Of a stretch of DNA of 37,172 nucleotides, positions 1-37,172 are shown piece by piece (position 1 is the first letter of the stretch; the number at the start of each line of letters is the position of its first letter). The translations under genes and the position numbers were made by a program. Under the pieces are notes generated by a model. It saw only the letters and a program-made list of their open reading frames with translations, did not search any database and was not told where the DNA came from. The stretch is from Cyanobacteria bacterium REEB446 (GTDB taxonomy: Bacteria; Cyanobacteriota; Vampirovibrionia; LMEP-6097). Location: NCBI GenBank assembly GCA_018970325.1, contig JAGWWP010000023.1, positions 1-37,172 of the forward strand, given 5' to 3'.

Positions 1-55
1 ACTCTATCACTACTTTCGCTTTGAACTCTGAACTATATGGCTTGCCTCGGGGCAT
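1..55 (-). CDS. IS3-family transposase OrfA, N-terminal fragment
   Basis: The ATG at 55-53 is preceded by a good ribosome binding site (AGGAGAG) and opens a frame reading MPRGKPYSSEFKAKVVIE before the window ends. The pattern R-x-Y-S-x-E-F-K-A-K-V is the start of the helix-turn-helix domain of IS3-family OrfA proteins (HTH_Tnp_1), which bind the IS ends and are usually joined to the DDE integrase OrfB by frameshifting. Only 18 residues are visible, so the assignment to IS3 rather than a related family is tentative. Confidence 0.65.
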   Translation of the reverse strand, partial: MPRGKPYSSEFKAKVVIE

Positions 56-122
56 GGTACTCTCTCCTCTCTTACCTTACCCTTCTCTTTTATCACTTTC
101 TTGGCCCTATTTCTTCAGGCCA
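1..122 (-). mobile_element. IS3-like insertion sequence, left part cut by window edge
   Basis: The minus strand carries a transposase start (1-55) and, just upstream of it, a sequence that looks like an IS terminus: TGGCCTGAAGAAATAGGGCC beginning at 122, with the TG...CA style end usual for IS3 relatives. Only one end is inside the window, so the partner inverted repeat and the target duplication cannot be seen. The element sits 38 bp beyond the stop of the ETF:QO gene, so it did not disrupt it. The exact end at 122 is my inference. Confidence 0.6.
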
Positions 123-159
123 CTATAGTTTATGCTGTTGAGTCGAGCAGCCCTGTTCT

Positions 160-1926
160 CTATAGTCCTTTGAAATCAGGTCCCGACCCAGCATAAGCCG
201 GATTAACTCTTAAATTCTGCTCTGGACAGATAAGCTCACAAGTCCTGCACTGCACGCAGTTTTCAAGTGACATCGCATGCACTTTTATATTACCACTAGA
301 AATATCTAATCTGTGAACCTCTGCTGTACAGTCTGATACGCAAGGCACATCTAAACTTTTAGCTTCATAAGTTTTAATACAAGTAAGGCAAGTATCACTG
401 TTAAATTCATCTATATGGCTAGGATGCTCATCATAGCGGGTGTTAGCGTAGAAGACCGCATCCTCACGGCTATAGACAGTAGTCTTAGCGAAATCATCAC
501 CACCATGGCATCTGTCCATCAAGACTTTATTAAAATTAGGGTCTATATGCTGGTAGCCTGGTTTATAAACTACCTCTTCTTTAATTTCTTTAGCGTTATT
601 GAGCAAGCTCGCTGATCTGAGAAAAGCTTTAGTGGCTTTAAAAGGATTCTGTGCGCCGACTTTAAGACCACCTAAAACAGGGGTTTTCGTCTGATCTATA
701 GAACTTAGAACTTCTGGAAGGTAATCTCTGAGTAGTTCAGGGTTCTCAATAAAGGCTTTTCTGAAATATCTATTTTCTTTAAATTTATCCATGTAAGGAG
801 AAGCCATTAAGCTGCTCTGGTACTTGCTTAGCTTCGTTTCAGAAAAATCATTAGCTTTTAGTGCTTCATAAGCGACTTTAGCTGCTATATAACCAGACTC
901 TATCGCTTTATCCACTCCAGCTAAGGCTTTTACATCTAGTAAGCCTAGTGCATCGCCTAAAATTAAAGCACCATCTACTTGGAATTTTTTAGGTAAACTA
1001 GCATAACCGCCTTCAGGTAAAACTGCTGCACCATAGTGCATTAATTCAGCCCCTTTAAGCATTTTCTGTAACCAAGGATGCTTTTTATACTCCTGTAACT
1101 GTTTCTGCGGGTGAATATTAGGGTTTGAGCTGTCTAAAGATATGACTAAACCTATGGTTACACGTCTATTTTTAAGACCATAGATAAAACCGCCACCTAG
1201 AGTGCCATCTAGAGTAGGGTAACCAAGCGTGTGCCATACTTTCCCCTCTATGTTTTCAGAACCTTCTGCGAGCTGCCAAGTTTCTTTAACACCTACAGAC
1301 CAGATCTGAGGATTAGTTTCTAGATCATATTTTTTGATTAAATCTTTAGATAAAAAGCCTTTATCCCCGAAACACGCAAGTTTAGAGTAAACGATATCAT
1401 CCTCATCATTACCTGTACGATCCACTCTTAGACCAGCTACTCTATTACCTTCATAAATAATTTCCATAGCTGGAAAACCAGGAAAAAGATCTAGTTTTAC
1501 GTTAGGGGCTTGAGTTGCTTTAGCTTTCAGGTTTTCAGCCATCCAAGCTACTACGTTTGATAAAGTGAGAATATAATAACCCTCTTTTACGAAATCCGCT
1601 GCTGCTGCACGAGTTAGAATAGAGGGGATGTCCCACTTCTCATGGTAAGCCATTAAAGAGACATAACTTTTTTTACAGATAGCTTCTATTGGCATTCCAT
1701 CTTTAATATGATCTGGGAAGGCTTTAGTGAAGATAGAAGGATGTACTACTGCACCTGAAACTATGTGCCCACCAAAGTCGTGAGCTTTTTCTAAAATCGC
1801 TATAGAAAATTTAAACTCTGGATTCTTTTTAGCAAATCCAAGTATCGTATGTGCAAGAGTCAGATTAGAAGGGCTGGCTCCGACAAGGACTAGGTCGTAC
1901 TCTATTCTGGGCTTAGTGTTACTCAT
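160..1926 (-). CDS. Electron-transfer flavoprotein:quinone oxidoreductase (ETF-QO/FixC family)
   Basis: This 588-residue protein should pass electrons from reduced ETF to the membrane quinone pool through FAD and one 4Fe-4S cluster. What is seen: an N-terminal FAD-binding fold, the FGGHIVSGAV segment typical of ETF-QO, a LILGDALGLLD FAD-contact motif near residue 325, and a C-terminal ferredoxin-like segment with CVQCRTCELICP (C-x2-C-x2-C-x3-C-P), close to the length of the bacterial and mitochondrial enzymes. It lies directly downstream of etfA on the same strand (stop and start adjacent), so the three ETF genes form one operon. Oddity: the dinucleotide-binding glycine motif reads GASPSN, not GxGxxG, losing two glycines. 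The rest of the protein is intact, so I take it as functional, but this should be checked. Confidence 0.9.
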   Translation of the reverse strand: MSNTKPRIEYDLVLVGASPSNLTLAHTILGFAKKNPEFKFSIAILEKAHDFGGHIVSGAVVHPSIFTKAFPDHIKDGMPIEAICKKSYVSLMAYHEKWDIPSILTRAAAADFVKEGYYILTLSNVVAWMAENLKAKATQAPNVKLDLFPGFPAMEIIYEGNRVAGLRVDRTGNDEDDIVYSKLACFGDKGFLSKDLIKKYDLETNPQIWSVGVKETWQLAEGSENIEGKVWHTLGYPTLDGTLGGGFIYGLKNRRVTIGLVISLDSSNPNIHPQKQLQEYKKHPWLQKMLKGAELMHYGAAVLPEGGYASLPKKFQVDGALILGDALGLLDVKALAGVDKAIESGYIAAKVAYEALKANDFSETKLSKYQSSLMASPYMDKFKENRYFRKAFIENPELLRDYLPEVLSSIDQTKTPVLGGLKVGAQNPFKATKAFLRSASLLNNAKEIKEEVVYKPGYQHIDPNFNKVLMDRCHGGDDFAKTTVYSREDAVFYANTRYDEHPSHIDEFNSDTCLTCIKTYEAKSLDVPCVSDCTAEVHRLDISSGNIKVHAMSLENCVQCRTCELICPEQNLRVNPAYAGSGPDFKGL

Positions 1927-3003
1927 TTATTTAACCTTTAATTCTGCTAGTTTACTAGTGTTTTTTTCTTGAAGCTGCTTAATCATCTCTGGGATTACAT
2001 GATAGACGTCACCGACTATACCTTGATCTGCAAAAGAAAATATAGGTGCATCTGGATCTCTATTAATAGCGATAATTAATTCTGATTTCTGCATTCCAAC
2101 ACGGTGCTGGAGTGCCCCAGAGATACCACAGGCTATGTAGATTTTAGGTCTAACTGTTTTACCAGTCTGTCCTACTTGATACGGATATGTCATCCAGCCT
2201 AGATCTACTATTTTACGAGAAGCTCCTACTACTGAATTTTCAAAACAAGCAGCGAGATCTTTAAGAAGATTTACTCCATCAGCAGATCCTAAGCCATAGC
2301 CACCTGCGACTATGACATCGGCAGCGGTAATATCTATCTTCCCTTCTATTTCTCTAAGAGTTTCTTTGATAGTAATTCTGTAATCGCTTGGCTGAAAATT
2401 AATCACCACTTTTTTAATTTCAACGCCTTCAGGCTTCTCTGTTAACATCTCTGGTTTAGCAAATACACCAGGTCTAATAGTCGCCATCTGTGGGTCTTTC
2501 CATGGTCCTAAAATTCTAGCTTTTAAAGATTCGCCGAAACTCGGTCTAGAAGCATAAAGGCACTCTGGGAAGTAGCCAATTTTCGTCTGATCTATACCAG
2601 ATGTGTGTTCGTAAGGACCGATGTCGAGTTCTATAGTATCTGCCGTTAACCCAGTCTCAAAAAAAGCTGCAATACGCGGTGCTAAGTCTCTACCTGTAGT
2701 AGTCGATCCCATAAGTAAAGTATGCGGTGGAGTCGCCCATGAGCTAAGTTCATCTAAGATAACTCTTCTATAGTGTAAGGTTTTATATTCTGCAAGCTCA
2801 GAATGATCTGCTAGATAGACTTTTTCTGCTCCAGCCTTGATAACGGCATCTACAGCAGCTTCCATATTATGACCGATAACGAAACAAGATAAGGGCGAGC
2901 CTAATTTTCTCGCTAATTTCTTACCTTCTCCAAGCAGCTCTAAAGTAACATTCGCTACTTGAGAATCAACCTGCTCCGCTACGACTAAAACTTCTCCAGC
3001 CAT
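1927..3003 (-). CDS. etfA: Electron transfer flavoprotein, alpha subunit
   Basis: EtfA (358 aa) binds FAD and pairs with EtfB to form the soluble ETF heterodimer that collects electrons from acyl-CoA and related dehydrogenases. The C-terminal FAD domain is clear: SRKIVDLGW, the VGQTGKTVRP loop, YIACGISGALQHRVGM and AINRDPDAPIF are the family signature blocks. The usual GRGLG of this domain reads GGYGLG here. The start codon overlaps the stop of etfB by one base, so the subunits are translationally coupled, and ETF-QO follows immediately. Confidence 0.95.
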   Translation of the reverse strand: MAGEVLVVAEQVDSQVANVTLELLGEGKKLARKLGSPLSCFVIGHNMEAAVDAVIKAGAEKVYLADHSELAEYKTLHYRRVILDELSSWATPPHTLLMGSTTTGRDLAPRIAAFFETGLTADTIELDIGPYEHTSGIDQTKIGYFPECLYASRPSFGESLKARILGPWKDPQMATIRPGVFAKPEMLTEKPEGVEIKKVVINFQPSDYRITIKETLREIEGKIDITAADVIVAGGYGLGSADGVNLLKDLAACFENSVVGASRKIVDLGWMTYPYQVGQTGKTVRPKIYIACGISGALQHRVGMQKSELIIAINRDPDAPIFSFADQGIVGDVYHVIPEMIKQLQEKNTSKLAELKVK

Positions 3004-3863
3004 TATATTTTTACAAACTCCTTAAGCATAACTGCATCTTTAAATACTTCACTTACTAATTCTGAAGCAGCTTTTCCTTGATGCATTTTACAGTTACCAC
3101 CAACTACCCCTATTTTCCAAGTCTTAGAAACTATAGTAGGTGAGCCATTTAGACCACATCTCATCTCATCAGCTTCACATTTATCTAAATCTATAATCTC
3201 TACATACTTAGCAAGCTCTTCTTTACTAGCTCTTTTAACATCCTGGACGAACTGAGCCCCTCTGAGGGATTTAAATTTAAGCTTAGTATAGCTATTAGCG
3301 ATAGTTACTAAAGCTGGTAATTCCGCTGAAACTAGCTGTGTGCCACCTTCTATAATTTTTTTAGCGTGAAGAAGATTATCAGATATGGAGAAATCCTCAC
3401 AATAAGTGACCTGTGTGAAATCTAATCTTTCAGATATTTCTGGACCTACTTGAGCCGTGTCACCATCAGTCGTCTGTAAACCACAGAATATTAAATCCGC
3501 TTTTTTACCATTCTTCTTAAATAAATATTCTAAAGTTCTGCATAAAGCATAAGCTGTCGCTAAAGTATCGGAGGCAGCTAATCTTCTATCTGATAAGATA
3601 CAAGTCGCATCAGCACCATGTTCTAAAGCTTGGTAAAGTATATCTATCGCTGGCGGTGGACCCATAGTTACAGCGAATAATCTAGAATTAGGTCCGCCCA
3701 TTTTTTTAGCATTAAGACCTCCTTGCAGAGCGAAAGCATCAAAGGGATTTAGCATTTTACCAGCTTTAGCCCTGTCTATAGTTCCGTCTGGATTAACACC
3801 GGCTTTGGATCTAGTATCTGGAACTTGCTTGATTAATACGTATATATCTAAATCTTTATTCAT
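3003..3863 (-). CDS. etfB: Electron transfer flavoprotein, beta subunit
   Basis: EtfB (286 aa) is the AMP-binding partner of EtfA. Family features seen: the opening VLIKQVPDT, the NPFDAFALQGGLNAK block, the segment FCGLQTTDGDTAQVGPEISERL around residue 127, and LPALVTIANSYTKLKFKSLRGA, the docking and recognition region. It is the first gene of the etfB-etfA-ETF-QO operon; frr lies 65 bp upstream on the same strand. An AGG-rich stretch (AGGATTAGG) lies about 14 nt before the ATG, a rather long spacing for a Shine-Dalgarno. No acyl-CoA dehydrogenase is encoded nearby, so the electron donor is unknown. Confidence 0.95.
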   Translation of the reverse strand: MNKDLDIYVLIKQVPDTRSKAGVNPDGTIDRAKAGKMLNPFDAFALQGGLNAKKMGGPNSRLFAVTMGPPPAIDILYQALEHGADATCILSDRRLAASDTLATAYALCRTLEYLFKKNGKKADLIFCGLQTTDGDTAQVGPEISERLDFTQVTYCEDFSISDNLLHAKKIIEGGTQLVSAELPALVTIANSYTKLKFKSLRGAQFVQDVKRASKEELAKYVEIIDLDKCEADEMRCGLNGSPTIVSKTWKIGVVGGNCKMHQGKAASELVSEVFKDAVMLKEFVKI

Positions 3864-3928
3864 TGTGGTAAAACCTAATCCTACTTTAACCCTAAAGTCC
3901 TCATTAAGAGGGCTAAATTTCTAATCAT

Positions 3929-4474
3929 TTAAATCGTGAGTAATTCTTTTTCTTTACTGCTCGCTAGTGCATCGATTTTTTCAATGTATTTATCAGTACT
4001 CTTCTGCACATCATTAGTAAAGTTTCTGAGAAGGTCTTCTGTCATATCCTTATCTTTCTTAGCGTCGTTTAGAACATCTCTTCTAACATTACGTATCGCG
4101 ACTTTACCCTCTTCTATTATTTTCTTAGTCTGTTTCACTAATTCTTCTCTTCTCTCTTTGGTTAGCTCTGGAATCGTGATAATAAGCTTCTGACCATCAT
4201 TCGTCGGGTTAAGTCCTACATCACTCTCTTTAATAGCTTTCTCTATTCCGACGAGTATGCTGTGATCAAAAGGAGTTATAACTAGTGTGCGTCCTTCGGG
4301 TACTGAGAGATTAGCTAAGGACTTAAGTGGCGTTTTAGAGCCATAATACTCGACCACCACTCTATCAAGTATAGCGGGGTTAGCTCGCCCAGTTCTTATG
4401 GTGAGAAGCTCTTTCTCAACCATTTCTAAAGCTTTTTGCATACGGTTTTCTAAGTCAGACATAATTACCATCAT
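3929..4474 (-). CDS. frr: Ribosome recycling factor
   Basis: RRF acts with EF-G to split the post-termination ribosome. The 181-aa length and the conserved blocks match the family: RTGRANPAILD near residue 27, YYGSKTPLKSLANLSVPEGRTLVI, LNPTNDGQKLIITIPELTKERREELVK, and NVRRDVLNDAKK. Start choice: three ATGs lie close together (4474, 4471, 4462). The first has AGGTG just upstream, while the third gives the usual MSDLENRM N-terminus; I keep the first but the third is possible. The usual neighbour pyrH is not in this window. Confidence 0.95.
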   Translation of the reverse strand: MMVIMSDLENRMQKALEMVEKELLTIRTGRANPAILDRVVVEYYGSKTPLKSLANLSVPEGRTLVITPFDHSILVGIEKAIKESDVGLNPTNDGQKLIITIPELTKERREELVKQTKKIIEEGKVAIRNVRRDVLNDAKKDKDMTEDLLRNFTNDVQKSTDKYIEKIDALASSKEKELLTI

Positions 4475-4534
4475 ACACCTAGCCTGAATAGAAAAAAAGT
4501 GCTTTTCAACAAGAATTAATAAAATTAAAAAAAA

Positions 4535-6673
4535 ATGCAGGTTTTTTCTAGTATCATTTATTTAGATATGGCCGCTGAACAAGTGATTTATATGAGTATT
4601 ATTGCTGGAATATTGGCAATTATTTTTGGTCTGCTTTATTCTTTCTGGATTTTCAAGTTAGATACGGGTTCCGAAAAGATGATGGCGATAGCTTATGCTA
4701 TACAAGATGGTGCAAATGCCTTTCTTCGCCGCCAATATATGACGATAGGTGCTGTAGGACTTATTCTTGCTGTGGTGATCTATTTCGTTCTTGGTGCGAA
4801 GATCTGTGCAGGGTTTTTAATAGGAGCAGTACTTAGTGGTTTAACTGGATTTATCGGTATGATGGTTTCGGTAAACTCTAATGTTAGAACCGCTCAAGCT
4901 GCAAGTGTTGGTATACACCGCGCTTTGGATGTCGCTTTTAGGGGTGGTGCTGTAACTGGACTTCTTGTTGTTGGTTTAGGCTTACTTGGCGTTACATTAT
5001 TTTTTAATTACTTAAATGTTTCTTATCCTACTGAGATTGAGGATAACGTGAAAGCTCTTATAGGATTAGCTTTTGGTTCTAGTTTGATTTCTGTTTTTGC
5101 TAGGCTAGGTGGAGGTATTTTTACTAAAGCTGCTGATGTCGGTGCTGACTTAGTAGGTAAGGTGGAAGCTGGTATTCCTGAAGACGATCCTCGTAATCCA
5201 GCTGTTATAGCTGATAACGTTGGGGATAATGTTGGGGACTGTGCTGGTATGGCAGCCGATCTTTTTGAAACTTATACAGTAACTGCTACAGCGGTTATGC
5301 TTCTTGGTTTCCTTCTATATCCAGATGCGGTAAGAGCAGGAAATCTTTCGATGATTATTTATCCTTTAGCTATGGGAGCTACTGCAATAGTCGCATCTAT
5401 TATAGGTAATTTCTTTGTTAAATTAGGTAAGAGCCAGAATATTATGAGGGCTCTTTATAAAGGTTTAGTGGTGAGCGGTTTAGTCGCTGCTGTAGGTTTC
5501 TATTACATTACTGATCTTGTCTTAGTAGATACAGAGTTTCCTAAAATTAATTATTACTATGCTGCTTTAATTGGACTTGCTTTAACTGGGCTTTTCGTTA
5601 TTATCACAGAGTATTACACTTCTACTGATTTTCCACCGGTAAAGAAAATCGCTAAGGCTTCTGAGTCTGGTCATGCGACTAATATTATCGCTGGTTTAGC
5701 TATTTCTATGGAATCTACTGCTGCACCTGTTTTGGTTATAGTGCTTGCGATGCTTAGTACTTATACCCTCTGCGGCGTTTATGGAGTTGGTGTAGCTGCG
5801 ATGAGTATGCTTTCTATGGCGGGTATCATAGTAGCCTTAGATTCTTACGGACCGATTACTGATAATGCTGGTGGTATAGCTGAAATGTCTGGTATGGACC
5901 CTGAGATTAGAAAAATTACGGATGCTTTAGACGCTGTCGGTAATACTACTAAAGCTGTGACGAAGGGCTATGCGATTGGCTCTGCTGCTTTAGCTGCGAT
6001 AGTTTTATTTACTTGTTTTAAGGCTGATCTATTTCAAGCCATTATTGAATATAATGAAAAATTTGGTACTGAATTATTGCCACCTCAGTTTGATATTTCT
6101 GATCCTTATGTACTGTCTGGATTATTTATTGGTGGAATGATACCTTTCTTATTTGGTGCTTTTGCGATGCAATCGGTGGGTAAAGTTGCAGGTAAAGTTG
6201 TAACTGAAGTTAGAAGACAGTTTAGTGAAATACCTGGAATTATGAAATTCGAGGCTAAGCCAGATTATGCTAGATGCGTGGATATCGTTACTATCGGTGC
6301 GATTCAAGAAATGGTTATACCAGCCTTATTACCCGTGCTTATTCCTATTTTAATAGCTTTTATAGGAGTGTTTTATCTTAATGGCTATGAGCCGCTTTCT
6401 TCTGCTCGAATTATGGGTGGAGTTTTAGTTGGTAGTATCGTTACCGGTATATTTCAAGCTATTTCTATGACTTCTGGCGGCGGAGCTTGGGATAATGCTA
6501 AAAAATATGTAGAAGATGGACACTGTGGTGGTAAAGGTTCGGAAGCACATAAAGCTTCTGTAACTGGTGATACAGTTGGTGATCCTTATAAAGATACGGC
6601 AGGTCCAGCGATTAACCCGATGATTAAAATACTGAATATCATTGCACTTTTACTAGTCTCTTACTTAATTTGA
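4535..6673 (+). CDS. hppA: Membrane-bound proton-translocating pyrophosphatase, K+-independent type
   Basis: This 712-residue, roughly 16-helix membrane protein couples pyrophosphate hydrolysis to ion pumping. The catalytic signature [11 protein letters not shown] (201-211) and the two Asp-rich PPi/Mg sites ([12 protein letters not shown] at 227-238, and [14 protein letters not shown] near the C-terminus) are intact. The motif [10 protein letters not shown] (about 469-478) carries Lys and Thr at the positions that distinguish K+-independent H+-pumping enzymes from K+-dependent ones (GNTTAAxGKG), so I infer K+-independent proton pumping. The first ATG follows an A-rich stretch without a Shine-Dalgarno; a TAAAAT box ends 9 nt before it. 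Later ATGs at codons 12 and 20 are alternatives. It is divergent from frr. Confidence 0.95.
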
Positions 6674-6680
6674 GATCGCT

Positions 6681-6830
6681 CTATAAATCTCTTTCATCTT
6701 CGATATCTTCTAGTAGATCGGTTATACCATCACTGAGGCTTAGACCTTCGAGTAAGTCGCAGATATCTTCCTCGTCTTCTAAATCGTAATACTCATCGAT
6801 GAAATCCTCTAGATACATTCCGTCATTCAT
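6681..6830 (-). CDS. Small, very acidic hypothetical protein (49 aa)
   Basis: An ORF of 49 codons starts at 6830 with a near-perfect ribosome binding site (AAGGAGAT, 5 nt before the ATG). The product begins MNDGMYLEDFIDEYYDLEDE and is dominated by Asp and Glu, with leucines spaced as in an amphipathic helix and one Cys; basic residues are almost absent. It converges on hppA with only 7 bp between the stops. I do not recognise a family. A short acidic protein of this kind could be a partner-binding peptide or antitoxin-like factor, but that is speculation; the strong Shine-Dalgarno is the main evidence that it is translated. Confidence 0.55.
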   Translation of the reverse strand: MNDGMYLEDFIDEYYDLEDEEDICDLLEGLSLSDGITDLLEDIEDERDL

Positions 6831-6939
6831 TGCATATCTCCTTAGTTTTGATTGCTGAGGAATACATAAGGCATTTTTATTAAGTGGAGATTAAGAAATG
6901 GGAATTTTTAAGAATTGGTTTTACAGCATCGTTTTATTA

Positions 6940-6963
6940 ATTCGGGGGTTTAAGCCCCCGAAT
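6940..6963. promoter_or_regulatory. GC-rich perfect hairpin overlapping the promoter of the DUF4143 gene
   Basis: ATTCGGGGG at 6940-6948 pairs perfectly with CCCCCGAAT at 6955-6963 across a 6-base loop. It is strikingly GC-rich for this genome and ends 4 bp before the -10 box of the next gene, so it fills the -35 and spacer region. There is no T-tract, so a simple terminator is unlikely. It could be an operator or a regulatory hairpin. Confidence 0.5.
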
Positions 6964-6967
6964 CGGG

Positions 6968-6973
6968 TATAAT
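6968..6973 (+). promoter_or_regulatory. Consensus -10 box placing the transcript start on the ATG
   Basis: TATAAT lies 6 nt before the ATG at 6980. A transcript starting the usual 6-8 nt after a -10 box would begin at the start codon, giving a leaderless mRNA. There is no Shine-Dalgarno before this gene, which fits. No -35 match is seen. Confidence 0.55.
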
Positions 6974-6979
6974 TTGGCT

Positions 6980-8155
6980 ATGCTGATACCTCGAAAATTA
7001 TCAGAGAAATTATCTAATTCATTAAAACCAAAAAAAGTTTTAATGTTAGTAGGTCCAAGGCAGGTTGGTAAAACAAGCTTAATCAAGCAGTGCTTGGAGG
7101 GTACTCAAGGAGAAAAGAGGATGGATCTAAATGGTGATTTTTTGGCTGATAGAGAAATCCTTTTAAAAAAATCTAAGATTGAATTTGAAAACTTAATCGG
7201 CGATAGCTCTTTATTATTTATTGACGAGGCTCAAAAATTTGAAAATATAAATTTAACACTTAAAATTTTAGTAGATAATTTTCCTAGTTTGAAAATTATA
7301 GTCTCTGGCTCTGCTGCTTTTGAGTTAATGAGTAAGGTGCGGGAATCCTTGGCTGGAAGATTGATTAAACTAAATCTTTTCCCTATCGCTCAATTAGAGC
7401 TATCTGAAATCGAATCTAGAAGAGAAACTCAAGAGAATCTCTTTAGGAGAATGATTTATGGTTCTTACCCTGAAGTGATAACTTTAAAAACTGATAAAGA
7501 GAGGGAGGAGTATTTATATAATTTCGTAGAAGCTTTTTTATTTAAAGATATTTTCGAATACGAGGGTATTAAGAATTCTATTAAAATTAAAAGACTTTTA
7601 CAGCTTTTAGCTCTTCAGTTAGGACAGGAAGTTTCTCTTAGTGAAATCGGCTCAGAGCTTAGTATGGATAAAGAGACTGTGGCGAGGTATTTAGATTTAT
7701 TAGAAAAGACTTTCGTTATTTATGAAAGAGTAGGATTTAGTTCGGGGAATTTACGTAAAGAAATAAGTAAAACTAAAAGATATTATTTCTACGATAATGG
7801 CGTAAGGAATGTTCTCATTAATAATCTGAACTCTCTTGAGATACGTTCAGGTAAAGAGATTGGGCAGCTCTGGGAGAGTTATATTATTACTGAGAGGCTA
7901 AAGTACTTAAATTATAATGAAGATATTCCTCGGCAGAATAGTTATTTCTGGCGTACTTATAATCAGAGTGAAATAGATTTAGTGGAGCAGGGAGGAGTTT
8001 GCGAGCAGTCCCATAATTTAAATGCTTATGAAATTAAATGGACGGGAAAACCTTCTCTAGAGCCGCCTTCAGAATGGCGGAAATTATATCCTCAAGCGAG
8101 TTTCCTGCAAATTAATCGTGATAACTATTTAGAATTTATAGGAGCTGATTTTTAA
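6980..8155 (+). CDS. AAA-family ATPase with DUF4143 domain
   Basis: A 391-residue protein of the AAA_14/DUF4143 type: an N-terminal P-loop (GPRQVGKTSL, Walker A), Walker B LLFIDEAQ, the sensor-like SGSAAFEL, then a winged-helix region (about 215-255) and a C-terminal PD-(D/E)xK-like fold with EIDLVE ... AYEIKW. The family is widespread and often patchily distributed; its role is not settled, with proposals including mobile-element or conflict-related ATPases. The ATG at 6980 is chosen over a TTG at 6974 because of the promoter position. Oddity: between EIDLVE and AYEIKW an extra stretch including GVCEQSHN matches the end of the palindromic element family seen elsewhere in the window. Confidence 0.85.
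   Translation: MLIPRKLSEKLSNSLKPKKVLMLVGPRQVGKTSLIKQCLEGTQGEKRMDLNGDFLADREILLKKSKIEFENLIGDSSLLFIDEAQKFENINLTLKILVDNFPSLKIIVSGSAAFELMSKVRESLAGRLIKLNLFPIAQLELSEIESRRETQENLFRRMIYGSYPEVITLKTDKEREEYLYNFVEAFLFKDIFEYEGIKNSIKIKRLLQLLALQLGQEVSLSEIGSELSMDKETVARYLDLLEKTFVIYERVGFSSGNLRKEISKTKRYYFYDNGVRNVLINNLNSLEIRSGKEIGQLWESYIITERLKYLNYNEDIPRQNSYFWRTYNQSEIDLVEQGGVCEQSHNLNAYEIKWTGKPSLEPPSEWRKLYPQASFLQINRDNYLEFIGADF
7994..8012 (+). repeat. Palindromic element remnant (right end) inside the DUF4143 gene
   Basis: GGAGTTTGCGAGCAGTCCC matches the right terminus of the full element in ubiX (TTGCGAGCAGTCCC). It is read in frame as VCEQS, the same frame (CEQS) used in ubiX and the ABC ATPase. It lies in a loop between two conserved strands of the nuclease-like domain. 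Confidence 0.6.
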
Positions 8156-8185
8156 TAGGAGACTTTTTTTAAAGACAGAAGATAT

Positions 8186-8818
8186 TTAACGATTTTTCTG
8201 ATGTTCACAAATATCTTTAAGCATACAGTTCCCACACTGAGGTCTGCGTGCTATGCAGGTTTCCCTGCCATGAGCAATAAGCCATAGGCTAAATATAGCC
8301 CAGTGTTTTTTAGGTATTAGCTTATTTAAATCTTGTTCTATTTTTTCTGGAGTTTTTTCTTTAGTAAGACCCAATAGCTGTGTAATACGGCTTACATGGG
8401 TGTCTACGACTACCCCCGCTGATTTTTTAAACCACTCACCGAGAACGACATTCGCTGTTTTTCTACCTACACCAGCTAGAGCTACTAGCTCTTCCATGGT
8501 GTCTGGAACTTCACCTGCGTGATGGCTCACTAGTCTTTCTGCCATGGCTTTTAAATTTTTAGCTTTATTTTTATAAAAGCCACAGGATTTAATAACAGCT
8601 TCTAAATCAGGGAGCTTTGCAAGAGCGAGCTTCTCGGCTGAAGGATAGCGGGTGAATAAAGCTGGGGTGGTGAGATTTACTCTATCATCGGTACACTGAG
8701 CTGAAAGTATGACAGCGCATAAAAGTTCAAAGGCGTTAGCGTGACTTAGGTAGCATTCTACATCTCCGTATTTTTTTTCTAGTGTATTAATAAGGGTCTT
8801 AATATTTTTTTTAATCAT
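8186..8818 (-). CDS. nth: Endonuclease III (base-excision repair glycosylase/lyase)
   Basis: Nth removes oxidised pyrimidines and nicks the DNA at the abasic site. The 210-aa product has the helix-hairpin-helix LVALAGVGRKTANVVL (the Lys is the Schiff-base nucleophile), the catalytic Asp in VVDTHVSRI, and the C-terminal 4Fe-4S motif C-x6-C-x2-C-x5-C (CIARRPQCGNCMLKDIC), all as in the family, at normal length. It is downstream of the response regulator on the same strand, separated by a palindromic element remnant, and converges on the DUF4143 gene with 30 bp between. No distinct ribosome binding site stands out. Confidence 0.95.
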   Translation of the reverse strand: MIKKNIKTLINTLEKKYGDVECYLSHANAFELLCAVILSAQCTDDRVNLTTPALFTRYPSAEKLALAKLPDLEAVIKSCGFYKNKAKNLKAMAERLVSHHAGEVPDTMEELVALAGVGRKTANVVLGEWFKKSAGVVVDTHVSRITQLLGLTKEKTPEKIEQDLNKLIPKKHWAIFSLWLIAHGRETCIARRPQCGNCMLKDICEHQKNR

Positions 8819-8847
8819 GATTGATTCATTGATATTTTTCTATTAAT

Positions 8848-8881
8848 GGACTGCTTGCGAACTTCAATTTCTGCGTTTTCG
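8848..8881 (-). repeat. Palindromic element remnant between the response regulator and nth
   Basis: Read on the minus strand this is CGAAAACGCAGAAATTGAAG followed by TTCGCAAGCAGTCC, which matches the right half of the element in ubiX with a few substitutions. It starts directly after the stop codon of the response regulator, so the insertion may have set the present end of that gene. Confidence 0.7.
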
Positions 8882-9742
8882 TTAATCTTTTTTATTATTC
8901 TCTAATATGGATTTATTATTTTCTAACACAGAATTAATACTGAATCCCTTTAAATTACCATGTTTTAGCTGCTCCATAAGAGGATTTAATAATTCATCTG
9001 TAATTTTAAACATCGAATGAACTTCTGAGATATTATGGTGTTTGAGCTGTGAAAAGCTGTCCTGGATTATTTCTTTAAGCTCTTCTAATATCTCTTCTCG
9101 ACTTAAATCATCACTTAGATTATATTTCTCTTTTACTCGATAGAGTGTATTATTAATTCGCTTTCGAGTGCTGTTCATTTCTTCTGCTACGGTAGCCGTA
9201 CTTTTTCCGATAAGCAAAGAAGTGATTGTGCAGAATTCATAAAAAGTCATCTTCCCAATTTTTTTTAATGCACTTTGCTCTGACTGAGCGGAATCTATAT
9301 AAATACCTTTCTCGCCATGCTCGACTCGTTGAAGTATATCTAAAATAATGCTTTTATCAGTAGAGAATTTACCACCGAGGAAAACTGCTTCTAGACCTAA
9401 TTTTTCTGCTTTGTAGATAATAGAACTCTCGTAAGAAGCTGTAAATAGAATAATTTTAGTTTCAGGATTATGTTTTTTCATCCATTCGGCAAGTAGTAAG
9501 CCGCTGTTTTTAAGACCTAGATTCGATTCGCAGAGTTCGCCTAAGTAGCAGTCAAGCCAAACTAAATCAGGTTTATATTCCATGAAGGCAGATTCTGCAA
9601 GCTTGCTTGAATTGCAGAATGCTTTTATTTGAAAATCCTTTTCTAGAATGCCACTGATATAGTCCCAAGTTGTACATTGGTCTTCGACTACTATGGCTGT
9701 AGATTTTTCTTTATTCAATATTTTATTTTTTTCGTCAGTCAT
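8882..9742 (-). CDS. Orphan response regulator, REC plus LuxR-like helix-turn-helix
   Basis: A 286-residue regulator. The receiver domain (about 14-140) shows the acidic pair VVEDQ, the phospho-acceptor Asp in VWLDCYLGE, the Thr switch in LFTAS and the conserved Lys in GGKFS. It is followed by a LuxR/FixJ-type helix-turn-helix (about 165-215, TATVAEEMNSTRKRINNTLY) and a C-terminal tail unusual for the family, with the repeated motif SVLENNK/SILENNK. No histidine kinase is nearby. It is the last gene on the strand of the pilus operon, so control of pilus genes is plausible but only inferred from position. Confidence 0.8.
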   Translation of the reverse strand: MTDEKNKILNKEKSTAIVVEDQCTTWDYISGILEKDFQIKAFCNSSKLAESAFMEYKPDLVWLDCYLGELCESNLGLKNSGLLLAEWMKKHNPETKIILFTASYESSIIYKAEKLGLEAVFLGGKFSTDKSIILDILQRVEHGEKGIYIDSAQSEQSALKKIGKMTFYEFCTITSLLIGKSTATVAEEMNSTRKRINNTLYRVKEKYNLSDDLSREEILEELKEIIQDSFSQLKHHNISEVHSMFKITDELLNPLMEQLKHGNLKGFSINSVLENNKSILENNKKD

Positions 9743-9808
9743 GATTTTATTAGTAGTCTTTATTTAATTTGAGCATGGGTGAGCTTTATAAAATATCTGG
9801 ATGCTAAG

Positions 9809-10138
9809 TTAATATCGGTCTAAATCTAGCTGAACATGATGTTTTAAGATTTTCTCTTGCTTGAGAAGGTCTTTATAAGCGACTTCTAAGTCTATTTCTG
9901 TGAAGTTTAATCCAGTATCTTTTAAATTTAAATTTTTATAGCCATTTAAATTTTTTATCTCACTTGTAATTGAATTAAGATCGCCTCGCTTACTGTGAAT
10001 TATATTTTCAGTTTTTTCGATGATTAGCCTTTCCTGCTGCAAGCAGTAATTCGTATTTAAGAGAGGGATTATTAAATACTGCAAGAGAATAAAGCTACTA
10101 GTGGCAAGGAAGCTGATGTTTAGGAGTGAGATCTGCAT
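9809..10138 (-). CDS. Small membrane-anchored protein of the pilus locus (109 aa)
   Basis: I do not recognise a family. The protein has one N-terminal hydrophobic segment (about 5-30, starting MQISLLNISFLATSSFILLQ), then a polar, helix-prone region with heptad-like spacing (about 37-109) that would lie on the other side of the membrane. This layout resembles bitopic pilus-assembly or pseudopilin-like proteins. It is in line with the Tad genes, just after a second small membrane protein (16 bp gap), and precedes the response regulator. No good Shine-Dalgarno is visible, so coupling to the upstream gene is possible. Confidence 0.6.
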   Translation of the reverse strand: MQISLLNISFLATSSFILLQYLIIPLLNTNYCLQQERLIIEKTENIIHSKRGDLNSITSEIKNLNGYKNLNLKDTGLNFTEIDLEVAYKDLLKQEKILKHHVQLDLDRY

Positions 10139-10153
10139 GTCTAAGATTGAGTT

Positions 10154-10330
10154 TTAAGGGTTTTTTATTAGAAGCTGATTTTCATTATTTATTTTTTCAG
10201 AATTTTCTTTATGAGATTTTATGCTTTTTATACTAATATCCGTATTTAAAATAAATAGTTTTTCTATTACAAAAATAAAGCTAAAAAGACTTAGGAAAAT
10301 TAAAGAGCTTGAGATTACTTTTTCTATCAT
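10154..10330 (-). CDS. Small single-pass membrane protein of the pilus locus (58 aa)
   Basis: This short gene starts at 10330 with AAAGGATG as ribosome binding site and encodes 58 residues beginning MIEKVISSSLIFLSLFSFIF. There is one hydrophobic segment (about 6-27) and a Lys/Asn/Glu-rich tail. It lies between the secretin and the 109-aa protein, all on the same strand with short gaps, so it is likely part of the pilus operon, perhaps a minor pilin-like or accessory membrane protein. No family is recognised. Its ribosome binding site region is a tandem duplication. Confidence 0.55.
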   Translation of the reverse strand: MIEKVISSSLIFLSLFSFIFVIEKLFILNTDISIKSIKSHKENSEKINNENQLLIKNP

Positions 10331-10363
10331 CGTTCACATCCTTTCGTTGTTCATATCCTTTCG
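10330..10363 (-). repeat. Tandem duplication of a ribosome-binding-site region (2 x 17 bp)
   Basis: CGAAAGGATATGAACAA (10363-10347) is followed directly by CGAAAGGATGTGAACGA (10346-10330); they differ at 2 of 17 positions. Each contains AAAGGAT. The first copy opens a 6-codon mini-ORF (MNNERM) that ends just before the real ATG of the 58-aa gene, so it could tune initiation. Confidence 0.6.
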
Positions 10364-10364
10364 T

Positions 10365-11960
10365 TTAGTTATTTTTAAATAGATGCTTGAAAGTATCATC
10401 TACATTCTGGTCTAGATTAAAATCTTCCTTCTCAGCTTTAAGCGCAATAAATAAAATGTTCTTATTATTCTGTTTACGATGTGATTCACCTAAAAAAGGA
10501 ATTATTCTTGCTAGGGGTGATTTAGCTTTACTAAAGCTCTCTGATTCAGTGAGGAAGCTGTTTATAATAATTTCTTGTCCATCTTGAAGCACAGTTCCAT
10601 TATTTGTGAACTGTTCATTAAAGACAGGTATCGCAAAGCCATTTAGATTATTATTACTAGCTTCTGCCGAAGTTAATCTACTAGCGAGTTGTACATCAAT
10701 TAAATCATCATCCAATTCGGAAACACGAAGCTCACCATGGAAGCCTATCGGTATATATTCTATACCTAGTGTGTTTCCACTGATATTATTATTTATTCTA
10801 GGAATAGGAAATCTACTTCCTTTTCCTAGACTGACTTCTTCGCCAGAGTGAGTCACTAATGAAAATTCATTGACGAGTTTCAGAACGCCTTTTTCTAGAA
10901 GATTATTAATTAGTAAATTTAAAACCGTTCCATCAAAGAGTTTTAACGCTCCACTTGCAAGATTACCTCCCATAACTTGCGAGCCTAAGTTTATTAAACC
11001 AGAGACATCAAAATTAGAACTACTCTGGTTATTAAAAAAGTTACTAGCAGATCTAATATTAGCTGGGCTTAAAACGGGTGAACCAACTGCTCCGCGAACA
11101 TCACTGCCAGTGCCAGTAATTAAGATGCTGTTCATAAACTGGTCTACGTATCTAGAATCCATTTCAAGGAATCTAACTTTAACCTTAAATCTAGTGGCTT
11201 CCTTTACTTTAATAAAAGAGATTACTTTTTCTGATTTAGAAGCTAGGACTAAGTCGCGATGAATATTCTCTATGTTCTTAAGACTGTTTAGGTTTTCGTA
11301 GTAATTAATGAAACTTTGATTGGAGTTGTCTGAGTTACTAGCAGCGACACTTTTAGAGCTATCTTCAGTATTTCTGAAATTCCCCCCAGGATTAGAAAAG
11401 ATTTTAATACCATCATCATTAACGGCTTTCGCAGCATAGGATAAAGCAAGAAGTGCATTTTTAGCATTGCTAACAGTACCTTTTAAAAAGATATTCGCTT
11501 TAGCTTGGTCATTGTTTATGCTAAATGACTGTATAGGTAGGGAGCTTAATACTTTAATCCTTTCTTCTGGAGATGAATTTGGCATGCCGAAAAGCTCATT
11601 TAACTGTAATTCTAATGCTTCAAAATTAGGGTTAACTTTTATCTCTATTTTTATAATCTCATTACGGCACTTGAAGCTAACAGTACTTACACCTATGTTT
11701 AAGGCTTTAATCATAAATTCTCTGTAACCATTATCACTAGCGGCAAGTGGGCTTATATCAATTAATTCAGCTTCCTTCTCTTTATTTAAGTAATGTATTA
11801 AAGTTACAGGCTGCTCAAATTTTATAAAATCTATATCGCCAAGATACATGGATTTATGTAGTGAGGTGTTTTTAATTTCTGATAGAAAGCTGACTGGGCT
11901 AGCTGTTAAGCTATTCAAGCTAAGTGAAATGTAGACTATGATTAGGTAAATGATTTTCAT
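10365..11960 (-). CDS. Tad/Flp pilus outer-membrane secretin (CpaC/RcpA-like)
   Basis: The 531-aa protein should form the outer-membrane ring through which the Flp pilus emerges. It has a signal peptide (1-20, ending SLTA), an N-terminal domain and a BON-like region (about 115-190), an Asn/Ser-rich linker (about 195-225), then the secretin domain: VKVRFLEMDS, a Gly/Ser-rich insert, GSRFPIP, GIEYIPIGFHGELRV, IDVQLASRLTSAEAS, and the closing LQDGQEIIINSFLTESES. These are the CpaC hallmarks. Position is unusual: in most tad loci it lies between cpaB and cpaE, whereas here it follows tadC (its start touches the end of tadC). Presence of a secretin implies an outer membrane. Confidence 0.85.
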   Translation of the reverse strand: MKIIYLIIVYISLSLNSLTASPVSFLSEIKNTSLHKSMYLGDIDFIKFEQPVTLIHYLNKEKEAELIDISPLAASDNGYREFMIKALNIGVSTVSFKCRNEIIKIEIKVNPNFEALELQLNELFGMPNSSPEERIKVLSSLPIQSFSINNDQAKANIFLKGTVSNAKNALLALSYAAKAVNDDGIKIFSNPGGNFRNTEDSSKSVAASNSDNSNQSFINYYENLNSLKNIENIHRDLVLASKSEKVISFIKVKEATRFKVKVRFLEMDSRYVDQFMNSILITGTGSDVRGAVGSPVLSPANIRSASNFFNNQSSSNFDVSGLINLGSQVMGGNLASGALKLFDGTVLNLLINNLLEKGVLKLVNEFSLVTHSGEEVSLGKGSRFPIPRINNNISGNTLGIEYIPIGFHGELRVSELDDDLIDVQLASRLTSAEASNNNLNGFAIPVFNEQFTNNGTVLQDGQEIIINSFLTESESFSKAKSPLARIIPFLGESHRKQNNKNILFIALKAEKEDFNLDQNVDDTFKHLFKNN

Positions 11961-12835
11961 TATAAAAAGGCTCCTTGAAGAGAGAATTTAATCGCAAGAA
12001 ACAGAGGATAGGAGCTAATTAAGAGCATTAGCATTACAGGTGCTAGGAGATAGAGCTGTATATTCTCAATTAAATTATTTCGTTTAGTTTCATCAGCTGA
12101 ATGGTATTTTTTTTCAATTTTTTCAGTAAATTTTAGTAATTCATTTTTTGAGCTAGAAAGATTAATGCCTACTAAAATATTTTTAAAGTCTTGGCTGAAA
12201 TCATTATCCCAAGTGAAGTTCTCTATAGCTTTCTGCATACCAAATTCCTCGAATTCATCAATAAATTTTATAAGTAAATTTTTACTTGCGCTGAAATCCT
12301 GTGGTAAACCCTGAGCGATGTTTCTTAATGCGGTTTTTAAGGGCTGATTATTTTTAATGCAGAGTATTTTAATGCAGCTAAGTAGGTGCGGGAAGCTGCG
12401 ACGAATAGATTCTTTACGCAAATAAATCTTTAAAGGTATATCAAGAAAGCTGTGTATGAGTAAGCCTAAGAATATAATTCTTGAAAATGGCTCTGCAAAT
12501 AAATATGAAATTTTAAGTAGGATAATGAAAATAAAAATCTTAGCGAGCCAGATTTTAAAAAATTCTTCTTTAATGCCTAGTCGTACAGCTGAAGTGAAAA
12601 GTTTATCAAGGCTATTTAATTTTAAAGTCTTTTTAATAAAGGAACCTAAGTGAATGCAGGGTGCTTTTAAATTATTTATAAAAAGATTTTCTTCTCTATG
12701 ATCTTGGCTGTAAATGAGAGGGTTGTATTTAGAAGAGCTTCTGTCACTTTCAGTGGTGAGTAGAATTTTTAAGCTAAAGAGGCTAAGTATCATGGCTACT
12801 AGGCTGAGTAAAAAATATAGAATGAAGAGGCTCAC
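11960..12835 (-). CDS. Type II/IV secretion inner-membrane platform protein, TadC-like
   Basis: One of the two T2SSF-family platform proteins of the Tad machine. I choose the GTG at 12835, giving 291 aa, because it overlaps the tadB stop as GTGA with GAGG upstream; the open frame extends to 12946 but that would overlap tadB by 115 bp. Seen: an N-terminal membrane helix (SLFILYFLLSLVAMILSLFS), a cytoplasmic helical domain with the T2SSF pattern of two conserved blocks (FPHLLSCIKILCIKNNQPL; about 190-265), and a C-terminal helix (YLLAPVMLMLLISSYPLFLA). Translational coupling with tadB fits a stoichiometric pair. Confidence 0.8.
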   Translation of the reverse strand: MSLFILYFLLSLVAMILSLFSLKILLTTESDRSSSKYNPLIYSQDHREENLFINNLKAPCIHLGSFIKKTLKLNSLDKLFTSAVRLGIKEEFFKIWLAKIFIFIILLKISYLFAEPFSRIIFLGLLIHSFLDIPLKIYLRKESIRRSFPHLLSCIKILCIKNNQPLKTALRNIAQGLPQDFSASKNLLIKFIDEFEEFGMQKAIENFTWDNDFSQDFKNILVGINLSSSKNELLKFTEKIEKKYHSADETKRNNLIENIQLYLLAPVMLMLLISSYPLFLAIKFSLQGAFL

Positions 12836-13770
12836 AGTAATTCCTCTTCTTTCGTACTGATAAGAATAGTAGAGATGAGATAAGATGACCAAAATAAAGT
12901 TGAGCAGTAAAACATTTCTACTATTCTCCCTGAACTTTGCCACCAAGAATCAGGGCCGAGATTTAAGCTTGGCAGTATACCAAAAATAATGATGAGGTAG
13001 ATAACTAGCATACAGTCCATGGTTAGAAAGATAATCCCAGTGGTGTTTTTGAGCTTTTCTTGATTTTTATCGCAGGCACTAAAGTAGTCATACGCTGCCT
13101 CAAAAGCGGTTGCTTGATTTTGAGAATAATTTAACTCTAGACTTAATATTTGAGCTGGCAGTGCAAGGTAAGCAGTTCTGTATCTATGACTTAGTCCTAT
13201 ATAAAATTCAGGTAATTTTTCGCTAATATTGCTGGCGTGGTGATCTAAAAAGAATTTAATATCAGTAGCTAAAATTCCTTGATTATTATTTTCTAAAACT
13301 TCTTTACAAGCTTGATCTAGAGTCGCTCCTTTCGCTAATTGAGTCTGTATGGAAAACGTTATGCTTTGTATTTCGCTACTGAGCTCACTGCGAAACTGTT
13401 TATTGAAAAAATTTAGAAGTCTGTAACTCAGTGAAATACTTATGATCAGGGTTAATATGAAAGCATAGAAGCCATTTGTTATGGCTTTTGCGAAAAGAAA
13501 ATAGCTGCTGACACTGACTGCTAGAGTGAGAATTAAATATAAATGAAAGAGTTCTTTCTTGGTGAAGAAGAAATTCCCACATCTAAAGTGTTCTAGGTCT
13601 TTGATTCGTTTCTTTTGCTCTTGCCTAGAGCTATTGCCGATTAAGCTGAAAATGTCTCTGGAGGATATTCCTCTTTGACGGTGTAAATTAGTCCCAGCGC
13701 GATTGTGAAAATATAATACGCATAGAAATGTTGTGCAAATGCCTATTAATATTAGTAAGCTGCTAAACAT
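12832..13770 (-). CDS. Type II/IV secretion inner-membrane platform protein, TadB-like
   Basis: A 312-aa membrane protein with an N-terminal helix (MFSSLLILIGICTTFLCVLY), a pair of central helices (about 78-120), a cytoplasmic T2SSF domain (about 125-235, including the block IQSITFSIQTQLAKGATLDQ) and two C-terminal helices. This arrangement is that of TadB, which with TadC anchors the assembly ATPase. It starts one base after cpaF ends and its stop overlaps the tadC start by 4 bp. Assignment as TadB rather than TadC rests on order and on the N-terminal helix architecture. Confidence 0.8.
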   Translation of the reverse strand: MFSSLLILIGICTTFLCVLYFHNRAGTNLHRQRGISSRDIFSLIGNSSRQEQKKRIKDLEHFRCGNFFFTKKELFHLYLILTLAVSVSSYFLFAKAITNGFYAFILTLIISISLSYRLLNFFNKQFRSELSSEIQSITFSIQTQLAKGATLDQACKEVLENNNQGILATDIKFFLDHHASNISEKLPEFYIGLSHRYRTAYLALPAQILSLELNYSQNQATAFEAAYDYFSACDKNQEKLKNTTGIIFLTMDCMLVIYLIIIFGILPSLNLGPDSWWQSSGRIVEMFYCSTLFWSSYLISTILISTKEEELL

Positions 13771-13771
13771 T

Positions 13772-15250
13772 TTAGAATTTAAAATCCACTCCTTTAGCTG
13801 AAAAATAGTTTTCTAATTCGCTAGATTTATTTACGCAGTTAAATTCATAACCATTATATTTAAACAGTTCTAGGTATTTAAAGTGACCGCCATTGATAGG
13901 GTCATAGCCTTGAATATGGCTAATGCTCTTAATGACACGTTTTTTATTTGTACTATCTTGTTGAATAAGAATTAATATGTCTAGAATCTTGGTGCTGAGC
14001 TGCTTTACTTCGATATCACTAGGCGTATTTGGGTTGAGTTTACAGAGGTAGACTAAATTCTCTAAGGCTTTAGATACTTCATTATCACTGTATTTCACGG
14101 TGAAGTGAAATGTCATCAAGCAGCCTAGTATATTCTGTGCAAGCTGTAGTATCTCCCATGCTGAGCCATCTCTAGCTTCTGAGAGGGCGACATATTTAAT
14201 ACTGTGTCTTTTACAGGCTTTAACTAATTTATAGATATCTATACTGTCACTCAAATTTTTATAATCACTGAGTTTGAGAAATATTAAGTTTTCGGTGTTG
14301 GGCTGAATTTCTGGAGTGTCTTCTATAATAGCTTTGCGAGCTTGGCTGCTCCACTCATCTGTAAGCGCGCTTAGTAAGGTCGTTTTACCTGTCCCCATGG
14401 TGCCAGCTATAGCTATGTTTAGACCAGCTTTTTGGCAGGCAAGAAAAAAGTTTTTAATCTGAGTATTAAACATTCCCTCTGCTTCTAGATAATTCAGGTC
14501 ATAAGCCTGCTCAGGATGAATTCTTATAGTTAAACAGTGATGTTTCGAGGCTGGTGGGAAAATAGTAGAGCCTCGAAGTTTATTAAAAGCTAAGTCGAAA
14601 TCTAATATGGGATTACTGAAATTTACCTGATAGTTATTTGCATTAATGCTATTCGTTTCATGAATTAGTCTTTCTATCACTGTTTTAAGCTGCTCTTCTG
14701 AAATAAAGTTAATTTCTATTTTTTGAAATCCTTTTTTAGTTTCAATAAAAATTTCTTGATAATTATTAATCTGAATTTCGATAATGGTTTCAAGGACGAA
14801 TCTCTCTTCAAAGTACTTATAGATACTATCTTCTATAAATATTTCTTTCATTTGGCTGTGTTTAAAAGTTAGAGCTAGTATCGGAGTTATAGGACCGTAG
14901 TAAATTAGATCGTTAATCAGCAAGTCCTTGCAGAATTCTAAATCTCTTTGGGAAAGCTTTTCAGTGTAGTCAAGGAAGTTATATTTTAAATTACTTATAA
15001 GCTCAGAGGTAAAGTCTTTTAGGGCGAGTGCTTTGTGAGATTTTTGTTTTAATAAAGTCTCCAGAGGTATTTCATTTTTAATTTTACTGGCGAAGCTGAA
15101 ATTTTCTTTACTAAGTTTTTCCTTTAAGTTTAGTGAAATTTCACTAGTGTTGTTAGGCTTGAGATACTCCTCTATTAAGGTGTAGAGTTTTTCTCTTAAT
15201 TTAAATACCAGTTCAAAATTGATTTTATGATCGAGGATGAAGATACTCAT
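13772..15250 (-). CDS. Tad pilus assembly ATPase, CpaF/TadA-like
   Basis: A hexameric secretion ATPase that powers pilus assembly. I choose the ATG at 15250 (492 aa) because GAGG lies upstream and it follows the cpaE stop at 15259; a GTG at 15283 is the alternative. Motifs by residue: Walker A GTMGTGKTT (about 283-291), Asp box IIEDTPE (308-314), a Walker B-like YVALSEARDG (about 353-362) and the His box TFHF (about 380-383). The Walker B region of CpaF normally reads IVGEVRGGEA; here SEARDGSA keeps the Glu and Arg but changes the glycines, and the following HDGS becomes ILGC. The protein is divergent but retains the catalytic residues. Confidence 0.85.
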   Translation of the reverse strand: MSIFILDHKINFELVFKLREKLYTLIEEYLKPNNTSEISLNLKEKLSKENFSFASKIKNEIPLETLLKQKSHKALALKDFTSELISNLKYNFLDYTEKLSQRDLEFCKDLLINDLIYYGPITPILALTFKHSQMKEIFIEDSIYKYFEERFVLETIIEIQINNYQEIFIETKKGFQKIEINFISEEQLKTVIERLIHETNSINANNYQVNFSNPILDFDLAFNKLRGSTIFPPASKHHCLTIRIHPEQAYDLNYLEAEGMFNTQIKNFFLACQKAGLNIAIAGTMGTGKTTLLSALTDEWSSQARKAIIEDTPEIQPNTENLIFLKLSDYKNLSDSIDIYKLVKACKRHSIKYVALSEARDGSAWEILQLAQNILGCLMTFHFTVKYSDNEVSKALENLVYLCKLNPNTPSDIEVKQLSTKILDILILIQQDSTNKKRVIKSISHIQGYDPINGGHFKYLELFKYNGYEFNCVNKSSELENYFSAKGVDFKF

Positions 15251-15258
15251 TTTTTGAT

Positions 15259-16419
15259 TTACCTCTGCGTTAATGAAAACCACTTATTTTCTATTCTCTT
15301 TTCTGTGCCAAAATCTAAATTCATTTTATGTAGCATTTCATTTGCAAGAACTTCAGCGGAGTTGAATTTCGATTTTCGATTTTTTAAAAATAGAGCAAGA
15401 TTAAAGTCTAAGTCACTCACCAAGAGGGGCTCATCTTCTAGTTTTTCTAGCCATTCTTGTTTCGTGACTTCACGATATTTTTTAATTTGGGCATTTGAGC
15501 TGCTGATAATACTGAAGCATAGAAGTTTATATTCGTTTTCTAGAAAGCTTTTTAGTCTTTTATAGTCTTCATGAATATTCGGTCTATTTTCAAGAACTAT
15601 AAAAAGATATTTAGTCCTTTTTAAGAGCTGAATGTTAATCTCTGAACTGAAGTCATTTGCGATATCAATTAAACAGTGATCGAATTTTTCGATAGCAAGA
15701 TTGAGAGCATTATCTAATTTTATCTGATCTAGAGTTGGAATGAGTTTGAAGCTAGGGTTCTTGAAAAGACTTAGGTACAGGCTGTTTTCACCAAGCTTAG
15801 TAGGCTCAAGATATGTTTTTAGCCAATTTATATCAAACATAGAATATTGCATTATGCTGCTTTCCAGCAGTGTTTTAAAATCTTGAATATTAAGCAGCTG
15901 TCTAATTGTTTGGTAAAGAGATGTTTCAGAAAGAAGAGTTTTCTGATCTTTTAAACCGAGTAGTTTAGCAAGGCTTAAGAAGACTGAGCTGCTATCTAAA
16001 CTATTAGTTAAACTGCTGATGCAGAGTAGGTTTTTAGTTTTGTTTTTAGTATCCTTCTCTTTTTCTAGGTTTAGAATGAATTTTTCTATGCTGCTTTCGT
16101 CTTCAGTAAAAGCTCCGAAGAACCCGAATTTACTGGCTTCATGTAAGCTTGCGTTAGGTAAGAAAACCAGAATTTTGATTTTTTCTAATTTGAAATTGCT
16201 TAAATATTTACAGAACTCTAATGCTTCTAGCCTTCTTGCAGAGGCATTTATAACTATTAAATCAAATTTATTAATATTATTTCTAATACTCAGGAAGTTT
16301 AAGCCGTTTTCAAATTTAACTGCTTCTGAAATAATATATGATCTATTTCTAAGTTCATTTAAAGCATTGATTAAGCAGTCTGCTTCTTCAATTTCAGAGA
16401 TTAATAATGCATGTTTCAT
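15259..16419 (-). CDS. Degenerate CpaE-like pilus protein (receiver-like plus ParA-like without Walker A)
   Basis: The 386-aa protein sits where cpaE is expected, between cpaB and cpaF. Its first about 120 residues look like the CpaE receiver-like domain (FDLIVINAS, ILVFLPNAS), followed by a MinD/ParA-like region (about 130-300, FDHCLIDIANDF like the Walker B segment, then KYLFIVLENRPNIHEDYKRL). The P-loop is missing: where KGGVGKTT should be, the sequence reads SLTNSLDSSS. It therefore probably cannot hydrolyse ATP and may act only as a localisation or scaffold factor. It starts 2 bp after the cpaB stop. The assignment relies on fold pattern and context. Confidence 0.6.
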   Translation of the reverse strand: MKHALLISEIEEADCLINALNELRNRSYIISEAVKFENGLNFLSIRNNINKFDLIVINASARRLEALEFCKYLSNFKLEKIKILVFLPNASLHEASKFGFFGAFTEDESSIEKFILNLEKEKDTKNKTKNLLCISSLTNSLDSSSVFLSLAKLLGLKDQKTLLSETSLYQTIRQLLNIQDFKTLLESSIMQYSMFDINWLKTYLEPTKLGENSLYLSLFKNPSFKLIPTLDQIKLDNALNLAIEKFDHCLIDIANDFSSEINIQLLKRTKYLFIVLENRPNIHEDYKRLKSFLENEYKLLCFSIISSSNAQIKKYREVTKQEWLEKLEDEPLLVSDLDFNLALFLKNRKSKFNSAEVLANEMLHKMNLDFGTEKRIENKWFSLTQR

Positions 16420-16421
16420 TG

Positions 16422-17351
16422 TTAATTGAAAACCTTTTCTTTAAGTCCACTACTGATAACTAAATTCTGAAAACCCTTATTGAGCTGTTGATTAAGATTC
16501 TTTGTAAAAGTATTGATTCCTTTTAATTGATGATTTGGATGAAATTCAGAGCTATTATTAATCGCAATTACAAGCTGATTTTTTACTTTTGCGAGCAGAG
16601 CTTGCTCGTAATGACTTTTATGAACGGCAAGAGTTAGCTGTAGTTTATCGTTAGAGTTTCTATTCGTGTCTGGATCTTGGTATGTAGAATTTACTAAGAT
16701 TATTTTTGCCGTAGTCGTTATTTGCTGAATTTTATTTTCCTTGTCACTGTGGTAGAGGGAGATAAGATCTCCAGCTTGAAGATATTTATTTGCCCCAAGG
16801 TTTTCTGCACTGTATTCAAGTAATATATGCTCAATAGGAATTAGCTTATTTAATAAATCGTTAGCGCTGTCATTCAGGTGTTCACGGCGAATTAGACTAC
16901 CTTTTGCGATCGGTATCCTAACATGTTTGCCTATGATACTGGTATCGAAAATTAACTCAGGGTTTTCTTGCTTGTTTAATTTAAATTCACAGGGGATAAT
17001 GCTAGAGAGGCTTCCAGTATTTTCAGGAAGAGAATTTTTCAAGGGCTCTGATTTATCTTTTTCTATGATTTTTATGAAAAGCTCTTTAGGGTATGGAATA
17101 CTTTCTAGGTCAGTTTTCTGTAAGATTTCACCGATTTGGATGTCTCTGTTACTAACTAAAACATTGATTAATTCTTGCTTGTTATAAAGTCTTAGCTCGT
17201 TTTTGATTTTTAAATATTCTTTTAAAGCAAGACCCAGGCTGATCAAAACGATGCTCAGTAATATCGTTAAGATTTTCTTGTTGTGCAACCTTAAATAAGC
17301 AGCAAAATACTCTACAGTACTAGCTTTACTGCCTCCATTAAAAATATCCAT
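16422..17351 (-). CDS. Flp pilus assembly protein CpaB/RcpC-like
   Basis: A 309-aa inner-membrane-anchored periplasmic protein. It has one membrane helix (about 28-44, ILTILLSIVLISLGLAL), then an SAF/CpaB domain: VLVSNRDIQIGEILQKTDLE (about 64-84), and after a spacer HVRIPIAKGSLIRREHL, followed by the RcpC domain with LQAGDLISLYH and ILVNSTYQ. These blocks match the CpaB family, thought to modulate the secretin. It is the first gene after the pilin and leads into cpaE with a 2-bp gap. Confidence 0.8.
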   Translation of the reverse strand: MDIFNGGSKASTVEYFAAYLRLHNKKILTILLSIVLISLGLALKEYLKIKNELRLYNKQELINVLVSNRDIQIGEILQKTDLESIPYPKELFIKIIEKDKSEPLKNSLPENTGSLSSIIPCEFKLNKQENPELIFDTSIIGKHVRIPIAKGSLIRREHLNDSANDLLNKLIPIEHILLEYSAENLGANKYLQAGDLISLYHSDKENKIQQITTTAKIILVNSTYQDPDTNRNSNDKLQLTLAVHKSHYEQALLAKVKNQLVIAINNSSEFHPNHQLKGINTFTKNLNQQLNKGFQNLVISSGLKEKVFN

Positions 17352-17371
17352 AATATACCCGTAGTAAAAGT

Positions 17372-17542
17372 TTATTTTGCTGTAGCACTGCTTGTGCCAA
17401 GAATAGAATTCATTTCAGTATTTAGCTTAGTGTTGATTTGTGTGCTACCGTTCTGCATACTTGTGGTTAACTGCTGTATCGCAGGAACCGAAGCTGAAAT
17501 AACTGCTGCTACTAATGCTCCATATATAAGTATTTCTTTCAT
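17372..17542 (-). CDS. Flp/Tad-type pilin (56 aa), leader apparently absent
   Basis: The ATG at 17542 is preceded by AAGGAG at good spacing, so I choose it over a GTG at 17623 that would add 27 residues without a ribosome binding site. The product begins MKEILIYGALVAAVISASVP: a hydrophobic helix with the YG-L-x-A-A pattern of Flp pilins, then a Gln/Asn/Thr/Ser-rich tail. It is head of the pilus operon, in the pilin position. Oddities: the usual leader ending in Gly before A-x-x-x-E-Y is missing, and the conserved Glu at +5 is Ile. No prepilin peptidase gene (tadV/cpaA) is present here. Membrane segment about residues 3-24. Confidence 0.7.
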   Translation of the reverse strand: MKEILIYGALVAAVISASVPAIQQLTTSMQNGSTQINTKLNTEMNSILGTSSATAK

Positions 17543-17862
17543 ATTTTCTCTCCTTGTTTTGTTTGTAAAGTTCAGCTTAAATCTTTTTTTCTTGAAAGTG
17601 GAAAAATACAGGGATAACCACACTAGGATATTTGATTTAATTGGACTTGTTTAAATGCCTAATCTTGATCTAAGTATTAGATTAAGTTGAAAAAAGATGT
17701 TAACAGACGAAATACAGTTTGAAGGAAAATTTTGTTGAAAGTGTAAATATGGTTTTTTTATTTTAAATATTTGAGTATTCTTTTTATTTACTCTGAGCTG
17801 AGATTCCGCAATTTATGGAACTTAGAGTAAGGCAAGGGTGTTTAAAAGATAAGATATAAACT
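17543..17862. other. 320-bp divergent intergenic region between flp and ubiX
   Basis: Very AT-rich. It must hold the promoters for the pilus operon (minus) and ubiX (plus). The pilin ribosome binding site AAGGAG lies just inside the left end. An imperfect inverted repeat (TTACTCTGAG at 17788-17797, CTTAGAGTAA at 17821-17830, with an inner TTCC/GGAA pair) lies 33 bp before ubiX. TAAGAT at 17850-17855, 7 nt before the ubiX ATG, could be a -10 box for a leaderless transcript. I see no convincing promoter for the pilus operon. Confidence 0.5.
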
Positions 17863-18627
17863 ATGGCAGAGAAACATAAATCTATAATCCTTGGAATCAC
17901 TGGAGCAAGTGGTACTGTTTATGGTTTGCGTTTACTTGAATATCTTTTATCTCAGGGGACTGCTCGCAAACGTACAAATTCAAGGCTGAGGAGGACGAAT
18001 GACCGCAGTGTACTACAGATACATGAGGATCATGAGGACGACGAAAACGCAGAAGTTGAAGATTGCGAGCAGTCCCCTCAGGGTTATGTTGTTGATGTAG
18101 TTTTCTCTAATAATGCTCTGAAGGTATCTAAGCTTGAATTAGATCAAGACTGGGAAGGCTTAAATGTGCAACTGCTTAAACAAGCAGTATTGGAACATCT
18201 TTTCAAGAATTCAACTGCTTTAGATATTGATGCAGTGAAGAAACGAGTAAATTTTTGGCATGAATCCAATATAGCAGCGAGCATCGCAAGCGGCTCTTAT
18301 CAAGTAGAAGGGATGGTGGTGAGTCCCTGTAGCGTTGGTACTCTTGCGCATATCGCTCTGGGAACTAGTCATAATCTGATTTCTCGTGCAGCTGATGTCA
18401 TGCTCAAAGAACGTAAGAAGTTAATTTTAGTAGTCAGGGAGACGCCTTTCAGTTCTATTCATTTGAGAAATATGCTCACATTAAGCGATGCAGGCGCAGT
18501 GATTTTACCTGCGATTCCAGCTTTTTACCATAGACCTCACTCTATTCAAGACCAGGTTGATTTTATTACTGGTAAGACATTAGATTCTTTTGGCATAGAT
18601 TCAGATTTATTTAAACGCTGGAGATAG
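17863..18627 (+). CDS. ubiX: Flavin prenyltransferase UbiX, with a 42-residue in-frame insertion
   Basis: UbiX makes the prenylated FMN cofactor used by UbiD-type decarboxylases, in ubiquinone and related pathways. Family blocks are complete: LGITGASGTVYGLRLLEYL (N-terminal flavin loop), SNIAASIASGS, MVVSPCSVGTLAHIALG, LISRAADVMLKERKKLILVVRETP and LPAIPAFYHRP. Without the insertion the protein would be 212 aa, close to the family size. Residues 32-73 come from a palindromic element inserted in a loop directly after the first helix, and the frame is kept, so the enzyme may tolerate it. No ubiD neighbour. No Shine-Dalgarno is visible before the ATG. Downstream is the exonuclease gene with 62 bp between. 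Confidence 0.92.
   Translation: MAEKHKSIILGITGASGTVYGLRLLEYLLSQGTARKRTNSRLRRTNDRSVLQIHEDHEDDENAEVEDCEQSPQGYVVDVVFSNNALKVSKLELDQDWEGLNVQLLKQAVLEHLFKNSTALDIDAVKKRVNFWHESNIAASIASGSYQVEGMVVSPCSVGTLAHIALGTSHNLISRAADVMLKERKKLILVVRETPFSSIHLRNMLTLSDAGAVILPAIPAFYHRPHSIQDQVDFITGKTLDSFGIDSDLFKRWR
17956..18076 (+). repeat. Complete palindromic mobile element inside ubiX (121 bp, CTCAG flanks)
   Basis: The ends GGGACTGCTCGCAA and TTGCGAGCAGTCCC are perfect 14-bp inverted repeats (15 bp counting one flanking base each side). The element is bounded by CTCAG at 17951-17955 and 18077-18081, a likely 5-bp target duplication; 121 + 5 = 126 bp keeps the ubiX frame. The interior reads as a peptide with [12 protein letters not shown] and [11 protein letters not shown], which recurs in the same frame in the ABC ATPase. 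It encodes no transposase, so it must be mobilised in trans if it is mobile. Confidence 0.8.
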
Positions 18628-18673
18628 TCTCAGGGAGATTCACTAATTTTTAAAAGATAAAGAATTTCAGCCT

Positions 18674-18682
18674 TGCTAGAAT
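18674..18682 (+). promoter_or_regulatory. Extended -10 promoter 7 nt before the exonuclease ATG
   Basis: TGCTAGAAT (extended -10, TGn plus TAGAAT) ends 7 nt before the ATG at 18690. Transcription would start at or next to the start codon. No Shine-Dalgarno is present, which fits a leaderless mRNA. Confidence 0.5.
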
Positions 18683-18689
18683 AGCGATT

Positions 18690-19433
18690 ATGTTTTCAGC
18701 AAGTGAGCTCAATCCTCGTGAGTTTATATATTTTGATTTTGAGACTACTGGGCTTGATCCTAAGGCAGATCGTATCTGTCAGATAGGGGCGATATTACCA
18801 GATGGGACGGAGTTAGATGTTTTAATTAATCCTGGCTGTTCCATACCTCAATCTGCGATTGACTGTCATGGAATTACTGATGAGATGGTTAGCTCTGCAA
18901 GCTATTTTCATGAATATGCAGAATTACTTTTAAAATCTTTGGCTCAGGTTAAGTATTTTGTTGCTTATAATTTTGTGTTTGATTTTCAGTTTTTACAGTA
19001 TGAGCTGCACCGTGCTACTGGTCATATTTTAAAGGAAGCTGATTTTACTTTCGTCGACCCTTACTTGATTTTTAAAAAAGCTTTCCCCCATAGTCTTGCT
19101 AATGCCTATAAATTCTACTTCGCTAAAGAATTTAAGGGTATGCATAATGCAATTCATGATATTCGTGCGACTAAGGAAGTTTTTATCGCCCAAATGGAAA
19201 AGCATTCAGAGCTTTTTAGTGGTGGATTAGAGAAATTAGAGTCAGAGACTTTAGGCTCTCGAAAAAGCATACTTGGTAAGTGGTTTAAGACTGAGGATTC
19301 TAAAGTAATTTTTACTCAAGGAAAATATAAGGGCTTAGCTATAGCTTCAGAGCATAACTCTTACTTGAAATGGATATTAGGTCTTGATGATATTACGCTT
19401 TCTGAGAAAGTTTTTATCGAAAGCTTGCTTTAA
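18690..19433 (+). CDS. DEDDh 3'-5' exonuclease, ExoX/DnaQ-like
   Basis: A 247-aa exonuclease of the DnaQ superfamily. Motif I YFDFETTGLDP (about 18-28) supplies Asp and Glu, motif II AYNFVFDFQFL the second Asp, and motif III HNAIHDIRATKEVF the His and final Asp, so the DEDDh set is complete. The C-terminus (about 205-247, FTQGKYKG ... YLKWILG) resembles the small domain that follows the nuclease in ExoX-type proteins, rather than a DNA polymerase III epsilon tail. I therefore favour a stand-alone repair or turnover exonuclease. It lies between ubiX and an unknown gene on the same strand. Confidence 0.85.
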   Translation: MFSASELNPREFIYFDFETTGLDPKADRICQIGAILPDGTELDVLINPGCSIPQSAIDCHGITDEMVSSASYFHEYAELLLKSLAQVKYFVAYNFVFDFQFLQYELHRATGHILKEADFTFVDPYLIFKKAFPHSLANAYKFYFAKEFKGMHNAIHDIRATKEVFIAQMEKHSELFSGGLEKLESETLGSRKSILGKWFKTEDSKVIFTQGKYKGLAIASEHNSYLKWILGLDDITLSEKVFIESLL

Positions 19434-19491
19434 TTTTTATCAAATAATCTCTTTCATCTAACTTATATCTGTCAGATAAGGATGATGAATT

Positions 19492-20043
19492 ATGGTGATG
19501 AATTTAGAAATTAAAACTTCAATAGAATCAAGATTTATTTCTCAAGAGAGAGTGGAAAATGTGTGCTTTATTAAAGATGAGGAAGGGCAGAAGTTAGGCT
19601 TCGGTAATTCTTTTTCAGGTAACAAAATAGTAATTACAGAAGATTCTAAAGGTATTTTAGTTTCAATAGAATATTTAGCAGATGGTACTAAGATTTACCA
19701 CATGGAGAAAGATAGTAAAGGTCTTCCAGCTATGCATGAATTTAGAGCAGACGGCTCAGAGGTTATTTATCTTTTTAACGCAAAGCAACAACTAGAGAAA
19801 ATGGTTAACATCAAAGAATCTGGGGATAAAGTTACGCATTGGTTTTCTCCAGATGGTAAGCAGATTATTAGTCAAGAGCAAAGACTTAAGGGTGGAATAG
19901 TTTTTAAAGCTAGTGACTGTACAAGTGAAGCTACAGTTTGGCTTAAGAATGATGGTGAAACTATTTGTTCTGGTTCGGAAACATTAATTCAGCATTTACA
20001 AGAAGTATTTGCTAAATTTTTAGATGGAATGAAAATTCTTTAA
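19492..20043 (+). CDS. Hypothetical protein with beta-repeat pattern (183 aa)
   Basis: I do not recognise a family. The ATG at 19492 has AAGGA 9 nt upstream. The central part (about 55-130) contains four imperfect units of about 20 residues of the type D-G-(S/T/K)-x-(V/I)-x-x-x-(aromatic), for example ADGTKIYHMEKDSKG, ADGSEVIYLFNAKQ and PDGKQIISQEQRLKG, suggesting a small beta-sheet repeat like MORN or Rhs-type strands. There is no signal peptide or membrane segment, so it is likely cytoplasmic. It converges with nusB, 36 bp away. Confidence 0.6.
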   Translation: MVMNLEIKTSIESRFISQERVENVCFIKDEEGQKLGFGNSFSGNKIVITEDSKGILVSIEYLADGTKIYHMEKDSKGLPAMHEFRADGSEVIYLFNAKQQLEKMVNIKESGDKVTHWFSPDGKQIISQEQRLKGGIVFKASDCTSEATVWLKNDGETICSGSETLIQHLQEVFAKFLDGMKIL

Positions 20044-20079
20044 AGTTCTAAAGGTTTCAGTAAAATGTTAGATTCACTA

Positions 20080-20724
20080 TTAAATCAATTTGTTTTGGAT
20101 AAGGTCCGCAATTATTCCGTTTATAAATTTTGCCGATTCATCGGTGGAATATTTGCTAGCGAGGTTTAAAAACTCAGAGATAGCGACTTGTTTATCGACA
20201 GGGAAGTTTTGTATTTCAATGATGCACATAGTAAGAAGTGCTTTATCAACTTTACGAATTCTAGATATATCCCATTTTTGAGACACCTCTTGAATTAACT
20301 TTTCGGCTTCAGCTTTCTTTTCAAAATATTTAGATACTAATTCTAAACAAAAAGCTTTAGTCTGTTCATCTTTATAGTGCCAGAACAATTCTGGTATTTG
20401 CATTGATTCATCAATTAAATTCAGTGCTTCGTAGCATTTATTAATTTCATCCAAAAATTCCTGGGTAGAAGGCAGCATTACTGATAGTGGCACAGTGTGC
20501 TGTTCATTATCAGCATGGTTAACTTGATAATCCATGATCTTTCTTTCTACCTGAAGAAAAAAAGATTCTGCCGATTTCACATTATCTTTACAGTGATCAC
20601 TGAGTGTTCTTAGGCTAGATAAGCACAGAGCATCGAAATCTGTCATCGCTAGCTTTAAACTATTATTAGGTAATTGGAAGCATGCAAGGAAAGCTATTTC
20701 TCTTGCTGCTGATCTTTTTTCCAT
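20080..20724 (-). CDS. nusB: Transcription antitermination factor NusB
   Basis: NusB with NusE (S10) binds boxA RNA and promotes antitermination of rRNA operons. The 214-aa protein is longer than the usual about 140-150 because of a central insertion, but both ends match: MEKRSAAREIAFLACFQL at the N-terminus and, at the C-terminus, WDISRIRKVDKALLTMCIIE, then VAISEFLNLASKYSTDESAKFINGIIADL, the conserved signature. It is divergent from rpoD. An extended -10 box lies 7 nt upstream of the ATG with no Shine-Dalgarno, suggesting a leaderless transcript. Confidence 0.9.
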   Translation of the reverse strand: MEKRSAAREIAFLACFQLPNNSLKLAMTDFDALCLSSLRTLSDHCKDNVKSAESFFLQVERKIMDYQVNHADNEQHTVPLSVMLPSTQEFLDEINKCYEALNLIDESMQIPELFWHYKDEQTKAFCLELVSKYFEKKAEAEKLIQEVSQKWDISRIRKVDKALLTMCIIEIQNFPVDKQVAISEFLNLASKYSTDESAKFINGIIADLIQNKLI

Positions 20725-20731
20725 TAGAATA

Positions 20732-20740
20732 ATACTATCA
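20732..20740 (-). promoter_or_regulatory. Extended -10 box 7 nt before the nusB ATG
   Basis: On the minus strand TGATAGTAT (TGn plus TAGTAT) ends 7 nt before the ATG at 20724. The same spacing is seen before the exonuclease and M23 genes. Confidence 0.4.
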
Positions 20741-20809
20741 GCATGAGAGCTGGGATGGTTTTAAGAAAGAATATTTAAATAAAATATAAACTATTTGGAT
20801 GAAAATGTA

Positions 20810-20838
20810 TTAACTTAATTGTTGGTATATGTTATAAT
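20810..20838 (+). promoter_or_regulatory. Sigma-70 promoter of rpoD
   Basis: TTAACT (-35, 20810-20815, four of six consensus bases), a 17-bp spacer, and an extended -10 TGTTATAAT whose hexamer TATAAT is at 20833-20838. This would give a 5' leader of about 150 nt before the rpoD ATG. The leader contains a small perfect hairpin around the ATAGAGACTCTAT near 20868-20881. Confidence 0.7.
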
Positions 20839-20995
20839 ATTATGAACAAAGGAACAAAACTCCGAAAATAGAGACTCTATAAATAGTGGCTTACATGCTT
20901 CGTAAAAAAAGCTGGGCCAAAGTAGTAAAAAATATTTTGCTCTCACCTTTGTAATAAGTAATTACGCAAATCAACTAAGGAGATAAATACAGAGA

Positions 20996-22051
20996 ATGTC
21001 TAGAAAAAAAAGAAACACGTCTGAGATGATGGAAGAAGGCGATTTACTGAGCTTTGACGATGGACTTATTGATGCCGATGGCTTCGATGATCCCATTGGG
21101 CTAACTGATATTTCCACGGATTCAATAGAGAATGATGTCATTTCTTCTGCAGCTAGCAGAAAATCGATAGATTCAGGAGATGATGATTTAGGGGAAAACC
21201 TAGAATCTACGTCCCCGCTTTCTGATGATTCAGTGAAAATGTATTTAAGGGAAATCGGTAGAGTACCTCTTCTTAATGCAAAGCAAGAGATTGAACTTGC
21301 AAGACGTATTAAAGAGGGTGATATCGAAGCTAAGCGTAAACTAGTTCGTCATAACTTGAGATTAGTAGTTTCTATTGCGAAGAAATATATTAATAGAGGT
21401 TTACCGTTTCTAGATTTAATTCAAGAGGGTAATCTTGGTTTAATCAGAGCTGCTGAGAAGTTTGATCCAGAGAGAGGTTATAAGTTTAGTACTTATGCTA
21501 CTTGGTGGGTTAGACAGGGTATCACTAGATCCCTTTCTGATAAATCTAGAACGATAAGAGTTCCTGTTCACATGGTAGAAACTATTAATAAGTTTAAAAA
21601 AGTTGCAAGAAGACTTGGACAGCTTTTTGATAGAAGACCTACTGAAGAAGAACTTGCTCAAGTAATGGAAGTATCTACTCAGAAGATTAAAGAGATAGTA
21701 GCAGCTATGAGAACACCAGTTTCTCTTGAGGCTCCTATTAATAATGAAGAAGATGGTAAGTTAGAGGATTTTATTGCAGATTCTTCTGATAATGTACATC
21801 CAGAACTTCGTGCTACTGAGCAGTTACTTGCTAATGATATTCTTAGAGTGCTTGAAACGTTAACGCCGAAAGAGAAAGCTGTAGTACAGTTGAGATTCGG
21901 TATTGATTCAGGTCAAGAAAGAACTTTAGAAGAAGTTGGCAGACTCTTAGGTATCACTAGAGAGCGCGTTAGACAGTTAGAGTTCCGTGCTCTTAAGAAG
22001 CTGAGACATCCAGATAGAGCGATTAAGTTAAGAGATTATTTAACTGCTTAA
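20996..22051 (+). CDS. rpoD: Primary RNA polymerase sigma factor (sigma-70)
   Basis: The 351-aa sigma factor has an acidic, low-complexity N-terminus (1-75) in place of a canonical region 1.1, region 1.2 (77-108, [20 protein letters not shown]), region 2 (about 115-185, including [20 protein letters not shown] and the -10-reading [16 protein letters not shown]), region 3 (about 190-260) and region 4 (283-345, with the -35-reading helix-turn-helix [19 protein letters not shown]). The complete set of regions and the TYATWW motif mark it as a group 1 or group 2 factor; with no competitor visible I take it as the housekeeping one. AAGGAG lies 13 nt before the ATG, a long spacing. It has its own promoter and terminator. 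Confidence 0.92.
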
Positions 22052-22096
22052 TTCTTTGATGGGTTAATCCGCTAGTTTCTAAAATAAATTTGATTT

Positions 22097-22128
22097 AAGA
22101 GCCACAGTAATGTGGCTCTTTTTATTTT
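22097..22128 (+). terminator. Rho-independent terminator of rpoD
   Basis: AAGAGCCACA (22097-22106), loop GTAA, TGTGGCTCTT (22111-22120), followed by TTTATTTT. A perfect 10-bp stem with a tetraloop and T-rich tail, 45 bp after the rpoD stop. Confidence 0.9.
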
Positions 22129-22149
22129 CTGACGTTGAACTTACACTTT

Positions 22150-22199
22150 GGGCGTGTAGCCAAACGAACAAGTTCAAGCTTTTTGCAGCAGTCCCTGAG
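22150..22199 (+). repeat. Decayed palindromic element, GGGCGTGTAGC type
   Basis: GGGCGTGTAGCC followed by ACGAACAAGTTCAAG matches the left end of the element copy in the ABC ATPase gene; the remainder is lost and the sequence jumps to GCAGCAGTCCC, like the other end. It fills the gap between the rpoD terminator and the next promoter. Confidence 0.7.
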
Positions 22200-22235
22200 A
22201 ATAATGACCCTATCAGTAATGTGTATTTCGATTTG

Positions 22236-22244
22236 TGCTATAAT
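22236..22244 (+). promoter_or_regulatory. Extended -10 promoter of the unknown gene at 22273
   Basis: TGCTATAAT matches an extended -10 perfectly; the -35 region is poor, as is common with extended -10 promoters. The transcript would start about 22251, giving a leader of about 20 nt. Confidence 0.55.
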
Positions 22245-22272
22245 TGAAGCAAAAGAATCCTTAAAACTCTAG

Positions 22273-23443
22273 ATGATTAACTCTGCAATTTTGCCATTTA
22301 AATTAGATCAAACTGAATCTGATCAGGCACCATTAACATCAGCAGCGTTGAAGGAGGGGCTTTGTTGCTGGAAGTCCTACTGCAAGACAAGAAGCAAGCT
22401 TAGCCCTTGAAGCTCATAAAGATGATCTAGCTGATAAAGACGCTGTATTAAAGCCAGCATCTATAGAATTGAAGTCGACGCCTAGCCAATCAATTGTTAA
22501 GCGAGATCTTGTCTCGGACGCCTTTGATGGTCTTGCTAAAAATAATTCCTTTAATACTACTTTAGACACTATATCTAATGGTATTTTAGCCTCTCTATTT
22601 AGTGCTTCTCTTTTTGAATCACGTATACTGAAATTACCAGAGGGTTTTATAAAAGGCTTTAGCGGCTTTGCTGATAAAGGTAATCGTGTTTTTCAGGCTT
22701 TAAATTCTTTAAAAAATATTTGTAAACTCTATCCACGCAAGGATTATATTAATGCCTTTGGGCATGCTGGAGATTGGCTGGCTTTAGCAGTGTCTAAAAG
22801 TAAAGATCATTATAACGATAGGGGCTGGATGTCTCTTGCTTGGTATGTTTTCGCTCATTCTTTAAATATTATGAATTCCAAAGAGTCTTTTGAAAATATG
22901 GATGAATATAAGTCTCATATAAAACTAGGTTTGACTAAAATTAAAGAGAATTTTTTTACAAGTCCTAAGGTTTTTGCCGAGAGATTATTTAAACATGAAC
23001 ATGCGATGATGGGCGTTCTCGGTGCGGCCTTAGCTTTTACTGGTGGAGCTTCTTTTCGAGTTTTAGAGAAGTTATTTGGGGCTAATGGTAGAGCTATTGG
23101 TACTACTTTGCGAAGCTTAGGTGGGATGTGCCAAGGTTTTGAGGGGATGAAACCCGGTCATATACTTTCAGGTAGAATCTTCTTTGGCTTATCTGGTTAT
23201 GCTCAAAGTATGGGAGCTTTGGTTAATATACTCTCTGATACTATTGGGAAAAATCATAAAGCGGCTTTAGATCCATTAAGCTTTGCTTTTGGTAGTTTAG
23301 GTAGAATTCTTTATCGTATATCTAATGAAAGGGGAGAAGCTGGGATGGAAAATAAAGAGATTAGTTTGAAAAATCTAAAGGATTTGATACCAGCTGTCAT
23401 GGCGGGAATTAAACCTAAATCATCCTCGTTAGCCCTTGTCTAA
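22273..23443 (+). CDS. Hypothetical protein, about 389 aa, interrupted by a frameshift
   Basis: The ATG at 22273 opens a frame (MINSAILPFKLDQTESDQAP...) that runs into a stop after 45 codons, while a second frame, open from about 22352 to the stop at 23443, carries the rest (GFVAGSPTARQEASLALEAH...). Removing one G from the GGGG at 22356-22359 joins them into one 389-residue protein. The long part alone has an internal ATG at 22469 (324 aa). I recognise no family. The protein is mostly helical, with a hydrophobic stretch around HAMMGVLGAALAFTGGASF and Gly-rich helices (FGLSGYAQSMGALVNIL), so it may be membrane-associated. The extended -10 promoter at 22236 supports the upstream start. Confidence 0.6.
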
Positions 23444-23475
23444 TAAAGTGTAAAGCTAAGATGTTTCTTAAAATT

Positions 23476-23505
23476 TTGAATGATTTTGCTCTAAAAAGTT
23501 ATAAT
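23476..23505 (+). promoter_or_regulatory. Promoter of the M23 peptidase gene, start point at the GTG
   Basis: TTGAAT (23476-23481), an 18-bp spacer, and TATAAT (23500-23505). The GTG start codon is 7 nt downstream and no Shine-Dalgarno exists, so the mRNA is predicted to be leaderless. Confidence 0.6.
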
Positions 23506-23512
23506 ATTTGAC

Positions 23513-24697
23513 GTGCACTCCAAAAAGAGAAGCAATATATTTACCAAGATCATTATTCTTGCTGTACTTGCGAGCTTTTTGCTTACAAGTATCTTGCCGC
23601 TCTTTGCTTTAATTGATCTAACAGGTAAGCAGTCTTTAACCGTAAATGAAAAGAAGAGAATTCTAGATGATATTAATGAACAGAAGAGTACACTTTCTGA
23701 GAAGATAAAACAGGCAAGATTAAAAGAAGCTGAGGCATCTAAAACTTTAAGGCAGATTGATCATAAATTAACTGATGCAAGAAAGCAGGTGGCTGTTCAA
23801 AGCCGTTATTTAAGTTCTAATCAGGAAGCTTGGAAAAAAACTAAAGCCCGTTTAGATGAATTAAATGATAAAAAAGCCATAGTAGAAGAGAAGGCTAAAG
23901 AGCGTGTAGTCGCTATTTATAAGAAAAGCCAATTACGTTTTATTGATAGCTTAATTCGCTCACAGAGTCCTACTGATTATATGGATTATCTATATTTTCA
24001 GAGAAAAGTTATAGATTTCGATAAGAAACTTTTAGATACTCTTAAATCTCAGTCTGAGGATATAGCGAAATATGGAAGCTCATTAGAAGAAGAGACTAAG
24101 CGCATTGAGCAGATTGCAAGTAAATTAAAGAATATCGAAGAGGATATTGTTTATCAACAGAAAAAACAAAAAGAAATACTTTCTAAGCTTCGTCAGGAAA
24201 CGGCTATGTATGAGAGTTCGGAGAGGCAGTTAGAGAGAGAATCGATTAAACTTGTTTATAAAATTTCTGAGCTTTCGACTGGTAAAAATGACAACCCTGA
24301 ATCCACTGGCTCATTTAGCTATCCTGTTCGAGCACCTATAACTTCTCCATTTGGTCCTAGAAGACATCCTATTTTTGGTGTAAGAAGCATGCATAGCGGT
24401 ATTGATTTAGCTGCTCCTTATGGTACGCCTATAAAAGCTTCAGAGGGTGGAGTTGTAATATATTCTGGTTGGTACGGTGGTTACGGTAAAGTTGTAATTC
24501 TTGACCATGCTAAAGGCTTTTCTACTCTTTATGCTCATTTATCTTCGACTAAAGTTACGGTAGGTGCTAGGGTGAAACAGGGTGAAGTAGTTGGCTTTGA
24601 AGGTTCTACTGGTTATGCGACTGGTCCTCATCTGCATTTTGAAGTTAGAGAGCAGGGTAAGCCTAAAAATCCAGTTATTTACTTAGGTGGAAATTAA
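23513..24697 (+). CDS. Murein hydrolase activator / M23 peptidase, EnvC/NlpD-like
   Basis: A 394-residue envelope protein: an N-terminal membrane anchor or signal (11-33), a long coiled coil (about 40-255), and a C-terminal M23/LytM domain (about 270-392). The metal ligands are present: His294 and Asp298 in HSGID, His342 in YAHL, and His373/His375 in PHLHFE, so it is probably an active endopeptidase rather than a degenerate activator. Coiled coil plus LytM is the layout of EnvC, which controls septal wall splitting. The GTG start gives a good signal (MHSKKRSNIFTKIIILAVLA). The flippase-like gene follows after 43 bp. Confidence 0.88.
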   Translation: MHSKKRSNIFTKIIILAVLASFLLTSILPLFALIDLTGKQSLTVNEKKRILDDINEQKSTLSEKIKQARLKEAEASKTLRQIDHKLTDARKQVAVQSRYLSSNQEAWKKTKARLDELNDKKAIVEEKAKERVVAIYKKSQLRFIDSLIRSQSPTDYMDYLYFQRKVIDFDKKLLDTLKSQSEDIAKYGSSLEEETKRIEQIASKLKNIEEDIVYQQKKQKEILSKLRQETAMYESSERQLERESIKLVYKISELSTGKNDNPESTGSFSYPVRAPITSPFGPRRHPIFGVRSMHSGIDLAAPYGTPIKASEGGVVIYSGWYGGYGKVVILDHAKGFSTLYAHLSSTKVTVGARVKQGEVVGFEGSTGYATGPHLHFEVREQGKPKNPVIYLGGN

Positions 24698-24740
24698 CAC
24701 CATTCTATAAAATTTATTAAAATATTAAAGAGGCTAAAAA

Positions 24741-25784
24741 ATTAAGGATTTAAAGAAAAATATTATTAGATTACTAGTATCCGCTTTATTATTAGTGATT
24801 TTTTTGCAGGTATTTAAATTTAATCCTAAAAGCTTTATAGATAAGATTTTGCAGCTCGATTTAAGGTTCTTTGCTTTAGCATCTTTTTTTAGCGTGCTTA
24901 CGATTGTGACTAATACTTACCGTTGGTGGATCATAACTAAAGGTTTTAATTATAAAATTTCTTATTGGACTGGTTTACTTTGGTATTTTGAAGGCATGTT
25001 TGCGAATAATTTTTTCCCTAGTAATGTAGGCGGAGATGCTTTAAGAGCCTTTTACTTAGGCACTTTAAAACACGCTGCTGATAAGCAGGATAGTGAAAAC
25101 GCAGAAATTAAAGATTCACGGCAGGCCGATGAAGGGATTGCGAAATCTAAGCACTATCATGACTGGCTTTCAGCAGGCTTGACGGTAATTCTAGAAAGAT
25201 TATTCGGCTTTACTATGATGTTTTTCTTTTTCCCGCTTTCTTTGATTTTCATCTATTCACAAAATTTATCTCATACTATGCCAGAGAGACTTATTCAGGC
25301 TTTATTTATTTTATCTATAGTGCCTTTCTTTGCATTTTTCGGTTACAAGATATGGATTAAAATCCCTATTCCTCTTGCGATATTTCAGAAAATTAAAATC
25401 GCAGTAAGTGAGTTTATTGTGCATAAGCGTTCTGTTTGGACAGTCTTGTTATGGACTTTTATTACGCATGTTTTTTTAATGGCGGTAAATGTTTTTTCAG
25501 CATTAGCTTTGGGTGTAACGCAGATACCTTTTTGGTACTGGTTTTTAGTGGTGCCGCTCGCTACGCTCGCTAGCTATGTCATCCCTGCGGTAAAAGGGCT
25601 TGGTGCACGTGAAGCTACTTACGTGTTTTTATTGAGTATTATTGGAGTTAGCTTTGATCACAGCTTCGCTATTGCGGTTACTGTATTTTTAGCGACTTTG
25701 GTTTCCTCTGTTCCTGGTATTAGCTTAGTGCGGAAAGGTAGGGAGATATTTAGTATTTTTAAGAATCCGCTGAAAAATGCTTAA
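24741..25784 (+). CDS. Flippase-like membrane protein (LPG synthase TM region / UPF0104)
   Basis: An integral membrane protein of the AglD2/UPF0104 family, related to the membrane part of lysylphosphatidylglycerol synthase and to putative lipid flippases. Family marks: FFPSNVGGDALRAFYL near the first third, then LERLFGF, and VIPAVKGLGAREATYVFLL near the C-terminus. It has about seven to eight hydrophobic segments. Start problem: the first standard start is GTG at 24795, inside the first membrane helix, but the frame is open from 24738 and an ATT at 24741 has AAAGAGG 7 nt upstream and gives KDLKKNIIRLLVSALLLVIF, a typical N-terminus. A loop carries an element remnant (SENAEIKDS). Confidence 0.82.
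   Translation: MKDLKKNIIRLLVSALLLVIFLQVFKFNPKSFIDKILQLDLRFFALASFFSVLTIVTNTYRWWIITKGFNYKISYWTGLLWYFEGMFANNFFPSNVGGDALRAFYLGTLKHAADKQDSENAEIKDSRQADEGIAKSKHYHDWLSAGLTVILERLFGFTMMFFFFPLSLIFIYSQNLSHTMPERLIQALFILSIVPFFAFFGYKIWIKIPIPLAIFQKIKIAVSEFIVHKRSVWTVLLWTFITHVFLMAVNVFSALALGVTQIPFWYWFLVVPLATLASYVIPAVKGLGAREATYVFLLSIIGVSFDHSFAIAVTVFLATLVSSVPGISLVRKGREIFSIFKNPLKNA
25095..25120 (+). repeat. Palindromic element remnant inside the flippase gene
   Basis: GAAAACGCAGAAATTAAAGA matches the CGAAAACGCAGAA block of the full elements and is read as ENAEIKD, the same frame as the ENAE peptide in ubiX and the ABC ATPase. It lies in a hydrophilic loop between two membrane segments. Confidence 0.6.
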
Positions 25785-25797
25785 AGTAGCATTTTTC
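25772..25797 (+). terminator. Terminator hairpin at the end of the flippase gene
   Basis: GAAAAATGCT and AGCATTTTTC form a perfect 10-bp stem around a 6-base loop that includes the stop codon. The T-run is in the 3' arm of the stem. It separates this gene from gltA. Confidence 0.6.
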
Positions 25798-25855
25798 GAC
25801 AATAATACTAACTGAAGACTAGCCATATTGAGAACTTTTTGGGAAAATTAAAAAC

Positions 25856-27190
25856 ATGACGACAGACTTAGAAATTAAGGAAATTAATAATAACAAAGGT
25901 TCTACAGAAAAGGCGAGATTAGAATATAACGGAACAGTCGTGGAACTGCCTGTAGTAGAGGGGACCGAGCAAGAGAAGGCTGTCGACATTTCCAATTTAA
26001 GGGCCGACACGGGTTTAATTACTTTGGATAATGGTTATATGAATACAGGCTCATGCCAAAGCGATATTACCTTTATTGATGGTGAGAAAGGTATTTTGCG
26101 TTACAGGGGTATTGATATTGAGGCTTTAGCGGAAAGATCGACGTTCGTGGAAGTTTGTTATTTACTTATTTATGGTGAACTTCCGACTAAAGAGCAGATG
26201 GATGATTTTTCTGAAGGATTAACGAGGCATTCTTTATTACATGAAGATATGATTCATTTTTTTGCTGGTTATCCTAGTACAGCTCACCCGATGGCGATTT
26301 TGTCATCTATGACTTGTTCATTAGCGGCTTATTATAATGATGCAAGCAGTTCTCCAACTGAAGCACAGATTAATTTAGATGTAATTAGAATTTTATCTAA
26401 ATTAAGGACTATAGCTTCTTTTTCATATAAAAAATCTATAGGTCAGCCATTAATTTATCCTAATAATAAGCTTACTTATTGCGCAAATATAATGAATATG
26501 ATGTTCGCAGTGCCTTCTGAAGAATATTATATTGACGATGAAATCGTTAAAGTAATGAATCAGCTGTTAATCCTTCATGCTGATCATGAGCAGAACTGTA
26601 GTACATCTACTGTCCGCATGGTTCAGAGTAGTGGTGCAAGTATATATGCTTGTATGTCGGCTGGTATCAGTGCTTTATGGGGTCCTCTGCACGGCGGTGC
26701 TAACCAAGCTGTGTTAGAGATGCTTCAACAGATTCACGACAGTGGCGAAAATTATAAGTCTTTTTTGACTAAGGTTAAAGATAAGAAATCATCAATTAAA
26801 TTAATGGGCTTTGGGCACAGAGTATATAAGAATTTTGATCCGAGAGCGAAGATTTTAAGAAAAGCCTGTGATAGGGTTTTAGATAAATTAGGTATCAGTG
26901 ATCCCCTACTTGAGATAGCGAAAGGATTAGAAGAAGAAGCTTTAAAAGATCCATACTTCGTAGAGCGTAAGCTTTATCCAAATGTGGATTTTTATTCTGG
27001 AATTATTTATAGTGCACTTGGAATTCCAGTAAATATGTTTACTGTAATGTTTGCATTAGGTAGATTACCAGGGTGGTTAGCGCACTGGAAAGAGCAGAAT
27101 GAATTTGATAAGAAAAAAATCTGTAGACCGAGGCAAGTATATACTGGTTATAACGAAAGACTATATGTTCCATTAAGAGATAGAAATTAA
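25856..27190 (+). CDS. gltA: Citrate synthase (hexameric, type II)
   Basis: Condenses acetyl-CoA and oxaloacetate to open the TCA cycle. The 444-aa length and motifs match type II enzymes: ILRYRGIDIEALA, LHADHEQNCSTSTVRM (His, oxaloacetate binding), GPLHGGANQAV (catalytic His), MGFGHRVYKNFDPRAK, and PNVDFYSGIIY (catalytic Asp), ending in RPRQVYTGYNER. The N-terminus (1-45) is longer and more acidic than usual. No Shine-Dalgarno is clear before the ATG. An 11-bp inverted repeat overlaps the 3' end. No other TCA genes are adjacent. Confidence 0.95.
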   Translation: MTTDLEIKEINNNKGSTEKARLEYNGTVVELPVVEGTEQEKAVDISNLRADTGLITLDNGYMNTGSCQSDITFIDGEKGILRYRGIDIEALAERSTFVEVCYLLIYGELPTKEQMDDFSEGLTRHSLLHEDMIHFFAGYPSTAHPMAILSSMTCSLAAYYNDASSSPTEAQINLDVIRILSKLRTIASFSYKKSIGQPLIYPNNKLTYCANIMNMMFAVPSEEYYIDDEIVKVMNQLLILHADHEQNCSTSTVRMVQSSGASIYACMSAGISALWGPLHGGANQAVLEMLQQIHDSGENYKSFLTKVKDKKSSIKLMGFGHRVYKNFDPRAKILRKACDRVLDKLGISDPLLEIAKGLEEEALKDPYFVERKLYPNVDFYSGIIYSALGIPVNMFTVMFALGRLPGWLAHWKEQNEFDKKKICRPRQVYTGYNERLYVPLRDRN

Positions 27191-27220
27191 GCATATTTAC
27201 CTCTTTTAACTATCTCTTAA
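27173..27220. repeat. 11-bp inverted repeat across the gltA stop codon
   Basis: TTAAGAGATAG (27173-27183) and CTATCTCTTAA (27210-27220) are perfect complements with a 26-base loop. There is no T-tract, so it may be a weak terminator or a regulatory structure. Confidence 0.4.
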
Positions 27221-27283
27221 TAATAATCTTATATAAAGAGTTCAGTTAGTTTCAATAATAATTCAAAAAAACGGAGGTAAATT

Positions 27284-27715
27284 ATGGGTGCAATTAACAC
27301 AGCGGCGTATCTAGCATCAATTAGGTCTAAAATGGATGCACAACAACAAGTAGTAGCTCTTTTAGAGAGTGAGCTGCAAAAATCAATATTAGGTGATAGT
27401 TCAACTAAAATAAGTGATCTTACTGGTCTTGGTGGATCGATAGAAGAAATTTATTCAGATGCTGGTTTAATAGATAGTTCTGGAAATGGGGTAGGTCAAG
27501 GTTGGCTTGATGCAATAAATAGTGCCAATGATGGTACTGATGGAAATGGTGGGTTTCCAGCTTCTCAGGCTATTGATCAAGATTTCTTAAGACAGATGTT
27601 GTATCAAGCAAGAGCCTTACTTGGTGAGTTAAGAATCGAAGAGCAAGCTTGGAACGGTGAAGTTAACTCTGAGAAAACATTAAGAAAAGAAGTGAACGAC
27701 TTTGCGAAAGTATAG
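27284..27715 (+). CDS. Hypothetical protein (143 aa) with strong expression signals
   Basis: No family recognised. The gene has a strong ribosome binding site (ACGGAGGT, 6 nt before the ATG) and its own terminator, so it stands alone and is probably well expressed. The protein begins MGAINTAAYLASIRSKMDAQ, with a helical N-terminus (about 5-35), a Gly/Ser/Asp-rich middle (about 40-90) and a helical C-terminus (about 97-140, LRQMLYQARALLGELRIEEQ). There is no signal peptide, Cys or membrane segment. Two helices around a flexible centre is a shape also seen in secreted filament or needle-type proteins, but there is no secretion gene nearby and I do not claim it. Confidence 0.65.
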   Translation: MGAINTAAYLASIRSKMDAQQQVVALLESELQKSILGDSSTKISDLTGLGGSIEEIYSDAGLIDSSGNGVGQGWLDAINSANDGTDGNGGFPASQAIDQDFLRQMLYQARALLGELRIEEQAWNGEVNSEKTLRKEVNDFAKV

Positions 27716-27734
27716 TTAGTTTATTTTTTATGAT

Positions 27735-27761
27735 AACAGGACTGGTATTACCAGTCCTGTT
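27735..27761 (+). terminator. Hairpin terminator after the 143-aa gene
   Basis: AACAGGACTGG (27735-27745), loop TATTA, CCAGTCCTGTT (27751-27761): a perfect 11-bp stem followed by GTGTATTTTA. Distance from the stop is 20 bp. Confidence 0.8.
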
Positions 27762-27884
27762 GTGTATTTTAAATTAGTAATTTGAATTAAGTACTAGTTA
27801 TAGAATTTCCACTCCTTGGTGAGGGAGTGATTTAGATGAAATTTTAAGGTGTTTTAACTTTTTAGTTGTAGTCCGCACCTCCAG

Positions 27885-27923
27885 TACGTATGAGCAGGGA
27901 GAGGGTCTTTCTGCTCATACGTA
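27885..27923. repeat. Perfect 13-bp inverted repeat
   Basis: TACGTATGAGCAG (27885-27897) and CTGCTCATACGTA (27911-27923) are perfect complements with a 13-base loop (GGAGAGGGTCTTT). It lies between the terminator and the tRNA array, with no T-tail. Function unknown; it may be a small-RNA hairpin or a further mobile repeat. Confidence 0.6.
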
Positions 27924-27950
27924 TTTCTCATTGACGAAGAGGTATGAAAC

Positions 27951-28211
27951 TGGTGCTTGGAAGCAGGATTGAACGGACGGGCCTCTTCATTACCAATGAA
28001 ATGCCACTAACGTGGCAATTTGCTACGCAAATGAGTGAATTTTCACCTGTAGAGCACTTCATTGATGAAGAGGGTGAAACTGGTGCTTGGAAGCAGGATT
28101 GAACGGACGGGCCTCTTCATTACCAATGAAATGCCACTAACGTGGCAATTTGCTACGCAAATGAGTGAATTTTCACCTGTAGAGCACTTCATTGATGAAG
28201 AGGTATGAAAC
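27951..28211 (-). repeat. Two tandem copies of a tRNA-Thr 3' half joined to a hairpin chain
   Basis: Copies at 27951-28080 and 28081-28211 (130 and 131 bp) are nearly identical. Read on the minus strand each carries the anticodon arm and acceptor 3' half of tRNA-Thr including CCA, but with a T-arm stem that no longer pairs (GTCCG against CTGCT). Upstream is a chain of four perfect short palindromes. In copy 1 they are CTTCAT-TG-ATGAAG (28057-28070), GTGAA-TT-TTCAC (28035-28046), ATTTGC-TAC-GCAAAT (28018-28032) and TGCCAC-TAAC-GTGGCA (28002-28017). The copies lack the acceptor 5' strand and a D-arm and so cannot be working tRNAs. They lie directly 3' of the intact tRNA gene. Confidence 0.85.
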
Positions 28212-28286
28212 TGGTGCTTGGAAGCAGGATTGAACTGCCGACCTCTTCATTACCAATGAAGTGCTCTACCACTGAGCTATCCAAGC
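28212..28286 (-). tRNA. tRNA-Thr (anticodon GGU)
   Basis: The minus strand folds into a full 75-nt cloverleaf with encoded CCA: acceptor GCTTGGA/TCCAAGC (7 perfect pairs), D-arm GCTC...GAGC, anticodon stem CTTCA/TGAAG around the loop TTGGTAA (anticodon GGT, reading ACY Thr codons), variable loop of 5, T-arm GGCAG-TTCAATC-CTGCT and discriminator A. It is the one intact copy in a cluster of partial copies on both sides. No promoter could be identified. Confidence 0.95.
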
Positions 28287-28300
28287 TGGATTTATTTTCC

Positions 28301-28372
28301 TTAGAGCACTTCAAGAAGTGACTCTTTAGAGATTCGCCTGAAAGGCTCATGGCACTGAGCTATCCAAGCTGG
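28301..28372 (-). repeat. tRNA-Thr 5'-half copy joined to another hairpin chain
   Basis: Upstream of the intact tRNA the acceptor 5' strand and D-arm start are repeated (20 bases, 28353-28372). Between this copy and the intact gene lie further short hairpins: CACTTC-AA-GAAGTG (28307-28320), CTCT-TT-AGAG, GCCT-GAA-AGGC and GCTCA-TGGCAC-TGAGC. The base sequence differs from the chain on the other side, but the style (back-to-back small stems, starting from TAGAGCACTTC) is the same. Confidence 0.7.
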
Positions 28373-28480
28373 GTCAACTGATTCTCTGTAAAGAACCCTG
28401 AAAATTTTAGCATAAAATTATTTTTTATAATAATGGTGATATGCAATTTTATTTTCTGTATTTTCATTGTTTTGTGTCAT

Positions 28481-28525
28481 GGAACTGTTTGCAAATATAC
28501 ACGTTCAAGTCCGAGGAGGAATGAA
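28481..28525 (+). repeat. Decayed left end of a palindromic element
   Basis: GGAACTGTTTGCAAATATAC followed by ACGTTCAAGTCCGAGGAGGA aligns with the first about 45 bases of the ubiX element (GGGACTGCTCGCAAACGTAC, then AAATTCAAGGCTGAGGAGGA). The rest is missing. It lies 50 bp before the peroxiredoxin gene. Confidence 0.6.
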
Positions 28526-28576
28526 TTAAAATACTATCTTGATATTAGTATAATTAAATCAGTAAAGAAAATTATC

Positions 28577-29307
28577 ATGTTAGAGAATAGAGAAGGAAAA
28601 ACAGTACCCAGCGTAAGCTTAAAATTATAGAAGAGGGGAAATGGAAAACTCTTAATTCTGATGAGATTTTTAAAAATAAAACTGTTGTGGTTTTCTCTCT
28701 GCCAGGGGCTTTTACGCCGACTTGCTCCTCTACGCATTTACCGAGATATAACGAACTTGCTCCAGTTTTTAAAGAAAATGGGATCGATGAAATAGTCTGT
28801 CTATCAGTGAATGACACCTTCGTTATGAATGAATGGGCTAAGGATCAAGAGTGTGAAAATATCACTTTGATTCCAGATGGTAATGGTGATTTTTCAGCGG
28901 GGATGGGGCTTTTAGTAGATAAGTCTGCGATTGGTTTTGGGAAGCGTTCATGGCGTTATTCTATGCTAGTGAAAAACTCTATTGTTGAAAAGATGTTCAT
29001 AGAACCTGAAAAAGATGGTGATCCTTTTGAAGTATCTGATGCTGACACGATGTTAAAGTATATTAACCCTTCAGTTAAGCTGCCAGATTTCGCTACTTTA
29101 TTTAGTAAGGTCGGGTGTCCTCACTGCGCTAGAGCGAAGAAACTGCTTGAAGAGAAAGGCGTAATTTATGAAGAGATAGTTTTAACTAACAAGCTGACAC
29201 GCCGCTCTATGACGAATGTTACGAGTGGAACTACTACGCCGCAGATTTATCTTAATGGTAAATATATTGGCACGGCTGATGAGTTAGAGGCTTTTTATAA
29301 GGGATAA
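28577..29307 (+). CDS. Peroxiredoxin-glutaredoxin fusion, frameshifted near the N-terminus
   Basis: A hybrid Prx5-Grx enzyme that reduces peroxides with its own glutaredoxin domain. The long frame holds [18 protein letters not shown] (peroxidatic Cys), the Prx5 domain, then a glutaredoxin domain with CPHCARAK and the [22 protein letters not shown]-binding region. The natural start is the ATG at 28577, giving [16 protein letters not shown], but that frame stops at codon 18. Adding one A to the AAAA at 28621-28624 joins it to [20 protein letters not shown] and restores a 243-aa protein of the family's usual length. Without correction, translation could only begin inside the core (GTG 28687), losing the first strands. 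Either a recent mutation, a sequencing error or slippage. Confidence 0.75.
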
Positions 29308-29314
29308 TAATTTA

Positions 29315-30371
29315 GTGCCCCCAATATTAGAAATTAAAAATCTCAATAAAACTTATAAGTCTGGTTTTAAAGCACTTGATGATATTAATCTTGAAATTCA
29401 AGAGGGTGAAATTTTTGCGATTTTAGGTCCAAATGGCGCAGGGAAGACGACGTTAATAAGTTCTATCTGCGGAATTACTAATCCAAGTTCTGGGACTATT
29501 TCGGTGAAAGGTTTTGATCATACTGAAAATTACCGAGAAGTAAGAAAAATGATTGGTTTAGTGCCTCAAGAATTAACTACAGATATGTTTGAGAAAGTAG
29601 TTGATACCGTTAATTTTTCTAGAGGCTTATTCGGTCTTCAGTCTAATAAACTATATATCGAAAGGATTCTGGAAGACTTATCCTTAAGTGATAAAAAAAA
29701 ATACTCAAATTAAAGCCCTCTCTGGCGGCATGAAGCGTAGAGTGATGATAGCTAAGGCTCTTGCGCATGAGCCTGAAATATTATTCTTAGATGAGCCTAC
29801 AGCAGGGGTAGATGTAAAATTACGAGAATCTATGTGGGAGTCAGTCGCTCAGCTGCGTAAAAATGGGGTTACTATAATTTTAACTACCCACTATATTGAA
29901 GAGGCTGAAAAAATGGCAGATAGAATTGGCATTATAAATAAAGGAAAAATTATTTTAGTTGAAGAAACTAAGACCTTAATGAAGAAGCTCGGTAAAAAAG
30001 AGCTGATATTCAGCTTCGTAGAGAAAATTAATTCTATACCAGAATCTCTGAGACGCTTTAATCTTCGGCGAGATGGTGATAATTTTATTTATTCCTATAA
30101 TGAAAATGCAGAAATTGGAGATTGCGAGCAGTCCAGTGGGCGTGTAGCCGAACGAACAAGTTCAAGGCTGAGGAGGACGAATGACCGCAGTGTACTGTGG
30201 GTACATGAGGATCATGAGGACGACGAAAACGCAGAAATTGGAGTTCCGCTACACGCCCGTAATGGACTGAATAGTTTAATAAAATCTATTAATGATTTAG
30301 GTATTTCTTTTAAAGATCTTGAAACGAAGCAGACTTCTCTAGAGGATATTTTCGTTCAGTTGGTGGAGTAG
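29315..30371 (+). CDS. ABC-2 export system ATP-binding protein, frames joined across an A9 tract
   Basis: Cytoplasmic ATPase of a two-gene ABC exporter with the permease 3 bp downstream. Walker [10 protein letters not shown] lies in the first frame (29315-29713, GTG start); the signature LSGGMKRR, Walker [13 protein letters not shown] and switch His TTHYIEEA lie in a second frame. The frames meet at an A9 run (29693-29701): removing one A gives [13 protein letters not shown], the expected sequence. A tract of this length is typical of transcriptional slippage, so a full protein may still be made. The C-terminal third carries two successive palindromic element insertions (about 55 residues) between YSY and GLNSLIKS, outside the nucleotide-binding core. 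Confidence 0.8.
30106..30268 (+). repeat. Palindromic element copy next to an older element end, inside the ABC ATPase
   Basis: Bases 30102-30135 are the right end of one element (GCAGAAATTGGAGATTGCGA, then GCAGTCC). Directly after it sits a complete second copy with different termini: AGTCCAGTGGGCGTGTAGC on the left and, at the right, GCTACACGCCC (30248-30258) followed by TGGACT. The core ([19 protein letters not shown]) is shared with the ubiX copy in the same frame. So the second copy landed in or beside the remnant of the first. Confidence 0.75.
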
Positions 30372-30374
30372 TAG

Positions 30375-31136
30375 ATGAATTTTCAGGCAATTAAATCAAT
30401 ATATAACTTTGAGATGGCAAGAATGTGGCGTACTATAACACAAAGCCTTGCTTCTCCAGTAATTTCAACTTGTCTTTATTTCATTGTGTTTAGCTCCACA
30501 ATTGGTTCTAAGATTAGCGAAGTCGATGGAGTTTCTTATGCCGCCTATATAGTTCCAGGGCTTATAATGCTTTCAGTTTTAACGCAGAGTATTTCTAATG
30601 CTTCATTTGGAATTTATTTCCCAAGATTTACTGGGACTATATATGAAGTACTTTCTGCGCCTATTTCGTACATTGAAATTCTATTTGGTTATGTAGGTGC
30701 AGCTGCTTCTAAGTCTTTTATTCTAGGAGCTGTAATCTTTATTACCGCAAGATTCTTTGTGGATTTTAATGTAGACTATCCACTTTTAATGATTATGTTT
30801 TTTATTCTTACTTGTATAACTTTTAGCTTGATTGGTTTTATTATCGGTATTCTTGCTGAAAATTTTGAACAATTAGGGATCTTTCCATCATTAGTAATAA
30901 CGCCTTTAACTTTTTTAGGTGGTAGTTTTTATTCGATAAATATGCTGCCAGAGTTTTGGAGAAATATTTCGTTACTTAATCCAGTGCTTTATCTTGTGAA
31001 TGGCTTTAGATGGAGTTTCTATGGTGAATCTGATTTGAATCCAATTATAAGCTGTATTATGATCTCAGTTTTTCTTATTATTAGCTTACTTACGATTCGT
31101 TGGATATTTAAAACTGGTTATAGGCTTAAGGCTTAA
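30375..31136 (+). CDS. ABC-2 type permease
   Basis: A 253-aa membrane protein with six hydrophobic segments, paired with the ATPase just upstream. Recognisable ABC-2 features are AAYIVPGLIMLSVLTQSI after the first helix and, before the last helices, FLGGSFYSINMLPEFWRNIS ... NPVLYLVNGFRW, the conserved motif of the NodJ/DrrB-type permeases. Substrate unknown; such pairs export lipids, glycans or drugs. The gene has no visible frameshift, which suggests that the system is kept despite the break in its ATPase. Confidence 0.88.
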   Translation: MNFQAIKSIYNFEMARMWRTITQSLASPVISTCLYFIVFSSTIGSKISEVDGVSYAAYIVPGLIMLSVLTQSISNASFGIYFPRFTGTIYEVLSAPISYIEILFGYVGAAASKSFILGAVIFITARFFVDFNVDYPLLMIMFFILTCITFSLIGFIIGILAENFEQLGIFPSLVITPLTFLGGSFYSINMLPEFWRNISLLNPVLYLVNGFRWSFYGESDLNPIISCIMISVFLIISLLTIRWIFKTGYRLKA

Positions 31137-31175
31137 GAGGACGATGAAAACGCGGAAAATGGAGTTGTACAGTGG
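31137..31175 (+). repeat. Palindromic element remnant between the permease and purU
   Basis: GAGGACGATGAAAACGCGGA followed by AAATGGAGTTGTACAG corresponds to the GAGGACGACGAAAACGCAGA block and right end of the element in the ABC ATPase. It starts at the permease stop codon and fills the convergent gap. Confidence 0.65.
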
Positions 31176-31181
31176 TCTCTC

Positions 31182-32054
31182 TTAGTCGAAGACTAAGGTT
31201 TTTCCGTCGTGGACTATGATTTTATCTTCCGCATGAGCACGAATCGCTTTTGCTAGAACCTGCTTTTCTATATCTCGGCCTTTTGAAATATAGTCCTCGA
31301 CAGTATCACGGTGATCTATGTTTATAACACCTTGTTCTATAATAGGTCCCATGTCTAAATCTTCAGTTGCATAATGTGCAGTAGCTCCGATGATCTTTAC
31401 ACCTTTGTCATAGGCTTGGTGATAGGGTTTTGCACCCTTGAAAGATGGCAAGAAGCCATGGTGTACATTGATAATTCGATATGGATATGAGTTTATAAAC
31501 TGTGGGGTGAGAATTTGCATGTAACGAGCAAGAGCGATAAAGTCTATCTCAAGCTCTTGCAGCCTTTTTATGATTTGAGCTTCTTGATTGAGTTTGCTGT
31601 CGTAGCTAGCCTTTGTGCTATCGCTAATTTTTTCTATTGGATAATATTCAAAAGGAATATTAAATGCGGTAGCTACATGCTTAAGATCTAGGTGGTTACT
31701 GATAATTACTGGTATCTCGACATTTATCTCGCCATATTGTTTACGTAAAAGCAGGTCATAGAGGCAGTGATCGTATTTAGAAACTAGTACTGCCATTTTC
31801 TTCGTATGGTGTGAAAATTTGAAATTCATTGAAAACCTAGCTGCAATTGAGCTGAAGGCTGAATTTAAATCTTCTATTTTGATATTGAATTTAGTCGCAT
31901 CGACTAAAACTCGCATAAAAAAATGAGCAGTTAACCCAGATGAATACTGCTGTGAGTCTATGATATTCCCATTATTCTCTGAAATAAAGCCACTGACAGC
32001 ATTTACTATGCCTTTTTGATCGAAGCAGTCTATAAGTAGTGTGAATTTATTCAT
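31182..32054 (-). CDS. purU: Formyltetrahydrofolate deformylase
   Basis: PurU hydrolyses 10-formyl-THF to formate and THF, balancing one-carbon pools. The 290-aa protein has an N-terminal ACT domain (about 3-80, LLIDCFDQKGIVNAVSGFIS) and a C-terminal formyltransferase fold with ALARYMQILTP, the catalytic INVHHGFLPSFKGAKPYHQA (Asn and His) and ATAHYATEDLDMGPIIEQ (catalytic Asp). Length and order match the family. It is downstream of ileS on the same strand; the 44 bp between them are filled by a palindromic element remnant, and no Shine-Dalgarno is visible. Confidence 0.95.
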   Translation of the reverse strand: MNKFTLLIDCFDQKGIVNAVSGFISENNGNIIDSQQYSSGLTAHFFMRVLVDATKFNIKIEDLNSAFSSIAARFSMNFKFSHHTKKMAVLVSKYDHCLYDLLLRKQYGEINVEIPVIISNHLDLKHVATAFNIPFEYYPIEKISDSTKASYDSKLNQEAQIIKRLQELEIDFIALARYMQILTPQFINSYPYRIINVHHGFLPSFKGAKPYHQAYDKGVKIIGATAHYATEDLDMGPIIEQGVINIDHRDTVEDYISKGRDIEKQVLAKAIRAHAEDKIIVHDGKTLVFD

Positions 32055-32057
32055 AAG

Positions 32058-32097
32058 GATTATGAGGCGGGCGAAAACGCAGAAATTGAGTAGTCCT
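32058..32097 (+). repeat. Palindromic element remnant between ileS and purU
   Basis: GGATTATGAGGCGGGCGAAA followed by ACGCAGAAATTGAGTAGTCC aligns with GGATCATGAGGACGACGAAA, then ACGCAGAAATTG of the full copies. It occupies almost the whole intergenic space, including the region just before the purU ATG. Confidence 0.7.
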
Positions 32098-32098
32098 A

Positions 32099-35077
32099 TT
32101 AAGCATTATTAAGGTCAAGATGCCCTTGTATAGCGGCATCACAGACTTTACAGATATGCTCCGCATTTACTTCTTCTGTTTTAAAGTGCTTCCAACAGCG
32201 TTCACATTTTACTGAATTCTCAAAAGGCTTGGCTGTAACTTTAATCTCGTTAGCTTCCTTGAATTTCAGTTCAGAGACTATAAAGCAGGCTTTAATATCT
32301 TCAAGAATGCTTTCATATTCATCAAGTTTAGCCTTAGGTAATTCTATGATTAATTCAGCTTCAAGTGATTTACTAACTGTTTTATTTGCTTTAAGTTCTT
32401 CTAGTTCTTTGTTAGCAAGCTCTCTGATGGAGAGGATTTCTTCCCATTTTTTACCTAACTCTGGATTGAGGTAGCTATCATTGACTAAGGGCCAGTTACT
32501 GAGCTGGATAGATTTAGATGTACTAACTTTAGGTGAAAAGAAACTTCTATTTAAATCTGCTGAATTTACATAATATTCTTTAATTTTCTCTGGCGTATGC
32601 TGGTAAATATCTTCTGCAAGATGTGGCAGTATAGGCACAAAGAAACGATTTAAACTCGATAATATCTCAAGTATCACTGTCTGAGCCGCTCTGCGTGATG
32701 CAGATTTTTTACCATGCGTATAGAGTCTATCTTTACAGATGTCGAAATAGAAAGCAGATAGATCTACTGAACAGAAATTCTGTATAAGCTGATAAAATTT
32801 CACGAATTCATAGTTATTAAAAGCTTCTGTGATCTTTAAGCTTAGTTCCTGTAATTTATGTAATATCAGTTTATCTAAATCATGTAATTCTGCGTAGGGA
32901 ACTGAATCTTCTTCTGGGTTAAAGTCGAAGAGGTTGCCAAGCATAAACCTACTCGTGTTTCTAAAGTTTCGATAAATTTCACTTAGCTGTTTAAATATAT
33001 TTTTACCGACTTTAATGTCTACAGAGTAATCTACACTTGCTACCCATAGTCTAAGTACGTCAGCGCCATATTCCTGCATAATTTCATCTGGGTCGACGAC
33101 GTTGCCTAAAGATTTGGACATTTTACGTCCCTGTTCATCCATTACGAAACCATGGGTGAGGACATTATCGTAGGGTCTAATATTATTTACAGCTACTGAT
33201 GTAAGTAAGCTCGACTGAAACCAGCCTCGATGCTGATCTGAACCTTCTAGGTAAAGATCTACTGGCTCAAACTCAGTAGACTTAAGCTCTTCACGCAGAT
33301 TAACTACGCTTCTATGGCTAGAACCAGAATCAAACCAGACATCCATAGTATCAGTCTCTTTAGAAAGATTTTCTACTCGGTATTTAGGGTTAGCTCCGCT
33401 ACTTAGGTGACTAGGAATGAGTTCTATTATTTCTTTAGCGTACCAAGCAGAAGAACCTTCTGCTGCAAAGATTTTCGCTACGTGCTCAATAATTTCAAAA
33501 TCTAAAATCACTTTAAAATTACCGTTAGCTTCGATTATAGATGTATCGTAAAAAACAGGAATAGGTACTCCCCATGTTCTTTGACGAGATATGCACCAGT
33601 CGCCTCTACCTTCTACCATGCTATAGATACGGTTTCTAGCTCTAGCTGGAAACCATTTAACTTTATCTATTTCGCTAAGAGCCTTTTCTCTAAAACTATC
33701 TATGCTAGCAAACCACTGTTCAGTAGCTCTAAACAATAGTGGAGTTTTAGAACGCCAGCAATAAGGGTAGCTATGTCTAAATTTACTGTGTTTAATTAAT
33801 GCTGTAGCGGCTTTCAAGGCAGAAATAATAGTAGGATTAGCTTCCTTCGCTATGTGTAAGCCTTCTAAAGTAACTATTTCATTATTTTCAGTTTTAAGTT
33901 CACCAGCTTCTTTAGTAAAAGCACCTTTAGGATCTACTGGGCAGAGCACGCCTAGATTATATTTTTTACCGACTTCAAAATCTTCTTGTCCGTGGCCAGG
34001 CGCAGTATGAACGCAGCCTGTACCAGTTTCTGTGCTGACGTGATCGCCAAGTATGACAGGTGATTCACGATTATACAGAGGGTGTTTAGTTTTAATACCC
34101 TCTAGGTCAGAGCCTTTAAGACCTTCTGTAATTATTTCTAAATCTGTTAATTCTGTTTTAGTTTTAAAATCTTCGAAAAGATCTTTCGCTATTATTAATT
34201 TTCCGAATTCGCTTGAATTTACTATGCAGTAGTCTATATCAGCGTTTAAGCAGATCGCTAAATTTGCAGGCATGGTCCACGGAGTGGTAGTCCAGATCAC
34301 AAAGGAAGCATTAGAGAGTTCTGTTTTTAATTTACCAAGAGAGTTATGGTTTTCTTTCTGAGTGCTTTCTTGGATAGATAAATCACTGATCTGAAATCTT
34401 ACATATATAGAATCAGAAGTATGTTCTTCATATTCTATTTCAGCATCAGCTAAAGCTGTCTGGCAGCCATAGCTCCAATGAACACATTTTAAGCCTCTGT
34501 AGATATAGCCTTTTTCAGCCATTTCACTAAATAGTTTTATCTGTTCAGCTTCATACTTAGGGTCTAAAGTCACATAAGGGTTCTGCCAGTCAGCATTTAT
34601 ACCGAGGCGTTTAAATTTAGTTTCCTGTCCTTTCAGGTTTTTTAAAGCAAATTCTTTGCATTTTTCACGTAACTCGACTATGGAGACAGCATTTCTACCG
34701 CCTTTAATCTCTTTAACTACAGCATTCTCAATCGGCAAGCCGTGAGAATCATAACCTGGAATAAAAGGTACTTTAAAACCCTGTTGGTATTTAAATCTAC
34801 AGATTATATCCTTAAGGATTTTATTTAAGGCAGTTCCTATGTGAATTTTATCTGAGCTTAAATATGGAGGTCCATCATGTAATATAAAGCGTTTTGCACC
34901 TTCATCTTCCCTAATCCTTAATCCCTGCTTGTAAATATCTAATTCTTCCCAGAGTTTTTGAAATTCTGGTTCACGGACTGGTCCATTCCCGCGCATAGGA
35001 AATTCTGTAATAGGCAGGTCTATAGACTCCTTTATGGCTTTTTTGTAGTCTTCAGATGATATTTTTTCCGTTTGCAT
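32099..35077 (-). CDS. ileS: Isoleucyl-tRNA synthetase
   Basis: Charges tRNA-Ile. I choose the ATG at 35077 (992 aa, MQTEKISSEDYKK); the frame is open to 35158 but that would overlap the divergent gene at 35140. Family features: the HIGH-box region GPPYLSSDKIHIGTALNKILKD, the editing domain with VIWTTTPWTMPANLAI and GTGCVHTAPGHGQEDF, then the DVWFDSGSSHR and LEGSDQHRGWFQSSLL blocks, KMSKS in GRKMSKSLGNV, and a C-terminal zinc ribbon CERCWKHF ... CKVC. Oddity: the HIGH box reads HIGT, the last His replaced by Thr. All else is complete, so it is the likely housekeeping enzyme. Confidence 0.95.
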   Translation of the reverse strand: MQTEKISSEDYKKAIKESIDLPITEFPMRGNGPVREPEFQKLWEELDIYKQGLRIREDEGAKRFILHDGPPYLSSDKIHIGTALNKILKDIICRFKYQQGFKVPFIPGYDSHGLPIENAVVKEIKGGRNAVSIVELREKCKEFALKNLKGQETKFKRLGINADWQNPYVTLDPKYEAEQIKLFSEMAEKGYIYRGLKCVHWSYGCQTALADAEIEYEEHTSDSIYVRFQISDLSIQESTQKENHNSLGKLKTELSNASFVIWTTTPWTMPANLAICLNADIDYCIVNSSEFGKLIIAKDLFEDFKTKTELTDLEIITEGLKGSDLEGIKTKHPLYNRESPVILGDHVSTETGTGCVHTAPGHGQEDFEVGKKYNLGVLCPVDPKGAFTKEAGELKTENNEIVTLEGLHIAKEANPTIISALKAATALIKHSKFRHSYPYCWRSKTPLLFRATEQWFASIDSFREKALSEIDKVKWFPARARNRIYSMVEGRGDWCISRQRTWGVPIPVFYDTSIIEANGNFKVILDFEIIEHVAKIFAAEGSSAWYAKEIIELIPSHLSSGANPKYRVENLSKETDTMDVWFDSGSSHRSVVNLREELKSTEFEPVDLYLEGSDQHRGWFQSSLLTSVAVNNIRPYDNVLTHGFVMDEQGRKMSKSLGNVVDPDEIMQEYGADVLRLWVASVDYSVDIKVGKNIFKQLSEIYRNFRNTSRFMLGNLFDFNPEEDSVPYAELHDLDKLILHKLQELSLKITEAFNNYEFVKFYQLIQNFCSVDLSAFYFDICKDRLYTHGKKSASRRAAQTVILEILSSLNRFFVPILPHLAEDIYQHTPEKIKEYYVNSADLNRSFFSPKVSTSKSIQLSNWPLVNDSYLNPELGKKWEEILSIRELANKELEELKANKTVSKSLEAELIIELPKAKLDEYESILEDIKACFIVSELKFKEANEIKVTAKPFENSVKCERCWKHFKTEEVNAEHICKVCDAAIQGHLDLNNA

Positions 35078-35112
35078 GGCTATAATGAAAGTATAGACTT
35101 CTATTCTATCAA

Positions 35113-35125
35113 AGATAATCTTTCT
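35113..35125. promoter_or_regulatory. Perfect palindrome between ileS and the unknown gene at 35140
   Basis: AAAGAT-A-ATCTTT is a perfect 6+1+6 palindrome in the 62-bp divergent region. It could be an operator for one or both genes, but in AT-rich sequence it may arise by chance. No convincing promoter could be assigned. Confidence 0.3.
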
Positions 35126-35139
35126 TAAAGCTTGGAATA

Positions 35140-36189
35140 ATGAACGAAAAACAACCACCAGATAAAAAAGATGAAGAAGAAAAAGAACCTGTAGATGTAG
35201 ATCTTAGGCATACATTTAATTATGTAGGTGGGGCTTTTGCTTATAAAAACAGTAAAAATATAAAAAAAAGTATCAGTGAGGATAATTTTCGCGAGACGAT
35301 TATGATGATAGGTTATGGCAAGGCTCGTAAAGTGAGCTTAGCGATGCCAGACGCGGATAAAAGAGCTGGAGTTTTTCCACAGCATAATTCCGTAGATGAG
35401 TTCAAGACTAATTTAGAATTACTCCCCTCTCGTGATTTACAGCCTTATGAGGTGATGGTAGATGTAGAGACTTTAGAAAAAAATAATTTTCAATTATCTA
35501 TAGTGCCAATTACTAAAGATCGCCTAAGTAAGCTTCAGAAGCAGCTTTCACACATGAGTCCTTATGCTTTTAATCAGATGATGGACATTCCACGTCCAGA
35601 TAAAAGAGATTTTAAAGTTTATTATAAAATTATCAAAAAAACTAGGCAGATTATCACTGTGTATCCGCATCGTAAATCACTTCAGTCTTTGTTTGCTCAG
35701 GTCGTTCAGTACGATGAAGAGAATCATGTAAACTCTATAAAGCATTGTAGTTTTGATAATAATGCACCATACATCTTAAATGAATCGAAGATTGATAAAT
35801 TTGGGAATCTTAGACAAATTGCCCATGTTGGTAGGAAAGGTGGGGGTATCGCACAAAATTCTGTTGAGAGATTCGATGATGGAACTTTAATTTGGGTTAT
35901 AACTCAAGAGAAAGAAACGGGTGCTGCTGCTTTAAAGCCTAATGATGAAGTGGTTTTCGTGGGTAATGTTATTAATAACGCAGCGAAGCTCGCAGCAAGA
36001 AATATGGGGGCAGAGGTAGTTATAGGTAATGCTTGGGGAGGGCGTTTCTGTCCATCTGGCTGTAGGCCAGAATGTCATCCTATGCAGCAGAATTTTAAAG
36101 CTCAGGTGCGATTGCAAATCAACCAGATCATAGATGGTGCTACTATACCAGGGTTAGATCCGATCTTTAAAATCAATCCACCATTTTAG
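35140..36189 (+). CDS. Hypothetical protein (349 aa) with C-terminal Cys motif
   Basis: I do not recognise a family. The N-terminus is highly charged (MNEKQPPDKKDEEEKEPVDV), the middle is mixed alpha/beta without membrane segments, and the C-terminus holds GRFCPSGCRPECHP (about 304-317), three Cys and a His in a CxxxCxxxCH pattern that could bind a metal or form disulfides. Blocks such as HVGRKGGGIAQNSVERFDDG look conserved-protein-like. It is divergent from ileS. The ATG lacks a good ribosome binding site. Not a partial gene: start and stop are both inside the window. Confidence 0.65.
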   Translation: MNEKQPPDKKDEEEKEPVDVDLRHTFNYVGGAFAYKNSKNIKKSISEDNFRETIMMIGYGKARKVSLAMPDADKRAGVFPQHNSVDEFKTNLELLPSRDLQPYEVMVDVETLEKNNFQLSIVPITKDRLSKLQKQLSHMSPYAFNQMMDIPRPDKRDFKVYYKIIKKTRQIITVYPHRKSLQSLFAQVVQYDEENHVNSIKHCSFDNNAPYILNESKIDKFGNLRQIAHVGRKGGGIAQNSVERFDDGTLIWVITQEKETGAAALKPNDEVVFVGNVINNAAKLAARNMGAEVVIGNAWGGRFCPSGCRPECHPMQQNFKAQVRLQINQIIDGATIPGLDPIFKINPPF

Positions 36190-36232
36190 GAGAGTATAGT
36201 AGTTTTAAATCCTTCGTGGCTAATCCAATTTC

Positions 36233-37172
36233 TTAATAAGCAGTCGGCATTTTTGGTGGTTCTGGCACTCTTAAATTCTTTTTATTGTTAACTTGTTCGG
36301 GATAATTTGGCAGTAAATCTGGAACCCCTTTGACAGGATTTTCGGAAATAGAGTTTAGTGCCACTACTACACCAACAATATACAAACAACTAACAAGTGT
36401 TCCCTTTACTGAACCGACTAAAATCTCTTTTGTCCACTCTAAAGCAATGTTCTCAGGCATCCTTTTATTGAGGAAGGTTTTTAATTCATTAGGGCTTAGT
36501 TCTTCATTAGCAGTCTTCATTATCAGCTCTACTGTTTCTTTTTTAGGCATCATGTCTTTTGGCCGCAGGACATGTTGCTTAAAGAAGGTGTTTAATTCAT
36601 AAGCGTTTAGTTTCTTAACAGCAGTCTTCAGTATCAGCGCTACTGTTGCTTCATTACCCCTCCATGCTGCAACTAGTAAAGCGTTATCGCCATTTTTGTT
36701 AGTCCGAGTAAGGAAGGTTTTAAATTTATCAGGGCTTAGTCTTTCATTAGCAGTTTTTAGTATCAGCTCTAATGCTTTATTACCCCTCCATGCTGCAACT
36801 AGTAAAGCGTTATCGCCATTTTTGTTAGTCCGAGTAAGGAAGGTTTTAAATTCATTAGGGCTTAGTTTTGCAATAGCAGTATTCACTATCAACTCTAATG
36901 CTTTTTTATCACCATTCCATGCCGCATGTATTAAAGCGTTGTCGTCATCTTTGTTAGTCTGAGTAAGGAAGGTTTTAAATTCATCAGGGTTTAGGATTTT
37001 TTCTGCTACATTAAGTATCAATTCTACTGTTTCTTTATTACCATTCAATACTGCACGCATTAAAGCATTATTGCCATATTCGTCAGTTTGAGTGCGAAGT
37101 TTTTCTAATTCTCCAGTAGGTAGTTCTGCAAGATTCATCATATGTTTAAAATCTTCAGCACGATCTCTACTC
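36233..37172 (-). CDS. Ankyrin-repeat protein with C-terminal membrane helix, 5' end outside the window
   Basis: The frame continues without a stop to the right edge, and the residues before the ATG at 37141 (DFKHMMNLAELPTGELEKL) still follow the repeat pattern, so I read the gene as entering from beyond the window. At least four ankyrin-like repeats of about 42-44 residues are visible (GDNALLVAAWRGN ... ELILKTA ... LSPDKFKTFLTRTNKN), longer than the usual 33. A membrane helix near the C-terminus (VKGTLVSCLYIVGVVVALNSI) is followed by a Pro-rich tail. Ankyrin proteins of this kind are common in host-associated bacteria, but a role is not shown here. Confidence 0.7.
   Translation of the reverse strand, partial: SRDRAEDFKHMMNLAELPTGELEKLRTQTDEYGNNALMRAVLNGNKETVELILNVAEKILNPDEFKTFLTQTNKDDDNALIHAAWNGDKKALELIVNTAIAKLSPNEFKTFLTRTNKNGDNALLVAAWRGNKALELILKTANERLSPDKFKTFLTRTNKNGDNALLVAAWRGNEATVALILKTAVKKLNAYELNTFFKQHVLRPKDMMPKKETVELIMKTANEELSPNELKTFLNKRMPENIALEWTKEILVGSVKGTLVSCLYIVGVVVALNSISENPVKGVPDLLPNYPEQVNNKKNLRVPEPPKMPTAY
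36649..36860 (-). repeat. Recently duplicated repeat unit within the ankyrin gene
   Basis: Stretches beginning ATTACCCCTCCATGCTGCAA near 36653 and near 36779 are almost identical for about 80 bp, at a period of 126 bp (42 codons). The neighbouring repeats are more diverged. One copy lacks a codon (GNKALELIL against GNEATVALIL), so the unit was duplicated recently and has already changed. Confidence 0.7.

Follow-up and report, generated by a model that had tools for sequence, protein, structure and literature searches.

A 121-bp palindromic repeat dispersed through the genome of a Cyanobacteriota bacterium is probably a non-autonomous mobile element, one that inserts in the manner of a MITE and is conserved as the fold of a single strand. 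Insertion takes place at a WTNAW-like target with a 5-bp duplication, for a net gain of 126 bp (42 codons). The sense strand can form a hairpin with a terminal stem that is complementary yet free in sequence, a core of Watson-Crick pairs and tandem G-A steps, and a hypervariable apical loop. Copies inside genes lie almost only in sense phase 1 and shrink by in-frame deletion, which mostly removes the 5' half as far as the apical hairpin; they also gain and lose steps of 126 bp, so that remnants inherit the frame of full copies.

The DNA analysed (the window, 37,172 nucleotides) is an entire contig (C33) of a draft genome of 2.25 Mb in 97 contigs. Its UbiX matched DUDT01000010.1 (Candidatus Melainabacteria bacterium) and JABSOS010000004.1 (Candidatus Caenarcanales bacterium), and the genome belongs to the genus of the former (DUDT01) and the family of the latter (JABSOS01). 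The host is therefore a non-photosynthetic, Caenarcaniphilales-like member of the Cyanobacteriota ('Melainabacteria'). The UbiX matches and the identity of the contig rule out a rickettsial origin of the window, and the element thus lacks one attribute of Rickettsia palindromic elements (RPEs), namely occurrence in Rickettsia.

One of the full copies lies in ubiX (17863-18627, plus strand), a gene present once in the genome that encodes a flavin prenyltransferase (PF02441, E = 1.6e-39). This copy (17956-18076, plus strand; nhmmer alignment to element columns 2-121) is translated in sense phase 1. The ubiX of G001, a sister species in the same genus, is an empty site, relative to which the window gene carries an insertion of exactly 126 bp, made up of the 121-bp element and a second CTCAG; the left and right copies of this duplication occupy 17951-17955 and 18077-18081. 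Outside the insert, the two UbiX proteins are 97% identical. On the plus strand, the terminal stem P1 joins a 5' arm at 17956-17971 (GGGACTGCTCGCAAAC) to a 3' arm at 18061-18076, and the apical hairpin P2 with its hypervariable loop (columns 54-68) is located at 18009-18023. The earlier note had placed such inserts in surface loops. Consistent with this, when UbiX is modelled by AlphaFold with its insert (mean pLDDT 85.5), the fold is retained at high confidence and residues ~32-73, the insert, are predicted to be a disordered loop that connects helix 1 to strand 2 (pLDDT ~50).

The second full copy (30138-30258, plus strand; nhmmer 2-120), which belongs to an arm subfamily with GGGCGTGTAGCC, is also in phase 1, within an ORF for an ABC-type ATPase (29688-30371, plus strand) that matches the C-terminal part of the domain (PF00005, E = 6.7e-10). 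A 3' remnant (30100-30134, plus strand; columns 86-120 by nhmmer) is found directly upstream of it. Two further genes contain in-frame 3' remnants: a lysylphosphatidylglycerol-synthase-like flippase (25081-25127, plus strand; nhmmer 74-120; host PF03706) and an AAA_14/DUF4143 ATPase, where a 19-nucleotide stub (GGAGTTTGCGAGCAGTCCC) was recognised from its sequence (7994-8012, plus strand; host PF13635 and PF13173). By their coordinates, every copy in these four genes has the same strand and element phase, just as the earlier note had read them. The remaining matches are an intergenic 3' remnant (8848-8882, minus strand; nhmmer 86-120), two intergenic 5' fragments (22150-22178, nhmmer 2-29, and 28481-28520, nhmmer 2-40, both plus strand), a 3' remnant that overlaps the end of the gene before it (31127-31178, plus strand; nhmmer 69-120) and a remnant between genes that nhmmer aligned to columns 65-104 (32050-32089, plus strand). 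Element sequence is therefore present at all nine places that the note listed, as two full copies and otherwise as 3' remnants or 5' fragments, and the palindromic family that it proposed is real and more extensive than those nine places.

Tandem repeats of other kinds were also seen in the window. Positions 27928-28286 hold three tandem units of ~130 bp that adjoin or include a tRNA gene (Rfam tRNA, 28215-28286, minus strand), apparently a partly decayed tRNA tandem array. At 36330-37166, about five repeats of ~129 bp (43 codons) lie within a minus-strand ORF (36233-37141) for a repeat protein.

In a whole-genome pattern search, the 3' core gave 288 matches versus 10 for a reversed-pattern control and the 5' core 87 versus 1, or about 280 and 85 copies, and BLAST of the genome recovered at least 41 near-full copies. 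The family is not a product of chance, and its length falls within the 100-150 bp range of RPE-like repeats. Profile searches of 378 kb fetched around the matches found at least 49 full, 139 3'-only and 41 5'-only copies at 165 loci among the matches listed, statistics that describe a sample of loci picked for carrying the element. The 5-nucleotide flanks of 47 ungapped copies are identical at a rate of 0.681, versus 0.389 when shuffled (z = 10), and the test gave nothing comparable when the length was changed or the flanks were shifted. The consensus target is roughly W-T-N-A-W. The target-site duplication thus has a fixed length, 5 bp, as in MITEs; the terminal inverted repeats are not conserved in sequence, the arms varying (almost completely in G006, a genome of the same family) yet staying complementary. 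Given that 126 bp is 42 codons, each insertion leaves the length of a gene in register, so that phase and stops alone decide its effect. Tandem arrays of the element likewise have a period of 126 bp.

An alignment of 60 copies from the window's genus and G006 gives a hairpin of 41 pairs, 28 of which change on both sides, although the copies are related by descent and such counts are not independent. The covariation score is 0.348; shuffling lowers it to 0.124, and sliding the partners never gives more than 0.105. All 16 pairs of P1 covary, having changed on both sides, and covariation in P2 is seen at 55-67, 56-66 and 58-64. The arms differ among copies while remaining complementary; the window genome has a few arm subfamilies, and in G006 practically every copy has its own arm on the same core. 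Within the core, pairs 35-87 and 41-81 occur as three or four Watson-Crick types, with nearly invariant tandem G-A/A-G steps between them; in some copies from G004 and G005, read by eye, Watson-Crick pairs replace one such step. As tandem G-A steps are not palindromic in duplex DNA, the selected form must be the sense strand alone. Wobble pairs in P1 agree with a sense-strand fold (49 G-U versus 19 A-C, p = 0.0004), and the mean predicted hairpin energy is -46 kcal/mol. The fraction of minor bases is 0.021 in the core, about ten times higher in the arms (0.27) and 0.47 in the apical loop, and in the core it is 0.018, 0.029 and 0.017 at codon positions 1, 2 and 3. Because the three codon positions vary about alike, the conservation is not that of a peptide; on the evidence of these alignments, the conserved feature is the nucleotide fold of the sense strand, as RNA or single-stranded DNA. 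The fold does not belong to a known Rfam family: covariance models gave no match over the element at lenient E-values in the window, in four loci from other genera or in three from another class.

Among the matches listed, 43 of 49 full copies are stop-free in sense phase 1 and 34 of 49 in antisense phase 1, and other frames are almost never open. Thirty-one of the 49 lie in long ORFs (stop-to-stop, as in all our frame counts, and with no fewer than 100 residues contributed by the host), where 30 are in sense phase 1 and one is antisense (p = 4e-7 for the sense over the open antisense frame, given open frames). Fragments of the 3' end, which at 35-50 nucleotides are stop-free in most frames, are in sense phase 1 in 74 of 85 cases in long ORFs among the matches listed. 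Sense-to-antisense ratios within genes are 30:1 for full copies and 80:5 for 3' fragments among those matches, versus 3:2 and 13:8, both small numbers, for intergenic copies between codirectional genes. The orientation bias therefore belongs to the genes and is most simply explained by selection after insertion. Random frame and orientation were not seen in this count across the genome sample, and the RPE-like behaviour proposed in the earlier note, in-frame insertion into functional genes in one fixed strand and frame, is borne out by these counts for full copies and 3' fragments alike. As for the fixed frame itself, which the note had ascribed to selection for an open, soluble peptide or to a coding requirement, the pattern is genuine and its cause lies largely in the stops that close four of the six frames. 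The 30:1 preference over the open antisense frame needs an additional cause, which is probably selective.

The genes that carry the element do not look like pseudogenes. All 30 host ORFs scanned matched Pfam families, most of them with long matches to core enzymes or transporters, which goes against the possibility raised in the note that most hosts are decayed. They include aminoacyl-tRNA synthetases (glycyl-tRNA synthetase beta, GlyS, and class I enzymes of valyl, ValS, and glutamyl, GltX, type), the metabolic enzymes GMP synthase (GuaA), PurH, ArgJ, PdxA, RibD and UbiX, and signal peptidase I, a RadA-like ATPase, TrmD, an EF-Tu-type GTPase and DabA. AAA_14/DUF4143 ATPases recur as hosts (window 6974-8155, loci L003 and L015), possibly as a large and tolerant family in this genome. 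The 30 full copies in long sense ORFs show insertion in frame into conserved, intact protein genes, as in RPEs, and dozens of genes, many of them essential, carry the element as 42 extra codons with the frame intact.

Comparison with sister species reveals how the shorter copies arise. Among the matches listed, 3' remnants start mostly at columns 68-91 and rarely enter the apical hairpin. On contig C53, the window genome has lost 81 bp, in frame and ending at column 68, at a site where the copy in G001 is still full and perfectly duplicated at its flanks; on C49 the loss is internal and in frame, 54 bp between short GCAG repeats. On C55 a solo remnant in one species corresponds to a remnant plus a whole 126-bp unit in the other, and on C90 the difference between the solo remnant and the remnant with an extra unit is 144 bp, including an added 18-bp repeat (both sizes determined by hand). 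A 3' remnant followed after a few bases by a full copy is found at ~18 loci, and the opposite order, with the two close together, did not occur among the matches listed. Where a check is possible, at least, 3' remnants are thus products of decay or recombination of in-frame full copies and not truncated insertions in their own right, and they share the frame of full copies because they arise from them by in-frame deletion. We considered whether solo 3' remnants might be short palindromes with a hidden 5' arm, and rejected this on finding no clear upstream excess of complementary arms, ~9 internally deleted copies being the exception. Long elements with a gene between their halves were likewise not found, split copies holding only a ~70-nucleotide module. 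In ten long variants (190-200 bp), the apical loop holds an additional structured module; in L176, L180, L181, L219 and others, this module of ~70 nucleotides takes the place of the apical hairpin and has its own covarying stem and conserved loops, with sense phase 1 mostly still open.

By covariance model, each of the nine genomes in the family carries the element, although five of them had no BLAST match; it was also detected in four genomes of a second family and, weakly, in a third. None of the remaining 368 genomes in the class sample matched the model, and 4 of 18 genomes from a separate small class were positive in a phylum sample and follow-up. In the other genera that carry the element, most copies are intergenic. 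The core is open in the sense frame in 86 of 86 copies from the window's genus, versus 12 of 13 in G006, 4 of 9 in G004, 3 of 7 in G003 and 5 of 8 in G005, and it is in the window's genus, by the look of these numbers, that the element has specialised in residing within genes. An exact core 16-mer (GAATGACCGCAGTGTA) also occurs in seven IMG/VR viral contigs (L351-L357), such that carriage by phage is possible. We found no account of such elements in this bacterial group in the literature.

If the element were kept in genes for a useful peptide or some coding requirement, its fixed frame across many unrelated genes would follow, and remnants do retain the acidic half of the peptide and lose the basic half. 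However, the core has no codon-position signal, the fold is kept in genera where copies are mostly intergenic and the frame is often closed, the sister species does without the insert in ubiX, and the insert itself is predicted to be disordered. We therefore regard this explanation as unlikely. Removal of the element at the RNA level, or its bypass by the ribosome, would leave the host protein normal and accommodate a very stable predicted hairpin inside essential genes, but copies within genes would then have no need to be stop-free, in frame and 126 bp long, and between-species changes in coding copies would not be expected to come, as they mostly do, in multiples of three; such an escape seems highly improbable. 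A SINE-like retroposon, whose RNA would be reverse transcribed from within a host mRNA and inserted, would account for the RNA-like fold and, by 5' truncation during insertion, for the excess of 3' over 5' core matches (288 versus 87) and for 3' fragments that seldom extend into the apical hairpin. It is already disfavoured and, in our estimation, very unlikely: no match to RVT_1 (PF00078) was found in the element-rich draft genomes G000, G001 and G004 (93, 88 and 96% complete), 3' remnants keep the frame of full copies in 74 of 85 cases even though most other frames are open to them, and orthologues show such remnants arising by deletion.

A more serious contender, though one we consider less than even in likelihood, is an ordinary MITE, whose terminal inverted repeats would be read as double-stranded DNA by a DDE transposase, the fold being incidental and the arm subfamilies reflecting several transposases. 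DDE recombinases make staggered double-strand cuts, and it is to such a cut that the exact 5-bp duplication and the near-palindromic target point; the small number of arm subfamilies in the window genome and the missing reverse transcriptase also fit. A double-strand-cutting transposase normally needs fixed ends, however, and variable arms suit it poorly, above all in G006, where nearly each copy combines a different arm with the same core. The core's covariation, moreover, is that of a folded single strand, and its G-A pairs do not make a palindrome in duplex DNA. A search for a cognate transposase with PF01609 and PF01797 found one intact DDE_Tnp_1 gene, which lacks a matching transposon end: it lies in an intact insertion sequence (L376, G000:C50:7-1278) that encodes a 388-residue DDE transposase and is bounded by perfect 20-bp ends (AGGGCTGTCTCATTCTAAAA) bearing no relation to the element, and was rejected as its parent. 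Mobilisation by a RAYT was rejected as well, as the Y1 transposase domain (PF01797) had no match in G000, G001 or G002 of the window's genus. In G015, from the second family with the element, ~59 DDE_Tnp_1 matches in a 2.5-Mb genome indicate a large expansion of insertion sequences.

In the mobile-element reading that we favour, insertion would take place in every phase and orientation, and those insertions that bring stops into needed genes would be purged, fixing the frame, with translated copies persisting as a disordered surface loop. The drifting but complementary arms suggest that the ends are read as structure. A putative recombinase acting in trans would recognise the sense strand in its folded form, together with the conserved internal loops, and this could explain why the arms drift in sequence and not in complementarity. 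More tentatively, the element may represent a separate class of bacterial mobile element, in which the selected unit is a folded single strand (RNA or single-stranded DNA) with two conserved internal loops read by the machinery and complementary arms of free sequence, and in which sense insertion into expressed genes is part of the life cycle.

Palindromes with coding capacity have reportedly been described in Rickettsia by Ogata et al. in 2000 and 2002, and in Methanocaldococcus jannaschii by Suyama et al. in 2005. REP and BIME sequences are dispersed hairpins moved by RAYT (Y1) enzymes and thought to be read as folded single strands; the present element is similarly a dispersed hairpin, but has 121 bp and a 5-bp duplication, in a genus with no Y1 match. 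RPEs are multicopy palindromes of 100-150 bp with a long stem-loop and tolerated in-frame insertion in housekeeping genes (PMC2229807, PMC10969869), and the element resembles them in size, palindromy, copy number, stem-loop and in-frame insertion. It belongs to another phylum and has no known sequence relation to them, the likeness being one to reviews' descriptions. Table 1 of PMC2229807 enters the target duplications of RPEs as unknown; the present element differs in its demonstrated 5-bp duplication and empty sites, in arms that are free in sequence and covary, and in the genome-wide dominance of one phase and strand. Wolbachia palindromic regions, in frame in addA, addB and priA and mostly without stops (PMC4224334), are comparable gene insertions in an unrelated host lineage, for which the literature reviewed does not describe comparable covariation or duplication data. 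The element works like the coding palindromes of Rickettsia and Wolbachia (PMC2229807, PMC10969869, PMC4224334), a likeness in mode of working and not a claim of family membership; in the literature reviewed, neither is described as having a 5-bp duplication, empty sites, observed decay, arms of free sequence or a fold specific to one strand. PARCELs and the M. jannaschii palindromes are also palindromic repeats with coding potential inside genes (PMC2996958), but PARCELs are tandem 25-residue repeat domains, often of membrane proteins, and the hairpin core found here is described for neither. ERIC/RU, Correia/NEMIS, RUP and other MITEs have 100-200 bp, inverted repeats, stable stem-loop transcripts and some in-frame fusions (PMC2229807). 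Table 1 of PMC2229807 lists these with TA dinucleotides at their termini and with inverted repeats that are defined, unlike this element, whose ends vary from copy to copy and whose duplication is 5 bp.

How the coding palindromes of Rickettsia and Wolbachia move, how they come to land in frame and what they do to proteins has been unexplained since 2000. Here, sister species supply empty sites, intermediates and decay products, from which insertion, filtering and deletion can be read directly, and the strand-specific covariation, in identifying a folded single strand as the selected form, limits where the enzyme needs to be sought. Within a single genome, moreover, essential enzymes are seen to accept a 42-residue insert again and again. 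The element is thus a new example, and one much more open to analysis, of a behaviour for which Rickettsia and Wolbachia have been the main sources.

Follow-up and report, generated by a model that had tools for sequence, protein, structure and literature searches.

What is a single, intact tRNA gene doing among partial copies of itself, each joined to a chain of perfect hairpins, and is it alone in this? The question arises at a tRNA-Thr(GGT) locus in the window, by which we mean the whole 37,172-nucleotide stretch of DNA analysed, contig C33 of a 2.25-Mb draft genome (G000). The original prediction, made from the letters alone, had described an intact tRNA-Thr with two tandem 130-nt units on its 3' side and one different unit on its 5' side, and this description is borne out by ARAGORN, by Rfam, and by a 129-nt stretch shared by 3' units 1 and 2 at 100% identity and a spacing of 130. 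ARAGORN and Rfam agree on a single tRNA-Thr(GGT) gene at 28212-28286 on the minus strand, and an Rfam search of the window finds tRNA as the sole known RNA family. Read in the direction of the tRNA, the locus consists of a probable -10 region, an 83-nt 5' unit, the tRNA, 3' units of 131 and 130 nt, and a partial third unit, with the following parts:

28404 to 28416, minus strand: probable -10 region TATGCTAAAAT, upstream of the 5' unit, read from the sequence by eye
28287 to 28369, minus strand: 5' unit, 83 nt, with a tRNA 5' end copy, hairpins, an antisense piece and an AT-rich spacer
28353 to 28369, minus strand: exact 17-nt copy of the tRNA 5' end (acceptor 5' strand and D 5' strand)
28307 to 28320, minus strand: perfect hairpin of the 5' unit, CACTTC-TT-GAAGTG
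28302 to 28313, minus strand: antisense (inverted) copy of the tRNA D3'/anticodon 5' strand, TGAAGTGCTCTA
28212 to 28286, minus strand: intact tRNA-Thr(GGT) gene, CCA encoded (ARAGORN; Rfam RF00005, 71.2 bits)
28081 to 28211, minus strand: 3' unit 1, 131 nt, with a spacer, an inverted anticodon/D arm, three mini-hairpins and the sense tRNA 3' half to CCA
28179 to 28203, minus strand: inverted anticodon arm and D3' strand of unit 1, copied from the tRNA, by sequence a 26-nt antisense-strand match except for a 3-nt deletion
28132 to 28176, minus strand: chain of perfect hairpins in unit 1, GTGAAAATTCAC, ATTTGCGTAGCAAAT and TGCCACGTTAGTGGCA
28081 to 28130, minus strand: tRNA 3' half in sense (anticodon arm to CCA) in unit 1, T-stem altered
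27951 to 28080, minus strand: 3' unit 2, 130 nt, nearly identical to unit 1
28049 to 28073, minus strand: inverted anticodon arm and D3' strand of unit 2, copied from the tRNA
28002 to 28046, minus strand: chain of perfect hairpins in unit 2, identical to that of unit 1
27951 to 28000, minus strand: tRNA 3' half in sense in unit 2
27927 to 27950, minus strand: third 3' unit, cut short after its spacer and a degraded inverted arm; more of the unit survives in the related genomes G001 and G002

Each 3' unit begins with a spacer of about 7 nt, continues through the inverted anticodon arm and D3' strand and three perfect mini-hairpins, and closes with the tRNA 3' half to CCA. The 5' unit is its mirror, running from the tRNA 5' end through hairpins and an inverted D3'/anticodon piece to the spacer. 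Every Thr unit is a palindromised tRNA end: a terminus copy and an inverted tRNA arm, with perfect mini-hairpins at the center. The hairpin chains had been predicted to start from the same point of the tRNA, and that point is real; what was missed is that TAGAGCACTTCA repeats the tRNA's own D-stem/anticodon arm in inverted (antisense) form, at 28049-28073, 28179-28203 and 28302-28313. Between 27951 and 28210 there are 12 perfect hairpins (stem of at least 5, loop of 2-6), against 1.0 +/- 0.96 in 200 shuffles (maximum 4). Across the whole window, the count of 69 hairpins with stems of 6 or more falls within the 64-70 of its shuffles; the enrichment is confined to the Thr units. Split tRNA genes, which have no intact gene and whose halves are joined in trans, do not describe this locus, where an intact tRNA-Thr gene is present. 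Given the probable -10 region at 28404-28416, the 5' unit would probably lie inside the pre-tRNA leader; a promoter scan lists no match at that exact site.

Could such a locus be an artefact of assembly, or a set of ordinary tandem tRNA duplicates in decay? Contigs do break at these arrays (G001 C3/C10, G002 C41), and array copy numbers are uncertain for that reason. However, the 430-nt Thr block, of which G000 itself holds no second copy, occurs at 98% identity in a sister species (G001) and is also found in a third species (G002), so that three species of the genus share the locus; their independent assemblies have the same units with species-specific substitutions, and units within contigs differ from one another. 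Duplication, for its part, does not account for the antisense and hairpin parts, and the early judgement that this is not ordinary tRNA duplication stands on the same ground. The Thr arrangement is not an assembly artefact, and we consider this whole line of explanation scarcely credible. The Thr 5' unit occurs once in G000 and at least 3+3 times (that is, at least six) in G001, where three copies lie on the tRNA contig and three on the upstream-flank contig, a split from which we conclude that the assembly broke inside the array. Met 5' units likewise number 2/4/1, and the Lys array has 1 versus 3.7 units. In a different genus of the same family (G008), the single 3' unit at tRNA-Thr combines an inverted fragment with a complete but degenerate copy of the tRNA. 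A search for hairpin strings dispersed through the genome led us to reject that idea: the unit is unique in its genome.

The arrangement is clearly present at other tRNAs as well as in related species. We located all 33 tRNA genes of G000, added tRNA loci from five relatives (an incomplete set for G006), and scored tRNA flanks against their own tRNA, with the wrong tRNAs of the same genome as control. At the lenient cut-off of a score of at least 20, self-derived flanking pieces occur at 13/33, 12/33, 5/14, 15/30, 14/26 and 13/27 tRNA genes in the six genomes; in G000 the 99% control level is exceeded by the sense signal in 7/33 and by the antisense signal in 9/33 of the 3' flanks. The expectation that other tRNA genes might have similar flanks is thereby confirmed: in the present sample, which consists of draft genomes from few species, roughly a third to half of the tRNA genes in six genomes of an uncultured Melainabacteria family bear self-derived flanking units. 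The antisense signal is absent from all 65 tRNAs examined from other families of the class (0/31 and 0/34). Within the family the antisense piece and the exact end copy go together, on the 3' side (21/29 with an end copy versus 16/132 without; Fisher p ~2e-10) and on the 5' side (10/18 versus 13/145; p ~9e-6), p-values that are indicative only, since cells from related species are not independent; 8/29 of the 3'-end copies and 8/18 of the 5'-end copies have no detectable antisense piece. The odd Thr locus belongs to a class of tRNA-terminus palindromes found across the genome.

The basic structure of the class is simple: a 3' unit runs from a spacer through a reverse-complemented part of the tRNA and small hairpins to the sense 3' end, and a 5' unit is the mirror image. 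In outward order, on either side of the tRNA, the parts comprise an AT-rich spacer, an inverted tRNA arm, a tight turn, a sense piece, a T-run, a perfect hairpin and the terminus copy. The duplicated tRNA end measures at least 24 nt in the window's Thr units; in what we term class A (Trp, Asp, Ala, Cys and Arg-CCG) it is exactly 14 nt, at Phe it is 15 nt, and in 5' units it is usually 17-19 nt. The distance from tRNA to end copy is nearly fixed for each tRNA across genera (Cys 85/85/85/81, Met 78/78/79/81, Asp 86/87/87, Val 84/84/80). Because the end copy complements the inverted copy, a unit can fold to a closed branched hairpin domain, and the units are predicted to fold as such a domain ending in the tRNA terminus, strongly in several cases and weakly in others. 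Most units have a predicted closing stem, with z -5.6 for Asp of G002, -4.7 for the window's 3' unit and -3.2 for its 5' unit, for example; the predicted folds of some others, such as Trp (z -0.3) and E. coli rtT (z -1.0), are no more stable than those of shuffled sequence. Stem positions are less divergent among the three sister species (5.3%, 25/474) than the remaining ones (about 11%, 75/670), and there are three double compensatory pairs, such as Met GGAGGC/GCCTCC to AAAGGC/GCCTTT. Part of this lower stem divergence could reflect gene conversion with the tRNA; the tip hairpins, however, are not tRNA-derived. Hairpin h2, likewise not derived from the tRNA, has a similar sequence at several tRNAs (GACCTWGAAGGTC beside those for Trp, Thr and Arg), a likeness that suggests exchange or spread. 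The units have no credible Rfam match.

A second group, class B, is an approximately 130-nt conserved structured element 3' of tRNA-Ser, Arg-ACG and Leu-TAG across the family, where it lies behind a strong symmetric terminator and has the conserved core GAATCCATTGGTAAAAAAACG..TTCCTYCGGGGT..TTCCCCTAAA. A covariance model of class B (R1), run over 194 genomes of the class, gives strong matches in this family only, nearly all of them directly 3' of tRNA-Ser, Arg or Leu, and on these grounds we rejected class B as a free mobile element. One displaced copy lies 1.9 kb from tRNA-Arg and has an ortholog in G000; it looks like a segmental duplication.

Are these units, then, miniature mobile elements or att cassettes, put at tRNA ends by a recombinase (a tyrosine integrase, a casposase-like enzyme or another), with the end copies as target-site or att duplications and the hairpins as recombinase sites? 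This is the main rival to the origin that we propose below, mainly because of the 14-nt end copies, the class B core common to Ser, Arg and Leu tRNAs, and the common h2 sequence. The end copy of exactly 14 nt at five tRNA types, and of 15 nt at Phe, recalls casposases, which make 14-15 bp duplications at tRNA 3' ends (PMC6977970). Tyrosine-recombinase islands, tycheposons and casposons all resemble the units in leaving a copy of a tRNA end beside an intact tRNA gene, but the units here are 60-220 bp, gene-free, and equipped with inverted arms of the host tRNA, and interiors that carry the inverted arm of one particular host tRNA are not expected of transposon cargo. Nor does any candidate transposase track the distribution of the units. 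Cas1 is absent from G003, G006 and G008 and a Y1 transposase from G000-G002, all of them unit-bearing, so that we rejected both as the common agent; the lack of Y1 also separates the units from REP and IS200-IS605 elements. For the Thr units themselves (83-131 bp), no integrase appears among the window's listed open reading frames, only some of which were searched against Pfam. The h2 sequence is found beside tRNAs only, the class B copy away from a tRNA resembles a segmental duplication, and 5' arrays appear placed between promoter and tRNA. The early suggestion of a mobile element targeting tRNAs is accordingly less supported, as the palindromes are made from, and tied to, each tRNA rather than being one sequence that spread. 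We think a mobile origin unlikely for the units as a whole, with the proviso that the conserved core of class B at Ser, Arg and Leu is more like a mobile or functional element.

A true integrative element in the same setting is instructive here. In G001, tRNA-Lys carries an element of about 8.5 kb (L364, G001:C12:107500-119500) that encodes a tyrosine recombinase of 371 aa and a DUF3987 protein and has att repeats of 50 bp, which reach from the anticodon loop to a little beyond CCA; the element's presence is a point in favor of a mobile origin. This element displaced the old tRNA 3' half together with its 3.7-unit array, and since it did so, the arrays sit in integration hotspots yet are distinct from the integrating element. 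We accordingly rejected a reading of the G001 tRNA-Lys as an empty site. At tRNA-Lys of G000, the left part of a similar element comes after the array. Genes for MNT-like nucleotidyltransferase antitoxins adjoin both displaced copies of tRNA elements (L364:796-1516 and, beside the displaced class B copy, L343), and in L364 a HEPN-like open reading frame follows the antitoxin gene.

Rickettsia palindromic elements offer another comparison, being small palindromes that invade genes and spacers, and an RPE-like family is present in this genome; the tRNA units, however, do not belong to that family, and each tRNA has units of its own. The RPE-like sequence is a palindromic repeat of about 130 bp (GGACTGCTCGCAAACG...CGAGCAGTCC) that lies in frame inside protein genes at 17955-18075 and 30102-30257, with partial copies at 8848-8882, 22149-22178, 25071-25127, 31122-31178 and 32049-32105; further copies adjoin tRNA-Asp (L194) and lie within the tRNA-Ser(TGA) unit of G001 (L211). 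Elsewhere in the window, five imperfect repeats of 126-129 bp occupy 36471-37166 in a protein gene (36233-37141, minus strand), and a peroxiredoxin-glutaredoxin gene has a 1-nt deletion near its start (region 28575-28690) relative to G001 (AGCTTAAAATTATAG versus AGCTTTAAAATTATAG) that breaks the N-terminal frame and is either a sequencing error or real.

The closest known likeness to the units comes from E. coli, whose rtT repeats at tyrT are old and still unexplained, and have long been treated as a one-locus curiosity. We read the K-12 tyrT/tyrV locus directly for comparison. Its units, at a tandem spacing of 178 bp, consist of a spacer, GGGGAAGGATGAGAAGCTTCGA (the inverted T-arm of tRNA-Tyr), a 2-nt turn, AAGGTTCGA in sense (the T5' strand), mini-hairpins such as GTTGCC-GCA-GGCAAC, and the tRNA-Tyr 3' end; the inverted T-arm scores 29, where 300 shuffles reach at most 24, and one unit also lies in the tyrT-tyrV spacer. 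Like rtT, the Thr 3' units hold an exact copy of the adjacent tRNA 3' end, are arranged in tandem directly downstream of the tRNA (spacing 130), and contain an inverted tRNA arm and mini-hairpins, a feature of rtT found in the present analysis. The E. coli units are few, GC-rich and on the 3' side only, whereas those of Melainabacteria occur at many tRNAs and both ends and differ in sequence. The Rfam RtT model (RF00391) recovers all four K-12 units at 133-138 bits and no tested Melainabacteria locus, up to E = 1. By model, then, the Melainabacteria units are not RtT RNA; by anatomy they are the same kind of thing as rtT. The spacers of E. coli argVYZQ (GGGAKGAT...hairpins...TAATCCTCCCGGATGCACCA) likewise contain an end copy, matched by an incomplete inverted counterpart, and combine a hairpin core common to rtT with ends specific to tRNA-Arg, but the inverted piece is short and its antisense scores of 14-18 are not significant alone. 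The annotated units at tyrT number 4, 3, 2, 1 or 0 among E. coli strains; arrays can therefore expand, contract and be lost. A search of the open literature found no usable account of rtT with tyrT, or of partial tRNAs with tandem repeats or hairpins in cyanobacteria.

An E. coli rtT RNA has been proposed to act as a regulatory small RNA or decoy, and the units in Melainabacteria may likewise be selected RNA genes, whose transcripts, made together with the tRNA, would be cut into small structured RNAs or tRNA-like decoys and regulate the maturation of tRNA, its charging or the response to stress. The original prediction had offered tRNA-half-like small RNAs as one guess, and the units may give such RNAs by analogy with those of E. 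coli, which are annotated as an sRNA (RttR / RtT). Conservation of stems with compensatory changes is consistent with such a role, as are the CCA-bearing tRNA terminus at the end of 3' units and the cloverleaf-like folds predicted in some 5' units (Val of G006). Several facts fit less well: at Lys, Asn and Ser a strong terminator stands ahead of the unit; the mirror symmetry of 5' and 3' units puts the T-run on opposite strands, which suits a DNA-level explanation better than an RNA-level one; and rtT is wholly absent in some E. coli strains. Selection as RNA genes is a reading we hold to be possible but rather doubtful. The T-run raises the further thought that the units are outward-facing terminators of tRNA-gene transcription that happen to be built from tRNA arms, with h1 followed by T's, and class A does have a T-rich stretch of about 11 nt outward of h1 on both sides of the tRNA. 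But h1 is short (about 5 bp with a tiny loop) and weak, the Thr 3' units of the window lack a proper T-run, and separate strong terminators already stand at the Ser, Lys and Asn elements. Terminators, moreover, need neither a copy of the tRNA end nor tandem arrays; we rejected a terminator-only reading, which leaves both unexplained, and regard this account as very improbable.

The reading that we favor, and hold to be probable, is that rtT-type tRNA-terminus palindromes are made by fold-back, multiplied by recombination, and tolerated because a hairpin of its own keeps each end copy locked away. We propose that a nascent strand folds back and switches template at tRNA-arm hairpins, which would generate inverted and repeated segments together with tight mini-hairpins. 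Template-switch or quasipalindrome correction and inverted duplication are expected to yield a sense-inverted-sense order and perfect short hairpins. We infer fold-back from structure: it would fuse a tRNA end to that end's inverse, produce the tight hairpins and work on both flanks of a gene, although no unit was caught in formation. Among the three origins first suggested, repeated template switching agrees best with the units, which are DUP-INV-DUP structures with snapback hairpins; they depart from ordinary template-switch mutations in being long conserved and in recurring at one and the same position next to many tRNA genes. Units would then be gained or lost when the short tRNA-end repeats recombine or slip, a step supported by the copy-number variation. 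Persistence may depend on folding: a free second tRNA end would be expected to compete with the real end in the precursor, so that only units whose end copy is locked by an inverted partner would be tolerated, and locked units might be released as small RNAs. This folding-based reason cannot apply to all units, since the Lys, Asn and Ser elements lie behind strong intrinsic terminators.

More speculatively, this family of bacteria may run a dedicated and continuing process that turns tRNA gene ends, on both sides, into self-complementary, tRNA-like hairpin cassettes with a conserved function, as decoys, as switches of tRNA maturation or as buffers against tRNA-targeting integrases, and of which E. 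coli rtT would be a small outlier; we think this unlikely on present evidence. The anatomy of rtT at about a third to half of the tRNA genes in a distant phylum, and at both gene ends, makes it a general phenomenon with a simple rule: a tRNA end, its own inverse, and hairpins. The same rule is a caution that apparent integration scars and pseudo-tRNAs near tRNA genes may be something else, and the family supplies dozens of examples with which to choose among fold-back mutation, a mobile element and a functional RNA.
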